Below, one piece after another: positions 1 to 64,000 of a stretch of DNA of 64,000 nt (positions are counted from its first letter, which is position 1; each line of letters starts with the position of its first letter). Source of the DNA: an uncultured Acetobacteroides sp. (GTDB taxonomy: Bacteria; Bacteroidota; Bacteroidia; Bacteroidales; ZOR0009); assembly GCF_963678165.1 (NCBI RefSeq), contig NZ_OY782755.1, forward strand, positions 3,601,996-3,665,995. Reading direction: 5' to 3'. Below the pieces are notes generated by a model. That model worked only from the letters and a program-made list of their open reading frames with translations, made no database searches and was not told where the DNA came from. A program made the position numbers and the translations under genes.

Positions 1-80
1 AAAGGAGGCCGCCGATATACTTAGCACGTTTAAACTAGAGGAGTAACCTCCTCGTTAAGGCTCTAAGTTTTATCAGGGCA

Positions 81-195
81 ACTCCCCTCCTTCTTAAGGA
101 GGGGTGCCCGTAGGGCGGGGAGGTTCGAAATCATATAATAGATGCAAGTCAACCACCCCCGGCTGCGCCGACCCCTCCTTAAAAAGGAGGGGAAT
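81..195. repeat. Imperfect inverted-repeat element with nested palindromes
   Basis: Left arm 81-125 and right arm 151-195 are about 45 bp each and are reverse complements with few mismatches, separated by about 25 bp. Each arm itself carries an internal palindrome (CCCCTCCTT..AAGGAGGGG). This is the general form of the dispersed inverted-repeat elements found between genes in Bacteroidota; no coding potential. The rest of 1-272 shows no gene. Confidence 0.8.
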
Positions 196-272
196 AGCAC
201 CGAATAAAAGTTCGCAAAACTATTGAATTTATAGCCTCTAGTTGCGATCTCAAAAAAAGAAAAGAACGAAAA

Positions 273-1118
273 ATGAACATTACAATAATCGGATTAGGCT
301 TAATTGGAGGATCGATGGCCATCGACTTTAAGCATATGGGGCATCGGGTGCTAGGCGTCGAAGCCAACCCCTTTCACCAGCGCGAGGCCATGGATCTTGG
401 GCTGGTGGAGCAATGCCTCCCGCTCGATCAGGCCGTAGCACAGTCGGACGTGGTGGTGGTTGCCGTACCCGTAGGAGCAACACCAGCCGTTATTAAGGAG
501 GCGCTGCAGCATCTTCAGGCAAATGGCGTTATCTTTGATGTTGGCTCGACCAAAAAAGGTATCTGCAAGGCGTTGGAGGGGCATCCTCGCCGCGAGCGGT
601 TCGTTGCCGCCCACCCCATTGCAGGAACCGAGTACAGCGGACCGTCGGCAGCGCACAGCGGCCTATTCTACCGCAAGTTGGGCATCATCTGCGATAGGCA
701 AAAAAGCGCCACCGATGCCGTAGACTGCGTGGAGGACCTGTTCGTGCAGCTGGGCATGGAGCTCAAGCGCATCGACTCCGACGAGCACGACAAGCACCTG
801 GCCTACGTGTCGCACATCTCGCACCTATCGTCGTTTACGCTGGGGCTTACAGTGCTCGACATCGAGAAGGACGAGCGTTCGATCTTCGACATGGCCGGCA
901 GCGGTTTCGCCTCAACGGTCCGACTGGCAAAGAGCTCGCCCGAGATGTGGGCGCCCATCATGCTCGAAAACTCAGAGCACCTGCTGGAGGCGCTCGACAG
1001 CTACATCGACAACCTCAACAAGTTTAAGGAGCGCATCCTTAACCGCGACGAGGAGGGGCTAAAGGAGCTGATGCGCGAGGCCAACCGAATTAGAAGGGTA
1101 CTGGAGAAGAGAAGTTAA
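273..1118 (+). CDS. tyrA: Prephenate dehydrogenase
   Basis: Oxidatively decarboxylates prephenate to 4-hydroxyphenylpyruvate in cytosolic tyrosine synthesis. The 281-aa protein opens with a dinucleotide-binding GLGLIGGS loop at residues 7-14, followed by DVGSTKKGI (89-97) and HPIAGTEYSG (114-123), the arrangement typical of the monofunctional TyrA family. There is no chorismate mutase domain; that activity is supplied by the fusion protein encoded next. The ATG is preceded by an A-rich stretch rather than a Shine-Dalgarno sequence, which is usual for Bacteroidota. About 320 bp holding several palindromes separate it from the next aromatic gene, so it may form its own transcript. The assignment is secure at family level; arogenate use cannot be excluded from sequence. 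Confidence 0.93.
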   Translation: MNITIIGLGLIGGSMAIDFKHMGHRVLGVEANPFHQREAMDLGLVEQCLPLDQAVAQSDVVVVAVPVGATPAVIKEALQHLQANGVIFDVGSTKKGICKALEGHPRRERFVAAHPIAGTEYSGPSAAHSGLFYRKLGIICDRQKSATDAVDCVEDLFVQLGMELKRIDSDEHDKHLAYVSHISHLSSFTLGLTVLDIEKDERSIFDMAGSGFASTVRLAKSSPEMWAPIMLENSEHLLEALDSYIDNLNKFKERILNRDEEGLKELMREANRIRRVLEKRS

Positions 1119-1131
1119 AGGAAGAAGCACA

Positions 1132-1146
1132 AGCCCTGAAAGGGCT
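1132..1146. repeat. Short palindrome after tyrA
   Basis: AGCCCTGAAAGGGCT is a 7+1+7 perfect inverted repeat 13 bp after the tyrA stop. It could form a short RNA hairpin, but no T-run follows, so it is not called a terminator. Confidence 0.55.
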
Positions 1147-1239
1147 AGACTGAAATTGGCGAAAAGCAAGGTGTTAGACGAATGGAGTAGATTAAGAAGC
1201 AACCACTTCGAGAATCTAGGCAGAGGCAGAAGATACTAC

Positions 1240-1268
1240 GTAGAGACGTTGCACTGCAACATCTCTAC
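1240..1268. repeat. Palindromic repeat, GTAGAGAC type
   Basis: A 29-bp near-perfect inverted repeat with outer arms GTAGAGAC/CATCTCTAC. The outer arm resembles widely dispersed palindromes of Bacteroidota and cyanobacteria. It sits in the otherwise gene-free 1119-1438 interval. Confidence 0.65.
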
Positions 1269-1275
1269 CTCCCGG

Positions 1276-1310
1276 TAACCCTGACAGGTTTTGAAAACCT
1301 GTCAGGGTTA
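1276..1310. repeat. Palindromic repeat, CCTGACAGG type
   Basis: Perfect 17+1+17 bp inverted repeat centred on GGTTTTGAAAACC. A close relative lies at 34031-34063, and a shorter palindrome with a similar GGTTT-AAACC centre lies inside a gene at 34191-34211, so this is a dispersed family. Nothing else is seen in 1311-1438. Confidence 0.8.
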
Positions 1311-1438
1311 CGACCCGAAGATTGGCTCACCGGATATAAGGTTACCAGACCAGTCTTAAGGAGGCCTCTCAGGATTAAGCGAAGATGTCTAACATCTAAA
1401 GTCTTAAAACGTAATGAAACAAACAAAAACATCATACA

Positions 1439-2533
1439 ATGGCAGCAAACGAGCTTAAAGATTTGATTCCAATGACCGAATGGTTACCGGGAATCAAGAG
1501 ACCGCTAATCATCGCAGGACCTTGCAGCGCCGAGAGTCCCGAGCAGCTAATGGAAACCGCAAAGGCCATTAAGGCCCTTGGCCAGGTGGATATCTTCCGC
1601 GCTGGCATATGGAAGCCCCGCACCTTCCCCAACAACTTCGAGGGGGTAGGCAGCATCGGCCTAGAGTGGCTTCGCGAGGTGAAGAAGGAGACCGGTCTAC
1701 CTGTTGCCACCGAGGTAGGCTCGGTGAAGCACGTGTTCGAGGCCATCAAGTACGGCGTCGACCTCATCTGGATTGGCGCCCGCACCACGGCCAACCCCTT
1801 CGCCATGCAGGAGATCGCCGAGGCGCTTCAGGGGGTAGACATCCCCGTGCTGGTGAAGAACCCGCTTAGTCCCGATCTCGAGCTGTGGGATGGGGGCATC
1901 ACCCGCATCTACGCAGCCGGCATCCGCAAACTCGGCGCCATCCACCGCGGCTTCTCCACCTGGGGCAAGAGCGACCTGCGCAACACCCCCCACTGGCAGG
2001 TACCCATCGAGCTAAAGCGCATCCACCCCAACCTGCCCATCATCGGCGACCCCAGCCACATCTGCGGAAACCGCACCATGATTGCCGACATCGCGCAGCG
2101 CGCCATGGATTTCAACCTCGATGGGTTGATGATCGAGAGCCACTGCAACCCCGACGAGGCGTGGAGCGATGCCAAACAGCAGGTTACCCCTGCCCGATTG
2201 GGCGAGATCCTCAGCGGGTTGAAGATGAAAACCGAGAGCACCAGCGATGAGAAATTTATTCGTACCTTAGATGAGCTCCGCTCGCAGATCGACATGTACG
2301 ACGACCAGATCCTAAACATTTTGGAAGCCCGCATGAAGATCGCCGAGAAGATTGGCCTCTGCAAGAAGGAAAACAACGTGAGCATCCTGCAGACAGCCCG
2401 CTGGAGCGACATCATCAACAAGATGGTTGAGAAGGGAGCTGGCAAGGGGTTAAGCGATAAGTGTATCTCCGAAATCTTCCAGTCGATCCACGAGGAATCC
2501 ATCAACCATCAGATTAACGTAACCAGAGACTAA
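1439..2533 (+). CDS. Bifunctional DAHP synthase / chorismate mutase
   Basis: Catalyses the first step of the shikimate pathway (phosphoenolpyruvate plus erythrose 4-phosphate) and also chorismate to prephenate. Residues 1-265 are a class Ib, KDO8P-synthase-like DAHP synthase: GPCSAES (27-33), RAGIWKPRTFPNNFEG (55-70), WIGARTTANPF (111-121) and GDPSHICGN. Residues 275-360 are an AroQ-type all-helical chorismate mutase, beginning LDELRSQIDMYDDQIL. This fusion order, synthase then mutase, is common in Bacteroidota. The mutase domain may double as the feedback sensor, as in related fusions; that is inference. It starts the tightly packed aro operon, with aroB beginning 6 bp after its stop. Confidence 0.93.
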   Translation: MAANELKDLIPMTEWLPGIKRPLIIAGPCSAESPEQLMETAKAIKALGQVDIFRAGIWKPRTFPNNFEGVGSIGLEWLREVKKETGLPVATEVGSVKHVFEAIKYGVDLIWIGARTTANPFAMQEIAEALQGVDIPVLVKNPLSPDLELWDGGITRIYAAGIRKLGAIHRGFSTWGKSDLRNTPHWQVPIELKRIHPNLPIIGDPSHICGNRTMIADIAQRAMDFNLDGLMIESHCNPDEAWSDAKQQVTPARLGEILSGLKMKTESTSDEKFIRTLDELRSQIDMYDDQILNILEARMKIAEKIGLCKKENNVSILQTARWSDIINKMVEKGAGKGLSDKCISEIFQSIHEESINHQINVTRD

Positions 2534-2539
2534 AGGACA

Positions 2540-3577
2540 ATGGTAGAGGTAAAAGTTAAGGGCACCTACGCCGATTCGTCGATCCTTGTCGGCGAATCCA
2601 TCACGAGCATCTCCAAGCACCTCCCCGCATCGGGGGTGTTTGTGCTAACCGACGATAAGGTGAAGAGCCTTTACGGAAAGCACTTCGAGAGCCACCCAAC
2701 CTTTACCATCGGGCAGGGCGAGAGTAACAAGACGTTGCAAACGGTGGAGCAGATCTACCGCTGGCTGCTCGACAACGACGCCGACCGCAGTTCGTTTATC
2801 CTAGCCGTTGGCGGCGGCATCGTGTGCGATGTGGCGGGCTTCGTAGCCTCCACCTTCATGCGCGGCGTTCGCTTCGGCTTCGTCTCCTCCACCCTCCTCT
2901 CGCAAGTCGATGCCAGCGTTGGCGGTAAGAACGGGGTAAACCTCGAGGGCTTTAAGAACATCGTTGGATGCTTCAACCAGCCCGAGTTCGTGATCTGCGA
3001 CCCACAGATGCTCCTCACCCTCGACGAGCGCGACTACCGCAGCGGCCTTGCCGAGGTGGTTAAGCACACCCTCATTGCCGATGCCGCAATGTTCGCCTAC
3101 ATCGAGCAAAACGCAGACAGGCTGCTGGCCCGCGACGCCGAAGCCATCAACCGCGTGGTGGAAAACTCGGTTCGCATAAAGGCTAATATTGTTTCGATGG
3201 ATGAGCGCGAAAAGGGCGAACGCCGCAAGCTCAACCTCGGGCACACCTGGGGGCACGCCGTCGAGAAGTTAACCCACCTACCCCACGGCGAGGCGGTAAG
3301 CATCGGGATGATGTTCGCCGCGCAGCTGTCGGCACAAAAGGGATTGATGAGAACCGACGAGGTGCAGCGGCTCAAGGCTCTGCTCGAAAAGTTGCAGTTG
3401 CCCATATCGGCATCGTTCGATAGAGAAACCGCGTTCGGCTACATGCTAAAGGATAAGAAGAAGGAGAAATCCACCATACACTTCGTGCTGATGGAGGGCA
3501 TCGGCAGCACCCGCGTGGAGCCGCTTAGCACCACCGAACTGCAGGATTGCTATAAAAAGATGGAGGCCGCGCTATGA
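2540..3577 (+). CDS. aroB: 3-dehydroquinate synthase
   Basis: Converts DAHP to 3-dehydroquinate using NAD and a divalent metal. Visible family motifs are VGGGIVCDVAGFVAST, TLLSQVDASVGGKNGVNL, EVVKHTLIAD and the metal-binding LNLGHTWGHAVE. At 345 aa it is slightly shorter than the common 350-370. The ATG at 2540 has AAAGGA just upstream. The stop codon overlaps the next start as ATGA, indicating translational coupling with aroD. Confidence 0.95.
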   Translation: MVEVKVKGTYADSSILVGESITSISKHLPASGVFVLTDDKVKSLYGKHFESHPTFTIGQGESNKTLQTVEQIYRWLLDNDADRSSFILAVGGGIVCDVAGFVASTFMRGVRFGFVSSTLLSQVDASVGGKNGVNLEGFKNIVGCFNQPEFVICDPQMLLTLDERDYRSGLAEVVKHTLIADAAMFAYIEQNADRLLARDAEAINRVVENSVRIKANIVSMDEREKGERRKLNLGHTWGHAVEKLTHLPHGEAVSIGMMFAAQLSAQKGLMRTDEVQRLKALLEKLQLPISASFDRETAFGYMLKDKKKEKSTIHFVLMEGIGSTRVEPLSTTELQDCYKKMEAAL

Positions 3578-4215
3578 TCTGCATCAGCTACGGCACCATC
3601 GCCCTAAACGACCTACTCGAAAAGTTAAAGACCACCCGCATGGCCGAGATTCGCATCGACCTGCTGGGGCTTACTAAGGATGAGATAGCAGCGGTATTCC
3701 GCTCGCACCCCAACCTCATTGCCACCTGCCGCCCCGATACGATGGGTATAGATGCGCAACGCGAGCTGCTGCTCACCGCCGTCGAAAGCGGCGCAGCCTA
3801 CGTAGATGTGGAGGTAGAGGCGCCATCATCCTTCAAAAAGAAGATGGTGGAGGCCGCTCACGCCAAGGGCTGCAAGGTTATCGTATCGTACCACAACTAC
3901 ACCGAAACGCCCAGCCGAGAAACGTTGCTAGGCATAATGGTGGAGATGGTGGACGATGGTGCCGACATCCTGAAGCTTGCCACCATGGCCAACAGCGCTG
4001 CCGATGCGGCACGCATCCTATCGCTCTACGAGAATCCGATAAAGCCGATGGTGGCGCTGGCAATGGGCGAGGCAGGAAAGGTAACCCGCATAGCCATCCC
4101 GCTACTGGGAGCACCATTTACCTTTGCCGCCCCCGAAGGTGCAGCCACCGCGCCCGGCCAGCTAACCGACATCGGAATGAATACCATCTATAAAACTATT
4201 GGCCATGAAGAGTAA
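3574..4215 (+). CDS. aroD: Type I 3-dehydroquinate dehydratase
   Basis: Dehydrates 3-dehydroquinate to 3-dehydroshikimate through a Schiff-base lysine. The 213-aa protein shows the type I pattern: AEIRIDLL near the N-terminus, ATCRP, the catalytic-His segment VSYHNY, the Schiff-base region DILKLATMA, and a C-terminal GAPFTFA. It is shorter than the enteric enzyme (about 250 aa), as in other Bacteroidota. It overlaps aroB by 4 bp and aroE by 11 bp, so it lies mid-operon. Confidence 0.92.
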   Translation: MICISYGTIALNDLLEKLKTTRMAEIRIDLLGLTKDEIAAVFRSHPNLIATCRPDTMGIDAQRELLLTAVESGAAYVDVEVEAPSSFKKKMVEAAHAKGCKVIVSYHNYTETPSRETLLGIMVEMVDDGADILKLATMANSAADAARILSLYENPIKPMVALAMGEAGKVTRIAIPLLGAPFTFAAPEGAATAPGQLTDIGMNTIYKTIGHEE

Positions 4216-5176
4216 GTTGATGGCCGTTTTTGGCAATCCCATCCTGCACAGCAAAAGTCCGCTGATGTTTAATGTGCTCTTGGGCGAGAGCGGCTTCTAC
4301 ACGCGCATCAGGGTACAGTCGGGCAAAGATGTTGCCGAGGCAGCACGCCACCTGAACCTTGCCGGAGCCAACATCACGGCACCCTTTAAGGAGGATATCC
4401 TTCCCTTTGTTGATGAGCAATCGGAGGAGGTAACCATGATTGGCGGCGCCAACACGCTTGCCAACAACAACGGCCACCTCACCGCCTACAACACCGACTG
4501 GTACGGCGCAACGCAGGCCATTAAGCAGAGCGGGCTATCTTTAAAAGGATTGAAAGTGGTACTTCTTGGGTTGGGCGGAGCAGGAAAAGCCGTAGCCTAC
4601 GGGCTGGTTAAGGAAGGTGCCGATGTTACCCTTGTAAACCGGACGGCATCGAAGTCAGTAGAAGTATCACGCAAGCTAGGCTGCAGAATGGGAAGGTTAG
4701 AAGAGCTGCCAATACTCATTGCTGATGCGGAACTCTTCGTATCGGTGCTAAGCCCATCGGCAAAGATTCCAATCAGCCATCTACCTAAAGGACTTTGGAT
4801 ATTCGACGCCAACTACCACGCATCGGCGCTGGTAGAGATGGCAAAAAAGAACGGCAATCCAGTAGTAGACGGTAGCCAGTGGCTGCTACATCAGGCGGTA
4901 AAGTCGTACGAGCATATCTTTGGCACAACGCCATCGGTAGAGGTGATGGAACAAGCGCTTGAACAGCCCCGCAGCACCAGCATTAAGGTTGTAGCCATCT
5001 GCAACGTGGCAGAATCAAAACAGATTAGCGAAGAACTTTGGGCTGCACCTAAAGTAGATGCAGAAAGCATCATAAACCTACATCAACCCGATTTGGTAAT
5101 TTACACACCAACGCTAAGCATTAGCGAGGTTGAAGAAATCTATAATGATGAAAGAAGTAAAGCCTTCGGAAGTTAA
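4205..5176 (+). CDS. aroE: Shikimate dehydrogenase with C-terminal extension
   Basis: Reduces 3-dehydroshikimate to shikimate with NADPH. Substrate-site motifs HSKSP, NITAPFK (catalytic Lys) and YNTDWYG are present, followed by the Rossmann loop GLGGAGKAVAYG and NRTASKS. The ATG at 4205 is preferred over an in-frame TTG at 4199; both lie inside the aroD end. The protein is 323 aa, longer than the usual 250-290. The last 55-60 residues, after the normal C-terminal helix, form an extra segment (from KVVAICNVAES) that I do not recognise. Its coding sequence overlaps the aroA start by about 30 bp. Confidence 0.92.
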   Translation: MKSKLMAVFGNPILHSKSPLMFNVLLGESGFYTRIRVQSGKDVAEAARHLNLAGANITAPFKEDILPFVDEQSEEVTMIGGANTLANNNGHLTAYNTDWYGATQAIKQSGLSLKGLKVVLLGLGGAGKAVAYGLVKEGADVTLVNRTASKSVEVSRKLGCRMGRLEELPILIADAELFVSVLSPSAKIPISHLPKGLWIFDANYHASALVEMAKKNGNPVVDGSQWLLHQAVKSYEHIFGTTPSVEVMEQALEQPRSTSIKVVAICNVAESKQISEELWAAPKVDAESIINLHQPDLVIYTPTLSISEVEEIYNDERSKAFGS

Positions 5177-6386
5177 GGGAACCGTATGCATCCCTGCATC
5201 GAAAAGCGTGGTGCAGCGTGCCGTTGCTGCGGCAATGCTGGCGCGTGGCACCTCCATCATACACAATCCCAGCACCTGCAACGACTGCTTGGCGGCGCTC
5301 AACATGGCCCGTCAGCTGGGTGCAACGGTGGTTGAGGAATCCAACAGGTGGATCATTTCGGGAGATTTTCGTCCGAGCAACACGGAGCTATCGTGCGGCG
5401 AGGCGGGCTTAAGCATCCGCATGTTCACCCCCATCGTTTCGACGTTGGCTACCAAGCAGACGCTAACCGGACATGGTTCGCTTACCACCCGACCAATGGG
5501 AGGGCTTGAAGAGGCCATCAACCAGTTGGGAGCATCGTGCCAAACCACCAACGGGTTGCTTCCCATTACCGTTCAAGGTCCGATGATGGGCGGCACTGCC
5601 AACATCGATGGCTCGTTGAGTTCGCAAATACTTACTGGGCTGCTAATGGCTGCCCCGCTTGCCAAGCAGGATGTTACCCTCAACGTAGCCAACCTCAAGA
5701 GCCGCCCCTACATCGACATGACCATTGAGGTGATGCAGCAGTTTGGCGTGGAGGTGGAGAACGACAGCTACCAGCACTTCCGAGTAAAGACAAATCAACA
5801 ATATAAGCCCTACGAGCTACGTGCCGAGGGCGATTGGAGCGGTGCTGCCTTCTTCCTAGTTGCCGGGGTGATTGCGGGTAAACTACGGGTGGAAAATTTA
5901 TCGTCAGCCTCCAAGCAGGCCGATAAGGAGATTATTGCGGCTATTAAGCTAGCAGGAGGTAAGATTACCGAGGGCAACGGCTTCTTTGAGGTGGAGAAAT
6001 CGCCACTAAAAGCCTTCTCGTTCGATGCAACCAACTGCCCAGACCTATTTCCTCCGCTTGCCGTGCTGGCCGCCGCTTGTAAAGGAAGAACGCTACTGAA
6101 GGGCGTATCACGCCTAACGCACAAGGAGAGCAACCGCGCCTTAGCCATCCAGAACGAATTTGCCAAGGCGGGCATCATTGTAGAAATTGAGGGCGACGAG
6201 ATGTATATCAAGGGAGCAACGCCCCAAGCCTGCACCATGGAGTCGTACAACGACCACCGCATGGCGATGGCTGCGGCAACGCTGGCGCTGATTGCATCGA
6301 AACCTATTGGCATAACCACGCCGGAATGCGTTGCCAAATCATACCCAGAATTTTGGGAGCATCTGGAGAGTGTGATGGAACACTGA
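5145..6386 (+). CDS. aroA: 3-phosphoshikimate 1-carboxyvinyltransferase (EPSP synthase)
   Basis: Transfers the enolpyruvyl group of PEP to shikimate 3-phosphate. Motifs are PASKSVVQRA, SSQILTGLLMAAP, ATNCPDLFPPLAVLA, KESNRAL and YNDHRMAMA. The segment that reads NAGTAMR in enteric enzymes is here CGEAGLSIRMF, the Bacteroidota variant, which matters for glyphosate-class predictions. The start is taken as ATG 5145; an upstream in-frame TTG at 5130 and a second ATG at 5148 are alternatives. The predicted product is 413 aa, normal for the family. It overlaps the end of aroE, so the two are probably co-translated. Confidence 0.94.
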   Translation: MMKEVKPSEVKGTVCIPASKSVVQRAVAAAMLARGTSIIHNPSTCNDCLAALNMARQLGATVVEESNRWIISGDFRPSNTELSCGEAGLSIRMFTPIVSTLATKQTLTGHGSLTTRPMGGLEEAINQLGASCQTTNGLLPITVQGPMMGGTANIDGSLSSQILTGLLMAAPLAKQDVTLNVANLKSRPYIDMTIEVMQQFGVEVENDSYQHFRVKTNQQYKPYELRAEGDWSGAAFFLVAGVIAGKLRVENLSSASKQADKEIIAAIKLAGGKITEGNGFFEVEKSPLKAFSFDATNCPDLFPPLAVLAAACKGRTLLKGVSRLTHKESNRALAIQNEFAKAGIIVEIEGDEMYIKGATPQACTMESYNDHRMAMAAATLALIASKPIGITTPECVAKSYPEFWEHLESVMEH

Positions 6387-6526
6387 TAACGCTGATGAAA
6401 CAGATTCTCACAGATAATCTATTAACCACAAAGGGTACAAAGAACACAAAATCTCTGTGTCCTCTGTATCTCCGTGCCTCTGTGTTTCTTTTCTAAAGTC
6501 TATAATCTATCATCTAATATCTACAA
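6387..6526. repeat. Composite of dispersed repeats between aroA and aroC
   Basis: The interval holds a stretch like CGCTGATGAAACAGATTCTC, an imperfect inverted repeat (AACCACAAAGGGTACAAAG against CTCTGTGTTTC) and a heptad tract of ATCTA/TCTAA units reading on the minus strand as TTAGATNN repeats. All three resemble common intergenic repeats of Bacteroidota; the heptad tract recurs at four other sites in this window. It abuts the aroC start. Confidence 0.6.
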
Positions 6527-6530
6527 AGAA

Positions 6531-7511
6531 ATGAACTCATTTGGAAGACTGTTTAGGGTAACCATATTTGGCGAGTCGCACGGCGCATCGGTGGGCATTA
6601 ACATCGACGGATGCCCAGCAGGCATTGCCCTCTCGGAGGCCGACCTGATGGCCGACCTAGCCCGTAGGAAAAGCGGCGCCAAGGGTACCACGCCACGCAG
6701 CGAGGAGGATCTACCTGAGATCATCTCGGGCGTATTCAACGGGCATACCACGGGAGCACCCATCACCATTATATTCAGAAATACCAACACCATCTCCAAA
6801 GATTACTCGAACCTTGTTACCTCGCCCCGCCCAGGCCATGCGGACTACGTGGCACAGGAGAAGTACAAGGGATACCAGGATTACCGCGGAGGGGGACACT
6901 TCTCGGGGCGCGTTACCCTTGGGCTCGTTGCCGCTGGGGCTATCGCCAAGGAGGTGCTTGAGGGCGTTACCATCGGCGCGAAGCTGGTATCGGTAGGCGG
7001 GCGTACCGACATCGATGCAGTGATCGACGAGGTGGTGGCTACGCACGACTCGGTGGGCGGCGTGGTAGAGTGCCGCGCTGCGGGGCTTCCCGTAGGCTGG
7101 GGCGAACCCTTCTTCGACTCGGTGGAGTCGGCCATAGCGCACATCGCATTTGCCATACCCGCCACCAAGGGCATCGAGTTTGGCTCGGGATTCGCCGCCG
7201 CCACCATGCGCGGCAGCGAGCATAACGACGCCATCATCACCCCCAATGGAAAGACCGCATCGAACCATGCGGGAGGCATCAACGGAGGTATCAGCAACGG
7301 AAACGAGCTGGTGTTTAGGGTGGCGATAAAGCCTACGTCGAGCATAGGGGTGGCCCAGCAGACCCTCAACCGCGAGACGGGCCAGGTGGAGGAACTAATG
7401 ATTAAGGGGCGTCACGATGCCTGCATCGCCCTACGCGTACCCGTGGTGCTGGAGGCCGCTACGGCCATCGCGCTTGCCGATCTTTCGCTCGTAGCCAAGG
7501 CTTACCTGTAG
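6531..7511 (+). CDS. aroC: Chorismate synthase
   Basis: Makes chorismate from EPSP using reduced FMN. Motifs FGESHG, RPGHAD, SGRVTLGLVAAGAIAKE and GGINGGISNG are present. The ATG at 6531 begins MNSFGRLFRVTIFGESHG, the conserved N-terminus; an open frame extending 57 bp upstream runs through repeat DNA and is rejected. The product is 326 aa, at the short end of the family range (320-390), with no visible truncation. It is the last gene of the aro cluster and is followed at once by a 42-bp tandem array and then a terminator. No shikimate kinase gene (aroK) lies in the cluster. Confidence 0.94.
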   Translation: MNSFGRLFRVTIFGESHGASVGINIDGCPAGIALSEADLMADLARRKSGAKGTTPRSEEDLPEIISGVFNGHTTGAPITIIFRNTNTISKDYSNLVTSPRPGHADYVAQEKYKGYQDYRGGGHFSGRVTLGLVAAGAIAKEVLEGVTIGAKLVSVGGRTDIDAVIDEVVATHDSVGGVVECRAAGLPVGWGEPFFDSVESAIAHIAFAIPATKGIEFGSGFAAATMRGSEHNDAIITPNGKTASNHAGGINGGISNGNELVFRVAIKPTSSIGVAQQTLNRETGQVEELMIKGRHDACIALRVPVVLEAATAIALADLSLVAKAYL

Positions 7512-7517
7512 GATTGC

Positions 7518-7945
7518 CTCGACGGAGGCATCTGCGACAGAGAAGGCGATATCTTCCATGAGGATGGAGGCATCGAACGAGTGGAAATCGACATCTACCA
7601 TGTGGGTGAGAGCATCGGACGACTAGAAATCGACATCTACCGTGTGGGTGGAGGCATCGGACGACTAGAAATTGACATCTACCATGTGGGCGAAGGCATC
7701 GGACGACTAGAAATCGATATCTACCATGTGGGTGGAGGCATCGGACGGCCAGAAATCGATATCTACCGTGTGGGTGGAGGCATCGGACGAATGGAAATCG
7801 ACATCTACCATGTAGGTGGAGGCATCGGACGACTAGAAATTGATATCTAACATGTGGATGGAAGCATCGGACGACTAGAAATCGATATCTACCATGTGGG
7901 TGGAAGCATCGGACGGGTGGAATTTGAGACCGAGCATGGAGACGC
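7518..7945 (+). repeat. 42-bp tandem array in the aroC 3' region
   Basis: Units start at 7584, 7626, 7668, 7710, 7752, 7794, 7836 and 7878, exactly 42 bp apart. Diverged copies keep the same register at 7542 and, partially, from 7524 (GGAGGCATC) and 7920. Conserved pieces are GAAATCGACATCTACCATGT and GGTGGAGGCATCGGACGACT. The array starts just after the aroC stop and ends before the terminator at 7970, so it should be transcribed as part of the aro mRNA. One frame is open for 89 codons (GTG 7581 to TAA 7850) with a 14-residue repeat, but the repeat continues past that stop, so I do not call a gene. Confidence 0.95.
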
Positions 7946-7969
7946 GTTTAAAGCGCATCACCACAAATG

Positions 7970-7998
7970 AAAAGCGCCCTTTTGGGGCGCTTTTTCGT
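7970..7998 (+). terminator. Rho-independent terminator of the aro operon
   Basis: AAAAGCGCCCTTTTGGGGCG followed by CTTTTTCG: a GC stem with a T-run on the plus strand. The A-run on the other side could let it serve the minus-strand operon ending at 8120. Confidence 0.85.
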
Positions 7999-8119
7999 TA
8001 ACCAAATTTCTGATTTGCTAAAACAACCACGTTTTCAATCAGGATATATTCTGCTTCACAAGCCACATCGCAAAACGAGGTCGTGCGACTTGTACCTAGC
8101 TACTTGATACGACAGGGGG

Positions 8120-8458
8120 CTACCTCTCGCTGCTAATCAGGCTACGACCTGCGTTAATCAGGCCCTGTAGCGGAGCCGTAAGGTCGAGGCTGGGGGTCAT
8201 TGCGCGGCTTGAGCCAAATGCGCTGAACGAGCTGCCTACAATCGAAGGCAGCTGGGCCATTTGATCCTTCACCGCGCTGGCGCTTGCCTTCAGCTCCGAG
8301 TAAACCTGCTTGTTGAGGTCCTGGGCTAGGGCTTCTTCGCCCAGCAGCGGCCTATAGCTGGTAGCCATCAGGCCAACACAGGCAAGAAACATCACCCCGC
8401 TGAATGCCGTTACAGCTAGCATTACTCGGTCGGTACGATTGGTTACAAGTGCTTTCAT
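8120..8458 (-). CDS. Small single-pass membrane protein, unknown function
   Basis: The 112-aa product has one clear membrane segment (about residues 13-33) after a short basic N-terminus, then a hydrophilic, Ser/Ala-rich C-terminal part with probable helical character (about 45-75). I recognise no family. The ATG at 8458 (MKALVTNRTDR) is used; a longer open frame to 8521 would run into the preceding gene. It lies 22 bp after the DUF2807-like gene and is the last member of the GntR/ABC operon, so it probably acts with that membrane system. Function unknown. Confidence 0.65.
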   Translation of the reverse strand: MKALVTNRTDRVMLAVTAFSGVMFLACVGLMATSYRPLLGEEALAQDLNKQVYSELKASASAVKDQMAQLPSIVGSSFSAFGSSRAMTPSLDLTAPLQGLINAGRSLISSER

Positions 8459-8480
8459 TGTTGATGGTATTAGCGGATTT

Positions 8481-9149
8481 TTATCGCACCCTAGATGTTG
8501 TGGTATTATGCACCCAGCCAATAGAGGATTCTTTGGACTGCGAGATGTTTACCCTACTGCTACCCTCTACATCAACCCCTGTCAGGATGGCGGTGTCGCC
8601 TAGAAGGATATCCCACGCCTTAACGTTAACGCCTCCCCTTAGGGTTGTCAGCGACTTCCCCTTGCCCACAAAGTGGAGGGATTTGGCCGTAAGGTCGCTC
8701 ACGGACACCTCTGCCGTTCCCGAAACCTCGAAGGTTAAGCTGTCGGCGACCATGGCGTCGATGGTACAGAAGGCGCTATTGAGCTCAAATCTCTGGGCTC
8801 TTGGTAACTCTACAATAACTTTGTTGACACAGCTATCCGCCTTGGTAATGCTTAGGATGCCGCCTTGTTGTGCTACGTTAACGGTTCCCTTGCCGCTATT
8901 CTCCACCCATACGCTTGTCTTAGCCGAAGAGGTGAACTTAACATGAACATTGAGTTTGCTGTTGCCGTCGATGTGCAAGGTATGGCAAGGGTTAAAGGTG
9001 AGCTCCTTCATGCCAGACTTACTCTCGCCGACATCGGCGCTACGCTCGCTGGCCGTCTTAACGGTGCGCACCGCCTTGTTAACAACAACGGCTGTAATCA
9101 CAACCGAAAGGGCTACAAATGATAGTATGAGGATATTGCTTGTTTTCAT
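8481..9149 (-). CDS. Membrane-anchored DUF2807 (GIN domain) putative adhesin
   Basis: The 222-aa protein has an N-terminal membrane anchor (about 5-25) and then a long beta-rich region with alternating hydrophobic residues and repeated short strands (LTFEVSGTAEVSVSDLTAKS, LHFVGKGKS). This matches the right-handed beta-helix style of the head GIN / DUF2807 family, common in Bacteroidota and often found beside ABC transporters and small regulators. It begins 9 bp after the GntR gene stop and is probably co-transcribed. The exported domain should face the periplasm. Role unknown; family assignment is by pattern. Confidence 0.7.
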   Translation of the reverse strand: MKTSNILILSFVALSVVITAVVVNKAVRTVKTASERSADVGESKSGMKELTFNPCHTLHIDGNSKLNVHVKFTSSAKTSVWVENSGKGTVNVAQQGGILSITKADSCVNKVIVELPRAQRFELNSAFCTIDAMVADSLTFEVSGTAEVSVSDLTAKSLHFVGKGKSLTTLRGGVNVKAWDILLGDTAILTGVDVEGSSRVNISQSKESSIGWVHNTTTSRVR

Positions 9150-9158
9150 ACGGTTGTA

Positions 9159-9530
9159 TTATTTGGTAAGGTTAACCTTGTATTCGTTGTACATGTGGCT
9201 CAGCTCGTCGAAGCTGATGTCGAGCTGAAAGATGCTCTTGAAGAAGTTGGGGAGCGAGTCGGTGATGAACTCCTCGCGCAGCAGGCTCTTCACCCGCTGC
9301 ACGGCATCCTCGGCCACGAAGTAGCCAATGCCCCTCTTGTTGTAGATGATTCCGCGGCTCTGCAGGTGCTCGAAGGCGCGCATGGCGGTGTTGGGGTTCA
9401 CCTCGAGCTCTACGGCCAGCTCGCGGATGGAGATGATCTTCTCGTTGACCTTCCACTTGCCCATCATGATGCTATCGCACATGTAGTCGGCAATCTGGAT
9501 GTATATCGATTTGGTACTGCTGAATTCCAT
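9159..9530 (-). CDS. GntR-family regulator, short YtrA-like type
   Basis: A 123-aa protein with an N-terminal winged helix-turn-helix (IYIQIADYMCDSIMMGKW, then ELAVELEVNPNTAMRAFEHL, then RGIIYNKRGIGYFV) and only about 45 residues after it, so no room for a large ligand domain. This is the YtrA-type architecture, whose members usually repress the ABC-transporter operon they sit in. Here it lies 12 bp from the permease and follows the ATPase, and a long palindrome covers the operon promoter at 11155-11194, consistent with autoregulation (inference). Confidence 0.88.
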   Translation of the reverse strand: MEFSSTKSIYIQIADYMCDSIMMGKWKVNEKIISIRELAVELEVNPNTAMRAFEHLQSRGIIYNKRGIGYFVAEDAVQRVKSLLREEFITDSLPNFFKSIFQLDISFDELSHMYNEYKVNLTK

Positions 9531-9542
9531 GGCTACATGTTT

Positions 9543-10295
9543 TTAGATTTGCTTTTCTGATAGCCTGAAGTAGGCCACTGTCCAGAAGAAGGGAGGCAGA
9601 AGCCAAAGAAGGTATTTTAATCCTACCATTTCGAACTTCTCGGGTCCTAGGTCTAGATGAATACCTTCCGAGTGGTCGACAAAAGCACTAAGCCCTTCGT
9701 AGTTTATCCGGATGATGATGCCACCCACAGCAATAAGAATCCCGTAGAAGAGCACAATAGCAAGAGTTGTTTTCAGCAGGCTGCGCTTGCCAAACCAGAT
9801 GGAGCCCAGCATGTACACCGACTGAACAATCAGGAAGGGACGGAAAGAATTGGCCATGCTGCCGGCATCGAACTCCAAAAAGGACTGCATCCTAACCAGC
9901 CCCGTGGCGTTTATGCCCGCGTAGAAGAGGCCATCTACCGCCAGAAAAATCAGGAAAAAAGCAATAGGGAATATCACCGAGGTGTAGAAGATGGCATTTA
10001 GCAGCTTTTCCAGCTGGGAAGCCGGTGTCGCAAGATAGGCCATACCTTTAATCTTACCCTTCGTTTCAGCGAAAGCCCTATCGGCATAAATAATTCCAAG
10101 GACAACGATTCCCACAATAAATACAACCTTTTGGGTCTCGGTTGAAATGCTTCCGGTGGTTGCTGCAAGCCCAAAGATTACGGCAAACACCGCAGCCAAC
10201 CCTAGTATTTCGTAAATGGTTGACGATTTGCTATCGAGGAATCTCTTCCTTACAAGAAGTCCAAATCGGTTAAAGTCGAATATGTTGCTTTTCAT
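9543..10295 (-). CDS. ABC transporter membrane protein
   Basis: The 250-aa hydrophobic protein has about six predicted membrane segments, arranged like ABC-2-type permeases or ABC-2 family proteins in which paired helices are separated by a charged loop (EGLSAFVDHSEGIHLDLGPE before the last helix). It shows no ATPase motifs. It starts 9 bp after the ATPase gene ends, so ATPase and membrane subunit are encoded together, followed by their GntR regulator. The substrate is unknown; YtrA-linked transporters elsewhere respond to envelope stress or cell-wall antibiotics, but nothing here proves that. Confidence 0.75.
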   Translation of the reverse strand: MKSNIFDFNRFGLLVRKRFLDSKSSTIYEILGLAAVFAVIFGLAATTGSISTETQKVVFIVGIVVLGIIYADRAFAETKGKIKGMAYLATPASQLEKLLNAIFYTSVIFPIAFFLIFLAVDGLFYAGINATGLVRMQSFLEFDAGSMANSFRPFLIVQSVYMLGSIWFGKRSLLKTTLAIVLFYGILIAVGGIIIRINYEGLSAFVDHSEGIHLDLGPEKFEMVGLKYLLWLLPPFFWTVAYFRLSEKQI

Positions 10296-10304
10296 GGTTA
10301 CGGC

Positions 10305-11141
10305 TTATTTGTTGTTAAACACTTGTTGAATGGTACCCTTTTGCGCCAGCACCGAGTTGAAGAGGATTTCCATATCGAGCTTGCTGGCCTCGCCGTTGGC
10401 GTTGTGGAACACCCCGGTAAATCCCCGTAACGACGATTCTCCGTAGATAGCCGTAGGTGCCAGTTCGGCATCAACAGTCTTAAACACCAGCTTATCGGTG
10501 ATGGCATCAACAGGTTGGTTAAGGGCAACCACGCCTTCGTCGAGCACGATGACGGTATCGATAAGGTTGTCGAGGTCTCGTACCTGGTGGGTGGAGATGA
10601 TGATGCAGCGCTCTTCGGTTGCCACAGATGCTACAATCTTACGGAACTGGCTTTTCGAAGGGATATCAAGCCCGTTGGTTGGCTCGTCGAGGATAAGCAC
10701 CGAGCAGTTAGTTGCCAACCCAAAGGCGATGATGGCCTTCTTCTTTTGCCCGTACGAAAGGCTCGACAGTTTCTCGTCGTACCCAATTTCGAACTCCCTA
10801 ATGTAGTTCAGGAAGCTGCCCAAGTCGAATTTGGGGTAAAAAGGAGCAGTAGAAGCTACGAAATCGCGTATGCGCAGGTCGTTGGTGTGAATATCCTCCG
10901 AGATGTAGAAGATATCGCTCAAAAAGTTGGGCTCACGTTTTTTAGGTGTATACCCTAGCACCACGCAGCTCCCGAAGGTTGGGAAAAGCATTCCTTGGAT
11001 TACCTTAAGCAAGGTGGTTTTACCGGCGCCATTCTTGCCAAGCAAGCCGTATATATGCCCTGCCTCGAGGCCTAAAGAAAGATCTCTGAAAAGCATCTTC
11101 TTTTTACTGTAGCCAAACTGCAAGTTTTTGATGTCAATCAT
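10305..11141 (-). CDS. ABC transporter ATP-binding protein
   Basis: A 278-aa ATPase with Walker A GLLGKNGAGKTTLLKV, signature LSYGQKKKAIIAFG, Walker B VLILDEPTNGLD and a switch His in IIISTHQ. The signature is LSYGQ rather than LSGGQ, a variant seen in YtrB-like ATPases. The last 70 residues form an accessory C-terminal region. It is the first gene of the minus-strand operon (ATPase, membrane protein, GntR, DUF2807, small membrane protein) and lies immediately downstream of a TAnnTTTG promoter flanked by a perfect 9-bp inverted repeat. Confidence 0.92.
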   Translation of the reverse strand: MIDIKNLQFGYSKKKMLFRDLSLGLEAGHIYGLLGKNGAGKTTLLKVIQGMLFPTFGSCVVLGYTPKKREPNFLSDIFYISEDIHTNDLRIRDFVASTAPFYPKFDLGSFLNYIREFEIGYDEKLSSLSYGQKKKAIIAFGLATNCSVLILDEPTNGLDIPSKSQFRKIVASVATEERCIIISTHQVRDLDNLIDTVIVLDEGVVALNQPVDAITDKLVFKTVDAELAPTAIYGESSLRGFTGVFHNANGEASKLDMEILFNSVLAQKGTIQQVFNNK

Positions 11142-11154
11142 TACTTATTGTTTT

Positions 11155-11194
11155 AGTGTTCTACTTTACTAGTACAATGCAAATATAGAACACT
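11155..11194 (-). promoter_or_regulatory. Promoter and probable GntR operator of the ABC operon
   Basis: Perfect 9-bp arms AGTGTTCTA (11155-11163) and TAGAACACT (11186-11194) enclose a minus-strand -7 match TATATTTG (11180-11187). The outer AGTGTT...AACACT resembles what I recall of YtrA operators, though the spacing here is longer. Two direct CTACTTT-TACTA elements also occur (11161-11171 and 11193-11204). The remainder, to 11551, is AT-rich and shows no gene. Confidence 0.6.
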
Positions 11195-11551
11195 ACTTTT
11201 TACTATCGCAATACTTTTGATATTTTTTTTGCTGATTTTTAAAAATATTTTATTTTTCACTGATTTTATGGATGATACGAATGCGTAAAATCTCCCCTCC
11301 CCCAGTAAAAAGACATCCGCAAGAGCAAAAAATGAGCTCTAGCAGGTGTATGAGGCACCTCATTTGCCCGCCTTTTCTCCCAAAAAAGATGAGCAGCAAC
11401 AAGTTTTTCGCGAAAAGATTGTCTACTTAATTACATGCGCACGATTTACCAGCATTCCTTTTGGGCGAATCGTACCTTTTTGTTTCTTTGATCCATCATT
11501 AAACAAGAGGAAACTCAACAAGCTGTTATAAACATAAAACCGCACAAAACT

Positions 11552-13654
11552 GTGAAAAGAATTCTGATTATGGCTGCAAGTACCGCCATGCTTTTAGGAG
11601 GATTTGAGGGTAAGTCCCAAGACAATCCGTTCTTTAGCGAGTTTAAGACTCCACATCAGGTGCCCGACTTCCAAAAGATTAAGTTAGAGCACTACCTCCC
11701 TGCCTACCAAGAGGCCATTAAGCAACACGATGCCGAAATTACAGCTATCGTAAACAACAAGGCAAAGCCAACCTTCGAGAATACCATTGTAGCCCTCGAC
11801 AACAGCGGCGAAATGCTAGGCCGCGTGGGCGGCACCTTTGGCAACATGATGGGCACCGATGGAGATAAGGCCATGCGCGACTTGGCTAAGCAGCTCACCC
11901 CGCTTACCTCTAAGCACTACGACGACATCAACTTCAACGAAGGGCTCTTTAAGCGCGTTGAGGCTGTTTACAACAATAAAAAGATTACCAGCAAGCTAAA
12001 CACCGAGCAGAAGATGCTTCTTGAAGAAACCTACAAGGACTTCAAACGTGCAGGTTCTGGTCTTCCTGCCGATAAGGTTGCCCGCCTTCGCCAAATTAAC
12101 GGCGAGCTGTCAATGCTGTCGCTTAAGTTTGGCGATAACAACCTTGCAGAAACTAACAACTTTAAGCTAGTTCTCGAAAATAGGAACGACCTAAAGGGGC
12201 TTCCACAAAGCGTGGTTAATGCTGCTGCCATAGATGCTAAAAAGGCAGGGCTAGAAGGCAAGTGGGTATTCACCCTGCAAAAGCCTAGCATGATTCCTTT
12301 CCTTCAGTACTCCGAAAAGCGCGACCTACGCGAGCGCCTCTACAAGGGCTACCTCAACCGCGGCAACAACTACAACGAGAACGACAATAAGGAGGTAATC
12401 AAGCAAATTCTTACCCTATCGAAGGAGCGTGCCAACATTCTGGGCTTCGAAACTACCGCCGACTACATCCTCGACGACCGCATGGCCAAGAACCCTGACA
12501 ACGTGTACAAGCTGCTTAAGCAGGTATGGACTCCAGCCCTTGCTGTTGCCAAAAGAGAGATCGCTGACATGCAGGAGCTGGCTAAGAGCGAAGGCATGAA
12601 CGAGCCTCTTCAATCGTGGGACTGGTGGTACTACTCCGAGAAGGTACGCAAAGCCAAGTACGACTTGGACGAGGAGCAGCTTCGCCCCTACTTTAAGCTC
12701 GAGAATGTTCGCGAAGGCATCTTCTACGTTGCCAATAAGCTTTACGGCTTAGAGTTTAAGAAGATCACCGACATCCCTGTACCAAACGAGGAGCAAACCG
12801 AGGCTTTCGAGGTTACCGAAAAGGGCAAGCATGTGGGCATCCTATACATGGATTACCACCCACGTGCCACCAAGCGCGTAGGTGCATGGTGCACCAGCTT
12901 CCGCCGCCAATCGAATGTTGATGGAAAGTATGTAACGCCAGTGGTATCTATCGTATGTAACTTCTCGACACCAACCGCCGATGCTCCTGCCCTACTCAAC
13001 GCCGACGAGGTAGAAACCCTCTTCCACGAGTTTGGTCACGGCCTACACAACCTGCTATCGAACGTTCACTACAAGGGTCTTGCAGCAACCCAAGTTCCAC
13101 GCGACTTTGTTGAGCTTCCATCGCAAATTGACGAGCACTGGGCATTCCAACCCGAGGTGCTTAAGGTTTACGCCAAGCACTACAAAACTGGCGAGGTTAT
13201 TCCTGCCGAGCTAATTGCTAAGCTAGACAAGAGCGGCAAGTTTAACCAAGGATTTGCAACCGTTGAGTACATTGCTGCTGCAATTCTTGACCTCGACTAC
13301 TACACCCAAAAGGATTTCAGCAACCTCGACATTAACGCATTCGAAAAGCAGTCGATGGATAACCTAGGCATTATTCCACAAATTGCGCCACGCTACCGTA
13401 CCACCTACTTTAGCCACATTTGGGGTGGTGGATACTCTGCTGGCTACTACAGCTACATGTGGGCAGAGGTGCTCGATGCCGATGCCTTCGAGGCATTTGC
13501 CGAAAAGGGCATCTTCGATCAGGCAACGGCCAAGAGCTTCCGCGACAACATCCTCTCGAAGGGTGGCACCGACGATGCTATGACCATGTACAAGCGCTTC
13601 CGCGGTGCTGAGCCAAGCATCCAACCGCTGCTTAAAAACAGGGGCCTTAACTAG
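11552..13654 (+). CDS. M3 family peptidyl-dipeptidase, copy 1
   Basis: A zinc metallopeptidase that removes dipeptides or cuts oligopeptides (Dcp/oligopeptidase A family). The zinc motif HEFGH is at residues 492-496 within LFHEFGHGLHNLL, with the downstream Glu region ELPSQIDEHW. The 700-aa length fits exported Bacteroidota M3 peptidases. The N-terminus (GTG at 11552; MKRILIMAASTAMLLGGFEGKSQ) looks like a signal peptide, so it probably acts in the periplasm. A paralogue of nearly the same length lies at 14761-16851, separated by a patatin gene on the other strand. The first copy uses more A/T at third positions than the second. Confidence 0.93.
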   Translation: MKRILIMAASTAMLLGGFEGKSQDNPFFSEFKTPHQVPDFQKIKLEHYLPAYQEAIKQHDAEITAIVNNKAKPTFENTIVALDNSGEMLGRVGGTFGNMMGTDGDKAMRDLAKQLTPLTSKHYDDINFNEGLFKRVEAVYNNKKITSKLNTEQKMLLEETYKDFKRAGSGLPADKVARLRQINGELSMLSLKFGDNNLAETNNFKLVLENRNDLKGLPQSVVNAAAIDAKKAGLEGKWVFTLQKPSMIPFLQYSEKRDLRERLYKGYLNRGNNYNENDNKEVIKQILTLSKERANILGFETTADYILDDRMAKNPDNVYKLLKQVWTPALAVAKREIADMQELAKSEGMNEPLQSWDWWYYSEKVRKAKYDLDEEQLRPYFKLENVREGIFYVANKLYGLEFKKITDIPVPNEEQTEAFEVTEKGKHVGILYMDYHPRATKRVGAWCTSFRRQSNVDGKYVTPVVSIVCNFSTPTADAPALLNADEVETLFHEFGHGLHNLLSNVHYKGLAATQVPRDFVELPSQIDEHWAFQPEVLKVYAKHYKTGEVIPAELIAKLDKSGKFNQGFATVEYIAAAILDLDYYTQKDFSNLDINAFEKQSMDNLGIIPQIAPRYRTTYFSHIWGGGYSAGYYSYMWAEVLDADAFEAFAEKGIFDQATAKSFRDNILSKGGTDDAMTMYKRFRGAEPSIQPLLKNRGLN

Positions 13655-13673
13655 GTAAGCACACAATATCAAT

Positions 13674-13708
13674 AAAAAAAAGCCTGACGTACTGTCAGGC
13701 TTTTTTTA
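13674..13708. terminator. Bidirectional terminator
   Basis: AAAAAAAGCCTGACGTACTG then TCAGGCTTTTTTT: stem AGCCTGAC/GTCAGGCT with A and T runs on both sides, between the convergent M3 peptidase and patatin genes. Confidence 0.9.
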
Positions 13709-14605
13709 TTGTGCACCATTAAGGATATCGGGATGCTCGGCAATAAACGCTTCGAGCGACTTTTTAGCATCGTGGTAGCCAATCCAGAACATCTCCTCGC
13801 CCAACCGGATATCCGTGACCTTATACCTAACCAACTCGGCAGGTTCAATAAACAGATCGACCTGCCCCTTATCTATAAAAGTGTTTGCCCTAATCATCAG
13901 CCTTACCACGCGCTCCCACTCGGGCTCGTACATGCGGTCGTGGGCCGAGTAGTCCTCCATCGGGTTAACGTGCATCGCTATAACATACCGGCAGGCACGC
14001 CGGATGGGCGATACGGCGAGGTTCTGCATCACGCCCCCATCTACGTAGTGCTGCCCATCGATGAGGACGGGCTTAAACACCATGGGGATGGAACTCGATG
14101 CCAGCACCGGCTTCAGCATGTCGCCGGTGTGGAAGTAAACGTTTTGTCCTGTCTCGAGGCTGATGGCGTTTACCACTAGGGGGATGTTCAGCCCCTCGAA
14201 GGTGGTGCAGGGCAGATGGTGACGAAGGATTTGCAGCAGATCGCGCATCTTAAAAAGCAGATGCCCGTTGCGAGCCATCTTTATAGGGTCGGACTTGGCT
14301 GCATTGGGGCGAAGGCGGGGAAACCGCAGCAGTCGGATGCTGCCAAACACGTCGATCATGGCATCGGGCGTTTTACCCCCGGCATACATTGCGCCGGCAA
14401 TTGCCCCTGCGCTGGTCCCCGAGATGATGCCCGTTTTTATACCTACCTCATCTAAAGCCTTTAGAAAACCGGCATGGGCAAACCCTCGCGCCCCGCCACC
14501 GCTCATTACGATGCCGACCTTATACAAGGGTGCCTCGCAGCAAAATAGGTGCTTGCTGCTATCGGATACGATGGTGATGCTGCGCGTGCTGCCGTTTTTC
14601 TTCAT
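13706..14605 (-). CDS. Patatin-like phospholipase
   Basis: A 299-aa serine lipid acyl hydrolase of the bacterial patatin (RssA-like) family. Oxyanion loop GGGARGFAHAG starts at about residue 37, nucleophile elbow GTSAG at 63-67 (Ser65), and the catalytic Asp is in YVDGGVMQN. There is no signal peptide, so it is probably cytoplasmic or membrane-associated. A 25-30 residue N-terminal extension precedes the domain; an internal start is possible (MSGGG at 34). It is convergent with one M3 peptidase and divergent from the other; no operon partner. Confidence 0.92.
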   Translation of the reverse strand: MKKNGSTRSITIVSDSSKHLFCCEAPLYKVGIVMSGGGARGFAHAGFLKALDEVGIKTGIISGTSAGAIAGAMYAGGKTPDAMIDVFGSIRLLRFPRLRPNAAKSDPIKMARNGHLLFKMRDLLQILRHHLPCTTFEGLNIPLVVNAISLETGQNVYFHTGDMLKPVLASSSIPMVFKPVLIDGQHYVDGGVMQNLAVSPIRRACRYVIAMHVNPMEDYSAHDRMYEPEWERVVRLMIRANTFIDKGQVDLFIEPAELVRYKVTDIRLGEEMFWIGYHDAKKSLEAFIAEHPDILNGAQ

Positions 14606-14760
14606 GCCTGAGGCCTTCTATTGGCCCAGACAAGTTACTCGAAGCGAAAACATAGAATCTTATGCATTAACGTTATCTTCTATTTTTTTTATATGTTTAC
14701 AATATAATGTAACGACGTTGCATTAAGCTAAAACAACTGCAAACTTAATTCTCAAAACCA

Positions 14761-16851
14761 GTGAAAAAATTAGTCATTATTGCATTTGCTGCCATGGTAA
14801 TTTTTAGCGCTTGTGGAAAAAAACAAGCAGACAATCCGCTACTGGGGACATACGACACCCCATTCCAGGTTCCACCTTTTGATAAGATCAAAACGGAACA
14901 CTACCTGCCATCCTTCGAGGAAGGTATTAAGCAGCACGATGCCGAAATCAAGGCTATCGCCGAGAACAAGGAGGCCCCAAATTTCGAGAACACCATCGTG
15001 GCTCTAGACACTAGCGGAGCACTCCTTAACCGAGTAGCTTTAGTATTCTTCAACCTAAAGTCGGTAATCTCCGACAAGGAGATGCAGGAGGTTGCTGGCA
15101 AGGTTGCGCCAATGCTCTCGAAGCACTCCGACGACATCACCTTTAACAAGCCGCTGTTCGAGCGCGTGAAGGCGGTGTACGACAAGCGCCAGTCGCTGAA
15201 GCTGAACACCGAGCAGAACCGCTTGGTGGAGCTTATCTACAAAGATTTTGACCGTGCCGGTGCCGGCCTAGACAAGCAAAAGCAGGATCAGCTGCGCAAG
15301 ATCAACGAGAAGCTATCGCTGCTAGGCGTGAAGTTCTCCGACAACCTGCTGGCCGAGAATGCCGCCTTTAAGCTGGTACTCGACAAGAAGGAGGACCTTG
15401 CCGGGCTGCCTCAGGGCGTGATTGACGGCGCTGCCACCACCGCCAAGGAGCAGAAGATGGATGGCAAGTGGGTATTCACCCTCGACCGCTCGAGCATCAC
15501 CCCATTCCTGACCTACTCGTCGCGCCGCGACCTGCGCGAGAAGATCTACACCGCCTACCTCAACCGCGGGAACAACAACAACAAGAACGACAACAAGGCC
15601 GTTATCAAGGATATCCTTAAATACAACCTCGAGCGCTCGAGGCTGCTTGGCTTCAACACCACCGCCGACTACATCCTCGACGTGAACATGGCTAAAACTC
15701 CAGCCAACGCGTTTAAGCTGCTCCACCAGCTGTGGAAGCCAGCCCTTGCCGTTGCCAAGAAGGAGCTTGCCGATATGGAGGTGCTTGCCGCTAAGGATGG
15801 CATCAAGGACTTTAAGAGCTGGGACTGGCACTACTACGCCGAAAAGGTGCGCAAGGCCAAGTACGACCTCGACGAGGAGCAGATTCGCCCCTACTTCAGC
15901 CTCGACAACGTTAAGAAGGGCATCTTCTACTGCGCCAACAAGCTCTACGGGCTAGACTTTAAGCAAATCGACAACGTACCCGTTTACCATAAAGACGTGG
16001 TTGCCTACGAGGTTACCGAAAAGGGCAAGCATGTGGGCATCCTGTACATGGAGTTCTTCCCCCGCGAGAGCAAGAGCGGTGGCGCATGGTGCACCTCGTT
16101 CCGTCCGCAGACCAACATCAACGGGAAGTTTGTTGCCCCAGTGGTATCCATCGCCTGCAACTTTACCAAGCCAAGCGGCGACACCCCTGCCCTGCTGAGC
16201 ATGGACGAGACCGAAACCCTCTTCCACGAGTTTGGCCACGCGCTTAACGCACTTCTCGCCAACACCACCTACTACAAGACCGGCGGCGCTATTCCTACCG
16301 ACTTCGTAGAGCTTCCTTCGCAGATCAACGAGCACTGGGCGTTCGACCCCGAGGTGCTTAAGGTGTATGCTAAGCACTACAAGACCGGCGAGGTTATCCC
16401 TGCTGCCCTTGTGGAGAAGATGAATAAGAGCGACAAATTCAACCAGGGCTTTGCCACCACCGAGTACCTGGCTGCATCGCTTCTTGATATGTCGTACTAC
16501 ACCCTTACCAATATCGACAACCTCGACATCAACAAGTTCGAGAAGGAGACGCTGGATAAGCTAGGGCTGATCCCACAGATTGCGCCTCGCTACCGCACCA
16601 CCTACTTTGCCCACATATGGGGCGGCGGCTACTCGGCCGGCTACTACGCCTACATCTGGGCTGAGGTGCTGGATGCCGATGGCTTTGAGCTCTTCAAGGA
16701 AAAGGGCATCTTCGACCCCGCTACCGCCAAGAGCTTCCGCGATAACGTGCTCTCGCAGGGCGCTGCCGACGATGCTATGGCCATGTACAAGCGCTTCCGC
16801 GGCGCTGAGCCTAGCCTCGATCCACTTTTGAAAAACCGTGGACTAAAGTAG
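14761..16851 (+). CDS. M3 family peptidyl-dipeptidase, copy 2 (lipoprotein)
   Basis: Same family and almost the same length (696 aa) as the gene at 11552. Zinc motif HEFGH at residues 489-493, followed by ELPSQINEHW. The N-terminus (GTG at 14761) reads MKKLVIIAFAAMVIFSACGK, a lipobox with Cys18, so this copy is a predicted lipoprotein while copy 1 has no lipobox Cys. The paralogues therefore may sit in different envelope locations. The codon choice here is more GC-rich. Both paralogues start with GTG in the context GTGAAAA. A terminator follows at 16878. Confidence 0.93.
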   Translation: MKKLVIIAFAAMVIFSACGKKQADNPLLGTYDTPFQVPPFDKIKTEHYLPSFEEGIKQHDAEIKAIAENKEAPNFENTIVALDTSGALLNRVALVFFNLKSVISDKEMQEVAGKVAPMLSKHSDDITFNKPLFERVKAVYDKRQSLKLNTEQNRLVELIYKDFDRAGAGLDKQKQDQLRKINEKLSLLGVKFSDNLLAENAAFKLVLDKKEDLAGLPQGVIDGAATTAKEQKMDGKWVFTLDRSSITPFLTYSSRRDLREKIYTAYLNRGNNNNKNDNKAVIKDILKYNLERSRLLGFNTTADYILDVNMAKTPANAFKLLHQLWKPALAVAKKELADMEVLAAKDGIKDFKSWDWHYYAEKVRKAKYDLDEEQIRPYFSLDNVKKGIFYCANKLYGLDFKQIDNVPVYHKDVVAYEVTEKGKHVGILYMEFFPRESKSGGAWCTSFRPQTNINGKFVAPVVSIACNFTKPSGDTPALLSMDETETLFHEFGHALNALLANTTYYKTGGAIPTDFVELPSQINEHWAFDPEVLKVYAKHYKTGEVIPAALVEKMNKSDKFNQGFATTEYLAASLLDMSYYTLTNIDNLDINKFEKETLDKLGLIPQIAPRYRTTYFAHIWGGGYSAGYYAYIWAEVLDADGFELFKEKGIFDPATAKSFRDNVLSQGAADDAMAMYKRFRGAEPSLDPLLKNRGLK

Positions 16852-16877
16852 GCCGTCTGCCTATCTAGAATATACTC

Positions 16878-16914
16878 GAAGCAGCAGGGAGCAATCTCTG
16901 CTGCTTCCTTTTTT
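16878..16914 (+). terminator. Rho-independent terminator after M3 peptidase 2
   Basis: GAAGCAGCAG (16878-16887) pairs with CTGCTGCTTC (16899-16908), followed by a run of T. Confidence 0.9.
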
Positions 16915-17094
16915 ATGCGCACGCCACATATGAAGGGGCTACCCCGAGCCCCATCAGCTCGCAGCAGCACCTCCTCGGCCAATCCCCCTACCGAAATGGC
17001 CTACCCAACACCTCTGGCAAGCGATCCCTAGGCCAGAAAGTGCTTCCCGACATGTTCCGCGAACGATCTTCCTTCCGGAAACGACCTCCGTAGG

Positions 17095-17420
17095 CTGCTA
17101 TATTCAAATCAACCGGTAGTATTTAAATATTGCAGGATAAATATTCACTTTACACCGAATAATTTAAATATTGCGGTATCAATATTTGAATTACAGCAGA
17201 AGAAAACAATATTGCAGCGCAATATTCAATAATTCCAGTAGAATTTAAGTATTGCAGCCTCCGAAAGCCACAACCGCATCGCAGATGAACCTCCAGAGGC
17301 CTACGCAGGGGCATCTCGGTCCCCGGAGGAACGACCCAAGGCCTCCGAAAACCACGACGCGCAGCCAGATGGTGCACTGTAGAGGTCGGCCAGCGCATTC
17401 GGCCTCCCAGATAGCCCGAG
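17095..17420. repeat. Degenerate array with about 21-bp period upstream of dnaB
   Basis: In the AT-rich part, ATTGCAG-like cores lie at about 17129, 17150, 17170, 17190, 17211, 17232 and 17251 (20-21 bp apart). It passes into a GC-rich part where GCCTCCGAAA recurs at 17257 and 17341 (84 bp, four times 21) with intermediate copies. It is far more diverged than the other arrays and the call rests on spacing. No gene is seen in 16915-17531. Confidence 0.5.
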
Positions 17421-17504
17421 GAGCTGTTCGTCGTCGGTTAATACCCTGGGGGTAATTAGTCATAAACTCTTCGGCGCGCCGGACGACCCTGCCGAAATTG
17501 TAGC

Positions 17505-17512
17505 TACTTTTG
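17505..17512 (+). promoter_or_regulatory. -7 promoter element of dnaB
   Basis: TACTTTTG is an exact match to the Bacteroidota -7 consensus TAnnTTTG, 19 bp before the dnaB ATG. No convincing -33 TTTG is seen. Confidence 0.55.
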
Positions 17513-17531
17513 TGGACTTATCCGAATAAAG

Positions 17532-19100
17532 ATGGCTAAAGGAAACTACAGCAAGAAACCCCAAACCACCAACGTGGCAACCGTTGGGCTGGAGATGGGC
17601 AAGGTACCGCCCCAGGCGCTCGACCTCGAAGAGGCCGTGCTGGGCGCCATGATGCTCGAGAAAGATGCCATCATGAGCGTGATGGACGTGATCAAGCCCG
17701 AGGCGTTCTACAAGGAGGCCAACCAGAAGATCTTCCTGGCCATCTCGCGCCTGTCCACCCGCATGGAGCCCGTCGACATCTACACCGTATCGCAGGAGCT
17801 CAAGCGCACCGAGGAGCTCGACGAGGTGGGCGGCCCCTACTACCTGACCCAGCTGACGCTGAAGGTGGGGTCGGCGGCGCACGTAGAGTTCCACGCCAAG
17901 ATCATCGCCCAGAAGTTTATTCAGCGCGAGCTGATCCGCATATCCAGCGACATCCAGCGCAACTCGTTCGACGAGACCATCGACGTGGAGGAGCTGCTGG
18001 ACACCGCGCAGATGGAGATCTTCAACCTGGCAGAGGGCAACGTGAAGAAGGAGGCCCTGAAGATGGATTCCATCGTCAAGAACGCCATCGCCCAGATCGA
18101 GGAGGCCTCCAAGCGCACCGACGGCCTCAGCGGCGTGCCCACGGGCTTTGTGGCGCTCGACCGCCTCACCTCGGGCTGGCAGCCATCCGACCTTATCATC
18201 GTGGCCGCCCGCCCGGCGATGGGTAAAACGGCCTTCACCCTGTCGATGGCCCGCAACATGTCGGTCGACCACAAGAAGCCGGTGGCCTTCTTCTCGCTCG
18301 AAATGGGCGCCACCCAGCTGGCCATGCGTCTGATCATCGGCGAAACCGGCATCGAGTCGGACAAGGTAAAAAACGGCAAACTGGAACCCCACGAGTGGGC
18401 CCAGCTCGAAATGCGCATCAAGGACCTCACCGAGGCCCCGCTCTTCATCGACGACACCCCGGCCCTCTCCATCTTCGAGTTCCGCAGTAAGGTGCGCCGC
18501 CTCAAAACCCAGCACGACATCTCCATCGTTATCATCGACTACCTGCAGCTGATGGTCGGCCCGCCCGAAACGCGCGGCAACCGCGAACAGGAGGTATCGG
18601 TGATCTCGCGCTCGCTCAAGGCCATCGCCAAGGAGCTCAACATCCCCGTCATCGCGCTATCGCAGCTCAACCGTTCGGTGGAAACCCGCGGCGGCAACAA
18701 GCGCCCGCAGCTCTCCGACCTTCGTGAGTCGGGAGCCATCGAGCAGGATGCCGACATCGTGTCGTTCATCCACCGCCCCGAGTACTACGGAAACACCGAG
18801 GATGAGGACGGCAACTCGCTGATCGGCATCGCCGAGATCATCGTAGCCAAGCACCGTAACGGCTCGGTGGACGACGTGCGCCTGCGCTTCCAGAAGGAGG
18901 GCGCCAAGTTCCTCGACCTCGAGGATGGCGACATCAGCGCCTACGCCAACCTGCTGCCGCAGGGCGGCGCAGCGGGCGGCGGCATGGACAGCAGCGCGCA
19001 GGCCTTCACCGTAGGCTCGAAGATGAACAACGACTTCCCCGGCGGCGGCGAGTTCGACCTCGGCACCAAGGGCGGCTTCAGCACCGACGTGCCCTTCTAG
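17532..19100 (+). CDS. dnaB: Replicative DNA helicase
   Basis: The hexameric 5'-3' helicase that unwinds the fork. Residues 25-130 form the N-terminal domain (starting PPQALDLEEAVLGAMM); the RecA-like domain follows with Walker A ARPAMGKTAF (Lys232), Walker B IVIIDYLQLM, the arginine-finger/DnaB signature QLNRSVETR and ESGAIEQDADIV. The 522-aa length is typical for Bacteroidota. There is no intein and no insertion. The C-terminal tail after about 475 is Gly-rich, as usual. It stands alone between an array-bearing intergenic region and a small barrel gene. Confidence 0.96.
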   Translation: MAKGNYSKKPQTTNVATVGLEMGKVPPQALDLEEAVLGAMMLEKDAIMSVMDVIKPEAFYKEANQKIFLAISRLSTRMEPVDIYTVSQELKRTEELDEVGGPYYLTQLTLKVGSAAHVEFHAKIIAQKFIQRELIRISSDIQRNSFDETIDVEELLDTAQMEIFNLAEGNVKKEALKMDSIVKNAIAQIEEASKRTDGLSGVPTGFVALDRLTSGWQPSDLIIVAARPAMGKTAFTLSMARNMSVDHKKPVAFFSLEMGATQLAMRLIIGETGIESDKVKNGKLEPHEWAQLEMRIKDLTEAPLFIDDTPALSIFEFRSKVRRLKTQHDISIVIIDYLQLMVGPPETRGNREQEVSVISRSLKAIAKELNIPVIALSQLNRSVETRGGNKRPQLSDLRESGAIEQDADIVSFIHRPEYYGNTEDEDGNSLIGIAEIIVAKHRNGSVDDVRLRFQKEGAKFLDLEDGDISAYANLLPQGGAAGGGMDSSAQAFTVGSKMNNDFPGGGEFDLGTKGGFSTDVPF

Positions 19101-19315
19101 GAGGCCTCGCGGCCCATTCCTGTTGACAAAGTTCCACAGGTTGATGACCTCCCCCAGCCGAACAGCACGCCTTTCAGCTAAGGGAGTCGTCGATCTATGC
19201 CGCTACAGCCGCTTCACCTACAGCGCGAAGAATTCTTTTGCGCCATAAAAGTTGTGCAATGCCTGCTGTTGGCCTTATTTTTGAAAAGCAATTTACCGTA
19301 CAAAATAAAATAGAG

Positions 19316-19795
19316 ATGAAAAAGCTTCTACTTATCGTAAGCGCAATGGCGCTACTATCAGGAATCGCTCAAGCGCAAAACCCAATTCCGAAGGGCACCA
19401 CGCAGATTAACGCCGGATTCGGGCTCGCCTCATACACCGTCCCCGTTTACTTCGGGATGGACTTCGGCATCGGTCACGACCTGTCGATTGGCTTCGAGAC
19501 CGCGTTTCAGGATCGTAACGATCACTATACAGCGTGGAGCTTTGCCGGCAACTGCAACTACCACTTCAACCGAATTCTGAACATCCCCAAGAACTTCGAC
19601 TTCTACGCAGGTGGTAGCATCAACGCCATTGCCTACCACTACGACTACGACTACGTAGATAGAGAAACCGGCCTATTCCCTGGCATCCAGGTAGGCGGCC
19701 GCTACTACTTCACCCCCAACTTCGGGCTAAACTTCGAGCTTCGCGGTGGGGATATCCTCTCGGGAGGTAAATTTGGAGTATCATTTAGATTCTAA
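19316..19795 (+). CDS. Small outer-membrane beta-barrel protein
   Basis: The 159-aa product has a signal peptide (MKKLLLIVSAMALLSGIAQA, cleavage near residue 20) and then alternating aromatic/hydrophobic strands rich in Tyr, Phe and Gly, ending FGVSFRF, a typical C-terminal barrel strand with terminal Phe. Its size suits an 8-stranded OmpX/OmpW-like barrel. The ATG at 19316 is selected because it gives the signal peptide. It is flanked by a terminator-like hairpin. Function unknown; it may be a porin-like or adhesive surface protein. Confidence 0.75.
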   Translation: MKKLLLIVSAMALLSGIAQAQNPIPKGTTQINAGFGLASYTVPVYFGMDFGIGHDLSIGFETAFQDRNDHYTAWSFAGNCNYHFNRILNIPKNFDFYAGGSINAIAYHYDYDYVDRETGLFPGIQVGGRYYFTPNFGLNFELRGGDILSGGKFGVSFRF

Positions 19796-19814
19796 CATAC
19801 CATACCAGCGTGTT

Positions 19815-19852
19815 AAGGGCGGGGGTGCGCAGGCATTCTCGCCCTTTTTATT
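19815..19852 (+). terminator. Probable terminator after the barrel gene
   Basis: AAGGGCG (from 19815) pairs with CGCCCTT before TTTATTA. The loop is long, so this is a moderate call. Confidence 0.6.
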
Positions 19853-19984
19853 ATCGTTCCCTGGCAATAAAAGCGCAGAACGCCCCGTTAACCCATAGCG
19901 TCGCGCTGCATTTTTGCTTACTTTTCGGGGCCGAAAGAGCGCGAGAGGCTCCTTTGCATATTCGTAAACCCTAATTCTATACCG

Positions 19985-20773
19985 ATGAAAAAATGGCTTT
20001 TAGCGATTGCCCTGGTAGGGCTAATCGGGAGCAGCACATTTGGCCAACAGCAATTCCAAAAAAAGAACTTTGTGCCCGCCAAAGGCGATACGCTCCGATA
20101 CCAGGTGCTATACCCCGCAAGCTACAGCGCCGAGAAGAAATTTCCTCTGGTAATCTTCCTGCATGGCATGGGCGAGCGCGCCAACGACAACATGCTACAG
20201 ATGAAGCATGGATCGAGGATGTTTACCAACCCGGTAAACATGGAGAAGTACCCCGCCATCGTGCTCTTCCCCCAATGCCCCACCACCAGCAGCTGGATTA
20301 AGACCTTCCCCCAACGCAACGACAACGGCGATATGGACTGGTCTACGATAGCCAACGATAGCATTGCGCAGCCGCTGCAGGCCGTTAAGGAACTCATCGA
20401 TTCCTACGTTGCCAACGAAAAGGTAGATACCAAGCGCATCTACATCATGGGCCTTTCGATGGGCGGCATGGGCACCTTCGACATGGTAGCCCGCTACCCC
20501 GATCTGTTTGCGGCAGCAATTCCTATTTGCGGCGGCATCTACCCTCCTCGCCTAAAGGAGGCGGCCAAAACGGTGAAGTTCCGCATCTACCAAGGCGATG
20601 CCGACCAGGTTGTTTCGTGCAACGGTTCGCGCCAAGCCTACCTCGCGCTAAAGGAGTATGGCGCAACGGCTAGCTACGTAGAGTTTCCCGGAGTAGAGCA
20701 CAACGCCTGGAATCCGGCCTTCAACCAGCCCGACTTCTTCGAGTGGCTCTTTAAGCAGAAGAGGAAGAAGTAG
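19985..20773 (+). CDS. Secreted alpha/beta-hydrolase (esterase, prolyl-oligopeptidase-like)
   Basis: The 262-aa protein begins with a signal peptide (MKKWLLAIALVGLIGSSTFG). The hydrolase core shows FLHGMGERANDN (oxyanion loop), nucleophile elbow GLSMGGMG with Ser158, an Asp candidate in YQGDADQVV and His239 in EHNAWN, giving a complete catalytic triad. It resembles carboxylesterase/feruloyl-esterase-like enzymes of the PHB-depolymerase/Esterase_phd type. Likely periplasmic or secreted; substrate unknown. It stands alone, with a hairpin downstream at 20831. Confidence 0.87.
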   Translation: MKKWLLAIALVGLIGSSTFGQQQFQKKNFVPAKGDTLRYQVLYPASYSAEKKFPLVIFLHGMGERANDNMLQMKHGSRMFTNPVNMEKYPAIVLFPQCPTTSSWIKTFPQRNDNGDMDWSTIANDSIAQPLQAVKELIDSYVANEKVDTKRIYIMGLSMGGMGTFDMVARYPDLFAAAIPICGGIYPPRLKEAAKTVKFRIYQGDADQVVSCNGSRQAYLALKEYGATASYVEFPGVEHNAWNPAFNQPDFFEWLFKQKRKK

Positions 20774-20799
20774 GAAAGAGACACAAGATGCAAGACACA

Positions 20800-20829
20800 A
20801 GACTTTAGACGTTAGATTTTAGACAATAT
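20800..20829 (+). repeat. Heptad TTAGA tract
   Basis: A run of CTTTAGAC, GTTAGATT and TTAGAC units right after the esterase gene. One of five such tracts in the window (also 6492-6526 in reverse, 33989-34013, 37044-37101, 39011-39057). Confidence 0.6.
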
Positions 20830-20830
20830 G

Positions 20831-20866
20831 AAGGGGGCTGCATCTTAGCTGATGCAGCCCCCTTGC
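20831..20866 (+). terminator. Strong hairpin after the esterase gene
   Basis: AAGGGGGCTGCATC pairs with GATGCAGCCCCCTT around a 6-nt loop. The following sequence is only moderately T-rich (GCTTAATT), so termination may be partial; it may also serve the minus-strand gene ending at 21008. Confidence 0.7.
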
Positions 20867-21007
20867 TTAATTGGGCTTATGACAGAAGGATGTTCGATGT
20901 GCCGACTTCCCCCTCTTTTCGGCATCGGCAACGCTCGGTTGATGGGGCTTTGCCGCGCCTACTCCACTTACACACGAATACGACACACCGAACACCCTAT
21001 TCTAAAT

Positions 21008-21508
21008 CTAGGTAAAGATTATCTGCGTACCCTGTCCGCCGCACAGCTCGTAGAACTGTCCCACGGTGAGCACGTCTTTTACCTCGTCGCTCAAGTCGCT
21101 CTTCTTAAGCTTAAACATGTCCATGGCCAACTTGCAGGCGTAGATTTCGCCGCCTCCGGCAGTAATCATCTCCAAAAACTCGGGAACTGTTGGGATGTCC
21201 AGTTTCTCCATCTCGGCCCTCATCATTTTCGAAACGCCAGCCTCAACACCGGGTAAAGCGCCCAGCAGCGTTGGGAAGGGCAATCCGCCAGGCATGCGCA
21301 TGGCCGGATTACCAACGGCTGCCGTATGGAGGCTACCCATCTGCTTTTTGGTAATAGCATCGAGACCAAAGAAGGTAAAGAATACCCTGGTTTCGATGCC
21401 CTCCATTACGGCTCCGTTGGCCATTACTAGGGTAGCATATACATCTTCGAGACTCCCTTTGGCGCATATAATGCACACCTTTTTCAGGGGATATTCTTCG
21501 TTGCTCAT
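21008..21508 (-). CDS. DsrE/DsrF-like family protein
   Basis: A 166-aa protein of the DsrE-like fold used in sulfur carriage. The N-terminal VCIICAKGSLEDVYATLVMA and FFTFFGLDAI match the family of stand-alone DsrE proteins that travel with sulfide:quinone oxidoreductases; EIYACKLAMDMF holds the probable persulfide-bearing Cys. It is the last gene of a minus-strand operon with a DsrC/TusE homologue and an SQR-like flavoprotein, 19 bp from its neighbour. The likely role is handling protein-bound sulfane sulfur after sulfide oxidation (inference). Confidence 0.85.
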   Translation of the reverse strand: MSNEEYPLKKVCIICAKGSLEDVYATLVMANGAVMEGIETRVFFTFFGLDAITKKQMGSLHTAAVGNPAMRMPGGLPFPTLLGALPGVEAGVSKMMRAEMEKLDIPTVPEFLEMITAGGGEIYACKLAMDMFKLKKSDLSDEVKDVLTVGQFYELCGGQGTQIIFT

Positions 21509-21527
21509 AGCATTCGTTTTTTGAGGG

Positions 21528-21839
21528 TTAAACGCAGCTTAGCGGTTTCTTAACACCGGCGATCTTGGTTGCCAGCTTTAGCGGTGCACCCGGGAAGAGC
21601 TCGTAGAAGCCCTTGATATCTACAATACCCGACTTGCCAATGCTACGAATGGTAAGCGCCTCGCCCTTGGCAACCCGCTCGCGGAGGAAATCGAGCACCT
21701 GGTAGTGCCTATCGGTAAGCTCGAGGTTGTTCTCCTTTGCAATTGCTGCAGCCACCTCCTTGGTCCACTGGTTAGCATTTTCGAGGTAGCCTTCGTCGTT
21801 TACATCTACCATTACACCTGCATACTCTTTCTGTGCCAT
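21528..21839 (-). CDS. DsrC/TusE family sulfur-relay protein with one C-terminal Cys
   Basis: A 103-aa protein with the family fold (YLENANQWTKEVAAAIAKEN, LTDRHYQVLDFLRE) and the C-terminal arm. The penultimate Cys (KPLSCV) is the conserved CysA. The second cysteine found ten or so residues upstream in true DsrC is Thr here (KLATKIAG). It therefore belongs with the TusE-like or single-Cys members, which can carry a persulfide but cannot form the intramolecular DsrC disulfide. It lies between DsrE and the SQR-like gene, which supports a sulfane-sulfur carrier role. Confidence 0.87.
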   Translation of the reverse strand: MAQKEYAGVMVDVNDEGYLENANQWTKEVAAAIAKENNLELTDRHYQVLDFLRERVAKGEALTIRSIGKSGIVDIKGFYELFPGAPLKLATKIAGVKKPLSCV

Positions 21840-21874
21840 GTCTTTATTTTGTTTTTGTTTTTACTACGTTATTC

Positions 21875-23107
21875 TTAAACCATCTTCTTCCCGGCTAGGC
21901 TGAACTTGCTCGATATGGGTAGTTTCCTATTCTTCAGCAGAAACTCCCAGTATATAAGCTTAAACGCCAGCTTGCCCCAATGGTTTAATCGGGTTACGCC
22001 CAAAAGCTTCATTGGCCCTATGCCAGGAACGGGATACATGCCGGGTAGGGGTTCGTTGGTGTAGTCGAAGTCGATAAGCGTACCCTTGCCGTGCCCCGTT
22101 TCGATGAAGCAGTTAGCATGCCCATCGAACTGATGCGAAGGCGCCCTGCCGCTGGCGTACTCCACGATGTTCTCGGCCAGCACATCGGCGGCAAAGTGGG
22201 CAACCGAGCCCGCCTTGGATGTGGGCAGATTGGCGGCATCGCCAATGGCAAACACGTTGGACTTATGCACCGACTGCATCGTTCCCTTATCCACCTGCAC
22301 GTAGCTCATATCGTCAACCAAACCCGATGAGGCTAGAAACTCCTCGCCCAAGTTAACGGGAACAACAACTAAGCCGTCGAACTCCACCTCGCGCCCATCG
22401 TACGAGCGGATGACGTTCTTCTTCTCGTCTACCCCCTCCACGTAGAAGTCGGTAACCACGTTGATGTTCTTCTCGGCAAGCACCGAGCTCAGCATTTTGG
22501 TGGCAACGGGCTTGGTAAATGCGCCCGACATCGGCGTGGTGTAGATGAGTTCCACCCTATCGCGAATGCCCTTCTTGGTGAAAAAGGCATCAGCCAAAAA
22601 GACGAACTCCAGCGGAGCAATGGGGCACTTGTAGGGTAGCTCGGTGATGGTCATCACCAGCTTGCCGCCCCTGAAATCTTTCAGGTAGTCGTGCAGCGCA
22701 ACAGCCCCCTCGAAGGTGTAGAAGTCGAAGATGTTCCTGTACCAGCGATCGCCAACCAGGCCGGGCGTTTCGGAGGGCGTTGGCACCGTACCCGTAGCCA
22801 CAATCAGGATATCGTAGCGGATGGTCTCGCCACCGGCAAGGTTCACCGCATTCTCCTCGGCGTTGATGCTAAGGATATCGGCAACCGTAAACTTCACATT
22901 CTTGGGGATAAACGCATCCTTCTTCTTCACCACATCCGCTGGCGAGTAGATCCCAAAGGGGATAAACAGGAACCCGGGCTGGTAGTAGTGGATGTTGTTT
23001 CGGTCCAGCACCTCAATCTCCCACTCCCTACGGTCGAGCAGCTTTGCCAGCTTGTTGGCCATTATGGTGCCGGCCGTTCCCGCACCAAGTATGAGCACTT
23101 TTTTCAT
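21875..23107 (-). CDS. Sulfide:quinone oxidoreductase-like flavoprotein
   Basis: The 410-aa FAD protein opens with LILGAGTAGTIMANKLAKLL and has the second FAD motif NVFAIGDAANLPTSKAG. It holds just two cysteines, Cys161 in LPYKCPIAPLEF and Cys333 in HANCFIETGHGKG, which align with the two redox cysteines of the human-type SQOR family, and a C-terminal amphipathic region (GKLAFKLIYWEFLLKNRKLP) suited to membrane binding. It probably oxidises sulfide to a persulfide or polysulfide and reduces quinone. First gene of the operon with DsrC/TusE and DsrE; divergent from a Crp/Fnr gene, whose intergenic palindrome could control both. Confidence 0.85.
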   Translation of the reverse strand: MKKVLILGAGTAGTIMANKLAKLLDRREWEIEVLDRNNIHYYQPGFLFIPFGIYSPADVVKKKDAFIPKNVKFTVADILSINAEENAVNLAGGETIRYDILIVATGTVPTPSETPGLVGDRWYRNIFDFYTFEGAVALHDYLKDFRGGKLVMTITELPYKCPIAPLEFVFLADAFFTKKGIRDRVELIYTTPMSGAFTKPVATKMLSSVLAEKNINVVTDFYVEGVDEKKNVIRSYDGREVEFDGLVVVPVNLGEEFLASSGLVDDMSYVQVDKGTMQSVHKSNVFAIGDAANLPTSKAGSVAHFAADVLAENIVEYASGRAPSHQFDGHANCFIETGHGKGTLIDFDYTNEPLPGMYPVPGIGPMKLLGVTRLNHWGKLAFKLIYWEFLLKNRKLPISSKFSLAGKKMV

Positions 23108-23244
23108 CCTTTTCTATTTTGTTTTTTCGGATGGAACATCTAAAGTCTTGCAGCTTCGAAATTTTACTTAATTTCGTTCGGGTTGATCGCCCTCTGCAAG
23201 TGCAATATTACGACGGGGATTAACGCATAATCAATCGGATGGCA

Positions 23245-23273
23245 TGATAAAGATCAGCACCTGATATTTATCA
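23245..23273. promoter_or_regulatory. 29-bp palindromic operator between SQR and crp-like genes
   Basis: Left half TGATAAAGATCAG and right half CTGATATTTATCA are symmetrical around CAC with a single mismatch pair outside the centre. It ends 21 bp before the crp-like ATG and runs directly into CACATTTG, a 7/8 match to the -7 element. The position fits an operator for the adjacent Crp/Fnr regulator. Confidence 0.7.
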
Positions 23274-23294
23274 CATTTGTAAAACGAGTAAACC

Positions 23295-23993
23295 ATGGGC
23301 AATAACGGCATGCTGTGCTCCTGCAAGGAATGTATCGTCCGAAACCTCATCTTCGAGCACGTTTCGGTGGATGAGCTAACGGACTACTGCTCCACCAAAA
23401 CCGAGCGAAACTTCAAGAAGGGGGAGGCCATCATTCGCGAGGGTGAGGCGATCACCTCGTTCCTGTACATCCAGAAGGGGCTGGTGAAGCTGCACCGCCA
23501 TACGGCCGACTCGGCCTACGACCAGATCATCTCCATCGCCCTACCGTTCGACCTCATCAGCATCCTCTCCGTTTTCTCCGACACCCGCTACAACCTCTCC
23601 ATCACCGCCATCGAGGACACGGTGGTGTGCGAGTTCGACCTGAATAGGATTAAGGACTTGGTGAGAACTAACGGCGCATTTGCGCTCGACCTGCTGGCGC
23701 GCATCAGCCGCACCACCGACAACATCCTCCGCCGCAACAACGACATCAACAGCAAGAACCTGCGCGGCCGCATCGCCTACATCCTGCTCTTCTTCGCCAA
23801 CGACATCTACCGAAACCGCCGCTTCGAGCTGCCCATCTCGCGCAAGGAGATTGCCGAGCTCATCGGGATGACCACCGAGAACGTCATCCGCATCCTCTCC
23901 GAGTTTCGGAAGGAGCACATCATTCGGATAAACGGGAAGGAAATTGAGCTTGAGGATGCCGATAAGCTGAAGCTGATCTGCCTGCACGGGTAG
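23295..23993 (+). CDS. Crp/Fnr-family regulator with N-terminal CxCxxC
   Basis: A 232-aa regulator: N-terminal cNMP-binding-type beta-roll (about 25-145), dimer helix, and C-terminal winged helix with recognition segment ISRKEIAELIGMTTENVIRI. The first 13 residues contain Cys8, Cys10 and Cys13 (LCSCKEC), which could bind a metal or iron-sulfur cluster or sense sulfane sulfur. The spacing is not that of E. coli FNR, which also needs a central Cys. Divergence from the SQR-DsrC-DsrE operon suggests it controls sulfide handling, sensing sulfide, oxygen or NO (inference). Confidence 0.88.
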   Translation: MGNNGMLCSCKECIVRNLIFEHVSVDELTDYCSTKTERNFKKGEAIIREGEAITSFLYIQKGLVKLHRHTADSAYDQIISIALPFDLISILSVFSDTRYNLSITAIEDTVVCEFDLNRIKDLVRTNGAFALDLLARISRTTDNILRRNNDINSKNLRGRIAYILLFFANDIYRNRRFELPISRKEIAELIGMTTENVIRILSEFRKEHIIRINGKEIELEDADKLKLICLHG

Positions 23994-24057
23994 AGCCACG
24001 CCGCTGCTGCACACAGCCGCACCCCTCAACCGCCCGAGCAGGCATGGGAAGGTTTCG

Positions 24058-24375
24058 AACGTGCAGATAGAAAATCCGAGCGTGCAGCAAGAGATTCAGA
24101 GCATGTAGATGGAAAGTTAGAGCATGTAGCTGGACATTCAGAACGTGTAGCTGGAAAGTTAGAGCATGCGGCTAGACATTCAGAGCATGCGGCTGGACAA
24201 TCAGAGCGTGCGGCTAGACATTCAGAGCGTGTGGCTAGACATTCAGAGCATGTGGCTGGACAATTAGAACGTGCGGCTGGACATTCAGAGCGTGTAGTTG
24301 GACAATTAGAGCGTGTGGCTAGACATTCAGAGCATGTGGCTAGACATTCAGAGCGTGCGGCCAAAGATATCTAAC
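24058..24375. repeat. 21-bp tandem array
   Basis: About 15 units in a strict 21-bp register from 24058, consensus GCATGTGGCTAGACATTCAG plus A. Units vary at a few places: CATGT or CGTGC, GCTAG or GCTGG, and the ends ACATTCAGA, ACAATTAGA or AAAGTTAGA in mixed combinations. It fills the space between the convergent crp-like and yjjG genes. On the minus strand it gives a 112-codon open frame with a 7-residue period, which I regard as a by-product of the unit length. Confidence 0.95.
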
Positions 24376-24400
24376 CTGCGGCTAGCCCTCCCCCGACGCC

Positions 24401-25129
24401 CTACAGCACCCGCTTGAGCTCAATCAGGTCGCGAATCTGGTAGGTAGGGGTAAACGCCCCCTCCTCCCCCTGTGGGCTGTAGAACACCTGATCGATCCCC
24501 GCGTTGCGGGCCCCCACGATATCCACCTCAAAGTCGTCGCCCACCATCAGCGCCTTGCCAGGGCGGCACCCCGCCTCGCGGAGCGCCTGCTCGAAGATGC
24601 GCACGTCGGGCTTCTGATGCCCCACATTCTCGGAGGTCAGCATCAGGTCGAAGTACTGCTCCAGGCCGCACGCCTTAAGCTTAACCCACTGCACCTCGTT
24701 AAAGCCGTTGGTGATAATCAGCATGCGGTAGCCGCGCCTGCGGAGGTACTCCATTACCTCCATGGCGTTGGGCATCAGCGACGTTTTGGTGGGACTGTCG
24801 GCAATGTAGCGCCTGTCGAGCGTTTGGGCGAGCTGCTCGTCCTTCACCCTTACCGATTTCAGCGTAAGCGAAAAGCGCAGCGTGCGCAGCGTCTCCTTGG
24901 CCACCCTGCCGTGGCGGTACTCGGCCCAGAGGCGCTCGTTGTGCTTCAGGTAGGTTGAATGAAACTCGTCGAAGGTTTTAAAGTGGCGGAAGAGTTCGAA
25001 CTCCTGGTAGAGGTCGCTCAGCGTAACGCGCGCGTTGCCCTCAAAGTCCCACAACGTACGGTCGAGGTCGAAGAAAATATGGGTGTAGGGCTTCCCGCCT
25101 AGCTGCCTAATGATGGGTTTCAGATTCAT
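24401..25129 (-). CDS. YjjG-family HAD nucleotidase
   Basis: A 242-aa haloacid-dehalogenase-type phosphatase. Motif I is FFDLDRTLWDFEGN (the LWDFE tail is typical of YjjG), motif II IITNG, motif III Lys in HQKPD, motif IV VGDDFEVDIVGA. YjjG enzymes remove phosphate from pyrimidine nucleoside monophosphates including non-canonical ones, acting in pool housekeeping. The cap region (about 30-100) is helical. Monocistronic, convergent with the crp-like gene. Confidence 0.9.
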   Translation of the reverse strand: MNLKPIIRQLGGKPYTHIFFDLDRTLWDFEGNARVTLSDLYQEFELFRHFKTFDEFHSTYLKHNERLWAEYRHGRVAKETLRTLRFSLTLKSVRVKDEQLAQTLDRRYIADSPTKTSLMPNAMEVMEYLRRRGYRMLIITNGFNEVQWVKLKACGLEQYFDLMLTSENVGHQKPDVRIFEQALREAGCRPGKALMVGDDFEVDIVGARNAGIDQVFYSPQGEEGAFTPTYQIRDLIELKRVL

Positions 25130-25317
25130 GGGAGGTAAAATTAGCGGTTTTAGCCCGTAGCCCCCCGCCGTTATGCGACTTTAAGGTAAAATAAGAATGC
25201 CCCCAACCGGCGGAAAAGCCAGCAGCATGGGCTCGTGCACGAAAGGATGCGTAACGCCTACAAAGCTTTATATTGATCAAGCCTTGCTTTAGATGCTACA
25301 TTTCCCACGATTATTAC

Positions 25318-25325
25318 TACTTTTG
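25318..25325 (+). promoter_or_regulatory. -7 promoter element of the DEAD-box gene
   Basis: TACTTTTG, exact TAnnTTTG, 22 bp before the TTG start at 25348. Confidence 0.55.
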
Positions 25326-25347
25326 CGATCAACTAAAACAGTAGGAA

Positions 25348-26466
<1,119 letters not shown>

Positions 26467-26488
26467 TAACTAACAACTCTAGCCCCCC

Positions 26489-27838
26489 ATGTTGGAAAAA
26501 ATTTTCAAGCTGAAGGAACAGAACACAAACGTGAGAACCGAGATCATTGCTGGCATCACCACGTTTGTAACGATGGCCTACATCCTAATTGTTAACCCCA
26601 ACATCCTTTCCGGAACTGGAATGGACAGGAATGCCATCTTCTTTGCTACAGCGGTGGCTGCCGGTGTGGTGTCTATTGCCATGGGATTTGTTGCCAACTT
26701 CCCCATTGCCCTAGCGCCAGGAATGGGATTGAACGCATTCTTTGCGGCTATTGCCGTGCAGGGTGCCGGAATGCCTTGGCAGGCTGCCCTTGGTGCCGTA
26801 TTCATCTCCGGCATCATCTTCATCATACTAACCGTTACCAAGATTCGCCAATTGCTGGTTGTGGCCGTGCCCAACTCGCTTAAGGTGGCCATCACCGTAG
26901 GTATCGGCTTATTCATTACCATTATTGGAGTTAAGATGTCTGGTATCATGGTGGCTAAAACGCTATCGCCCAACATTGTCCCATTCAAGAATATGGAATC
27001 GTCCCAATGGATTATCGGATTGGGCGACTTCAACAACCCCGCAATGGCTCTTTCGCTAATTGGCCTGCTCATTTCGGTAATGCTGATGGCCCTTCGCGTT
27101 AAAGGTTCGCTGCTGATTGGCATCGTTACCACCACCCTTATCGGCATCCCCATGGGGGTTACGGTTATTCCAGAAAACTTTGTGCCATTTGCCCTACCCG
27201 ATTTCCACCACCTAGCAGTGGGTGCGCTCGACGTTAAGGCTGCACTTAACATGGGTATCTGGACCGTTGTGTTCACCTTTACCTTCGTTGAGCTTTTCGA
27301 CACTTTCGGAACGCTTGTAGGAACCGCCCGCAAGGCCAACCTTGTTGATAAGGATGGAAACTCTCCAAAAATCGGCAAGGCCATGCTTGTTGATGCATTC
27401 GGCGTATCGTTTGGAGCCCTAATGGGAACCTCTACCATTACATCGTACGTAGAGAGCGCCGCAGGTATCAGTGAAGGTGGCCGCACCGGCCTTACCGCCG
27501 TTACAACTGGGGTGCTATTCCTCCTTGCCCTAGTGATTGCGCCAATTGCGCTGCTTATACCTGGAGCAGCAACGGCACCAGCGCTTATCATCGTTGGTTT
27601 GCTAATGGTATCGAGCATCAAGGAAATCGACTTCAGCGACTTCACCGAAGGTTTCCCTGCATTCATCACCTTTGTGCTGATGCCCTTTACCTACAACATT
27701 GCCAACGGCATTGCTGGCGGTATCGTATTCTACACCGCCCTTAAGGTGCTAACCGGAAAGTGGAAGCAGGTACACTGGATGATGTACATCCTCTTCGTAC
27801 TCGTAATCGTTCGCTACGTCTTCCTAGCCGAACACTAG
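26489..27838 (+). CDS. NCS2-family purine permease (AzgA/PbuG type)
   Basis: A 449-aa inner-membrane protein with about 12-14 hydrophobic segments. The N-terminal REIIAGITTFVTMAYI-like segment (here TEIIAGITTFVTMAYILIVN), GMGLNAFFA, FTFVELFDTFGTLVGTA and GTSTITSYVESAAGISEGG are hallmarks of the AzgA-like branch, which imports adenine, guanine or hypoxanthine with protons. It follows the helicase by 22 bp and may be co-transcribed. A terminator lies downstream. No purine riboswitch is visible upstream. Confidence 0.92.
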   Translation: MLEKIFKLKEQNTNVRTEIIAGITTFVTMAYILIVNPNILSGTGMDRNAIFFATAVAAGVVSIAMGFVANFPIALAPGMGLNAFFAAIAVQGAGMPWQAALGAVFISGIIFIILTVTKIRQLLVVAVPNSLKVAITVGIGLFITIIGVKMSGIMVAKTLSPNIVPFKNMESSQWIIGLGDFNNPAMALSLIGLLISVMLMALRVKGSLLIGIVTTTLIGIPMGVTVIPENFVPFALPDFHHLAVGALDVKAALNMGIWTVVFTFTFVELFDTFGTLVGTARKANLVDKDGNSPKIGKAMLVDAFGVSFGALMGTSTITSYVESAAGISEGGRTGLTAVTTGVLFLLALVIAPIALLIPGAATAPALIIVGLLMVSSIKEIDFSDFTEGFPAFITFVLMPFTYNIANGIAGGIVFYTALKVLTGKWKQVHWMMYILFVLVIVRYVFLAEH

Positions 27839-27862
27839 ACAGTAGCATCATAACATAAAAGA

Positions 27863-27888
27863 AAACCCTCGCCAAAAGCGGGGGTTTA
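27863..27888. terminator. Terminator between convergent permease and LytTR genes
   Basis: AAACCCTCGC pairs with GCGGGGGTTT around CAAAA; T-rich tail TTTATT on the plus strand. Confidence 0.8.
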
Positions 27889-27915
27889 TTCGTTATATGA
27901 AACATCCAAGTGTTT

Positions 27916-28656
27916 TTACAGCTTCAGCGCATCCTTTAGCGCCTTGTAGCCCGAGTTGCTGGCCTTAACCTGGTCGCCGCTCTTCAGCTTTACGATGTAA
28001 CTCTCCTTCTCGAAGAGTTCAATACGGCTAATCTCATTGATGTTGATGATAGAGGAGCGATGAATCCGGATAAACGTATCGGGATCGAGATGCTGCTCGA
28101 AATACTTCATGGTTTTTTCCTTAAGGAACTTGCCCGTCTTGGTATGGATCATCACGTAGTCGCCCTCCGACTCCAGGAAGACGATGTCGCTAGCGGCAAT
28201 AACCTCGATCTTCGAGCCCGACTTAACGGCGATGCGCTGCAGTATTTCCGTCTTTTCCTCGGCCAATGCGATAACTTCGGTATAGTTCTGCTCGGTTTGG
28301 GTGGAGATACGGTCCATCACCTTGTGCACCGCATCGGCGAAGCGCTCGCGCGAGAAAGGCTTTAGCAGGTAGTCGACCGCATTCTCGTCGAACGCCTTTA
28401 TGGCGTAGCTGTCGTAGGCGGTGGTAAAAATCACCTGGGGCTTATGCTCAATGATTTCCAGCAGCTCGAAGCCCGAGAGTTTTGGCATCTGCACATCGAG
28501 GAATATTAGGTCGGGCTTATGCTCGTTGATGCTCTTGGCAGCAGCAAAGCCGTCAGAGCACTCGCCTATCACCTGAATCTCCGAAAAATCTTTCAGGAAC
28601 TTCTGAACCAGCATCCGGGCTGGTTCCTCATCGTCAATAATTAAGGTACGAATCAT
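27916..28656 (-). CDS. LytTR-family response regulator
   Basis: A 246-aa regulator: receiver domain 1-120 with acidic pocket near DDEE (9-12), phospho-acceptor Asp in DLIFLDVQMP, and conserved Lys in LLKPFSRERF; then a LytTR DNA-binding domain (about 140-245; VFLESEGDYVMIHTK, FIRIHRSSIININ). It overlaps the sensor kinase gene by 4 bp. These systems usually regulate a few envelope genes; the target is unknown, but the upstream LiaF-like gene of the same operon is a candidate. Confidence 0.93.
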   Translation of the reverse strand: MIRTLIIDDEEPARMLVQKFLKDFSEIQVIGECSDGFAAAKSINEHKPDLIFLDVQMPKLSGFELLEIIEHKPQVIFTTAYDSYAIKAFDENAVDYLLKPFSRERFADAVHKVMDRISTQTEQNYTEVIALAEEKTEILQRIAVKSGSKIEVIAASDIVFLESEGDYVMIHTKTGKFLKEKTMKYFEQHLDPDTFIRIHRSSIININEISRIELFEKESYIVKLKSGDQVKASNSGYKALKDALKL

Positions 28657-29717
28657 GCAACACTTTTTTTGGCTGATGGTATGATGAGGGTAACCTCAAA
28701 AACCTGATTCTCGTTCTTTATATGGAGCAGCGTTTCGTTCTGGTAGATGAGCTTCAGCCGCTCGGCAATGTTACGAAGCCCAATGCCGGCCCCCTTCCCC
28801 ATGGGTGCTCCCTCTTGGTAGTTATTTCTTATGGATACGATCAGAACGTCATCCTCCATATAGGCCTTAGTCTCCACCATAATGGGCTCCGTGCTCTCGT
28901 ACACCCCATGCTTAATGGCATTCTCAAACAGCGGCTGAAGAATCATCGCGGGCATGGCTGCATCAGCAGCCTCGTCCTCCACGGCGAAGCTATACTGCAG
29001 CTTAGCGCCAAAGCGGATCTTCTCGATATCGAGGTACCGATGGATGTTCTCGATTTCCTTACTCAACGCAACGAATGGTGTTTTCTCCTGCGATACGGTG
29101 TAGCGCAGGTAGTCGGAGAGCTTCACCACCATCTCCTGCGCCCTATCGGCATCAACCATAGTTAGCGAGCTGATGGAGTTAAGGCTGTTGAACAGGAAGT
29201 GCGGGTTAATCTGCGCCCGAAGCATGCTTATCTCCACCTCCTTGAGCGAGCGCTGCAGGAGCAGCTCCTTTTCGTGCTTCTCTCGAAGGTTTTGAGAGTA
29301 GATGTACAGGTAGTAGGATAGTACCACAATCGTGTAGCCCAAAAATCCGTGAAAAATCACCAGAGGAACCAGCTGTTCAACGGGCATGGTTGCGGTATGG
29401 CAGCTGGGCGCAAACAGCGCAATCAGGCTGTAGCTGATGTAGTGCCATACCATAATGGTAATGGCAGCCGTACCTAGATGGTGAAAGAGAAACAGAATCT
29501 CCCCCCGCTGAATGGAGCAGCTATTTACACTATACCATAGCGGGATGGACATAATGGCAAAAACAAGGCAGGGAATACCATTTTCTATGAGAATATCTCC
29601 TAGCGAAGAGGTCCCATAAAAGTAGCTTAGCGACACATTCATGATAAGAATAAACGGCCACACCGCTATATAGCCAATAGCAAGAACCCTGCTTTTTACA
29701 AGAGGATGGTCAAACAT
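28653..29717 (-). CDS. LytS/YehU-type sensor histidine kinase
   Basis: A 354-aa membrane kinase. The N-terminal 150 residues hold four or so hydrophobic segments; a coiled coil (about 145-165) leads to the His_kinase domain with the His box MLRAQINPHFLFNSLNSIS, and a C-terminal HATPase with N-box FENAIKHGV and GAGIGLRNIAERL. There is no recognised extracellular sensor domain, so the membrane segments themselves probably sense. Co-transcribed with the regulator (4-bp overlap) and the LiaF-like gene (8-bp gap). Confidence 0.92.
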   Translation of the reverse strand: MFDHPLVKSRVLAIGYIAVWPFILIMNVSLSYFYGTSSLGDILIENGIPCLVFAIMSIPLWYSVNSCSIQRGEILFLFHHLGTAAITIMVWHYISYSLIALFAPSCHTATMPVEQLVPLVIFHGFLGYTIVVLSYYLYIYSQNLREKHEKELLLQRSLKEVEISMLRAQINPHFLFNSLNSISSLTMVDADRAQEMVVKLSDYLRYTVSQEKTPFVALSKEIENIHRYLDIEKIRFGAKLQYSFAVEDEAADAAMPAMILQPLFENAIKHGVYESTEPIMVETKAYMEDDVLIVSIRNNYQEGAPMGKGAGIGLRNIAERLKLIYQNETLLHIKNENQVFEVTLIIPSAKKSVA

Positions 29718-29725
29718 CGGTACTG

Positions 29726-30451
29726 CTAGATACTTTTAATTTCACCGCCACCAAACACGCACACTCCTTTTACGATAAGGCGCTTTCGAGGCTCAACCAC
29801 CGAGGTGCGAACAAAGCTGCGCTTATCGCCAAATCCTCCAAGGATAGATACCACCTCAACCTGCACCTCCCAGTCGGAAGGCACGAACAGGGTCATGCCG
29901 CCAAAAACGCAAACCGTTTCAATGATGGCCACGTTATTATCGAGTTGGGCCTGGGTTAGGTCTATCTCCGCTCCCCCAAAGATGTTGGTAAACTTTCCGC
30001 CTCTAAACCCTGCGGTATAGCGGCGCTTCGAGGCCCCAAAGAGGTTAAAGTCATCAACGATTCCATCGGTTTCTACCGTAGTCGTTCGCGAAAATGGTCC
30101 CATGCAGCAACCGTCTTCATTTTTTTTTTCATCGCCATACGAGCGCCTGACGCTGTGCTTTAGGATAAGCAGAACACCTCCACCAATAAGCAGGATTGGC
30201 CAGAACATCCCAATAAAGTTAAAGGGCAAGTCGATGATGCGGGGAACTAGGAAGAAGGCACCTACCATAATCAGGACCAATCCCGACACGTAGCTCTCGC
30301 GGCTAAATATGTTTACAAAACCAATTACGATCAGCAGCATCTGCCAGGTAAATACCCAATGGGTTACCTCGGGGCTAATCAAGTTCATCTTTTCTAGCAT
30401 CAAGATGAAACCGGCAGCTATAAGAACAAGCCCAAATGCAATTTTCTTCAT
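29726..30451 (-). CDS. LiaF-like membrane protein (DUF5668 plus LiaF C-terminal domain)
   Basis: A 241-aa protein with four hydrophobic segments in residues 1-105 followed by a soluble beta-rich domain (about 120-241) with repeated FGG strands (VCVFGGMTLFVPSDW, VCVFGGGEIKSI), the pattern of the cell-wall-active antibiotic response LiaF family. In Firmicutes LiaF inhibits a linked kinase; here it is the first gene of an operon with a LytS kinase and a LytTR regulator, which suggests a similar control role (inference). ATG 30451 (MKKIAFGL) is preferred; an in-frame ATG at 30487 would add 12 residues. Confidence 0.8.
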   Translation of the reverse strand: MKKIAFGLVLIAAGFILMLEKMNLISPEVTHWVFTWQMLLIVIGFVNIFSRESYVSGLVLIMVGAFFLVPRIIDLPFNFIGMFWPILLIGGGVLLILKHSVRRSYGDEKKNEDGCCMGPFSRTTTVETDGIVDDFNLFGASKRRYTAGFRGGKFTNIFGGAEIDLTQAQLDNNVAIIETVCVFGGMTLFVPSDWEVQVEVVSILGGFGDKRSFVRTSVVEPRKRLIVKGVCVFGGGEIKSI

Positions 30452-30526
30452 GGCTTTAGATTGTGAACAACAATTATGGTGTCTCATATATAAGGGCAGT
30501 TAAATGTAACAATGTTTTTGATGCTA

Positions 30527-30534
30527 CAAATTTA
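30527..30534 (-). promoter_or_regulatory. -7 promoter element of the LiaF-LytS-LytTR operon
   Basis: Minus-strand TAAATTTG, exact TAnnTTTG, 76 bp upstream of the ATG at 30451 (40 bp from the alternative start). Confidence 0.45.
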
Positions 30535-30715
30535 AAATTAGAATAAGGTTCCCTCAACAGCTAATCGACTAATAGCACCTTGATTAAGATAAATTGCCCT
30601 TTTTAGCAGACAAGACGACTTTAATTTTCCATGAATTTATCCTACATCAGCCAGATTTCGTCAAATTTTGACAAACTTTGCCCCTCAAAATTAATCTCGA
30701 TAAACTACTTGTCAC

Positions 30716-31792
30716 ATGAAAAGAATACTTATAGCCGCCTTGATGCTAGCGTCGTCGCTGGCCTACGCCCAGAAGGCGCCCAAAAACATCATCCTGATGA
30801 TTGGCGATGGAATGGGGTACAACAGCGTTGCCCTTCGCATGCTCGAAGCCAAGGGAACGTCCAACTTCGAGCGCTTTAACAGCATTGGCTCCGTCAAAAC
30901 CTACTCGGCCGGTGGCCGAATTACCGACTCGGGAGCTGGTGGAACCGCATACGCCATTGGCGAAAAGACCTATAACGGCGCCATTGGCGTTGACACCAAC
31001 AAGCAATCCAAGCCCAACCTTATGGAGATTGCCCAAAAGAACAAGCTGGCAACGGGCATCGTTGTAACCTGCGCGCTTACCCATGCGACCCCTGCATCAT
31101 TCTCCGCCCATCAGGTAAAGCGCGACATGTACGAGGCAATTGCTGGCGACATCATCAACTCGAATGTAGACCTGCTTGTGGGCGGCGGAATGAAGTACTT
31201 CGCCAAGCGCAAAGATGGCCGCAACCTAATTGACGAAGCCAAAACCAAGGGCTACTCCATCTACACCGATACCACGTCGTACTTTAGCTCCGACGCCAAA
31301 AAGGCAATGGTAGTAGTGGCCGACGACCACCTCAAGCCTGCCAACAAGGAGCGCGGCAACTACCTTGCCCCCGCAACCCTAAAAACGGTTGAGCTGCTCA
31401 AAAAGGAGAACAAGAATGGCTTTGTGATGATGGTGGAAGGATCGCAAATCGACTGGGCCGAGCACAACAACGACGCTGAATACCTGAAAACCGAGCTAGC
31501 CGACTTCGACAAAACCATTGGTGCCGTACTCGACTTCGCCCAAAAGGATGGCAACACCCTTGTAATCGTCCTTGCCGACCACGATACCGGCGGCGTAACC
31601 CTACCCCCAGCAGAGGTTAACAGCCTTAGCGAGGAGTACGGCAACTACGCTATTAAATTCTCGACCGGAGCCCACTGCGGCACCCTAATCCCCGTATTCG
31701 CCTACGGCCCAGGTGCCGAAAAATTCCAGGGCATCTACCAGAATAGCGACGTTTTCCACAAGATTATGCAGTTGAAGAAGTGGGGGAAATAA
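30716..31792 (+). CDS. phoA: Alkaline phosphatase (PhoA family)
   Basis: A 358-aa exported phosphomonoesterase. Signal peptide MKRILIAALMLASSLAYA; metal ligands in IGDGMG; nucleophile Ser72 in TDSGAGGTAYAIGEKT (Asp71-Ser72); THATPASFSAH, EGSQIDWAEH, LADHDTGG and GAHCG supply the remaining zinc and magnesium ligands. It is shorter than the E. coli enzyme (about 450 aa), lacking the crown insertions, as many Bacteroidota enzymes do. It probably acts in the periplasm to release phosphate. No Pho-box-like direct repeats were recognised upstream. Its own terminator follows. Confidence 0.93.
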   Translation: MKRILIAALMLASSLAYAQKAPKNIILMIGDGMGYNSVALRMLEAKGTSNFERFNSIGSVKTYSAGGRITDSGAGGTAYAIGEKTYNGAIGVDTNKQSKPNLMEIAQKNKLATGIVVTCALTHATPASFSAHQVKRDMYEAIAGDIINSNVDLLVGGGMKYFAKRKDGRNLIDEAKTKGYSIYTDTTSYFSSDAKKAMVVVADDHLKPANKERGNYLAPATLKTVELLKKENKNGFVMMVEGSQIDWAEHNNDAEYLKTELADFDKTIGAVLDFAQKDGNTLVIVLADHDTGGVTLPPAEVNSLSEEYGNYAIKFSTGAHCGTLIPVFAYGPGAEKFQGIYQNSDVFHKIMQLKKWGK

Positions 31793-31830
31793 CTTCTTCT
31801 TTCACCTCTAAAATTGCAATCGCATATCCC

Positions 31831-31866
31831 AAGAAGGCCTCTCTGACGAAAGGCCTTCTCTTTTTT
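31831..31866 (+). terminator. Terminator after phoA
   Basis: AAGAAGGCCT and AGGCCTTCTC pair around a 10-nt loop, followed by TTTTTT. Confidence 0.9.
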
Positions 31867-31974
31867 CCGGCTTACGCTCTGAATTCCTACCTACGTCAAG
31901 CACCCCTTCTTTTCCTTCTGATTACCAATAAATACTAATTTATTCAATAAGCAAGGCTATTTGAGGGAAAGTTG

Positions 31975-31982
31975 TAAATTTG
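31975..31982 (+). promoter_or_regulatory. -7 promoter element of prfA
   Basis: TAAATTTG, exact TAnnTTTG, 27 bp before the ATG at 32010. Confidence 0.55.
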
Positions 31983-32009
31983 CACCCAATTTTAGAAGGA
32001 TTCAACACT

Positions 32010-33098
32010 ATGTCAGAGAACTCATTTTTAAGCAAATTGGAGTTTTTCAAGATTAAGTTCGAGGAGGTTGGCCAGCAGATCACCGACCCGGACGTAATCG
32101 CCGATATGAAGAAGTACGTGGCCCTGAACAAGGAGTACCGCGAGCTAGAACCCATTGTAGCAGCTTACGAACGATATAAAATTGTTGTTAGCAACCTTGC
32201 CTTTTCGAAGGATGTTCTTACCAACGAGAAGGACGAGGAGATGCGCGACATGGCCAAAATGGAAATCGATGAGCTAGAAGCCGAAAAGGTGGAGCTTGAG
32301 GAAAACATCAAGTTCATGCTTATCCCTGCCGACCCTCAGGACGAGAAGAACGCCATCCTCGAAATCCGTGGCGGTACCGGCGGCGACGAGGCGGCCATCT
32401 TTGCTGGCGACCTCTACCGCATGTACTCGAAGTACTTCGAGAAGAAGGGCTGGCGCACCGAGGTTACCAGCTACTCCGAAGGTACCGCAGGTGGCTACAA
32501 GGAAATCGTGATAAAGGTATCGGGCGATAAGGTATACGGAACGCTGAAGTACGAATCGGGCGTGCACCGCGTACAACGCGTGCCCCAAACCGAGACTCAA
32601 GGCCGTGTACACACATCGGCGGCAACCGTGGCCGTGCTACCCGAAGCCGACGAGTTCGACGTGCAGATCAGCATGAACGACATCCGCAAGGATACCTACT
32701 GCTCGTCGGGACCTGGAGGCCAGTCGGTGAACACCACCTACTCGGCCGTACGCCTTACCCACGTCCCTACCGGGATTGTGGTGCAGTGCCAGGACGAGAA
32801 GTCGCAGATCAAGAACTTCGACAAGGCGCTCAACGAGTTGCGTACCCGTATCTACAACATGGAGTACCAAAAGCACATGGACGAGATCTCGAAGCAGCGT
32901 AAGACGATGGTATCAACCGGCGACCGCTCGGCCAAGATCCGTACCTACAACTACCCACAGGGCCGCATCACCGACCACCGCATCAACTACACCGTGTACA
33001 ACCTGCCGGTGTTCATGGATGGCGACATTCAGGACCTGATCGACAAGCTTCAGTTTGCCGAAAACTCGGAACGTTTGAAGGAAACAGAATTGAACTAA
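32010..33098 (+). CDS. prfA: Peptide chain release factor 1
   Basis: A 362-aa class I release factor that reads UAA and UAG. The catalytic GGQ is at residues 236-238 in [18 protein letters not shown], and the C-terminal domain has the usual basic stretch ([21 protein letters not shown]). The codon-recognition loop should be the PxT type; the segment [20 protein letters not shown] is present. ATG 32010 ([13 protein letters not shown]) with AGAAGGA upstream and a promoter match before it; the open frame continues further upstream but only through the promoter. pyrF follows after 55 bp. Confidence 0.96.
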
Positions 33099-33153
33099 AC
33101 TCTATAGAGCGGGCTTATTGTCCGCTCTTTCTATATCAAATACCATAACCAGC

Positions 33154-33984
33154 ATGAACGCACAGCAGCTATTCGAACAGATCCAGGCCAAGCGCAGCTT
33201 CCTCTGCGTGGGGCTCGACAGCGATATCACCAAGATCCCCCAGCATCTCCTTTCCGCCGAAGACCCCATCTTCGAGTTCAACAAGGCCATTGTTGATGCT
33301 ACCGCCGAGTACGCCGTAAGCTACAAGCCCAACCTGGCCTTCTACGAGTCGCTGGGCGTTGTCGGCTGGATCAGCCTGCAGAAAACCGTTAGGTACATCC
33401 GCGAGCGCTACCCCGCGCAGTTCATCATTGCCGACGCCAAGCGCGGCGACATCGGCAACACCTCCGAGATGTACGCCAAGGCGTTCTTCGAGGGCTTCGA
33501 CTTCGACGCGGTTACCCTTGCTCCCTACATGGGCAGCGACACCGTCACCCCCTTCCTGAAGTACGAGGGCCGGTGGAGCATCATCCTGGCGCTAACCTCC
33601 AACAAGTCGGCCGCCGACTTCCAGCTGCTGGAGGATGCCGCCAACGGCAAGAAGATTTACGAGGATGTGATTACCACCTCGGCGCAGTGGGGCACCGCCG
33701 ACAACACCATGTACGTGGTGGGCGCCACCAAGGCCGAGATGCTGGGCGACGTTCGCCAGCTTATCCCCAACCACTTCCTGCTGGTACCGGGCGTAGGCGC
33801 TCAGGGCGGAAGCCTTAGCGAGGTAGCAAAACATGGGATGAACAGCCAGTGCGGCCTGCTGGTTAACAGCTCGCGCGCCATCATCTACGCCGATACTACC
33901 GAGAACTTTGCCGCCGCCGCAGCCAAGGCTGCCCGCGAGGTGCGCGACGAGATGGACATCCTGCTTAAGGAAAAAGGTCTGTAG
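33154..33984 (+). CDS. pyrF: Orotidine 5'-phosphate decarboxylase (type 2)
   Basis: Converts OMP to UMP, the last step of pyrimidine nucleotide synthesis. The 276-aa protein has the type 2 length, [12 protein letters not shown] near the start, YKPNLAFYE, the catalytic [12 protein letters not shown] (Lys-Asp-Lys-Asp tetrad region), VVGATKAEM and [13 protein letters not shown] 33154 ([11 protein letters not shown]) is chosen over an upstream TTG at 33118. Probably co-transcribed with prfA; a heptad tract and a palindrome follow. Confidence 0.94.
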
Positions 33985-33988
33985 AAGG

Positions 33989-34063
33989 GTAGACGTTAGA
34001 TTTTAGACTATACTTCGTAAACCATAAAGCATCCCTGACAAGGTTTTGAACCCTGTCAGGGAT
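33989..34063. repeat. Heptad TTAGA tract plus CCTGACA palindrome
   Basis: 33989-34013 carries TAGACGTTAGATTTTAGAC. 34031-34063 is a near-perfect inverted repeat (ATCCCTGACAAGG against CCCTGTCAGGGAT) centred on TTTTG, related to the element at 1276-1310. Confidence 0.75.
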
Positions 34064-34101
34064 TTCCTCCTCAAAATCGTCTCCTCAACCCTACTCCCCC
34101 A

Positions 34102-34467
34102 ATGAACCTCCTCCGCGAAAAGCGCACCATAGCCGTAATGATTGGCCTATACTGCCGCCACCACCACGGCAAGAACAAAACTTTTCGTACAGACGGGTTT
34201 CAAACCCGTCTCTTCAGCCACCACCACGGCAAGGGCGAAACGCTGTGCGCCAGCTGCGCCTCACTCCTCGAATACGCCACCAAGCGAATTGATAGCTGCA
34301 AGTTCGGCTCCCACAAGCCCGTCTGCGCTAGGTGCACCATCCACTGCTACAAGGCCGATATGCGCCAACAGGTACGCCAAGTGATGCGCTACGCCGGCCC
34401 ACGCATGCTCTACCGCTCACCCTACCTTGCCATCTGCCACCTTATCGGTAGCTGGCGAAAGGGGTAA
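34102..34467 (+). CDS. YgbA_NO (nitrous oxide-stimulated promoter) family protein with 20-aa insertion
   Basis: The 121-aa Cys/His-rich protein matches the YgbA_NO family pattern: KRTIAVMIGLYCRHHHG, LCASCASLLEYATKRIDSC, KPVCARCTIHCYKADMR and VMRYAGPRMLYRSP. Family members are induced by nitrosative stress in enterobacteria; molecular role unclear, probably metal- or cluster-binding. The normal run CRHHHG-LC is interrupted by 20 extra residues, from Asn25 to the second HHHGK, encoded by a 60-bp in-frame insertion with a palindrome (see 34157-34233). All the family cysteines remain, so the gene is probably still functional. Monocistronic, downstream of pyrF. Confidence 0.85.
   Translation: MNLLREKRTIAVMIGLYCRHHHGKNKTFRTDGFQTRLFSHHHGKGETLCASCASLLEYATKRIDSCKFGSHKPVCARCTIHCYKADMRQQVRQVMRYAGPRMLYRSPYLAICHLIGSWRKG
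34157..34233 (+). repeat. In-frame 60-bp palindrome insertion with 17-bp direct repeats
   Basis: GCCACCACCACGGCAAG occurs at 34157-34173 and again at 34217-34233, exactly 60 bp apart. Between them lies a perfect palindrome AGACGGGTTT-C-AAACCCGTCT (34191-34211). The insertion adds 20 codons without a stop. The palindrome centre resembles the intergenic palindromes at 1276 and 34031, so a dispersed repeat appears to have entered a gene with duplication of the target. Confidence 0.85.
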
Positions 34468-34509
34468 ACTCCAAAACAGAGTTCACCCCTTCACCTTCCC
34501 GTCATACTG

Positions 34510-34835
34510 AATTTCGGTGAAGTCGCATTTAATTTATGCGGGATCAAGCTCCATAAATGTGGCGTACTATTGCATTTATGTGGCATCGACTTACATTTTG
34601 GTGCTTTCGACTTTAATTAATGTGGCGTTTGCTTTCATTTATGTGGCGTCAAGCTTCATTTAAGTGGAATCACATTACATTATTGTGGTGCTTACCTTCA
34701 TTTAAGTGGTGTAACATTTCATTTATGTGGCGTCTGCTTCCGCTTATGTGGCTATGGGTTTCATTTTGGTGGGATCTACTTACGATTATGTGGCGCCGAC
34801 TTACACATCGGTGGCATCAAACAACATCGCCACCG
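34510..34835. repeat. Degenerate 21-bp tandem array
   Basis: Units start at 34510, 34531, 34552, 34573 and every 21 bp to 34825 without any indel. The conserved core is CATTTATGTGGCGTC; the remaining 6 bp vary almost freely. About 15 units. It lies between the YgbA_NO gene and the terminator of the minus-strand M20 gene. An 83-codon open frame with a 7-residue Trp-rich period covers only part of it and is not called a gene. Confidence 0.9.
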
Positions 34836-34889
34836 AAACGAATTACCTCTCAGCAGCACCTTACCGAATAGTAGCACCGCTGGAACGCA

Positions 34890-34924
34890 AAAAGGGTCGC
34901 CCATATTCGGACGACCCTTTGCTT
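34890..34924 (-). terminator. Terminator of the M20 dipeptidase gene
   Basis: AAAGGGTCGCC pairs with GGACGACCCTTT around ATATTC; on the minus strand the stem is followed by TTTTTGCG. Confidence 0.85.
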
Positions 34925-34941
34925 TGTATGGTAAAAGAAGT

Positions 34942-36315
34942 TTACTTCTTCATCTCCTGGTTGTAGTGGGCGTAGAAGCGCGTGTTGGTCTCGATCCCCT
35001 TAAAGAAGCGGTTGAGCGAGAAGCTCTCGTTGGGCGAGTGAACGCGGTCGGACTCGTGCCCGTAGCCCATTAGGATGGACTTAATGCCGAGCACCTTCTC
35101 GAAAACGGCCACGATTGGGATGCTGCCGCCGCTGCGGAGCGGAATGGGCTGCTCGCCGAACACATCGACGCAGGCCTTGGAGGCGGCGCGGTAGCCCGGA
35201 TGGTCGGATGGCGACACGTAGGGCGCCCCACCGTGGTGGGCCTTTACCTTTACCCTCACGCTCTTGGGCGCAACGGCCTCGAAGTGCTTCTTAAAGAGCT
35301 CCGCAATCTTTTGGTGATCCTGGTTGGGCACCAAGCGCATGGAGATCTTGGCAAACGCCTTGGAAGGGGTCACCGTCTTGGAGCCCTCGTCGGTGTAGCC
35401 GCCCCAGATGCCGTTCACGTCGAGCGAAGGGCGGATGCCGGTGCGCTCGCTGGTGCTGAAGCCTGCCTCGCCCTGCACATCGTCGATGTCAAGGTTCTTC
35501 TTGTAGGCCTCTAGGTCGAAGGGGGCACGGGCAATCATGGCGCGCTCTTCGGCCGATACCTCCATCACGTCGTCGTAGAAGCCGGGGATGGCGATATGTC
35601 CGTTGTCGTCGATGCACGAGGCAATCATCTTAGCCAGCACGTTGATGGGGTTGGCCACAGCGCCGCCAAAAATGCCCGAGTGCAGATCCTGGCTTGCGCC
35701 GGTAACCTCAACCTCCATGTAGGCCAGGCCGCGGAGGCTTTGGGTAAGGGTGGCGGTGTTCTCGCCAATCATGCTGGTGTCCGAGATCAGGATTACGTCG
35801 GCAGCCACCAGCTCCTTGTGCTGCTTGCACCACTCCTCGAGGCTGGGTGATCCGATCTCCTCCTCGCCCTCGATCATAAACTTCACGTTGGTCTGCAGCT
35901 GCCCGGTCTTAACCAGGTACTCAAACGCCTTCAGCTGGGTAAACATCTGCCCCTTGTCGTCGTCGGCGCCGCGAGCCCAAATTCGGCCGTCGCGAATTTC
36001 GGGTTCGAAGGGGTTGCTGGTCCATAGCTGGATGGGGTCAACGGGCATTACGTCGTAGTGCCCGTAAATTAGCACGGTAGGCGCGGCAGCATCGACGATC
36101 TTCTCGCCAAACACCACGGGATTACCCGCCGAAGGGATCACCTCGGCCCTATCGGCACCGGCCTTAAGGATGGCATCCCGAATATACTCGGCCGTACGAA
36201 CCATATCTGGCTTATGCTCGGCCTGCGACGAGATGGATGGAATGCGAATCAGCCCAAAAAGCTCGTCGAGCATGCGCTCCTTGTTCTCCTCGATATACGT
36301 TTTGATGTTACTCAT
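34942..36315 (-). CDS. M20-family dipeptidase
   Basis: A 457-aa dinuclear zinc peptidase. Metal motifs are YGHYDVMPVD, RGADDDKGQ, EGEEEIGSPS and a C-terminal His region in MGYGHESDRVHSPNE. The central lid/dimerisation domain runs from about 195 to 350. It belongs to the CNDP-dipeptidase-like group of M20, cytoplasmic, hydrolysing dipeptides with broad specificity. No signal peptide. Monocistronic on the minus strand, with DUF3109 upstream in the same direction after a 108-bp gap in which I see no other feature. Confidence 0.94.
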   Translation of the reverse strand: MSNIKTYIEENKERMLDELFGLIRIPSISSQAEHKPDMVRTAEYIRDAILKAGADRAEVIPSAGNPVVFGEKIVDAAAPTVLIYGHYDVMPVDPIQLWTSNPFEPEIRDGRIWARGADDDKGQMFTQLKAFEYLVKTGQLQTNVKFMIEGEEEIGSPSLEEWCKQHKELVAADVILISDTSMIGENTATLTQSLRGLAYMEVEVTGASQDLHSGIFGGAVANPINVLAKMIASCIDDNGHIAIPGFYDDVMEVSAEERAMIARAPFDLEAYKKNLDIDDVQGEAGFSTSERTGIRPSLDVNGIWGGYTDEGSKTVTPSKAFAKISMRLVPNQDHQKIAELFKKHFEAVAPKSVRVKVKAHHGGAPYVSPSDHPGYRAASKACVDVFGEQPIPLRSGGSIPIVAVFEKVLGIKSILMGYGHESDRVHSPNESFSLNRFFKGIETNTRFYAHYNQEMKK

Positions 36316-36423
36316 ACGATCAAATTTAAATTTGCCCTAAAATAAACAATCACCGGAAATATCGGGGATTGTTTATCTGAATTATCGAAATAATGTCGAT
36401 TGTGATTTTAATTCGAAGCTGTA

Positions 36424-37008
36424 TTAGTCGTTTTGGCTTTCGAATTCGAGCATTTTGGCGGCATCCTCTATCTTTTGGTAGAACTCCTCGCCAAACCTAC
36501 GGATGAGCGGCTCCTTAAGGAACTTGTACACGGGCAGGCCGATGTTGCTTCCGAGGATACGGGCGGGCTTGCAGATATCCCACACGTCGTAGTTTACGCC
36601 GATAAGGCCGCTGGAGAACTCCTTGATGCGAATTGGATAGAGGTAGCACGAAATGGGCTTCTGGAAGCAGGTCTTCCCCTCCATGTAGGCCTTTTCGATG
36701 GCGCAGAGAGTAACCCCATTCTCCACGTAGGTGTAGGCGCACTCGCCCTTGTTGATCAGCGGCGTAGTCCAATCGCCATCGCTATCCTTAACAACAACCG
36801 CCTGCGACTCTACCGCAGCAATGCCCAGAGGGGTCATGTAAGGTTTCCAGCTGGGGTACTCGTTATCCATCACCTCCATCTCGTCCTCGCTGACAGGGGC
36901 TCCCGAATCGCCGCTTACACAGCATTCGCCCTTGCACTTGCCAAGGTCGCAGCAGAACTGCTTTTCGAAGATGTTCAGGCTGAATATAACGTTGTCGATT
37001 TGAATCAT
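36424..37008 (-). CDS. DUF3109 family Cys-rich protein
   Basis: A 194-aa protein with clustered cysteines: FCCDLGKCKGECCVSGDSG (about 18-36), GECAY, TLCAIEKA, TCFQKPISCYLYPIR and DICKPA. This is the DUF3109 family of Bacteroidota, related in pattern to YkgJ-like putative zinc/iron-chelating proteins. No signal peptide. Function unknown; an iron-sulfur or zinc site is likely from the cysteines. It sits upstream of the M20 gene and next to the MEMO gene cluster, all on the minus strand. Confidence 0.87.
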   Translation of the reverse strand: MIQIDNVIFSLNIFEKQFCCDLGKCKGECCVSGDSGAPVSEDEMEVMDNEYPSWKPYMTPLGIAAVESQAVVVKDSDGDWTTPLINKGECAYTYVENGVTLCAIEKAYMEGKTCFQKPISCYLYPIRIKEFSSGLIGVNYDVWDICKPARILGSNIGLPVYKFLKEPLIRRFGEEFYQKIEDAAKMLEFESQND

Positions 37009-37043
37009 GGCTGTAAGTTTTCGCCAAAGATAGGGATTATGAA

Positions 37044-37101
37044 TAGACTTTAGATGATAGATGTTAGACGTTAGACTTTAGATAATATGTGCTAGATATT
37101 A
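37044..37101. repeat. Heptad TTAGA tract
   Basis: Tandem GACTTTAGATGATAGATGTT, AGACGTTAGACTTTAGAT and a degenerate tail GCTAGATATTATTAGG, between DUF3109 and the MEMO gene. Confidence 0.75.
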
Positions 37102-37131
37102 TTAGGTTCAGCACCTACCCTCCCCTACTCC

Positions 37132-37965
37132 CTAATAGTACGCCATCATCGACACGTAATCGACCACCTCAGCCGAAGGGTACACCTCGCCGGAGTGCCC
37201 GCGCTTAAGCACCTCCACCTTAGCTTCGGGGGCTACCCGCTTGGCAAAGTCCAGGAGGGTCATGATGGGACCGTAGCCACAAATAGAGATATGCATGGTA
37301 CGCACGCGATGCTCGAACTCCTCCAGATCGAACTGCAGCAGCGGCTCTAGTGCCATGCTGTCGAGCTCGTACCCCACCTTCGAACTCTTGAAGTGGGTGA
37401 AGTCGGAAGAGGCGACAAGCAGGATCTTACGGTTTAGCTTATCGGCAGCCGATTTCAGGAGCATTGCCAGCGAGCTGGCATTACGGTAGCTCTGCTCGAG
37501 CATGTTTATGGGGAGAAACGTCACCTTACCGCCAATGAAATGCTGAATAAACGGCAGGATAACCTCAGCCGAATGCTCGAACCGCTGCGCCTCCTCGTTG
37601 AAGGGGAGCGCCAGCTCGTGCGCCAGCTCCATGTCAACATCAATAACACCTAGCGGCGACTGCCACTGCGTATGGCTATCGATCGACATTGGGCTGCGAC
37701 CCATTCCCGTGTGGTTGGGCGCCACCACCACCACCGTATCGAAGCGCTGACCGCTTTCGCGTACAATCTCGAAGAAGTGCACCGCCTGATGGGCGCAAAA
37801 AACATGTCCTGCGTGAGGGATCACCCCGCCAATGATACGGTTATCCTTTAGCGAGTAGCTTATTTCATCTTTTTGCATGGCCACCTCGTGGTCGAAAAGC
37901 GTTTCGATATCGGTCCGCTTGTCGGAGTAGAATCGACCTTCGGCATAGTTTTCTCTTGCTGGCAT
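37132..37965 (-). CDS. amrB: AmmeMemoRadiSam system protein B (MEMO1 homologue)
   Basis: A 277-aa MEMO1/extradiol-dioxygenase-like protein. Metal-site residues are visible as His in IPHAGHVFCAH, His in APNHTGMG and Cys in SICGYGPIMTLL; GHSGEVYPS closes the domain. Human MEMO1 binds copper or iron, but the bacterial role is unknown. It belongs to a three-gene set with the radical SAM protein (38007-39008) and the AMMECR1 homologue (39184-39696), all on the minus strand. Gaps of 41 bp and 175 bp separate them. Confidence 0.93.
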   Translation of the reverse strand: MPARENYAEGRFYSDKRTDIETLFDHEVAMQKDEISYSLKDNRIIGGVIPHAGHVFCAHQAVHFFEIVRESGQRFDTVVVVAPNHTGMGRSPMSIDSHTQWQSPLGVIDVDMELAHELALPFNEEAQRFEHSAEVILPFIQHFIGGKVTFLPINMLEQSYRNASSLAMLLKSAADKLNRKILLVASSDFTHFKSSKVGYELDSMALEPLLQFDLEEFEHRVRTMHISICGYGPIMTLLDFAKRVAPEAKVEVLKRGHSGEVYPSAEVVDYVSMMAYY

Positions 37966-38006
37966 CGGATTACGTTATTACGTTGTTCATCTTCCTAAAT
38001 GGCATT

Positions 38007-39008
38007 TTACATCACCTGACTGCTGCAGCCCGTACACTTGCCATCATCGGTTAAGCCAATAGGATTGCCGTGCATGCCATGCCGCTCCACCACTAGCTTG
38101 CCGCACTTAGGGCAGTAGGTGTTATTATGCTCCACCAATCCGGTATTCCCCACGTAAACGTTGTGAAGGTACTCCTTGGCAACGGCATAGAGTTCCAGCA
38201 GCGACTTTATTGAGGTGGAAGGCGTATCGAGCAGGTAGTTGGGGAAGTATCGGTTTACGTGAAGCACCGTGTTAGGTCCCAGTATTTCCGAAATCCAGGC
38301 AGCAACCTCGCGAAACCTTGCAGGATTATCATTCTCGTAAGGAATAACGAGGTAGGTTATCTCCAGATGCTTCCCAGCCTCCACAATGGCTTTAAGCGTA
38401 TGCCTTACCGGCTCGACAGTACCGCCAAGCATCCTCTTATAGAAGGTATTCGAGTACCCTTTTAGGTCGATGTTGAAGGCATCCATCAGCGGGAGCAGGT
38501 AGTCAAGCGGTATTGCCTCGATGTAGCCATTCGATACCATGACGTTTAGAAGCCCCGCCTCCTTCACCTTTTCCGCCACGTTGTACATGTACTCGTACCA
38601 AACCGTGGGCTCGTTGTAGGTGTAGGCAACGCCAATATTACCCTGCTCAACAGAATCCAGCGCCTTCTGAAGGATTACCTGCGGAGATATGTTGGGGAAC
38701 GTTTCGTACCACCCATCGCCCTTAACCTGAGCAATGCTATAGTTCTGGCAGAAGAGACATCGGAAATTGCAGCCTAAGCTTCCTATCGAAAAGATGTACG
38801 AGCCAGGATGGAAGTGGTACAGCGGCTTCTTCTCGATGGGGTCGAGCGCCATGGCTGATATCACCCCATAGTTTAGGCTGTAAAGCACTCCCCCATCGTT
38901 CTTGCGAACCTGGCAAATCCCCTTCTTCCCTTCGGCGATGCGGCACCGATGGGGGCACAGGCCGCAGCGTACCTGACCGTCGATTGTTGAGTAAAACTTC
39001 GCTTCCAT
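38007..39008 (-). CDS. amrS: AmmeMemoRadiSam system radical SAM enzyme
   Basis: A 333-aa radical SAM protein. The cluster motif is GCNFRCLFCQNY (CxxxCxxC). It is preceded by an N-terminal Cys-rich segment, CGLCPHRCRIAEGKKGICQV, and followed at the C-terminus by two CxxC pairs (CPKCG and CTGCS) resembling a zinc ribbon. This is the pyruvate-formate-lyase-activase-like subfamily that travels with MEMO and AMMECR1. Substrate unknown. ATG at 39008. Confidence 0.94.
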   Translation of the reverse strand: MEAKFYSTIDGQVRCGLCPHRCRIAEGKKGICQVRKNDGGVLYSLNYGVISAMALDPIEKKPLYHFHPGSYIFSIGSLGCNFRCLFCQNYSIAQVKGDGWYETFPNISPQVILQKALDSVEQGNIGVAYTYNEPTVWYEYMYNVAEKVKEAGLLNVMVSNGYIEAIPLDYLLPLMDAFNIDLKGYSNTFYKRMLGGTVEPVRHTLKAIVEAGKHLEITYLVIPYENDNPARFREVAAWISEILGPNTVLHVNRYFPNYLLDTPSTSIKSLLELYAVAKEYLHNVYVGNTGLVEHNNTYCPKCGKLVVERHGMHGNPIGLTDDGKCTGCSSQVM

Positions 39009-39010
39009 AT

Positions 39011-39057
39011 CAGAAGTTAGATATTAGATGCTAGACGTTAGATTTGAGATGTTAGAC
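39011..39057. repeat. Heptad TTAGA tract
   Basis: AGAAGTTAGATATTAGATGC, TAGACGTTAGATTTGAGATG, TTAGACC: heptad-spaced TTAGA units immediately upstream of the radical SAM start. Confidence 0.75.
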
Positions 39058-39183
39058 CCTAAGCATTCGAAAATGGCTACCATTAAAGGATAACACGCTA
39101 CGTTCATCCCTTCCCCATGCTAGCGGGGGATAGCGCTACCTAGCGCAGCTCCGAATCTTTTCATCTTTCATTTCCCCGACTCC

Positions 39184-39696
39184 CTAGTAGTACCTATCAA
39201 CCATAAATCGGTAGAGCTTAACCCTTTCTTCGGGGAAGATTCCGGCTTTCCGCCTTACGATCCGAAGCTGCTCGTCGATGGTGGTAACGGAGGGGAGGTT
39301 GGGAAGTAGCACGCCTCGCTTATAGCCGCTCTCGATGATTACCCCATAGATGTCTGGATCGAGCTCGCTTTCCGACGTTATAGGCTCCGGCTTATGGAGG
39401 ATATCCACAGAGATCTCCAAATCCTCGACCTCCTCTTCTGATACAGGGGGGAAGCGGGGATCGTTGAACGCCGCCGATAGCGCATTCGTCTTGATCTCCT
39501 CGTAGAGCGATGGCTTACGGGGCTCGAGCGTGCCGATGCATCCGCGCAGCGAACCGTCGGAGGTATGCAGCGAAACAAAACAGGCAGCCCGAACCGTTAA
39601 CTCGTGCGATAGCGATGGTTCGGGGTCCTTACCCTCAAAGGCGGCTGCGATGGTTTCCTTTGCAAGCTTTGCAAATACGGTTGATGGTGTCGACAT
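39184..39696 (-). CDS. amrA: AmmeMemoRadiSam system protein A (AMMECR1 homologue)
   Basis: A 170-aa protein with the AMMECR1 signature LRGCIGTLEP at about 50-59, then NALSAAFNDPRFPPVSEEEVEDL and the C-terminal GVLLPNLPSVTTIDEQL. AMMECR1 is conserved from bacteria to humans with no established reaction. It is first in transcription order, ahead of the radical SAM and MEMO genes, completing the three-part system. Confidence 0.94.
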   Translation of the reverse strand: MSTPSTVFAKLAKETIAAAFEGKDPEPSLSHELTVRAACFVSLHTSDGSLRGCIGTLEPRKPSLYEEIKTNALSAAFNDPRFPPVSEEEVEDLEISVDILHKPEPITSESELDPDIYGVIIESGYKRGVLLPNLPSVTTIDEQLRIVRRKAGIFPEERVKLYRFMVDRYY

Positions 39697-40003
39697 TGTT
39701 CCCTATGTTTTGCATTTCACCAATATGTTACAACCCTAGCGTACTACACGTAACTTGGTCACTACAACTACCACCTAATACGTATAAACGCCACACTATG
39801 TTATTACAAACCCATATCTTCGTCAACTAAAATCAGTTTTACGCGATTTGCCGGAAACGACATCTCCACGAGTGGCAGATGCGCTTTACTTTTTTGCTAA
39901 TTTTGATGCTGTATACGTGTAGGATTATGAAAAGAAAGGCTTTAATAATTTGTTACTATGCGAATATGCTAATGTTTATATTTTTTCAAATACAGAAATA
40001 TTG
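39697..40003. other. Intergenic, AT-rich on the right side
   Basis: No gene, terminator or array seen. GC content falls sharply from about 39880 onward, into the DUF1493 gene. Confidence 0.6.
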
Positions 40004-40345
40004 ATGATAAAAACAGACAATAATTACCCAGTTAATAAAGAATCATTCGATACTCTTGTAAAGTTTTTCGAGGATTTATTAGGTATAAAGATCAATGCAG
40101 AGACCATTCTATTTAAGGATCTTTCCTTAGTCGGACATGATGCATCTGAATTTATGATAAGGTTTAGTGAAAGATTTGAAGTCGATTTGACAGATTTCAA
40201 ATTCAATGATTATTTTGTTGAAGAAAGTAACATACCTTTTCTTTATTGGATTTACTTTTTTTTCAGAAAAGAAAAGCTTAAACGTAAAGAGATTAGCGTA
40301 CCTCATTTATTGGAAATTATTAAAGAAAAAAGATGGATTGAGGTC
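40004..40345 (+). CDS. DUF1493 family (acyl-carrier-like) protein, AT-rich orphan
   Basis: ATG 40004 gives a 113-114 aa protein; the reading frame is open further upstream to 39950 but the extra residues do not fit the family. The pattern FEDLLGI, LFKDLSLVGHDASEFMIRFS, FEVDLTDFKFNDYFVEES matches the DUF1493/acyl-carrier-like fold in which a Ser or Asp follows a DG/GHD turn. In enterobacteria such genes often sit next to immunity or toxin islands. The gene and its flanks are much more AT-rich than the neighbours, and no partner gene is adjacent, so lateral acquisition is plausible. Role unknown. Confidence 0.65.
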
Positions 40346-40585
40346 TAGTCCGAAGTTTCCATAAATGCACATTCAATAGTTTATTGTTTTGTAGCGTAGA
40401 GGTCTTCAGCCTTGCACCCTAGAACTGGTTGAAAAAATTGAGCATGGTTCATTTTTTTTTGTTCGTACAAAGTTGCGAAATTTGGGAGACGAATAAGCAA
40501 CTATAAAATCTCAGTATCCAAACCAAAGCCGCCATTACCACCTAAACGAAGGCCATAAATTCTAGCTCGGACTTCAATAAAAAAA

Positions 40586-40593
40586 TACCTTTG
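40586..40593 (+). promoter_or_regulatory. -7 promoter element
   Basis: TACCTTTG, exact TAnnTTTG, 21 bp before the ATG at 40615. Confidence 0.55.
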
Positions 40594-40614
40594 CATCCCT
40601 AATCTAATTTTACG

Positions 40615-41625
40615 ATGATAAACAAATTCACCTCAACCCTACTCCTGCTACTTTACGTATGTACCTCCGCTTTTGCTCAAGATGCGAAGCCGCTCACCGA
40701 ACGATGGAACAGCTACACAAAATGCAAGAGCGCAGACGAAGCTAAAGCCTTCATCAACAAGCGCGACTTCGGAAGCATTTACTCCTTCTTACAACCTGGA
40801 TCGGAGCTAATATCCAAATTTAGTGTGGTATCGGAAGATGTTTACGGGAATTCGGGTCGCATATTCCTGAAAATTTACGACTTTCAAACCTGGATAGCCT
40901 TCAAAAAGATTGAAGGCAATTGGGTTATGACCATGGACGAGAATGAACTACTGGAACACCTCACCGCTACATGGTTAAAAACCGACATTAATGGGGTTAC
41001 CTATGTTAGCAGTTCTCCGCTAAGTCCCGAAGCGCTAAAGGAAGCCAACACTTTTGCCCAAAAGAATGGAGAACTACAAAACAAGTTTGGCATTAAGCTA
41101 CCCGAATTTCGGTACTACTATGCCAAACTAGGAGACGAGGCCGCAAACATTGTTGGCGAGAAGTACAAAGGGAGCGGAAAGGCAAGATACCACGCAATAA
41201 AAGCGGTTGAGTGCGCCGACCACATACACGAGCTGGTGCACATCTACGCCGGTGAGTTTGGCATGGGCAATTCGTTTATCGACGAAGGAGTAGCCAACTG
41301 CTTTGGAAATGAAGACAAGAGCCGTTCACCTAAGGCAGCAGAAGAAGTACTGGCCTTGCTCAACGATGGTGGCTATCAGAAGTACCTTGACGGACCTACA
41401 TTCAACGAAGCCAACTTGAAACGAAAAAACATATACGCTTTTGCCCAGCTAACCATGACCTACTGGGTTGGTAAGTTTGGCATAGATAAAATAAAGATGC
41501 TCCTCAAAGCCGAATGCGATAGCAATTTAGATATCAAAAAGTACATCGAGAATAACTTTGAAAAAGCCGACGAAACGAACAACGCCTTGCGCGAGATCTT
41601 AAATAAAAAGATCAGCGCAAGCTAG
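40615..41625 (+). CDS. Secreted protein with HExxH zinc-peptidase-like motif
   Basis: A 336-aa protein with a signal peptide (MINKFTSTLLLLLYVCTSAFA). HELVH at residues 205-209 (context CADHIHELVHIYAGEF) with a downstream Glu at 224 (FIDEGVANCFGNED) gives the gluzincin-like HExxH...E arrangement at a spacing compatible with the peptidase MA clan. I do not recognise the full-length family; similar proteins are annotated as hypothetical with an MA-like domain. Probably periplasmic. It is monocistronic, with a promoter match before and a terminator after. Confidence 0.75.
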   Translation: MINKFTSTLLLLLYVCTSAFAQDAKPLTERWNSYTKCKSADEAKAFINKRDFGSIYSFLQPGSELISKFSVVSEDVYGNSGRIFLKIYDFQTWIAFKKIEGNWVMTMDENELLEHLTATWLKTDINGVTYVSSSPLSPEALKEANTFAQKNGELQNKFGIKLPEFRYYYAKLGDEAANIVGEKYKGSGKARYHAIKAVECADHIHELVHIYAGEFGMGNSFIDEGVANCFGNEDKSRSPKAAEEVLALLNDGGYQKYLDGPTFNEANLKRKNIYAFAQLTMTYWVGKFGIDKIKMLLKAECDSNLDIKKYIENNFEKADETNNALREILNKKISAS

Positions 41626-41656
41626 GGAATCAAGATCAATACAATTTGTAACACAA

Positions 41657-41684
41657 AGAGCCAAGGCAATCGCCTTGGCTCTTC
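41657..41684. terminator. Bidirectional terminator
   Basis: AGAGCCAAGGC pairs with GCCTTGGCTCTT around AATC, between convergent genes. Confidence 0.88.
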
Positions 41685-41732
41685 TTCTATATTTTCATCT
41701 GCACAAGACGCAATTGAATCGCGCCTCTGCCA

Positions 41733-42911
41733 TTATTTCTCGTAAACAAACTCGCCAGCCTCGCTGCGAACGGTAACCTTGGCGCCTGCGGGCGATGCCT
41801 CAACGCGGCCGATCACCTGGGCCTTGATGCCAAACGATTCGCTGATTTCGATAACCGCCTGCGCGTGCTCCGGTGCAACGTAGAATTCCATGCGATGCCC
41901 CATGTTGTACACCTTGTACATCTCCTTCCACTCGGTGCCCGAGCACTCCTTGATGTAGCGGAAGAGCGGAGGTATTGGGAACAGGTTGTCCTTAATTACA
42001 TGTACGTCGTCTACGAAGTGGAGCACCTTGGTTTGGGCGCCACCCGAGCAGTGTACCATGCCGTGAACGTCGGCGCGCATCCTATCGAGCACCGCCTTTA
42101 CCACTGGGGCATAGGTACGGGTTGGCGATAGCACCAGCTTACCCATGGTTACGCCCGTTTCGGGATCGACATCGGTAAGGCTATACTTTCCTGAGTAAAC
42201 AAGATTTTCAGGAATGGCCGAGTCGTAGCTCTGGGGATACTTAGCGGCAAGATCGTGCGCAAATACGTCGTGACGGGCAGAGGTGAGGCCGTTGCTCCCC
42301 ATGCCGCCGTTGTACTCGCGCTCGTAGGTGGCCTGTCCGTATGACTCCAATCCTACCACCACATCACCCGGACGAATGTTGTCGTTGCTGATGATGTCGC
42401 TACGCTTGATGCGGGCGGTTACGGTGCTATCAACAATAATGGTGCGAACGAGGTCGCCCACATCGGCCGTTTCGCCGCCGGTAAGCAGGATGTCCACACC
42501 AACCTTGCGCAGCTCCTGAAGGAAGTCTTCGGTGCCGTTGATGATGGCGGCAATCACCTCGCCGGGCACCAGCTGCTTGTTGCGGCCAATGGTGCTCGAG
42601 AGCAGTATATTATCGGTTACGCCCACGCACAGCAGGTCATCGATGTTCATTACGATGGCATCCTGCGCAATCCCACGCCAAACCGACAGGTCGCCCGTCT
42701 CCTTCCAGTACATGTAGGCCAGCGACGATTTGGTGCCGGCGCCATCGGCGTGCATCACCACGCAGTACTCCGGATCGCCGGTAAGAATATCGGGGACTAC
42801 CTTGCAGAAAGCCTTTGGGAATAGCCCCTTGTCGAGATTTTTGATGGCGCTATGCACATCTTCCTTTGATGCCGATACGCCGCGCTGGTCGTACCTCGAA
42901 GAGTTGGTCAT
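41733..42911 (-). CDS. purM: Phosphoribosylformylglycinamidine cyclo-ligase (AIR synthetase)
   Basis: Converts FGAM to AIR with ATP in purine synthesis. The 392-aa protein carries HADGAGTKSSLAYMYW, QDAIVMNIDDLLCVG, TGGETADVGDLVRT, GLESYGQATYEREYNGGMGSNG (ATP/Gly-rich loop) and VHCSGGAQTKVLHF. It is longer than the 340-aa enteric enzyme, in line with the Bacteroidota branch of PurM. Monocistronic on the minus strand. Confidence 0.93.
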   Translation of the reverse strand: MTNSSRYDQRGVSASKEDVHSAIKNLDKGLFPKAFCKVVPDILTGDPEYCVVMHADGAGTKSSLAYMYWKETGDLSVWRGIAQDAIVMNIDDLLCVGVTDNILLSSTIGRNKQLVPGEVIAAIINGTEDFLQELRKVGVDILLTGGETADVGDLVRTIIVDSTVTARIKRSDIISNDNIRPGDVVVGLESYGQATYEREYNGGMGSNGLTSARHDVFAHDLAAKYPQSYDSAIPENLVYSGKYSLTDVDPETGVTMGKLVLSPTRTYAPVVKAVLDRMRADVHGMVHCSGGAQTKVLHFVDDVHVIKDNLFPIPPLFRYIKECSGTEWKEMYKVYNMGHRMEFYVAPEHAQAVIEISESFGIKAQVIGRVEASPAGAKVTVRSEAGEFVYEK

Positions 42912-43110
42912 CGGATGTCGTTTTTTGAATTGCCTGGCAAAGATACAATTGAAACCGCAAACCGGAAACCGAGAACCCCTATCAATCCTTAAAACCCGGC
43001 ATTTAACCTTTATTAATCACCTTATGGCCTTTAAAAATGGGCATCTCCCCCAGGATACCTATCTTTAGTCCACTTTTTGAAAAACGGAAGAAGCACCGAG
43101 GAGATGGCGT

Positions 43111-43776
43111 ATGGAAGGTAAAATTGCACTTGTGGTTGGAGGGACAGGCCTCGTTGGAACATCGCTTTTGGAGCAGCTCGTTGCCGACGAGCGGTACGCC
43201 GAGATTGTATCGATCGGCCGCAGCAGGCCATCCATCGAAAGCCCCAAGATCACCTTCGTCGAGAACGACCTCTCGAAGCCCAAGAGCGCTGCCGAGTACC
43301 TTTTTGGCGACGACCTGTTCATCTGCATCGGCACCACCATCAAGAAGGCCAAGACCAAGGAGGCCTTCCGCTTCGTCGACCTCACCATCCCCAAGAAGGT
43401 GGCCAAGCATGCCCGCAAGAACAACGTAAAAAGCATAGCCGTGGTTTCGTCGGTGGGGGCGCACCCCAAGTCGGAGAGCTTCTACCTCCGGATGAAAGGG
43501 AAAATGGAGGAGGCCGTTACCGCCGAGGCCTTCAGGCGCACCGTCATCCTTCGCCCGTCGCTGCTGATGGGCAACCGCCAGGAGCGCCGGCTGGCAGAGA
43601 CCATAGGCCGCTGGCTGGCTCCGGTTACCAACCTCTTCCTCTGGGGCAAAAAAATGCGCAAGTACCGCGCCATAAAGGCCAGCGAGGTGGCCGCCGCCAT
43701 GATCTACCACATCAACCTCGACGTTAAGGGGGTAGATATCATCCACTACGACCAGATCAAGCAGGCAAAGCAGTAG
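43111..43776 (+). CDS. NAD(P)-binding oxidoreductase-like protein (HTATIP2/TIP30-like)
   Basis: A 221-aa atypical short-chain dehydrogenase. The dinucleotide loop GGTGLVGTSL is at residues 10-19; SIGRSRP, CIGTTIKKAKTKEAF, VSSVGAHPKS and ILRPSLLMGNR follow the pattern of the TIP30-like/NmrA-type branch. The SDR catalytic Tyr may be the one in FYLRMKGKME (YxxxK). No signal peptide. The reaction is unknown. Monocistronic, followed by a 42-bp array. Confidence 0.8.
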   Translation: MEGKIALVVGGTGLVGTSLLEQLVADERYAEIVSIGRSRPSIESPKITFVENDLSKPKSAAEYLFGDDLFICIGTTIKKAKTKEAFRFVDLTIPKKVAKHARKNNVKSIAVVSSVGAHPKSESFYLRMKGKMEEAVTAEAFRRTVILRPSLLMGNRQERRLAETIGRWLAPVTNLFLWGKKMRKYRAIKASEVAAAMIYHINLDVKGVDIIHYDQIKQAKQ

Positions 43777-43807
43777 CGGAGGCTGCTTTCTAGCTTTAGG
43801 AAGGGTG

Positions 43808-44227
43808 CATTCGGCCCTCCGACCTACAAAATCTAAATTAGATTTGCTCCATTCGACCCTCCAATCCGCCAAATCTAAATTAGATTTACTTCATTCGACC
43901 CTCCGATCTGCCAATTCTAAATTAGATTTACTTCGTTCGACCCTTCGATCCGCCAAATCTAAATTAGATTTACGCCATTCGCCCCTCCAATCTCCGTTTC
44001 ACCGCTTGTGAGAACGAGATTTGCACCACCGACCACCTTCTCACAGCCTGTGAGAGTGGAATCCGCCCCTCCAGTCTCCGTCTCACAATCGGTGAGAGGA
44101 AAATCCGACCCTCCGATCGTCGTCTCACCGCTTGTGGAAACGCCATCCGCCCCTCCGATCGCCGTCTCACCGCCTGTGAAAGGAACATCCGATGCTCCGA
44201 TTGCCGATTTCCCCATCCATTTTAGCG
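43808..44227. repeat. 42-bp tandem array with switched palindromic half
   Basis: Ten units start at 43808, 43850, 43892, 43934, 43976, 44018, 44060, 44102, 44144 and 44186, exactly 42 bp apart. All share a half like CATTCGACCCTCCGATC. In units 1-4 the other half is the palindrome AAATCTAAATTAGATTT; from unit 5 it is a different inverted repeat, CTCACCGCTTGTGAG and relatives. The register is unbroken across the switch. The array fills the space between the NAD-binding and lipoprotein genes; no terminator was recognised there. Confidence 0.95.
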
Positions 44228-44315
44228 CTACTTCAGCCTAACAAGCACTCGTTAACGCTGCGATGTTCGGCTATCGCTTAGCTTCGCGCCCTATACAAAA
44301 ACTAATTACCTTACA

Positions 44316-45509
44316 ATGCGCAAACTTTTTCAGTTAACCACCATCTCGCTGCTGGCAGCGCTATCCTTCGGCTGCTCCAAAGACAGCGACGCCCCCAACG
44401 ATGACCTGAACGCCAAGCTTACGCTTACGGTGGAATGTTCCCCCACAGAGGGAGCCGTAACCGTCAACCCACAAAAAACAACCTACACCAGCGGCGACAA
44501 GTTGGAGCTTACGGCCAAGCCCGCCGATGGCTACGAGTTTAAGGGCTGGAGCATGCCCGATGCAACCGTGCAAACCACCAGCACCATCAGCTACACCATT
44601 ACCCAGGATGCCACCATCAAGGCCGTCTTCGAGAAGAAGGGAGCGGCGGCCACCTTCCAGGTAACAGCCACCTGCGACCCCAACCAGGGCAGCGTTAGCA
44701 TCAGCCCCCAGAAGGAGGCCTACCACAAGCTCGACATCGTGCAGGTAGAGGCTACCCCCAAGGAAGGCTACGCGTTCGACCGCTGGGAGGGCATCACCGC
44801 TTCAGGCTCTAGGGCCACCATCTGCATCGATGGCAGCCTTGCCATTAAGGCCATCTTCAAGAAGAAGGAGGGCACCACCGAAAAGCCCGAGTTCATCTTC
44901 ACCGCCATGCGCCTAAGGGACAAGAGCGGCACCTACTACCTGCACGTTAGCGCCAGTTTCTCCCCGCTAGCCTACCAGGACGAGGAGGCTACGCTAAAGA
45001 TTAAGAGCAAGACCTACACCATGACCTACAACCAGCTCAACCAAAATTTTGCGGATGTAGCCGCAGGCACCCCAATAGCGGTGGAACTTACCCATAAGAG
45101 CCTCAGCAAGCCGCTGTCGGTAACCATTACCACCCCCGAGAGCTTTACTCCAGCCGCCGAAAGGCTCTTCCTCTCGACCGAGAACAACAACAAGCTCACC
45201 TGGAAGCCGCTGCAATGCGCGGGGTACTACCGCAGGGTGCTGGTGGGCAACAGTTCTGGCTGGGTGGAGTTCCAGCAAGCCTTTAGCCTGACCACCCAAA
45301 CCGAACTAACCTACAGCGCCAACGAGCTGCTCAACGAAAACGAGGTGGTTACCAGCATGCCCTACACCCGCTATGCGATAACCGTTTTACCGGCAAACGC
45401 AGTTACCAACCTCGACGGCTTCTCGGCCAACAGCCGAGTTGTAGCCATGGGCTCCGAGAGCAAGTGGGTAACCAACTATAAGGACGCCAGTTTCTGGGGT
45501 ATCTGGTAG
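44316..45509 (+). CDS. Lipoprotein with two divergent InlB B-repeat domains
   Basis: A 397-aa surface or periplasmic lipoprotein: lipobox LAALSFGC with Cys20, then two repeat domains of about 75 residues (about 33-108 and 114-190), each with GxVxxxPxxxxYxxGxxVxLxAxPxxGYxFxxW and a closing ATIKAVFEKK-like strand, the divergent InlB B-repeat pattern. The C-terminal 200 residues form an unrecognised beta-rich domain. Such repeats commonly occur in cell-surface adhesins of Bacteroidota. Monocistronic with a strong terminator. Confidence 0.83.
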   Translation: MRKLFQLTTISLLAALSFGCSKDSDAPNDDLNAKLTLTVECSPTEGAVTVNPQKTTYTSGDKLELTAKPADGYEFKGWSMPDATVQTTSTISYTITQDATIKAVFEKKGAAATFQVTATCDPNQGSVSISPQKEAYHKLDIVQVEATPKEGYAFDRWEGITASGSRATICIDGSLAIKAIFKKKEGTTEKPEFIFTAMRLRDKSGTYYLHVSASFSPLAYQDEEATLKIKSKTYTMTYNQLNQNFADVAAGTPIAVELTHKSLSKPLSVTITTPESFTPAAERLFLSTENNNKLTWKPLQCAGYYRRVLVGNSSGWVEFQQAFSLTTQTELTYSANELLNENEVVTSMPYTRYAITVLPANAVTNLDGFSANSRVVAMGSESKWVTNYKDASFWGIW

Positions 45510-45534
45510 GCACACCTCCCCTTTTATGTATATT

Positions 45535-45568
45535 AAAAAGGCCAGCAGGATATCCTGCTGGCCTTTTC
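45535..45568. terminator. Bidirectional terminator
   Basis: AAAAAGGCCAGCAGGATATC then CTGCTGGCCTTTTCG: long perfect stem with A/T runs on both sides, between convergent genes. Confidence 0.92.
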
Positions 45569-45619
45569 GTATAGTATGTAGAGTACACAAACGCCCTATT
45601 ACCCACATTCCAAGCCGCG

Positions 45620-46396
45620 CTACCGCCTCAGCATCCCATACCCATCGAACACAAAGCGGTTGCAAATAAGGATGGAGAGGATAACCGTCAGCAGCGTCGA
45701 CACCATAATCGTAATCATGATCATGATCTGATACTTGATGGCCACCATCGGGTTGGAGCCGCCCAAGATCTGCCCGGTCATCATCCCCGGCAGCGAGATC
45801 AGGCCCACAACGGCCGTGGTGGCAATGGTGGGGTTGAGCGACTTCTTAAGCGCATCTCGCATAAAGCCGGCCAGCGCCTCGCCCCTTGTGGCCCCGTTGG
45901 CCAGCGCAAAGCGGTAGAGCGTTTGCTCGCGCGTAAGGCTATGGTAGTAGGTGTTCAGCGCCACGATATCGTTGGAGAGGCAGTTGCCGATGAGCATCCC
46001 GGTGATCGGGATAAAGTAGCGGGCATCGAAAAGGAAGTCGAGCCGAACCACCACGCCCAGAAGGTACAGATCGACCAGCAGCACGCTTGCCCCAATGGCA
46101 ATAAGCACCGGGATGAGGAAAAGCTTTCGGTTTAGCTCGCTGCGCTTAACCACCGTAAAGGCGGCCACCACCACCATCGCCACCACCCACAGGATGTTAA
46201 CCCAGGCGCTGTTCCACCTAAAGATGACGCCGAGATAGGCCCCCACCAGCAGCAGTTGAACGGTCATTCGCGCAATGGCGATAAGGGTGCTGCGCACCAG
46301 CCCCGTCTGGTAGTAGCGAAACACCAGCAGCGGGATGATGATAAGGAGGTAGCCTACTCCCAAGTCGATCCACGAAATATCATGTACACCTCCCAT
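45620..46396 (-). CDS. fetB: FetB-like (UPF0014) ABC transporter permease
   Basis: A 258-aa inner-membrane protein with about seven hydrophobic segments. The conserved ARMTVQLLLVGAYLG, IPITGMLIGNCLSN, FALANGATRGEAL and SLPGMMTGQILGGSNP match the UPF0014/FetB family. In E. coli FetAB exports iron and raises oxidative-stress resistance; the same role is likely but not proven here. It follows the ATPase gene after 3 bp, so the two are one operon. Confidence 0.92.
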   Translation of the reverse strand: MGGVHDISWIDLGVGYLLIIIPLLVFRYYQTGLVRSTLIAIARMTVQLLLVGAYLGVIFRWNSAWVNILWVVAMVVVAAFTVVKRSELNRKLFLIPVLIAIGASVLLVDLYLLGVVVRLDFLFDARYFIPITGMLIGNCLSNDIVALNTYYHSLTREQTLYRFALANGATRGEALAGFMRDALKKSLNPTIATTAVVGLISLPGMMTGQILGGSNPMVAIKYQIMIMITIMVSTLLTVILSILICNRFVFDGYGMLRR

Positions 46397-46399
46397 AGC

Positions 46400-47020
46400 C
46401 TACGATTTTAGGTTGATAACCGTATCCATTGCGGCCAGCCACTCCTCGTCGTGCGACGAGGCAATAACCGTTACCCCTTCGAGCCTTTTTACAAGGTTGA
46501 TGATGGCCGCGCGCGACTCGCCATCGAGCGCCGAGGTGGGCTCGTCGAGCAGCAGGATATCCTTTTTAAGCAAAAGCACGGAGGCTAGAGCAACCCGCTG
46601 CTTCTGCCCTCCCGAGATCTCGCTCAGCGACTTTTCGAGCAGCGAGGTATCAAGCAGCAGATCGCCGAATATTCTTTTTACATCTTCAGATGATGGCCTT
46701 AAATGCTTATTGGCACGAAAGGTATAGGGATAGAAGAACAGCTCCTCCACCGTATCTATTTTAAGCGACAGCTCCTGTGGAAGCCACGAGATCTGCTGGC
46801 GTATGGCGTCGATATTCTGCTCGTTGAGTTTGATCCCATTTACCGCAACCCTACCCGAATAGGGATACACAAACCCCATAAGCAGGTTAAGGATGCTCGA
46901 CTTGCCGCTACCCGAAGGTCCCGACAGGGCAACCTTATCGCCCTTCCGAGCGGTGAACGAAAGGTTTGATATTACCTGCTCATCGCCGTAACTAACCGAG
47001 AGGTTTTCGATTTGGATCAT
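46400..47020 (-). CDS. fetA: FetA-like ABC transporter ATP-binding protein
   Basis: A 206-aa ATPase with Walker A GPSGSGKSSILN, Q-loop ISWLPQELSL, signature EISGGQKQRVALAS, Walker B ILLLDEPTSALD and switch His in ASSHDEEW. Its compact size and its pairing with the UPF0014 permease identify it as the FetA partner. Transcribed first on the minus strand; the CAP gene ends 28 bp upstream in the same orientation. Confidence 0.9.
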   Translation of the reverse strand: MIQIENLSVSYGDEQVISNLSFTARKGDKVALSGPSGSGKSSILNLLMGFVYPYSGRVAVNGIKLNEQNIDAIRQQISWLPQELSLKIDTVEELFFYPYTFRANKHLRPSSEDVKRIFGDLLLDTSLLEKSLSEISGGQKQRVALASVLLLKKDILLLDEPTSALDGESRAAIINLVKRLEGVTVIASSHDEEWLAAMDTVINLKS

Positions 47021-47048
47021 TTATTTTAGGCGCTAGATGATACAGCGA

Positions 47049-47723
47049 TTACTTCTTCTCCTCATACCCTCCTGCAAAGTCTAAGGTGCACATGGTTCCA
47101 TACTTTGGGTGAGAGCCAATGGCAACACCAACCACCTTAAGTGTTCTATTCAGTATGCTTCGCCGATGCCCCCGCGAAGGTACGCCATCGTCTACCAAAA
47201 GGCTAACCACGATGGCTTGGGCATCCCTATTTCCGTAGTCGATATTCTCGCCACAGGTCGTCAGCCATTGGCCGTAGCGCCCCATCCGATCCCATGGCGA
47301 CGAGCCATCGGTTCCTGTATGCCCAACGCTCCCTGTTTTTCCCTGATCCTTGACGTGATCGCGTGCAGCAAGGCTCATCCCCTTCGAGGGAGCTAAGAGC
47401 CCCATCGGAGCAATGCCCATCATCTCCTTCACGCACTCGTCGATGGCGGCTGTGCCCTCCTGAGTCAGAATCCGCATGCTATCGGCGTTGTAGTACATGC
47501 GCGAGTTTCCCGAGACGGTAAAGCGCTTCTTCATTGGTAGAATAACCTCTAGGGCATAGCGCTTGGGGTTGCTACGCGCCTTATTCATCTCAAAAATAAC
47601 GGCCCTTTCCTGAGCGCTTAGGTAATCGGCATTCTTTGCCGTATTTAAGCTATCGGGCCACGATGGCTGTCCAGAAGTAATTCCAGACAATAAAAAGATG
47701 GTAAGTGCAAGAATTCGTCCCAT
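47049..47723 (-). CDS. Secreted CAP (SCP/PR-1) domain protein
   Basis: A 224-aa protein with a signal peptide (MGRILALTIFLLSGITSGQP) and a CAP domain (about 40-215): VIFEMNKARSNPKRYA, SLAARDHVKDQG, VGHTGTDGSSPWDRM, CGENIDYGN and GHRRSILN, the sequence order of CAP signature motifs. Bacterial CAP proteins bind lipids, metals or cell-wall material; activity unknown. A second CAP protein, a lipoprotein, lies at 57542-58198. It is 28 bp upstream of fetA, possibly in one transcript. Confidence 0.88.
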   Translation of the reverse strand: MGRILALTIFLLSGITSGQPSWPDSLNTAKNADYLSAQERAVIFEMNKARSNPKRYALEVILPMKKRFTVSGNSRMYYNADSMRILTQEGTAAIDECVKEMMGIAPMGLLAPSKGMSLAARDHVKDQGKTGSVGHTGTDGSSPWDRMGRYGQWLTTCGENIDYGNRDAQAIVVSLLVDDGVPSRGHRRSILNRTLKVVGVAIGSHPKYGTMCTLDFAGGYEEKK

Positions 47724-47774
47724 AACAAACCGATTCTATAAAACAGCAGGAAAAAAAAGACGTTTAGTGTTTAA

Positions 47775-48566
47775 TTATTTTTGAGATAGAAATTTTTCGC
47801 AATCATTTTGCCCTTGCATTTTATACTCCCAAATTTTAGAAATAGAGGCAAACTTATAATGCGCAATCAAAGCGGCATTAACAAAGCCCGCTCTACCATC
47901 TAAAAAACCGCCTTTTATAAAGTAAACCTTAAAAAATCGATGAAAACAATGAAATAAGCAGCTAAGGATGCTATAGTTTTTTCCTTTTTCTATACTTTTT
48001 TGAATCTCTTTATCTGAATAAATATTGGTTTTTTCAAGTATGCTTGTTATAGAAGAGTCCTGAAGGTGTATAAGCGATAAATCCTTCCTTTTAGATGGGA
48101 TCTGACTTACTTGTCCATCTATTTTAGGACGAGAGTGGATATGCGAAGGCCAGTCCGCTTTACTTTTTTCAAAAAAACGCAGCTGATAATCAGGATAGGA
48201 TGCCCGCATAAATTTCCCCATAAAGAAGTTTGCTCTACTTACCAGCAACCCTGTTGGACAATCCTTTTTAGTAATAATGTTGTACAAGTAATTACGAAGA
48301 TTATCTGTAACCAACTCATCAGCATCAAGAACTAGAACCCACGGATTTGAGGCTGCAGCAATAGCAAAATTGCGAGCAGGCTCTACATAACCAGTACGTT
48401 CGTGCATTACAATTTTACAACCATAACGTTGGGCAATTTCGAGAGTATTATCATCACTATACATATCACATATTACAATCTCATCGAAATTCAAAACAGA
48501 TTTAATGCATTGTTCCAAAATAGAGGCTGCATTAAATGTATTTATCACTACAGAAATTCTACTCAT
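47775..48566 (-). CDS. Family 2 glycosyltransferase (WaaE/KdtX-like)
   Basis: A 263-aa GT-A glycosyltransferase: SVVINTFNAASILEQCIKSV, DMYSDDNTLEIAQRYGC, HERTGYVEPARNFAIAAA and the metal-binding VLDADELV. The C-terminal part is like lipopolysaccharide core beta-glucosyltransferases of the WaaE type. ATG 48566 (MSRISVV) is used. It is clearly more AT-rich than most of the window, as is its neighbour, so the pair may be a transferred glycan-modifying island. Probably acts on surface polysaccharide at the inner membrane. Confidence 0.87.
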   Translation of the reverse strand: MSRISVVINTFNAASILEQCIKSVLNFDEIVICDMYSDDNTLEIAQRYGCKIVMHERTGYVEPARNFAIAAASNPWVLVLDADELVTDNLRNYLYNIITKKDCPTGLLVSRANFFMGKFMRASYPDYQLRFFEKSKADWPSHIHSRPKIDGQVSQIPSKRKDLSLIHLQDSSITSILEKTNIYSDKEIQKSIEKGKNYSILSCLFHCFHRFFKVYFIKGGFLDGRAGFVNAALIAHYKFASISKIWEYKMQGQNDCEKFLSQK

Positions 48567-48590
48567 ATATTTTTTTTTCAAGAAGAAAAA

Positions 48591-49391
48591 CTAGTATCTA
48601 TTAATATTATTGGAATCAATAATTGGCTGCCAAAACTTAATTGACCGTGCCTTATTCCAGCCATGAGCAGCCATTGGTAGTTTTTCACCGGTTAGCTTAT
48701 AAAGCCTTTTAGGATTAATGTCGAAAGCAAATCGGAGTGCTTCTTGTGCGGTTGGCGTTTTATGCTCAAGCCCATTCTTGCTTGGTTCTATACTCCAAAA
48801 TACATCCTCATTAAAAATGTGGGATGTCTGATTATTCAGATAGTGCGTTATCTGATCCTTTAAAGTTACCGCTAGTTCTAGGTGACGGCTGATCTTTCGT
48901 AGGGAGAAACCGCCATTCCCTACTCGATTGCGTGTTTCAAAGCGATAAACTCTATTTTTTTCACCATAAAGGCAACGCGAAAATTTCATCTTTACATAAT
49001 GAATGTAATGGCTGAGCAAGCTATTTGAAATCCAAGGGGCACCAACGTAATCGTAGCCTTCATTGAGCCAATAATCCAAATCATCATAAAAGATATACAC
49101 GTCAGGCTGAACAATGAGCATGTATTCATCCCCCTGAAATCTGGAATAGAATTCTGTAGAAAGAAGTAGCCTATTATAGCCCTTTATAGATGCAAAATAG
49201 TCGGTATCAAACTCCTCTATGCTGTAAAAGGGATATTCCTTTTCGAGTAAATCCGTATCTAGCCCTCGTGGCTTAACCATTGTAATATTACGAGCACTAA
49301 GAATTTTGAAACATCTGTCAATGGAAATCTTCTCAGTATCACTTAATGAAGACTTATAAATGGGGACAACAACACGCACCTTATTTGACAT
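48591..49391 (-). CDS. DUF5672 family protein, glycosyltransferase-like
   Basis: A 266-aa protein with VRVVVPIYKSSLSDTEKISI at the N-terminus, QGDEYMLIVQPDVYIFYDDL, GYDYVGAPW, VGNGGFSLRK and NEDVFWS, the pattern of DUF5672, a group found with glycosyltransferases in polysaccharide clusters; the QPDV acid and GNGGFSLR segments resemble GT-A donor-site elements. Function unproven. AT-rich and 24 bp upstream of the GT2 gene, so co-transcription is likely. The 49392-49608 interval is AT-rich and otherwise empty. Confidence 0.82.
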   Translation of the reverse strand: MSNKVRVVVPIYKSSLSDTEKISIDRCFKILSARNITMVKPRGLDTDLLEKEYPFYSIEEFDTDYFASIKGYNRLLLSTEFYSRFQGDEYMLIVQPDVYIFYDDLDYWLNEGYDYVGAPWISNSLLSHYIHYVKMKFSRCLYGEKNRVYRFETRNRVGNGGFSLRKISRHLELAVTLKDQITHYLNNQTSHIFNEDVFWSIEPSKNGLEHKTPTAQEALRFAFDINPKRLYKLTGEKLPMAAHGWNKARSIKFWQPIIDSNNINRY

Positions 49392-49608
49392 GGCTCATTT
49401 TGAATTTACATTCTTTTCTACCTAAAGAATGTACAAAAGTACACTTTCAGTTGAATTAAGAACCAAAGCCACATAAATACAGACTCCCCAAACACCATGA
49501 CATAACAAATTTGCACACTCCAAACCCGTTTAACCTTATTAAACCAAAACAGCGTCAACCTATGCTTTATGATGCTGTTTGTCCTCTGCAATAATCCATT
49601 TTTGTGGC

Positions 49609-49616
49609 TAAATTTG
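49609..49616 (+). promoter_or_regulatory. -7 promoter element of gpmI
   Basis: TAAATTTG, exact TAnnTTTG, 41 bp before the ATG at 49658. Confidence 0.55.
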
Positions 49617-49657
49617 CGCGATTGCACGGATTACATTACAGAAACTCACATACACAC

Positions 49658-51175
49658 ATGGGAAAGAAAGTTCTCCTGATGATCCTCGATGGCTGGGGTC
49701 ATGGAAAGCACGACAAGGCAGACGCCATCTTCAACGCCCACCCCGAATTCATTAATAGCCTAGAGGCTAAGTACCCCAACGCCGAGCTGCGCACCAGCGG
49801 CGAAGACGTGGGATTGCCTGAAGGCCAGATGGGCAACTCGGAAGTAGGCCACCTCAACATTGGTGCAGGACGCGTGGTGTACCAGGACTTGGTAAAGATC
49901 AACATCGCCTGCCGCGACAACAGCATCCTTAAGAACCCCGAAATCGTTAGGGCCTACAGCTACGCCAAGGAAAACGGCAAGCAGGTTCACCTTATGGGCT
50001 TGGTTTCGAACGGTGGCGTTCACAGCTCGATGGACCACCTCTTCAAGCTAATCGAAATATCTAAAGAATACGGCATCGACAAGACCTTCGTTCACGCCTT
50101 TATGGACGGTAGAGACACCGACCCCAAGAGCGGAAAGGGCTTTATCGAGGCGCTAGAGGCTCACATCGCCAAGAACACCGGGGCGCTGGCTACCATGATT
50201 GGCCGCTACTACGCCATGGACCGCGACAAGCGCTGGGAGCGCGTTAAGGAGTCGTACAACCTGATGGTACACGGCACCGGAACGCCAACCACCAACATGG
50301 CAGAGGCCGTTCAGCAGTCGTACGACGCTGGCGTTACCGACGAGTTCATCAAGCCGGTTGTTAAGGTTGATGCTGCCGGAAAGCCCGTTGGCTCCATCCA
50401 GGAGGGCGACGTGGTTATCTTCTTCAACTTCCGTAACGACCGCGCCAAGGAGCTTACCATCGTGCTTACCCAGCAGGATATGCCCGAAGCCGGCATGAAG
50501 ACCCTTCCGCTGCAGTACTTCACCATGACCCCATACGACGCCAAGTTCCAAGGGCTACACATCATTTTCGACAAGGACAACGTGACCAACACCCTTGGCG
50601 AGGTGGTGTCGAAGGCGGGCAAGAAGCAGATCCGCATTGCCGAAACCGAGAAGTACGCGCACGTGACCTTCTTCTTCAGCGGTGGCCGCGAGGCCGAGTA
50701 CGAGGGCGAAAGCCGCATCCTTATCCCATCGCCAAAGGTGGCCACCTACGACCTGCAGCCCGAGATGAGCGCCTACGGCGTGAAGGATGCCATCGTGGCC
50801 GAGCTTAAGAAGGGCGAGGTTGACTTTGTTGCCCTTAACTACGCCAACGGCGATATGGTGGGCCACACCGGCGACACCTCGGCCATCACCAAGGCCATTA
50901 AGGCTGTTGACCAGTGCGTGAAGGAAACCGTGGAGGCTGCTACGGCCAACGGCTACACCGTACTCATCACCGCCGACCACGGTAACGCCGACAACGCCGT
51001 TAACGAGGATGGCTCGCCAAATACCGCGCACTCGCTGAACCCTGTTCCATTTATCGTGGTGGATAAGGACATCAAGAGCGTGAAGAACGGCAAGCTGGCC
51101 GACATCGCCCCCACCATCCTTAAGCTGATGGGCATCCCTGCGCCTGCCGAAATGACCGGTACTCCGCTCGTGTAG
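49658..51175 (+). CDS. gpmI: 2,3-bisphosphoglycerate-independent phosphoglycerate mutase
   Basis: Interconverts 3- and 2-phosphoglycerate in glycolysis through a phosphoserine and two manganese ions. The 505-aa protein has the N-terminal metal Asp in [11 protein letters not shown], catalytic Ser61 in [68 protein letters not shown] and ITADHGNAD. Length and motif order fit the family. ATG 49658 ([14 protein letters not shown]) is chosen; an earlier in-frame start at 49604 overlaps the promoter. A terminator follows. Confidence 0.96.
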
Positions 51176-51196
51176 ATTTTTTGACTACAGCGACAT

Positions 51197-51239
51197 AAAA
51201 AACCCGCGCCACCGTAACTGGGACGCGGGTTTTGCTTTT
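51197..51239 (+). terminator. Terminator after gpmI
   Basis: AAAACCCGCG pairs with CGCGGGTTTT across a 15-nt loop, followed by GCTTTTC. Confidence 0.85.
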
Positions 51240-51341
51240 CATCCACCATCCCCGAAAACCCGCGCCAAAACCTCAACCAAACCCGCCCCACCTACGTATA
51301 ACCACCGTAAAGCAAGATGTTGTTCCATAAAGCGCGAAGCC

Positions 51342-51608
51342 ATGAAAGCACCAGAAAAACCCATGCGAATTGTTTACGACTTAGAGGGGCGCGCCTACTA
51401 CGTTCCCGAGAAAGCCGTAAGCAGGAAGGTTAGAAGGGCCAAAGCTACGCACCACCGCCACCACGAGTGGGGCATGCTTCCACCTCCTCCAGCACCAGAA
51501 TGGATGGCCCACGAACACCCAGCTCCAATGCCACACTCCGAGGCTCATATTATACAGCTGACCCGCAAGGTGCCACAAGTACGGCATAGGGTTCGCCACG
51601 CCGGATAG
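51342..51608 (+). CDS. Small His/Pro-rich basic protein, unknown
   Basis: ATG 51342 gives 88 residues: a positively charged first half (MRIVYDLEGRAYYVPEKAVS, RKVRRAKATHHRHHEW), a Pro-rich middle (MLPPPPAPEW), and a His-rich remainder (HEHPAPMPHSEAH) with a basic C-terminus. No family recognised and no signal peptide. The many His and Pro residues could bind metal. It is bounded by terminators on both sides, which supports a separate transcript. It might still be a chance open frame. Confidence 0.5.
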   Translation: MKAPEKPMRIVYDLEGRAYYVPEKAVSRKVRRAKATHHRHHEWGMLPPPPAPEWMAHEHPAPMPHSEAHIIQLTRKVPQVRHRVRHAG

Positions 51609-51639
51609 GCGCTGGAGCCGATAGCATAACCTGTAAGCT

Positions 51640-51675
51640 TAGGCGACACCCTGTAGGGATGCCGCCTACTTTTTT
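51640..51675 (+). terminator. Terminator after the small His-rich gene
   Basis: TAGGCGACACCC pairs with GGGATGCCGCCTA around TGTA, then TTTTTT. Confidence 0.85.
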
Positions 51676-51683
51676 ATCCCCCC

Positions 51684-51720
51684 AAAAAAACAACGGCCCA
51701 CCCTTGCAGGCAGACCGTTG
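51684..51720 (-). terminator. Terminator of the DUF6261 gene
   Basis: On the minus strand CAACGGTCTGCC pairs with GGTGGGCCGTTG (one or two mismatches) and is followed by TTTTTTT. Confidence 0.85.
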
Positions 51721-51751
51721 AACACTAAAACATATAATTGTAGGGCAGTAC

Positions 51752-52480
51752 TTACTTGGTATCCTTCTTCTCGTCCTTCTTCTCGTCCTTCTTGGCCGCG
51801 CTGTACTTCTGGCGGATGGTGAGGTAGCGGCTGTAGATCTCCTGCTGCAGCTGGCGCCACTCGGGCTTGCCGCTGAACTCGGCGTTGAAGAGCACGTACT
51901 CGTAGTAGCGGTTCACCGAGACCTCCACCTTACGCCGGAGCGTGGTAGCGGCAAGGCTGTTGCGGAAGGCGGCAACGTCGGTCTCGCGGTTGCTCCAGAG
52001 GGCGTCGAACTCGGCCGCGGCAGCCTTGAGCTCCACCACGTACTCGTCGAGGGCCAGCTCCTTTACCAGCTGCGCATTCTCGGGCTCGCCGAGCAGGGCG
52101 ATCAGCGAGATCACCTGAGAGGACTCCTTGGTGTCGGGCAGCTCCTGAATCCCCCTAAACTTGGCCAGCCGGCCGCTGAGCACCTCGGCCTTGGCCCGCT
52201 TGGCGGCTGTGGGCGAGTAGAGCATCCCATCGAGGCTAACAAATAGCCCTACCGCCGCATCGTCGCGGCGCTTGTCGGCGGCGCGAGCCTTGGTCGTATT
52301 CTCGCTCGCCTTATCGCGCAGGAGGCTACCCTTAAACTCGCCGTAGCACACGTTCAGGTGCGCAAACGACTCGTGGGTTTGGGCCTCGGGGATAGCACAT
52401 TTACCGGCCTCTTCAATACTAATTCTACAGACACTGCTGATGTCGTCATTTGCAAAACGATTCATGGTAAGCTTACTCAT
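51752..52480 (-). CDS. DUF6261-like family protein
   Basis: A 242-aa largely helical soluble protein. I assign it tentatively to the DUF6261 group of Bacteroidota by length and pattern (RAADKRRDDAAVGLFVSLDG, LDEYVVELKAAAAEFDALWS, TLRRKVEVSVNRYYEYVLFN). The C-terminus is a charged Lys/Asp/Glu repeat (KKDEKKDEKKDTK) whose DNA is itself a short tandem repeat. No signal peptide. Function unknown. Its 5' side faces a 42-bp tandem array. Confidence 0.6.
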   Translation of the reverse strand: MSKLTMNRFANDDISSVCRISIEEAGKCAIPEAQTHESFAHLNVCYGEFKGSLLRDKASENTTKARAADKRRDDAAVGLFVSLDGMLYSPTAAKRAKAEVLSGRLAKFRGIQELPDTKESSQVISLIALLGEPENAQLVKELALDEYVVELKAAAAEFDALWSNRETDVAAFRNSLAATTLRRKVEVSVNRYYEYVLFNAEFSGKPEWRQLQQEIYSRYLTIRQKYSAAKKDEKKDEKKDTK

Positions 52481-52560
52481 GTCACACTTCTTTTTTGAGG
52501 GTTTTACATAAAGTCATAACTCTTATAGTCGTAACTGAATACTCCTTGAAGCTTACATTA

Positions 52561-52844
52561 GCGCTTTCGGCTGCCCATTTGTACTACTGTACATCTACAA
52601 GAGTACTTCCGCCTACCCGTTTGTACTCTTGTACATTTACAATAGTACTTTTGCCTGCCCGTTTGTACTCTTGTACATTTACAATAGTACTTCCGCCTAC
52701 CCATTTGTACCGTTGTACATCTACAATAGTACTTTTGCCTGCCCGTTTGTACTCTTGTACATTTACAATAGTACTTCCGCCTACCCATTTGTACCGTTGT
52801 ACATCTACAATAGTACTTCCGCCTACCCGTTTGTACTCTTGTAA
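52561..52844. repeat. 42-bp tandem array with internal GTAC palindromes
   Basis: Unit starts TTTGTAC lie at 52578, 52620, 52662, 52704, 52746, 52788 and 52830, exactly 42 bp apart. Two unit forms alternate in part: one with GTACTCTTGTACATTTACAA and one with GTACCGTTGTACATCTACAA; the end is AGTACTTCCGCCTACC or AGTACTTTTGCCTGCC. Each 42-mer looks like a dimer of diverged 21-mers, because GTACT recurs about 21 bp along. Open frames occur in several registers (longest 125 codons) because the unit is a multiple of three. Confidence 0.95.
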
Positions 52845-53421
52845 AAAAAGCATTACCCCATTGGGCCTTTAAGCGCTATTTCAAAAAACTCTGATTTCCC
52901 TAGATGCGGAAGGATTTCCACGAAGATAATAGCGCCCTGCGCCTGCTTGTCCATCTCGTAAAATATCCTTAGCCGTATCGTTATTCGAAAATCTAAACGT
53001 GAAATTACTTAACCATTTTTAATTATGCAAATAATTCTTAGCTTAATATTGCGGATTTCTTACTTTTTTTTCAAAAAATACCTTCAAGCGCCCTACCGGT
53101 TGGGTCTGGCGCAAATTGGGGTGAGACGAAGAAATCCGCCCAACGGCATCGGCTTTTGGGGAGGCGCGCCAGGGATCTCGCTTTTTAGGATATGCTAAAC
53201 GTTGGAATCACCCCTAAATCCCCCAAAGGGTACTTCGCGGCAGCTCAACCATCATGGAAAATCTCGGACTCCTTTTCGGCTTCTGGCTACGGTACGTGCT
53301 GCGCCGTAGTTCCCTTTAGTGGGTCGGGGGTGAATACGGCTAAGCTTTACGGCAGCACCTAGGCGATAAATGCAGAAGCAAAATTCCTAGGAGGCGCGCC
53401 TATTCGCCTGCTTATTTTCGA
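52845..53421. other. Intergenic region without recognised gene
   Basis: AT-rich near 52980-53080, then GC-rich. Two GGCGCGCC octamers occur near 53163 and 53392. No coding frame with family character, no terminator or tandem array was recognised. Confidence 0.5.
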
Positions 53422-53429
53422 TATATTTG
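53422..53429 (+). promoter_or_regulatory. -7 promoter element of the TonB_C/radical SAM operon
   Basis: TATATTTG, exact TAnnTTTG, 23 bp before the ATG at 53453. Confidence 0.6.
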
Positions 53430-53452
53430 GCCAATCGGATACCCTGACGAAT

Positions 53453-54028
53453 ATGCAAAACCTTACGGCAACCCTACGGATTAGGCGACTTGAGCTCGCA
53501 GCCTCGGCATACGGCCTGCTGTTTTCGCTCACCCGCAACCGCCGCTTCTTCGACCGAAAAATCAAAACCGGCATCCTGCTGCTCTCGCTGCTGGGCCTGG
53601 CCGCAAGCGCCGAGGGGCAGGCAACGGGCCATCCCACGAAAAAGGCAAAGAGAAGCAAGGCGGCTACCGCCAAAAAGGATACCGCATCGAGCGACGAAGC
53701 CGTGTTCTGCTACGCCGTAGAGATGATGCCCGCGTACAAGGGTGGCACCGACTCGCTGTTCGCCTTCCTAGCGCGCAACACCCGATACCCCCAATCGGGC
53801 ATTGAGAATAAAAAGGAGGGAACGGTTTACGTCCAGTTCACCATAGACTCCCTAGGCCGCGTTGTTAACCCACGAATACTTAAAGGGATTGATCCGGACT
53901 TCGATGCAGAGGCGCTCCGCGTGGTTCGCCTTATGCCGCCATGGATACCAGGAGAACTACTTGGGAAGAAAGCAAACACTGACTATACCATGCCGATAAA
54001 GTTCAGGCTAACCGATGTAAAAAAGTAA
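53453..54028 (+). CDS. TonB_C-domain protein with conserved leader, paralogue 1
   Basis: The 191-aa protein has a 53-residue leader shared with the next two genes: residues 20-40 read YGLLFSLTRNRRFFDRKIK plus TG, then a hydrophobic stretch ILLLSLLGLAAS. Position 53 is Ala, where paralogues 2 and 3 have a lipobox Cys. After a Lys/Ala-rich linker, residues 85-190 form a TonB C-terminal domain (MMPAYKGGTDSLFAFLARNT, EGTVYVQFTIDSLGRVVNP, DAEALRVVRLMPPWIPGE). There is no Pro-rich spanning region as in classical TonB. First gene of a four-gene operon ending in a radical SAM/SPASM enzyme; next start 9 bp downstream. Confidence 0.85.
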   Translation: MQNLTATLRIRRLELAASAYGLLFSLTRNRRFFDRKIKTGILLLSLLGLAASAEGQATGHPTKKAKRSKAATAKKDTASSDEAVFCYAVEMMPAYKGGTDSLFAFLARNTRYPQSGIENKKEGTVYVQFTIDSLGRVVNPRILKGIDPDFDAEALRVVRLMPPWIPGELLGKKANTDYTMPIKFRLTDVKK

Positions 54029-54037
54029 AGGTTGCCC

Positions 54038-54727
54038 ATGAAAAAGATCACCCTCTCCGCCCGCATAAAGGGGCTGCAGCTGCGCTCGCGCTGGTACGGC
54101 CTGCTCTTTGCCCTCACCCGCAACCGCCGCTTCTTCGACCGAAAGATTAAGGCGGGGGTGCTGATGCTATCGCTGCTGAACATGATGGCGAGTTGCGGCA
54201 CGCCACCAACCGGCAAAACGGATACATCGAGAAACTCCGCTAAAAAAGGCACAACCTCAACTCAGCCTACAAGCAAAACGGTGGTAGATAATGATCCTTC
54301 ACACTACGCTAGGCAAGCAAAAATCGGTAGTGCAGCAAAAGAAAGAATCTTTGATGAATCAGAGGTATCATGCTATATGGTGGTAGAAAAAATGCCATCC
54401 TTCCCAGGAGGACAAGAAGCCATGATCAATTTTCTAAACCAGAACACCCAATACCCATCAGCAGCAATAGAGAAAAAGATGGAAGGCACGGTATTCGTAC
54501 AGTTTATTGTTGACTCTACCGGAAAGATAGAGGAGCCCAAGGTTATTCGCAGCGTCTCACCGGAGCTGGATAACGAGGCTCTAAGAGTTGTACGGCTATT
54601 TCCCCACTGGAATCCAGGAATTATGATGGGTGAGAAATTAAGGGTTGGGTATACCATGCCGTTTAAGTTCGTCTTAGAAGAGGCGACCCAGGCAAAAAAA
54701 GATACCACCCAAACAAACCAACGGTAA
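54038..54727 (+). CDS. TonB_C-domain lipoprotein with conserved leader, paralogue 2
   Basis: A 229-aa protein. Leader residues 21-40 are GLLFALTRNRRFFDRKIKAG, then VLMLSLLNMMASC with Cys53 as a candidate lipobox. The first 53 codons are almost identical at DNA level to paralogue 3, while the linker and TonB_C domain differ (MPSFPGGQEAMINFLNQNTQ, EGTVFVQFIVDSTGKIEEPK, NEALRVVRLFPHWNPG). ATG 54038 (MKKITLSARIKG) is used; the frame is open two codons upstream from a TTG. Its stop overlaps the next ATG as TAATG, so the two are translationally coupled. Confidence 0.87.
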   Translation: MKKITLSARIKGLQLRSRWYGLLFALTRNRRFFDRKIKAGVLMLSLLNMMASCGTPPTGKTDTSRNSAKKGTTSTQPTSKTVVDNDPSHYARQAKIGSAAKERIFDESEVSCYMVVEKMPSFPGGQEAMINFLNQNTQYPSAAIEKKMEGTVFVQFIVDSTGKIEEPKVIRSVSPELDNEALRVVRLFPHWNPGIMMGEKLRVGYTMPFKFVLEEATQAKKDTTQTNQR

Positions 54728-55434
54728 TGAAGAGAATCACCCTCTCCGCCCGCATAAAGGGGCTGCAGCTGCGCTCTAACTGGTACGGTCTACTCTTTGC
54801 CCTCACCCGCAACCGCCGCTTCTTCGACCGAAAGATTAAGGCGGGGGTGCTGATACTCTCGCTGCTAAACCTGGTGGCTGGTTGTGGCAACCAAACCAAC
54901 GAAAAGCCTGCCTCATCGCAAAAAGAGCAGTCATCAAAGAGGCTCACAAAAGCAGATACACCCAAAAGCATGGTAAGCAAGGGCATCCCCGTCAAATTCG
55001 CACCACCCCAGATAACCTGCTACGATGTTGAGGTAAAGCAAAACCTAGTACAACCAGACACCACTGATTTGACAGTTGGTTGCTATGCTCCGATTATTGA
55101 AGAAGGGCCATCTGTTTATTCTACGGTTGAAGATATGCCCGAATTCCCCGGAGGAGTAGATGCCATGATGCAGTACATCAAGGAGAGGGCAATCTACCCA
55201 GACTCTCTCGAAGATGATAACATAGTGGGAACCGTATTCGTAAGGATGGTTATCAATAGCAGAGGAAAAATCGAACAGCCAACCATAATCAAGGGCATCA
55301 CTCCCGAAGTCGACTCGGCAGCCCTCCGAATTGTACGTCAAATGCCCCGCTGGGAACCCGGCTGGAAAGAAGGAGTACCCGTTAACGTGTACTATACCAT
55401 CCCCGTTAAGTTCAACCATAAAGTAAACGAATAA
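54727..55434 (+). CDS. TonB_C-domain lipoprotein with conserved leader, paralogue 3
   Basis: A 235-aa protein with the same leader as paralogue 2 (Asn for Arg at position 18) and the lipobox LLNLVAGC (Cys53). The linker (54-135) is Ser/Lys/Pro-rich, and the TonB_C domain follows (MPEFPGGVDAMMQYIKERAI, VGTVFVRMVINSRGKIEQPT, SAALRIVRQMPRWEPGW, YYTIPVKFNHK). The start overlaps paralogue 2's stop. The radical SAM gene begins 3 bp after the stop. Unlike ordinary energy transducers, no ExbB/ExbD partner is nearby. Confidence 0.87.
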   Translation: MKRITLSARIKGLQLRSNWYGLLFALTRNRRFFDRKIKAGVLILSLLNLVAGCGNQTNEKPASSQKEQSSKRLTKADTPKSMVSKGIPVKFAPPQITCYDVEVKQNLVQPDTTDLTVGCYAPIIEEGPSVYSTVEDMPEFPGGVDAMMQYIKERAIYPDSLEDDNIVGTVFVRMVINSRGKIEQPTIIKGITPEVDSAALRIVRQMPRWEPGWKEGVPVNVYYTIPVKFNHKVNE

Positions 55435-55437
55435 CTG

Positions 55438-56451
55438 ATGAAGCTTTCGCTCAACACCATCACCTTCGAGTCGTACTCGGCCTGCAACCTGCGCTGCGTC
55501 TACTGCTACAACACGTGGAAGCGCCCCGAGGGGGATGCCCCCTTCCGCTACTCGCACCGCCAGGCGGTAAAAACGCTTAAGGAGATCTACCGCCAGGCCG
55601 ACATCACCCAGCTGTCGATAACGGGCGGCGAGCCGCTGCTCAACGAGTACGTGGCGGAGCTCATCCTTACGGCCAAGCTAAAAGGGTCGAAGGTGTCCAT
55701 CATCAGCAACGGCAACGGGGTAAAGGATGGCGACTACACGCTATACAGGGATCTGGACGTAGACCTGTTTCTGATGCCGCTTCACGCAGCCTCCTCCAGC
55801 ATTCACGACTCGATGACACAGGTTGAAGGCTCGTGGCAACGCAGCCTCAGCTCTATCACCTCCTGCGCGGAGATGGGCTTCTACGTTGTGCCCGTGGTGG
55901 TGCTAACCCGGCTTAATGCACCTCAGATAGAAGAAACACTGCGCTTCATCAGCAACTTGGGGCTAAAACGGATTATGGTGAACCGCTACAACATCGGAGG
56001 AGCAGGCATCAACCACCAATCGCTGAGCCTCGGCCACGATGAGCTCCGCCAAGCATTCGGGAAGATAAACCGCATCTCGGAGGAGCTAACCCTGAACGTA
56101 TCCTCCAACGTTTGCACGCCGTTTTGCGTGCTCAACCCCGCCGACTACCCCAGCATTGCCTTTGGCGCCTGCAGCCCCGATCCGTTCAGGCGCCCCCTAA
56201 CGGTCGACGTTATGGGCAACCTGCGCACCTGCAACCACTCCCCAATTGTTGCCGGAAATATCTTTAAGGATCGCATTGAGGATATCGTAAATACGCCCTA
56301 CATGAAATCGTGGAACGACACAACACCAACCTTCTGCGAGCAATGCGCAATGTACGCCCAATGCCGCGGAGGATGCAGGGCAGCCTCCGAGCAGCTTGGC
56401 TTAACCCTTCGGCATGTTGATCCCTTAGTTACAATGCAAGAGTCGCTATAA
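55438..56451 (+). CDS. Radical SAM/SPASM-domain enzyme
   Basis: A 337-aa protein. The radical SAM cluster motif is ACNLRCVYCYN (Cys16, Cys20, Cys23); ITGGEPLLNEY is the SAM-binding GGE region. The C-terminal SPASM-type cysteines are in GNLRTCNHSPIVAGNIFK and FCEQCAMYAQCRGGCRAA, which would bind auxiliary [4Fe-4S] clusters. SPASM enzymes commonly modify ribosomally made peptides or proteins. With its start 3 bp after paralogue 3, its substrates could be the shared leader or domains of the three TonB_C proteins (inference). No peptidase, transporter or short precursor peptide gene is seen beside it. Confidence 0.9.
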   Translation: MKLSLNTITFESYSACNLRCVYCYNTWKRPEGDAPFRYSHRQAVKTLKEIYRQADITQLSITGGEPLLNEYVAELILTAKLKGSKVSIISNGNGVKDGDYTLYRDLDVDLFLMPLHAASSSIHDSMTQVEGSWQRSLSSITSCAEMGFYVVPVVVLTRLNAPQIEETLRFISNLGLKRIMVNRYNIGGAGINHQSLSLGHDELRQAFGKINRISEELTLNVSSNVCTPFCVLNPADYPSIAFGACSPDPFRRPLTVDVMGNLRTCNHSPIVAGNIFKDRIEDIVNTPYMKSWNDTTPTFCEQCAMYAQCRGGCRAASEQLGLTLRHVDPLVTMQESL

Positions 56452-56454
56452 ACC

Positions 56455-56496
56455 AAAAAGGGGCTGCCCAACACATGTTGGACAGCCCTTTTTTTT
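56455..56496 (+). terminator. Terminator of the TonB_C/radical SAM operon
   Basis: AAAAAGGGGCTGCCC pairs with GGACAGCCCC across a loop with AACACATGTT, followed by TTTTTTTT. Confidence 0.92.
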
Positions 56497-56517
56497 GTCG
56501 CGATAGCTGCTGTTCTG

Positions 56518-57210
56518 CTAACGGCGAGCAGCCGTAACCAGATCTTCTAACTTCAGCGTTTTGCGGGTAAACACAAAGCGGCACTTCTGAAATCCGTTGG
56601 TAGGCCAGCCGCCCCAGACAACCGTATTACCTACCAAATTCTTGTAGTTGTATATCGCCTCAGTCTGCTTGTCTAAAGTCCAAATCATGGTATCCTTCCC
56701 CTCAAAGTCCACCGCCACATTCATAAACTTGTGGTAGATGGTCTGCTGCAAGAAGCTGGCGTTTACGCCCAGCAAGCTAAGCACGCTGGTAAAGGCGCTA
56801 CCTCCAGCAATTGCCGTAGCCTGCAGCTTTGCCTCAACGGTAAAGTTGTCAACCTGCCCCTCGCCCACAAAAAACTCGCCGGTGTTAAACCGAAAGCTGG
56901 TGTAGTCAAACAGCTGATCCATCTTGCCAGCCACCTCAGCCCACTTCGAGCCGCCGTACACGATGTAGGTAAACATGGGTCCCATGGTACCCACCATACC
57001 GTTGTCGTCGGTGAGCTGAATGGCGGTAACCGGGAAGCTCACCTTTTGTGTGATGTCTATTCCCTGCTCATCGGTTGCCTGGGTAAGCACCCAGGTGCCC
57101 TGCATCTGCTGCTTGGTGGGTGGCGTAATCAGGTTGTTCAAGTCGCAGCTGGTAAACGCCGCAGCAGCAAGCGCCACAAGCAAAATCCTTCTAAAAATAG
57201 TCGTATGCAT
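56518..57210 (-). CDS. Lipocalin-like lipoprotein, unknown
   Basis: A 230-aa lipoprotein: MHTTIFRRILLVALAAAAFT then the lipobox SC (Cys22). The region after (about 35-200) begins MQGTWVLTQATDEQG, which resembles the opening of lipocalin-like DUF domains (QxGTWxL), and has alternating beta strands. No exact family recognised. ATG 57210 is used because it places the lipobox properly. Probably anchored to the outer or inner membrane on the periplasmic side. Monocistronic. Confidence 0.68.
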   Translation of the reverse strand: MHTTIFRRILLVALAAAAFTSCDLNNLITPPTKQQMQGTWVLTQATDEQGIDITQKVSFPVTAIQLTDDNGMVGTMGPMFTYIVYGGSKWAEVAGKMDQLFDYTSFRFNTGEFFVGEGQVDNFTVEAKLQATAIAGGSAFTSVLSLLGVNASFLQQTIYHKFMNVAVDFEGKDTMIWTLDKQTEAIYNYKNLVGNTVVWGGWPTNGFQKCRFVFTRKTLKLEDLVTAARR

Positions 57211-57480
57211 GTTGATTGGTGATTTTTGGCCAGGCATCTTCCGAGCGCGGCAGCATCAGTAATAGTATTAAAAGTTTCCCAAGCGGCAGCATTCATCAGC
57301 CCTGCCCGCTTTTCCGACAGCCGGCAAATATACACAAATCCAACAGCCCCCAAATAGGTCTTTACCCCTAAAATACAGCACAAAAAAAGCAGGAATCGAA
57401 AAGAAGCCCCGCAACAGAATAGGCAGCAAGAGGCGCTTTACGCCAAACCAGCCCTTCGCCATAAAGCACCCACTACCTAC
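57211..57480. other. Intergenic region without recognised gene
   Basis: Upstream of the minus-strand lipoprotein gene. No array, terminator or clear -7 element was identified on my reading. Confidence 0.5.
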
Positions 57481-57516
57481 AAATAAAAAAGGAACGTATA
57501 GCAACGTTCCCCTTTT
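57481..57516 (-). terminator. Terminator of the CAP lipoprotein gene
   Basis: GGAACGT and ACGTTCC pair around ATAGCA; the minus strand continues CTTTTTTTATTT. Confidence 0.8.
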
Positions 57517-57541
57517 ATTGGTAAGCACAAGACATCTGGCG

Positions 57542-58198
57542 CTACTTCATGGGCTTTGCAAACTCCTGCGACCAGTACTTGCCGTCAAGCGCCACCCCCA
57601 TCTCGGTAAACAATCCGTTCATGATGTTTTTGCAGTGACCCTCGCTGGTCAGCCAAGCGCTTACTACCGCCTGCTCGGAGGGATAGCCCATGGCGATGTT
57701 TTCGCCAATAGCCGACCAGTTATAGCCTACACCCGTAATTCGTGTGGCTGGAGTAGAGCCATCGCTGCCGGTATGATCGAAGTAATTGTTCTTAGTCATA
57801 TCTTGGCTATGGATAAGCGCAGCCTGTTCCAACTTATCGTTCCAGGTAACGGGGGGCACGGGCTGCATGTAGGTCGATCCGCAATTGCACCCCTTAGCGC
57901 GTGCATCATTTACCAGCTGCAGCAAAGCAGCCTTATTCACTGTTGATGTTCCAGCGGTTGATCCGGTGGAGCTCCCCGTACCTGTCCCGCTAGTGCCCGC
58001 CCCAGTGGTACTAGACCCACCACCGCTTGTGGTAGTCGTGGTGGTACTTCCCGTGTTGGTATTCGGCGTCGTTGTATTGGTGGTGGCGGTAGTCGTTGCC
58101 TTGCTCGGAGCAGGAACCTGCTCGTCGTCTGTTGTACAGCCAATGAAACCCGCCAGCAGGGCTAGCATCAGCATTACTAGTACGCTTTTCTTCCTCAT
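57542..58198 (-). CDS. CAP-domain lipoprotein with Thr/Ser/Gly linker
   Basis: A 218-aa lipoprotein: lipobox LLAGFIGC (Cys21), a low-complexity Thr/Ser/Gly linker (about 30-85), and a compact CAP domain (about 86-218) with ALLQLVNDARAKGCNCG, LEQAALIHSQDM, YFDHTGSDGSTPATRI, GENIAMGYPS, EGHCKNIMNG and a terminal YWSQEFAKPM. It resembles the YkwD-like bacterial CAP group. Probably displayed in the periplasm or at the surface; substrate unknown. A paralogous CAP protein with a signal peptide is at 47049-47723. Confidence 0.9.
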   Translation of the reverse strand: MRKKSVLVMLMLALLAGFIGCTTDDEQVPAPSKATTTATTNTTTPNTNTGSTTTTTTSGGGSSTTGAGTSGTGTGSSTGSTAGTSTVNKAALLQLVNDARAKGCNCGSTYMQPVPPVTWNDKLEQAALIHSQDMTKNNYFDHTGSDGSTPATRITGVGYNWSAIGENIAMGYPSEQAVVSAWLTSEGHCKNIMNGLFTEMGVALDGKYWSQEFAKPMK

Positions 58199-58314
58199 TG
58201 CTACGATTTAAAATTTCCCAAATGTATCATAAGTCACGCCACAACCAGCTAGCAGCAAGCGCATTTAGCCAACGTTCGCACTCTATAGCATACGCAAAGC
58301 TAAACTAGAAGCAA

Positions 58315-58353
58315 ACAAAAATCCCACAGGAAGCCTTCACGGCTTGCTGTGGG
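58315..58353 (-). terminator. Terminator of the glutamine synthetase gene
   Basis: On the minus strand TCCCACAGCAAGCC pairs with GGCTTCCTGTGGGA around GTGAA, followed by TTTTTGTTTG. Confidence 0.87.
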
Positions 58354-58407
58354 AAAGGACGGACTATAAACCTAAAGCTGACCTTTTAGGATGCTTTAAA
58401 AAAATTA

Positions 58408-60594
58408 TCAGATTAGTAGCAGTAGTTCTCTGTACTTAGGAAGAGGCCACAGCTCATCGTCGATAAGCGTTTCCAGCTTATCAATGTGGTAGCGAATTTC
58501 CTCAAAGTAAGGCAGCACCTTGTAGTAGTAGTGCTGAGCCTTTGCCTCAAGTTCTTCGGTATTGTTAGCCACCTTACGCTCCTCGATCATGTCGTGCACC
58601 TTGGTACGGATTACCATAACGTGCTCCGAAAGCATTTTCAGAGTATCGATCTGAGGACCCGAAAGCGCTTTGGCTTCATCACCTAGCACCTCCTTCAACC
58701 CCTTAAGGTTTTCGATAAGGGTATTTTGATACTTGATAGCCGTTGGAATGATGTGGTTGATGGCCAAATCACCCAGCAGGCGCGACTCGATCTGAATCTT
58801 CTTAGCCACTGCCTCTAGGCGAACTTCGTAGCGAGACTCAATTTCGGGAATAGAAAGGATGCCGAACTCTTCGAATAGGGCGATAGCCTTAGGATCGAGA
58901 TATGCCTTAAGGGCAACGAGCAGGTCCGAAACGCTGGCAAGTCCTCGGCGAGCAGCCTCGTCTCTCCACTCCTTGCTGTAGCCATTTCCTTCGAAGCGGA
59001 TCTTCTTGGTCTCAACAATAATTTGGCGAAGCACCTGAAGGATGGCCTCATCCTTCTTTACGCCCTTTTCGATAAGCGCATCAACCTCGATCTTAAACTT
59101 AACCAGCTGCTGAGCAACTGCAGTATTAAGCACCAGTAGTGGCGATGCTACGTTGCTTGTCGAACCAACAGCACGGAACTCGAAGCGGTTTCCGGTGAAG
59201 GCAAATGGCGAGGTACGGTTACGGTCGGTATTATCTAGTAGGATATCTGGGATACGACCGATATCCAGCTTAATTTCGGTTTTTTCGTCTGGGCTAAGCT
59301 TCTTGTCGGTGATTCGCTCCTCAATCTGGTCGAGGATATTCGAAAGGGTTGTACCCAAAAATACCGACATAATTGATGGAGGAGCCTCGTTGCCGCCCAA
59401 GCGGTGCGAGTTCGAGAAGCTGGCAATACTGCTAAGCAGAACTGGAGCATGCTCGTCTACAGCCTTCATGGTATTGATTAGGAAGGTCAGGAACTGCGTA
59501 TTGGTTTTTGGCGTCTTTCCAGGAGATAGCAGGTTGGTGCCGTTGTCGGTCATCATCGACCAGTTGGCATGCTTACCCGATCCGTTGATGCCCTTAAATG
59601 GCTTCTCGTGGAAAAGAACACGAAGCTTATGGCGGCGAGCGATGCGGTGCATCAGCGTCATAAGAAGAAGGTTATGGTCTACAGCCAAGTTGGCCTCTTC
59701 GAACATGGGTGCACACTCATATTGGTTAGGGGCAACCTCGTTGTGGCGAGTCTTTAATGGAATTCCCAACCTATACGATTCAACCTCGAAGTCTTCCATA
59801 AAGGCTTTAACCCTGTTAGGAATAGAGCCAAAGTAGTGATCCTCGAGCTGCTGGTCCTTTGCCGAGATGTTCCCCATAAGGGTACGTCCCGAAACCATAA
59901 GGTCTGGACGGGCAAGGAATAACCCCTCGTCAACAAGGAAGTACTCTTGTTCCCAGCCTAGGGTTACATTCACCTTACTTACATCCTTATCAAAGTATTG
60001 GCACACTTCGGTAGCAGCCTTATCGAGCGCATTAAGCGACTTGATGTGAGGCGTCTTAAAGTCTAGAGCTTCGCCGGTATAGGCTACAAAAATTGTGGGG
60101 ATACATAAAGTTCCTTCGAGAACGAATGCTGGGGATGATGGATCCCAAGCGGTATATCCACGAGCCTCGAAGGTGTTACGGAGACCTCCACTAGGAAAGC
60201 TTGAAGCATCAGGCTCTTGCTGAACAAGCATCGAACCCTTAAAAGTCTCGAAAGATCCACCGTTGCGAAGAGGCTCGAAGAACGAGTCGTGCTTCTCAGC
60301 TGTTGTATCATTTAAAGGTTGGAACCAGTGTGCGTAGTGAGTTGCTCCTCGATCCATTGCCCAAGCCTTCATGCCTGCAGCAATCTGATCTGCAACCTTA
60401 CGATCAATTCTACGACCTTCTTCAACTGCACTTATTACTGCATCAAAAGCCTCAGGAGAGAGGTACTGACGCATCTTAGCGCGATCAAATACATTTTCGC
60501 TGAAATACTTCGAGATATTCTCGCTACTCGGTGAAAACCGTTCAGCTTTTTTACTTGCAAGCTCTGTTAGTGCTCTAAAACGAAGTGTTGCCAT
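58408..60594 (-). CDS. glnN: Glutamine synthetase, class III
   Basis: ATP-dependent synthesis of glutamine from glutamate and ammonia. The 728-aa length and motif set fit class III, roughly 700-730 aa and typical of Bacteroidota: N-terminal FSENVFDRAKMRQYL, TLGWEQEYFLVDE (metal Glu), TRHNEVAPNQYECAP, GINGSGKHANWSM, GNRFEFRAVGS. The C-terminal part includes the long helical extension of this class (EVLGDEAKALSGPQIDTL onward). Monocistronic, with a minus-strand promoter match upstream and a terminator after. No separate regulator is adjacent. Confidence 0.96.
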   Translation of the reverse strand: MATLRFRALTELASKKAERFSPSSENISKYFSENVFDRAKMRQYLSPEAFDAVISAVEEGRRIDRKVADQIAAGMKAWAMDRGATHYAHWFQPLNDTTAEKHDSFFEPLRNGGSFETFKGSMLVQQEPDASSFPSGGLRNTFEARGYTAWDPSSPAFVLEGTLCIPTIFVAYTGEALDFKTPHIKSLNALDKAATEVCQYFDKDVSKVNVTLGWEQEYFLVDEGLFLARPDLMVSGRTLMGNISAKDQQLEDHYFGSIPNRVKAFMEDFEVESYRLGIPLKTRHNEVAPNQYECAPMFEEANLAVDHNLLLMTLMHRIARRHKLRVLFHEKPFKGINGSGKHANWSMMTDNGTNLLSPGKTPKTNTQFLTFLINTMKAVDEHAPVLLSSIASFSNSHRLGGNEAPPSIMSVFLGTTLSNILDQIEERITDKKLSPDEKTEIKLDIGRIPDILLDNTDRNRTSPFAFTGNRFEFRAVGSTSNVASPLLVLNTAVAQQLVKFKIEVDALIEKGVKKDEAILQVLRQIIVETKKIRFEGNGYSKEWRDEAARRGLASVSDLLVALKAYLDPKAIALFEEFGILSIPEIESRYEVRLEAVAKKIQIESRLLGDLAINHIIPTAIKYQNTLIENLKGLKEVLGDEAKALSGPQIDTLKMLSEHVMVIRTKVHDMIEERKVANNTEELEAKAQHYYYKVLPYFEEIRYHIDKLETLIDDELWPLPKYRELLLLI

Positions 60595-60618
60595 AACCTA
60601 AATTTTTAGTTCCGGGTT

Positions 60619-60626
60619 CAAAAATA
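60619..60626 (-). promoter_or_regulatory. -7 promoter element of glnN
   Basis: Minus-strand TATTTTTG, exact TAnnTTTG, 24 bp before the ATG. The remaining gene-free DNA to 60984 is very AT-rich; I see nothing else in it. Confidence 0.5.
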
Positions 60627-60984
60627 TACATTTTACATCAAGCCCTGTCAATTTTCAACCAAATTCTCCATGTTTTAGTGTTTTTTACGCAACACCCCCA
60701 TTTAACAAAAGCAACACAAAGCCAATTAAACATCTTTTTGCTTAAACACCCCCTATTTCGCTCCAATAATTGCACTTTTTAAAACAAACAATACATTACT
60801 GATTTTATGCATCATACAAACTAGCCTATTTCAATTAAAAAGGGGAACCCCATAAATAGATAGCCCCTTAAAGCTTTTAAATGCATTTTTACTTACAACC
60901 CCTCACATTTAAAACCTTCTTCTCAAATTGATGCATTTTACCACAACCACCCCCATATAATATAAACGTACATGCGTAAAAGAA

Positions 60985-61437
60985 TCAAGAGTTAGGTCTG
61001 TCGAGTTTAAATCGAATGCGCAGGACTCCATTTTCAAAATCTGCCGACACAAGCCTAAACGTCCCAATTCCTTTGGTCGATGCTACATGAGGGCCTATGC
61101 AAGGGCAGCTATCAAAGTCGCCTATCTCCACGATGCGCAACAGATCACCAGCATCCTCTGGCAATCTGGAAAGATCAAATTGCGCTTCAGCCTCTTTCCT
61201 ATCCATAAATCGAGTCGACACCGTTAGGTCCATATGAATAATACGGTTTACCTCGTCGCTAATGCCCTGTTCTTCGATAGGCGTAAGACTTCTCCCAAAA
61301 TGATAATCGCATTTCGACTTTTTCTTCTCTATATGGTTGCTAAACGAGCGCGATATTCCAAACCGTCTCACCATAACCTGATTCAGTATATGTTCAGCGC
61401 TATGCATTTGCGGGTTATAGTTCTTTTCACTTGCCAT
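60985..61437 (-). CDS. AlaX-type tRNA-editing-domain protein
   Basis: A 150-aa stand-alone relative of the alanyl/threonyl-tRNA synthetase second additional domain. The zinc ligands are visible: His12 and His16 in MHSAEHIL and the Cys-x3-x-His pair in SCPCIGPHV. FHFGRSLT-like and IEEQGISDEVNRIIHMDLTV segments follow the family. AlaX proteins deacylate mischarged tRNA in trans. The small size lacks the glycine-rich linker domain of larger AlaX types. Monocistronic on the minus strand. Confidence 0.85.
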   Translation of the reverse strand: MASEKNYNPQMHSAEHILNQVMVRRFGISRSFSNHIEKKKSKCDYHFGRSLTPIEEQGISDEVNRIIHMDLTVSTRFMDRKEAEAQFDLSRLPEDAGDLLRIVEIGDFDSCPCIGPHVASTKGIGTFRLVSADFENGVLRIRFKLDRPNS

Positions 61438-61687
61438 TTTCTTTCTGTTTTTTTTACGAATCTAGCATTTCCTGTTGTCAGATTTTAAAAAGTAAAGTTA
61501 TTCGCCTCCAATTACAAGAATTTTATGCCATACGGCACAAAATACACGATCAGACACAAGAAAAATAAAGCGACTACATACCACTGTAATTCTATTCATT
61601 ACATCATGCAACACTCTTTTAAAAAATATTTTTTACACTACGACTTCTTTTTTTTACTTAAAAAAGTTAATTAATAAACAGAAATCA

Positions 61688-61695
61688 TATCTTTG
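61688..61695 (+). promoter_or_regulatory. -7 promoter element of a short transcript
   Basis: TATCTTTG, exact TAnnTTTG, in an AT-rich stretch. The -33 side shows no clear TTTG. A terminator lies about 110 bp downstream. Confidence 0.5.
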
Positions 61696-61701
61696 CACGC
61701 A

Positions 61702-61833
61702 GATAAGTTAATGAAAAGTTATTTGGCTGTTGGTCATGTATATTTAAGTTTAGGTAGCAAAACCTTTCAAACTTTCTTATAGCTAAACCTTAACAAAAAA
61801 AAGCGACCGCGGAGTAGTGGGCGCTTTTTTGTT
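61702..61833 (+). ncRNA. Putative small RNA or leader transcript (contains 23-codon ORF)
   Basis: Between a TAnnTTTG element and a terminator hairpin (GCG..CGC with A-run before and TTTTTTG after, 61797-61833) lies about 130 nt. It contains a stem TTAAGTTTAG (from 61744) against CTAAACCTTAA (from 61783), and also an ATG at 61711 with a 23-codon ORF ending TAG 61782 (MKSYLAVGHVYLSLGSKTFQ...). It may encode a peptide or be a non-coding RNA such as a 6S-like RNA or an attenuated leader of the gene at 61908. The region 61438-61687 shows no other gene. Confidence 0.35.
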
Positions 61834-61907
61834 TTTATCTCCTTTTCAAGGTACTGGATATCCTAATTCTTTCTCTATCTTAGAATGCTTTTTTGAAGTA
61901 AACCTTC

Positions 61908-63113
61908 ATGGAAATGACAAGACGTTTTTTACTAATTGCAAGTATTTTATTTTCAAGTATTTTTCTCAAGGCAGAGAGCTATAGAAATATAACAGTAAGC
62001 CTGTTAACGGTATCGCCAGGAACCGAACTTTACTCACTTTTTGGGCACAGCGCCATTCGAATCCAAGATCCGCTGCAAGGTGTAGATGATGTTTATAACT
62101 TTGGCACCTTCGATTTTGACACCCCCAATTTTGGCCTAAAGTTTGTTTCTGGTCGCCTCGATTATATGCTTGCCAAAAACACCTACTCCCAAGTTTACCA
62201 GAGTTACCTTTGGGAACAGCGAGCAATGACAGAACAAGTTCTTAACCTAACAAGTGATCAAAAGAAGAAGATTATCGGCTTGTTAGAAAAGAATTATCTA
62301 CCTGAAAATCGATTCTACAGGTACGCCTTTTTAGATGACAACTGTGCAACTCGCATAAGGGATGTCATTGAAGATGGACTATCCGACAGCACTGTTTTTA
62401 GCCAAGCCAAAACCAGCTATTCTAAACTAACCTACCGCCAGCTTCTTAGACAGTTTCTAACAGACTTCCCTTGGGTTAGCTTAGGCATAGACCTCGCAAT
62501 TGGTCTCCCTGGAGATAAGGTTACCGACAATCGGGAGAAAATGTTTCTTCCAGAATACATGAGGCAGCTAGTCGAAGTAAGCACCCTAAAAAATGGAGAA
62601 AAACTGGCTAGCGAGACTCGTTCTCTGCTCACCGACATCAAGGAACCCTTCGAAACTATAAATTTTATTACCCCAATCTCCATATTTTTTGCGATGCTTA
62701 CGCTTTCGCTAATAGGATTCTCCTCAAAACAATTTTCACGAATATTCAGTTCGGTATTCTACTTTGTACTAGGAGTACTGGGCATAGTGCTTCTGCTTAC
62801 CTCTTTCGCAACAGACCATACTGCGCTAAGGAATAACCTAAACCTACTCTGGGCATTGCCATTCAACATCATAATGTTTCGTGCCGCAGGGAAACAGGCC
62901 ATTAGCAAGTTTGCCCGTTACTACTTTCTTTCGGTAGGAGCTATTGCTGCACTCCTCCTTATTTTTTGGGGTAACTTCCCTCAAGAATTTAACAAAGCGC
63001 TTATACCTGTCTTTATTACAATCGTTGTAACCTCTGCTCAAATAGGCATTCAACGTTATGTTCCCAAAGAAACAGGGAAATCAAGCTGTACAAGAAAGAA
63101 ATTATTTGTATAA
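61908..63113 (+). CDS. DUF4105 (Lnb-like N-terminal periplasmic domain) membrane protein
   Basis: A 401-aa protein: signal peptide or anchor (MTRRFLLIASILFSSIFLKA), then DUF4105 (about 28-190) with TVSPGTELYSLFGHSAIRIQ, VYNFGTFDFDTPNF, and FLDDNCATRIRD, the family's conserved His/Asn-Cys pattern that resembles papain-like or Lnb lipid transferase proteins. The C-terminal third has about four membrane segments ending in a basic tail. Members are common in Bacteroidota; an acyltransferase or protease role is suspected but not proven. ATG 61908 or 61914 are both possible starts. Confidence 0.85.
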   Translation: MEMTRRFLLIASILFSSIFLKAESYRNITVSLLTVSPGTELYSLFGHSAIRIQDPLQGVDDVYNFGTFDFDTPNFGLKFVSGRLDYMLAKNTYSQVYQSYLWEQRAMTEQVLNLTSDQKKKIIGLLEKNYLPENRFYRYAFLDDNCATRIRDVIEDGLSDSTVFSQAKTSYSKLTYRQLLRQFLTDFPWVSLGIDLAIGLPGDKVTDNREKMFLPEYMRQLVEVSTLKNGEKLASETRSLLTDIKEPFETINFITPISIFFAMLTLSLIGFSSKQFSRIFSSVFYFVLGVLGIVLLLTSFATDHTALRNNLNLLWALPFNIIMFRAAGKQAISKFARYYFLSVGAIAALLLIFWGNFPQEFNKALIPVFITIVVTSAQIGIQRYVPKETGKSSCTRKKLFV

Positions 63114-63182
63114 CCTCTTTCTCACAGAATCTAAACTCTTACACGCTATATTTGAAAAAAGATAGCCACTAACAGTAAAACT

Positions 63183-64000
63183 ATGATTAGAAAAGCATCC
63201 GTAGTAGTATTAATGCTGATTTGCTTAGGTATATCAGCACACGGACAACAAGCCCCACTTGACAAGGCTAACGCATTGTTCAATGCAGGTGCCTACTCTG
63301 AGGCTATCAAGACATACCGCAATGGTGATTTTGTGCTGCTGCTACCCAAGGAAAGCCGTGGCGAAGTTTTCTTCAAAACGGCCGAAGCATATCGACTCAT
63401 AGGACAATATCGTCAAGCCGAGATATACTACGAAAAGGCACAGGAAAAAGGCTACAAGGCTCCTGAGTTCTTTCTAAACTACGCCAAAGTGCTGCTTATC
63501 AACGAAAGTTACGAAAAGGCGCTTAGCAATTTCGAAGAGTATAAGAAGCTAAAGCCTAACAGCCCTGCGGTTAGCATTGGGATTCAATCTGTAGAGTTAG
63601 CCCAGAAGCTGAAGAAAAACCCAACCAGCTACGTAGTCGATCCACTACCTTTTATTAATGGTAAAACCAACGATTTCTCGCCAGCCATAATCCCCAACGA
63701 CCCCAAGAAACTCTTCTTTTCATCCTCTCGCGTTGCATCAACTGGAATCAGCACGCATAGCGCCACTGGAGAAGAGTTCTCAGACATCTTCGTCTGCGAA
63801 CTTGACAACCGAGACAAATGGGTTGACCCAAAACCAGTCGCTGGCATCAACAGCGATGTTGAAGAAGCCACGTGTACCTTTAACCAAGATGGTTCGGAGA
63901 TATACTTTTCGCGTGCGCGCATCGCCAAACGCAAGCAAATGGGCTGCGAAATTTATGTGGCAAAAATGGAAGGTACCCGTTACGGGAACCCAATACTAAT
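63183..64000 (+). CDS. TPR/PD40 protein of the OmpA/PorE type, N-terminal part only
   Basis: The frame from ATG 63183 runs off the end of the window (272 residues seen). Signal peptide MIRKASVVVLMLICLGISAH. Residues 25-140 carry three or so TPR-like helical pairs (FNAGAYSEAIKTYRNGDF, FKTAEAYRLIGQYRQAEIYY). From about 150 a PD40/WD40-like beta-propeller begins (FINGKTNDFSPAIIPNDPKK, LFFSSSRVAS, EATCTFNQDGSEIYFSR). This order is that of the OmpA-family envelope proteins including PorE/P60-like subunits associated with type IX secretion in Bacteroidota; whether the OmpA domain follows is unseen. Confidence 0.8.
   Translation, partial: MIRKASVVVLMLICLGISAHGQQAPLDKANALFNAGAYSEAIKTYRNGDFVLLLPKESRGEVFFKTAEAYRLIGQYRQAEIYYEKAQEKGYKAPEFFLNYAKVLLINESYEKALSNFEEYKKLKPNSPAVSIGIQSVELAQKLKKNPTSYVVDPLPFINGKTNDFSPAIIPNDPKKLFFSSSRVASTGISTHSATGEEFSDIFVCELDNRDKWVDPKPVAGINSDVEEATCTFNQDGSEIYFSRARIAKRKQMGCEIYVAKMEGTRYGNPIL

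Follow-up and report, generated by a model that had tools for sequence, protein, structure and literature searches.

SPASM/Twitch peptide maturases such as SkfB, CteB, SuiB, ChlB and PqqE act on dedicated small peptides, and the sulfatase substrates of anSME are marked by the motif CxPxR. Lipoproteins are paired with a SPASM enzyme in the TIGR04133/TIGR04134 systems. A further comparison is offered by DAG-RiPPs, RiPP-lipoprotein hybrids modified by MNIO enzymes of the ChrH/DybH family. According to the available part of their description (PMC12636315), a Cys motif is modified in the cytosol before the product leaves as a lipoprotein or by SPase I export; the substrates range from peptides up to proteins over 30 kDa, and modification is leader-independent, the motif being a C-terminal CPxCGxG.

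The locus described here lies in a window of 64,000 nucleotides from the genome of an uncultured Acetobacteroides sp. Three genes for leader-bearing TonB_C proteins and one for a radical SAM/SPASM enzyme form a tight cluster (Table 1), with junctions, in order, of 9 bp, a TAATG overlap and 3 bp, as given in the initial annotation. The cluster had also been called an operon with a single promoter. The terminator hairpin is strong (−24.5 kcal/mol, z −6.5; 0 of 200 shuffles equally good); the single promoter was not recovered, since a simple sigma70-type scan returned nothing on the plus strand ahead of gene 1 and the Bacteroidota-type promoter pattern, TTTG-N19-21-TAnnTTTG, has no match within the window. 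The sequence TATATTTG is present at 53422-53429, although the full Bacteroidota-type pattern is unmatched.

Table 1. Features of the locus, in window coordinates.
Feature	Coordinates	Strand	Remarks
P0001, putative substrate protein 1, 191 aa	53453..54028	+	leader, SPase I-like AxA end (Ala53), Cys86-Tyr87, TonB_C residues 109-186
Leader of P0001, 53 aa	53453..53611	+	K36-x3-G40 box
CY codons of P0001	53708..53713	+	proposed modification site
P0002, putative substrate protein 2, 229 aa	54038..54727	+	leader, lipobox Cys53, Cys112-Tyr113, TonB_C residues 136-213
Leader of P0002, 53 aa	54038..54196	+	K36-x3-G40 box
CY codons of P0002	54371..54376	+	proposed modification site
P0003, putative substrate protein 3, 235 aa	54727..55434	+	leader, lipobox Cys53, CY pairs 98-99 and 119-120, TonB_C residues 156-230
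Leader of P0003, 53 aa	54727..54885	+	K36-x3-G40 box
First CY codons of P0003	55018..55023	+	proposed modification site
Second CY codons of P0003	55081..55086	+	proposed modification site
P0004, radical SAM/SPASM enzyme, 337 aa	55438..56451	+	CxxxCxxC at 16-23; Radical_SAM and SPASM domains
Intrinsic terminator hairpin with U-run	~56455..56494	+	folding energy vs shuffles

P0004 groups with the SPASM-type radical SAM maturases by its CxxxCxxC core and by both domain scores (PF04055, 76.1 bits, cut-off 29.5; PF13186, 26.1 bits, cut-off 21.5). Its SPASM region has cysteines at 245, 265, 300, 303, 309 and 313, plus C226/C230; the cysteines of the enzyme are conserved in 33 homologues, and no export signal is apparent. 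No named NCBIfam equivalog exceeds its cut-off. The best match, TIGR04303, reaches 83.4 bits against a cut-off of 400, and the best-scoring families are a mixture of RiPP and tetrapyrrole enzymes, each falling well short of its cut-off. The initial annotation had thought of TIGR04133/TIGR04134, an assignment that had to be abandoned on enzyme score, partner score and tree. P0004 scores 49.3 bits with TIGR04133 (cut-off 425), and its genome holds no match to this family at 1e-60. TIGR04134 (cut-off 39.8 bits) was unmatched by P0001-P0003 at E up to 10, a search in which the HMMER filters drop most weak matches; the best score in the genome is 20.6 bits, at another place. In the tree the CY enzymes described below and the TIGR04133 enzymes fall on two sides of supported branches (99/97 and 100/100), with the long-branch warning that applies to it and with three stops read as X in the row of one locus (L112).

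All three proteins of the window contain a Cys-Tyr (CY) pair downstream of the leader, a feature which the initial annotation had passed over. The comparison covered 80 loci encoding a related enzyme (71-37% identity), of which 75 had upstream room. A CY protein adjoins the enzyme in every one of these 75 loci; in 67 it is the first upstream gene by automatic calling and in 8 it was found by inspection, the gene caller having missed or mis-started several precursors that were recovered by eye. Among control ORFs, 41 of 337 contain CY. The pair also occurs in 12 of 12 first proteins (shuffles: mean 1.26, maximum 6), but because it was noticed in those very proteins the weight rests on the 75 loci. 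Tyr follows the Cys in the precursors seen, with His (CH) in one genome. It is conceivable that the genes are functionally unrelated neighbours, ordinary TonB_C lipoproteins beside an enzyme acting on a metabolite or cofactor, as the scattered family scores of P0004 might suggest; given adjacency in 75 of 75 loci and the co-occurrence across genomes reported below, we consider this very improbable.

Candidate precursors were collected as ORFs with CY and a hydrophobic N-terminus (104 in 71 loci). Some of these are plainly chance, for example L116:4799 and L097:50. For comparison a set of 80 proteins was assembled, 75 hand-picked from the loci and 5 others, near-duplicates being omitted together with all members of one tandem array (L085) and most of another (L092); CY is present in 79 of the 80 by construction. 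In this set, chosen for CY, the near-invariant positions besides CY are a K...G box that immediately precedes the leader's hydrophobic core. The box is common to quite different leader classes, and 57 of 76 boxed precursors have a lipobox-like match (by regular expression).

The L085 and L092 arrays comprise eleven and six CY ORFs, and a third (contig 13 of G535, not the contig of the enzyme) seven, six of them short. Such short tandem precursors have about 80-110 residues and one to three CY pairs each; several keep CY while the K...G box is missing, and the L085 members outside the set mostly do without it. These arrays would suit an alternative in which the small members serve as RiPP signals or bacteriocins, either secreted or lipidated, with the TonB_C versions as domesticated offshoots. 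We find this doubtful, as many precursors are full-size proteins with folded domains and no transporter, protease or immunity gene recurs in the upstream gene lists read by eye.

The leader of the three window proteins is as first described: 53 residues with an invariant GLLF-LTRNRRFFDRKIK, ending at Cys53, Cys53 and Ala53. By eye, Cys53 of P0002 and P0003 lies in a lipobox, which P0001 lacks. A fourth leader-TonB_C protein, P0005, is encoded elsewhere in the same genome, outside the window and far from the enzyme gene. The leader had been held to be far more conserved than the mature domains, and this needs qualification. Between genes 2 and 3 there are 0.22 synonymous differences per site (pS) in the leader as against 0.69 in TonB_C, and in gene 2 the leader has a G+C of 0.60 compared with 0.455 in the rest of the gene. 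The likeness of these two leaders is thus, to judge from the nucleotide differences, partly due to recent homogenisation. The core box nevertheless shows constraint when gene 1 is compared with genes 2 and 3 (pS 0.35-0.45, pN 0.10-0.11).

Homogenisation of this kind and the higher G+C would suit an alternative in which the leader is a membrane-sorting or retention signal in its own right, kept by descent and module exchange, with the enzyme seeing the CY core only. The box-less short array members are in keeping with this, as is the DAG-RiPP enzyme, which, in the available part of the report, needs a C-terminal motif only (PMC12636315). Against it stand the recurrence of the K...G box across different leader classes and the distribution of the leader. 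Among 393 genomes of the same order, in counts resting on a capped number of candidates scored per genome, the enzyme is found patchily, in 20 genomes (two by fragments) at 1e-60, a threshold drawn after the hits were seen. Leader profiles gave a credible match in 19 of these 20; in the remaining one, G456, the profile match is chance-like (inside a 404-residue frame of another protein), but inspection by eye showed a leader-CY protein next to the enzyme gene (L163). At 1e-40 the figure is 19 of 24. None of the 373 enzyme-negative genomes has a credible leader match, both profile matches among them being chance-like. Since the profile seeds were taken from the surroundings of enzyme genes, in part within the genomes searched, the positive side of this co-occurrence is partly circular; the near-absence of the leader in enzyme-negative genomes is outside this circularity. 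An independent sorting signal therefore seems unlikely to us.

In a class-wide sample of 395 genomes, two matched the enzyme profile at 1e-60, and the present genome was one of these. Outliers of the enzyme occur in records titled as other phyla. Of 143 stretches that matched a pattern for a virus-borne version, none was confirmed.

The initial annotation had proposed the leader as the recognition element for the SPASM enzyme, and named a leader common without an adjacent radical SAM gene as the observation that would speak against it. Some copies, P0005 among them, do lie far from the enzyme gene; across genomes, given the counts above, the leader is tied to possession of the enzyme. As the distant copies are confined to enzyme-bearing genomes, substrates may be processed in trans.

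TonB_C (PF03544) is the only domain to exceed its Pfam cut-off in P0001-P0003, and it does so in all three; the TonB C-terminal model TIGR01352 likewise scores over its cut-off. Elsewhere it is carried by some precursors (those of L068 and L080, for example), in total by 23 of the 80, which makes it, on this comparison, an optional and interchangeable cargo. The proposal that TonB-like domains are modified cargo is refined by this. The recurring elements are the leader box and the CY pair, and modification therefore probably falls on the CY close to where the TonB_C domain begins, not on the domain itself.

We consider it likely that the locus encodes a substrate-plus-maturase system for exported proteins, which are recognised by their leader and modified at CY. 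P0004 would recognise the extended leader, with its K...G box, of P0001-P0003 in the cytosol, and that of P0005 in trans. It would then modify the Cys-Tyr pair after the leader (CH in one genome). Only afterwards would the proteins leave through Sec and lose the leader, P0002, P0003 and P0005 to signal peptidase II, with Cys53 becoming lipidated, and P0001 to signal peptidase I. The end product would be a modified, mostly membrane-anchored protein with an interchangeable C-terminal domain, here TonB_C. The model builds on the observed arrangement of the genes, their conservation, the co-occurrence across genomes and the varying cargo; leader recognition, the change at CY, the sequence of events and the kind of signal cleavage are inferred from these.

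Regarding the chemistry, our tentative preference is an oxidative Cys-centred crosslink, a thioether to a neighbouring residue and possibly to the adjacent aromatic ring. Crosslinked Cys-Tyr is the cofactor of galactose oxidase, and Cys-His occurs in tyrosinase. By extension, CY or CH might become a Cys-aromatic crosslink, a side-chain cofactor built by a radical SAM enzyme and displayed on membrane-anchored proteins as a redox or metal-binding group for TonB-like domains. This is a speculative idea that we do not think likely; were it true, the group would sit at the foot of a TonB-like envelope energy-transducing or receptor-binding domain. Alternatively, P0004 could be a formylglycine-type maturase that converts the Cys to an aldehyde, like anSME on exported sulfatases, with Tyr or His only aiding recognition. 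The fold shared by radical SAM maturases says nothing on chemistry. With CxPxR absent from P0001-P0003 and P0005, an aromatic residue after the Cys that the sulfatase motif does not require, and sulfatase_rSAM outside the 25 best of 97 families matched by P0004, we regard formylglycine formation as quite improbable.

Among the papers listed from the open-licence literature, none deals with a radical SAM enzyme that has CY or TonB_C lipoproteins as partners. The enzyme and the leader-CY proteins form a wider pairing that is apparently undescribed, in which an unannotated maturase family seemingly acts on exported proteins and not on dedicated peptides, probably recognising an unusually long export signal and altering the Cys-Tyr pair after it. 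With enzyme, recognition element and target residues all named, the chemistry is directly testable. If the model is correct, it extends the RiPP-lipoprotein idea from MNIO to radical SAM enzymes, and to substrates whose N-terminal leader serves both as guide and as signal peptide, with TonB-type domains as carriers of the modification.

By analogy, the CY system works like TIGR04133/TIGR04134 and the DAG-RiPPs, yet it falls outside both. As in TIGR04133/TIGR04134, the SPASM enzyme gene directly follows the lipoprotein gene(s) and a short motif lies near the lipid anchor; an Alistipes record (L120) has both systems in one island. The TIGR04134-type partners that were read carry YGxP and, by eye, no K...G box (a reading of plus-strand genes in which five of twelve loci were uninformative), whereas P0001-P0003 and P0005 lack YGxP and have a long leader and CY. 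With the DAG-RiPPs, as far as their description is available, the system shares the lipobox in the precursor (P0002 and P0003, not P0001) and, as proposed, modification of a Cys motif in the cytosol before export; it differs in using a radical SAM enzyme instead of an MNIO, in the absence of CPxCGxG from P0001-P0003 and P0005, and in having an N-terminal leader, which apart from CY is conserved best. P0004 resembles the SPASM/Twitch peptide maturases in fold and cluster architecture but has no leader-binding extension at its N-terminus, and the proteins presumed to be its substrates are exported. The locus differs from that of anSME targets also in containing no sulfatase. Finally, P0001-P0003 resemble the TonB energy transducer in their C-terminal domain, and are set apart from it by the extended leader, by the CY pair and by a lipoprotein- or SPase I-type leader end in place of a stable inner-membrane anchor.

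The four genes in the window (see table) are followed by a strong terminator, and the operon proposed in the initial annotation holds as regards gene order, junctions and terminator, while scanning did not confirm its promoter. The products of genes 1–3 (P0001–P0003) combine a 53-residue N-terminal leader with a C-terminal TonB_C domain, and gene 4 encodes a radical SAM/SPASM enzyme (P0004). As read from the sequence, the leader ends at a lipobox-like Cys in P0002 and P0003 and at an AxA-like site in P0001. Some 600 bp before the operon lies a tandem array whose unit is 42/84 bp, the 84-bp unit being present in 3.3 copies with 92% matches.

The leader conservation stressed in the initial annotation calls for caution. 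A comparison of gene 1 with genes 2 and 3 (pN 0.10–0.11 at pS 0.35–0.45) shows that the core box is still under constraint. The leader DNA of genes 2 and 3, however, is nearly identical (pS 0.22 versus 0.69 in TonB_C), and part of their likeness is therefore due to recent exchange of the leader module. G+C is 0.60 in the leaders of genes 1 and 2 versus 0.455 in the remainder of gene 2, which is compatible with such an exchange.

Coordinates of the features discussed
Feature	Record	Position	Strand	Junctions
Four-gene cluster	window	53453-56451	+	9 bp, TAATG overlap, 3 bp
Tandem array	window	52564-52843
Region of the G+C comparison	window	53453-54885
P0005	G000:C1	2071198-2071896
Enzyme gene with in-frame stop	L097	1430-2407
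Two-enzyme island	L120	4481-9020
AMCY locus	L064	6154-7892
AMCY locus	L066	11012-12818

The arrangement recurs in relatives. Among 60 genomes searched, own genome included, four others contain P0004 orthologues (46–48% identity), and directly before each lie either one or two small leader proteins, seven in all. None of the seven has TonB_C; all have a Cys-Tyr pair (CY) and a basic box that precedes a hydrophobic stretch. From a scan of named genomes the best 80 of 130 enzyme loci were taken; five have no upstream room, leaving 75, which group into 67 clusters when enzyme identity is set at 90% and into 59 when it is set at 80%. With automatic gene calling, CY was found in the first upstream gene at 67 of the 75, as compared with 41 of 337 control ORFs (other called ORFs of 80–300 aa in the same loci). 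Six-frame inspection revealed leader-CY proteins in all eight loci missed by automatic calling: mis-called upstream in L101, L103, L107 and L120, as a tandem array in L085, and downstream of the enzyme in L077, L089 and L118. The L080 precursor is cut, with no leader visible, and that of L136 has CY and no box. In L097 (a record titled Tannerella) the enzyme has an in-frame stop just past CxxxCxxC; its precursors look intact. The enzyme also occurs in records titled Spirochaetales, Deltaproteobacteria, Spirochaetes, Anaerolineales and Clostridia (L089, L111, L113, L115, L118, L136), by either transfer or mis-binning; leader-CY proteins accompany it in L089, L115 and L118, a CY protein lacking the box in L136, and L111 and L113 offer no upstream DNA.

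Leader box and CY are the constant part of the precursors. Only K36, G40, C112 and Y113 (P0002 numbering) reach 90% in an alignment of 80 precursors; since these rows were selected for CY, it is the K (76/80) and G (77/80) columns that constitute an independent finding. The distance from K to CY varies from 18 to 94 residues (median 26), and 139 CY sites show the context trend [VIT][TSM]CY[DE][PVT][AVP]. The K...G box is not universal, being present in 4 of the 11 CY ORFs of the L085 array, which is not part of the 80-precursor set. The cargo changes: TonB_C occurs in 23 of the 80 precursors and two CarboxypepD_reg-type models in two each, and for one member of the common 160–190 aa class a two-helix leader and a beta sandwich are predicted. 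Each short member has between one and three CY pairs, and such members form arrays in L085 (eleven CY ORFs) and L092 (six); an array of seven, six of them short, lies on contig 13 of genome G535, with the enzyme on a different contig. Mapping TonB_C on the enzyme tree (76 labelled rows, 15 scored with TonB_C) gave seven gains or losses, at least five of them forced by well-supported branches, so that cargo has been repeatedly exchanged or lost. Five precursors of genome G688 have Cys-His replacing Cys-Tyr; they lie in tandem, adjoining a family enzyme (L211, contig 210). In some sandwich-type precursors (L075, L081, L197) the last residues are NTCYY or NTCYF, which places a second CY at the extreme C-terminus.

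The own genome encodes one more leader-TonB_C protein, P0005, about 1.6 Mb from the cluster, and no enzyme gene of the P0004 kind was found beside it. P0004 is the sole close enzyme of its kind found there, the next-best matches being partial (25% and 31% identity). CY is present in P0005 and in none of the four script-readable leaderless TonB_C proteins; a fifth leaderless protein (L014) is also without CY, and the genome has three weaker TonB_C places besides.

In a set of 393 genomes of the order, the occurrence of the leader follows that of the enzyme. At 1e-60 the enzyme profile matched 20 of them, two by fragments only (G462, G682). Two leader profiles matched 17 and 10 genomes, together 22: the 20 with the enzyme and, in addition, G723 and G516. 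The matches in the latter two lack CY and, like that in G456, look like chance, although in G456 a real leader-CY protein, seen by eye, adjoins the enzyme (L163). A credible leader match by profile is thus present in 19 of 20 enzyme genomes versus 0 of 373 others; counting the G723 and G516 matches as real, Fisher's p is 4e-29. Lowering the enzyme threshold to 1e-40 added four genomes without leader (G354, G558, G561, G648); L169 (G354) and L166 (G648), the only ones included in the tree, fall outside the CY-enzyme clade. Leader genes are remote from the enzyme gene on the same contig in G000 (the own genome) and G604, and on other contigs in G028, G535, G517 and G682, which is weaker evidence where assemblies are fragmented. 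This argues for the enzyme acting in trans on remote leader proteins.

Gene arrangement, the recurring leader box and CY, the changing cargo and the co-occurrence are what the sequences show. By inference, the presumably cytosolic enzyme would bind the leader and modify CY, and the protein would then be exported, with signal peptidase II or I acting on it. Because Tyr, or His in one genome, comes after the Cys, a Cys-centred crosslink, possibly to the adjacent ring, is tentatively preferred to an aldehyde or epimer. A modified CY near the lipid anchor, which in this cluster lies at the base of a TonB-type domain, might have a redox, metal or receptor-contact role.

The initial annotation had pointed to TIGR04133/TIGR04134, an enzyme with its putative lipoprotein. 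Of 149 genomes of the order, 31 have TIGR04133 over its cut-off, and the own genome is not one of these; six genomes (G028, G035, G057, G058, G517, G535) hold it and the CY enzyme as separate genes. Supported branches of the tree each set off the CY enzymes (32 rows), TIGR04133 (12), an 'AMCY'-neighbour set (3) and two siblings. In L120, an Alistipes record, two enzyme-lipoprotein pairs stand next to each other in one island: after a CY protein and its enzyme come three lipoproteins resembling TIGR04134, one of which exceeds the cut-off, and then an enzyme that scores 574.5 bits for TIGR04133. L116 and L129, too, have TIGR04134 members over cut-off adjoining their CY enzyme. In L064, L066 and L169 a separate radical SAM/SPASM clade adjoins AMCYxMAMPP (or AMCYCPAIPP) proteins with a CxxC pair after the motif: Cys-Tyr again, in an architecture different from that of leader-CY proteins. 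No description of CY or TonB_C lipoproteins paired with a radical SAM enzyme was found among the open-licence papers that the searches listed. The closest concept is that of RiPP-lipoprotein hybrids (PMC12636315), which differ in having another enzyme and a C-terminal motif.
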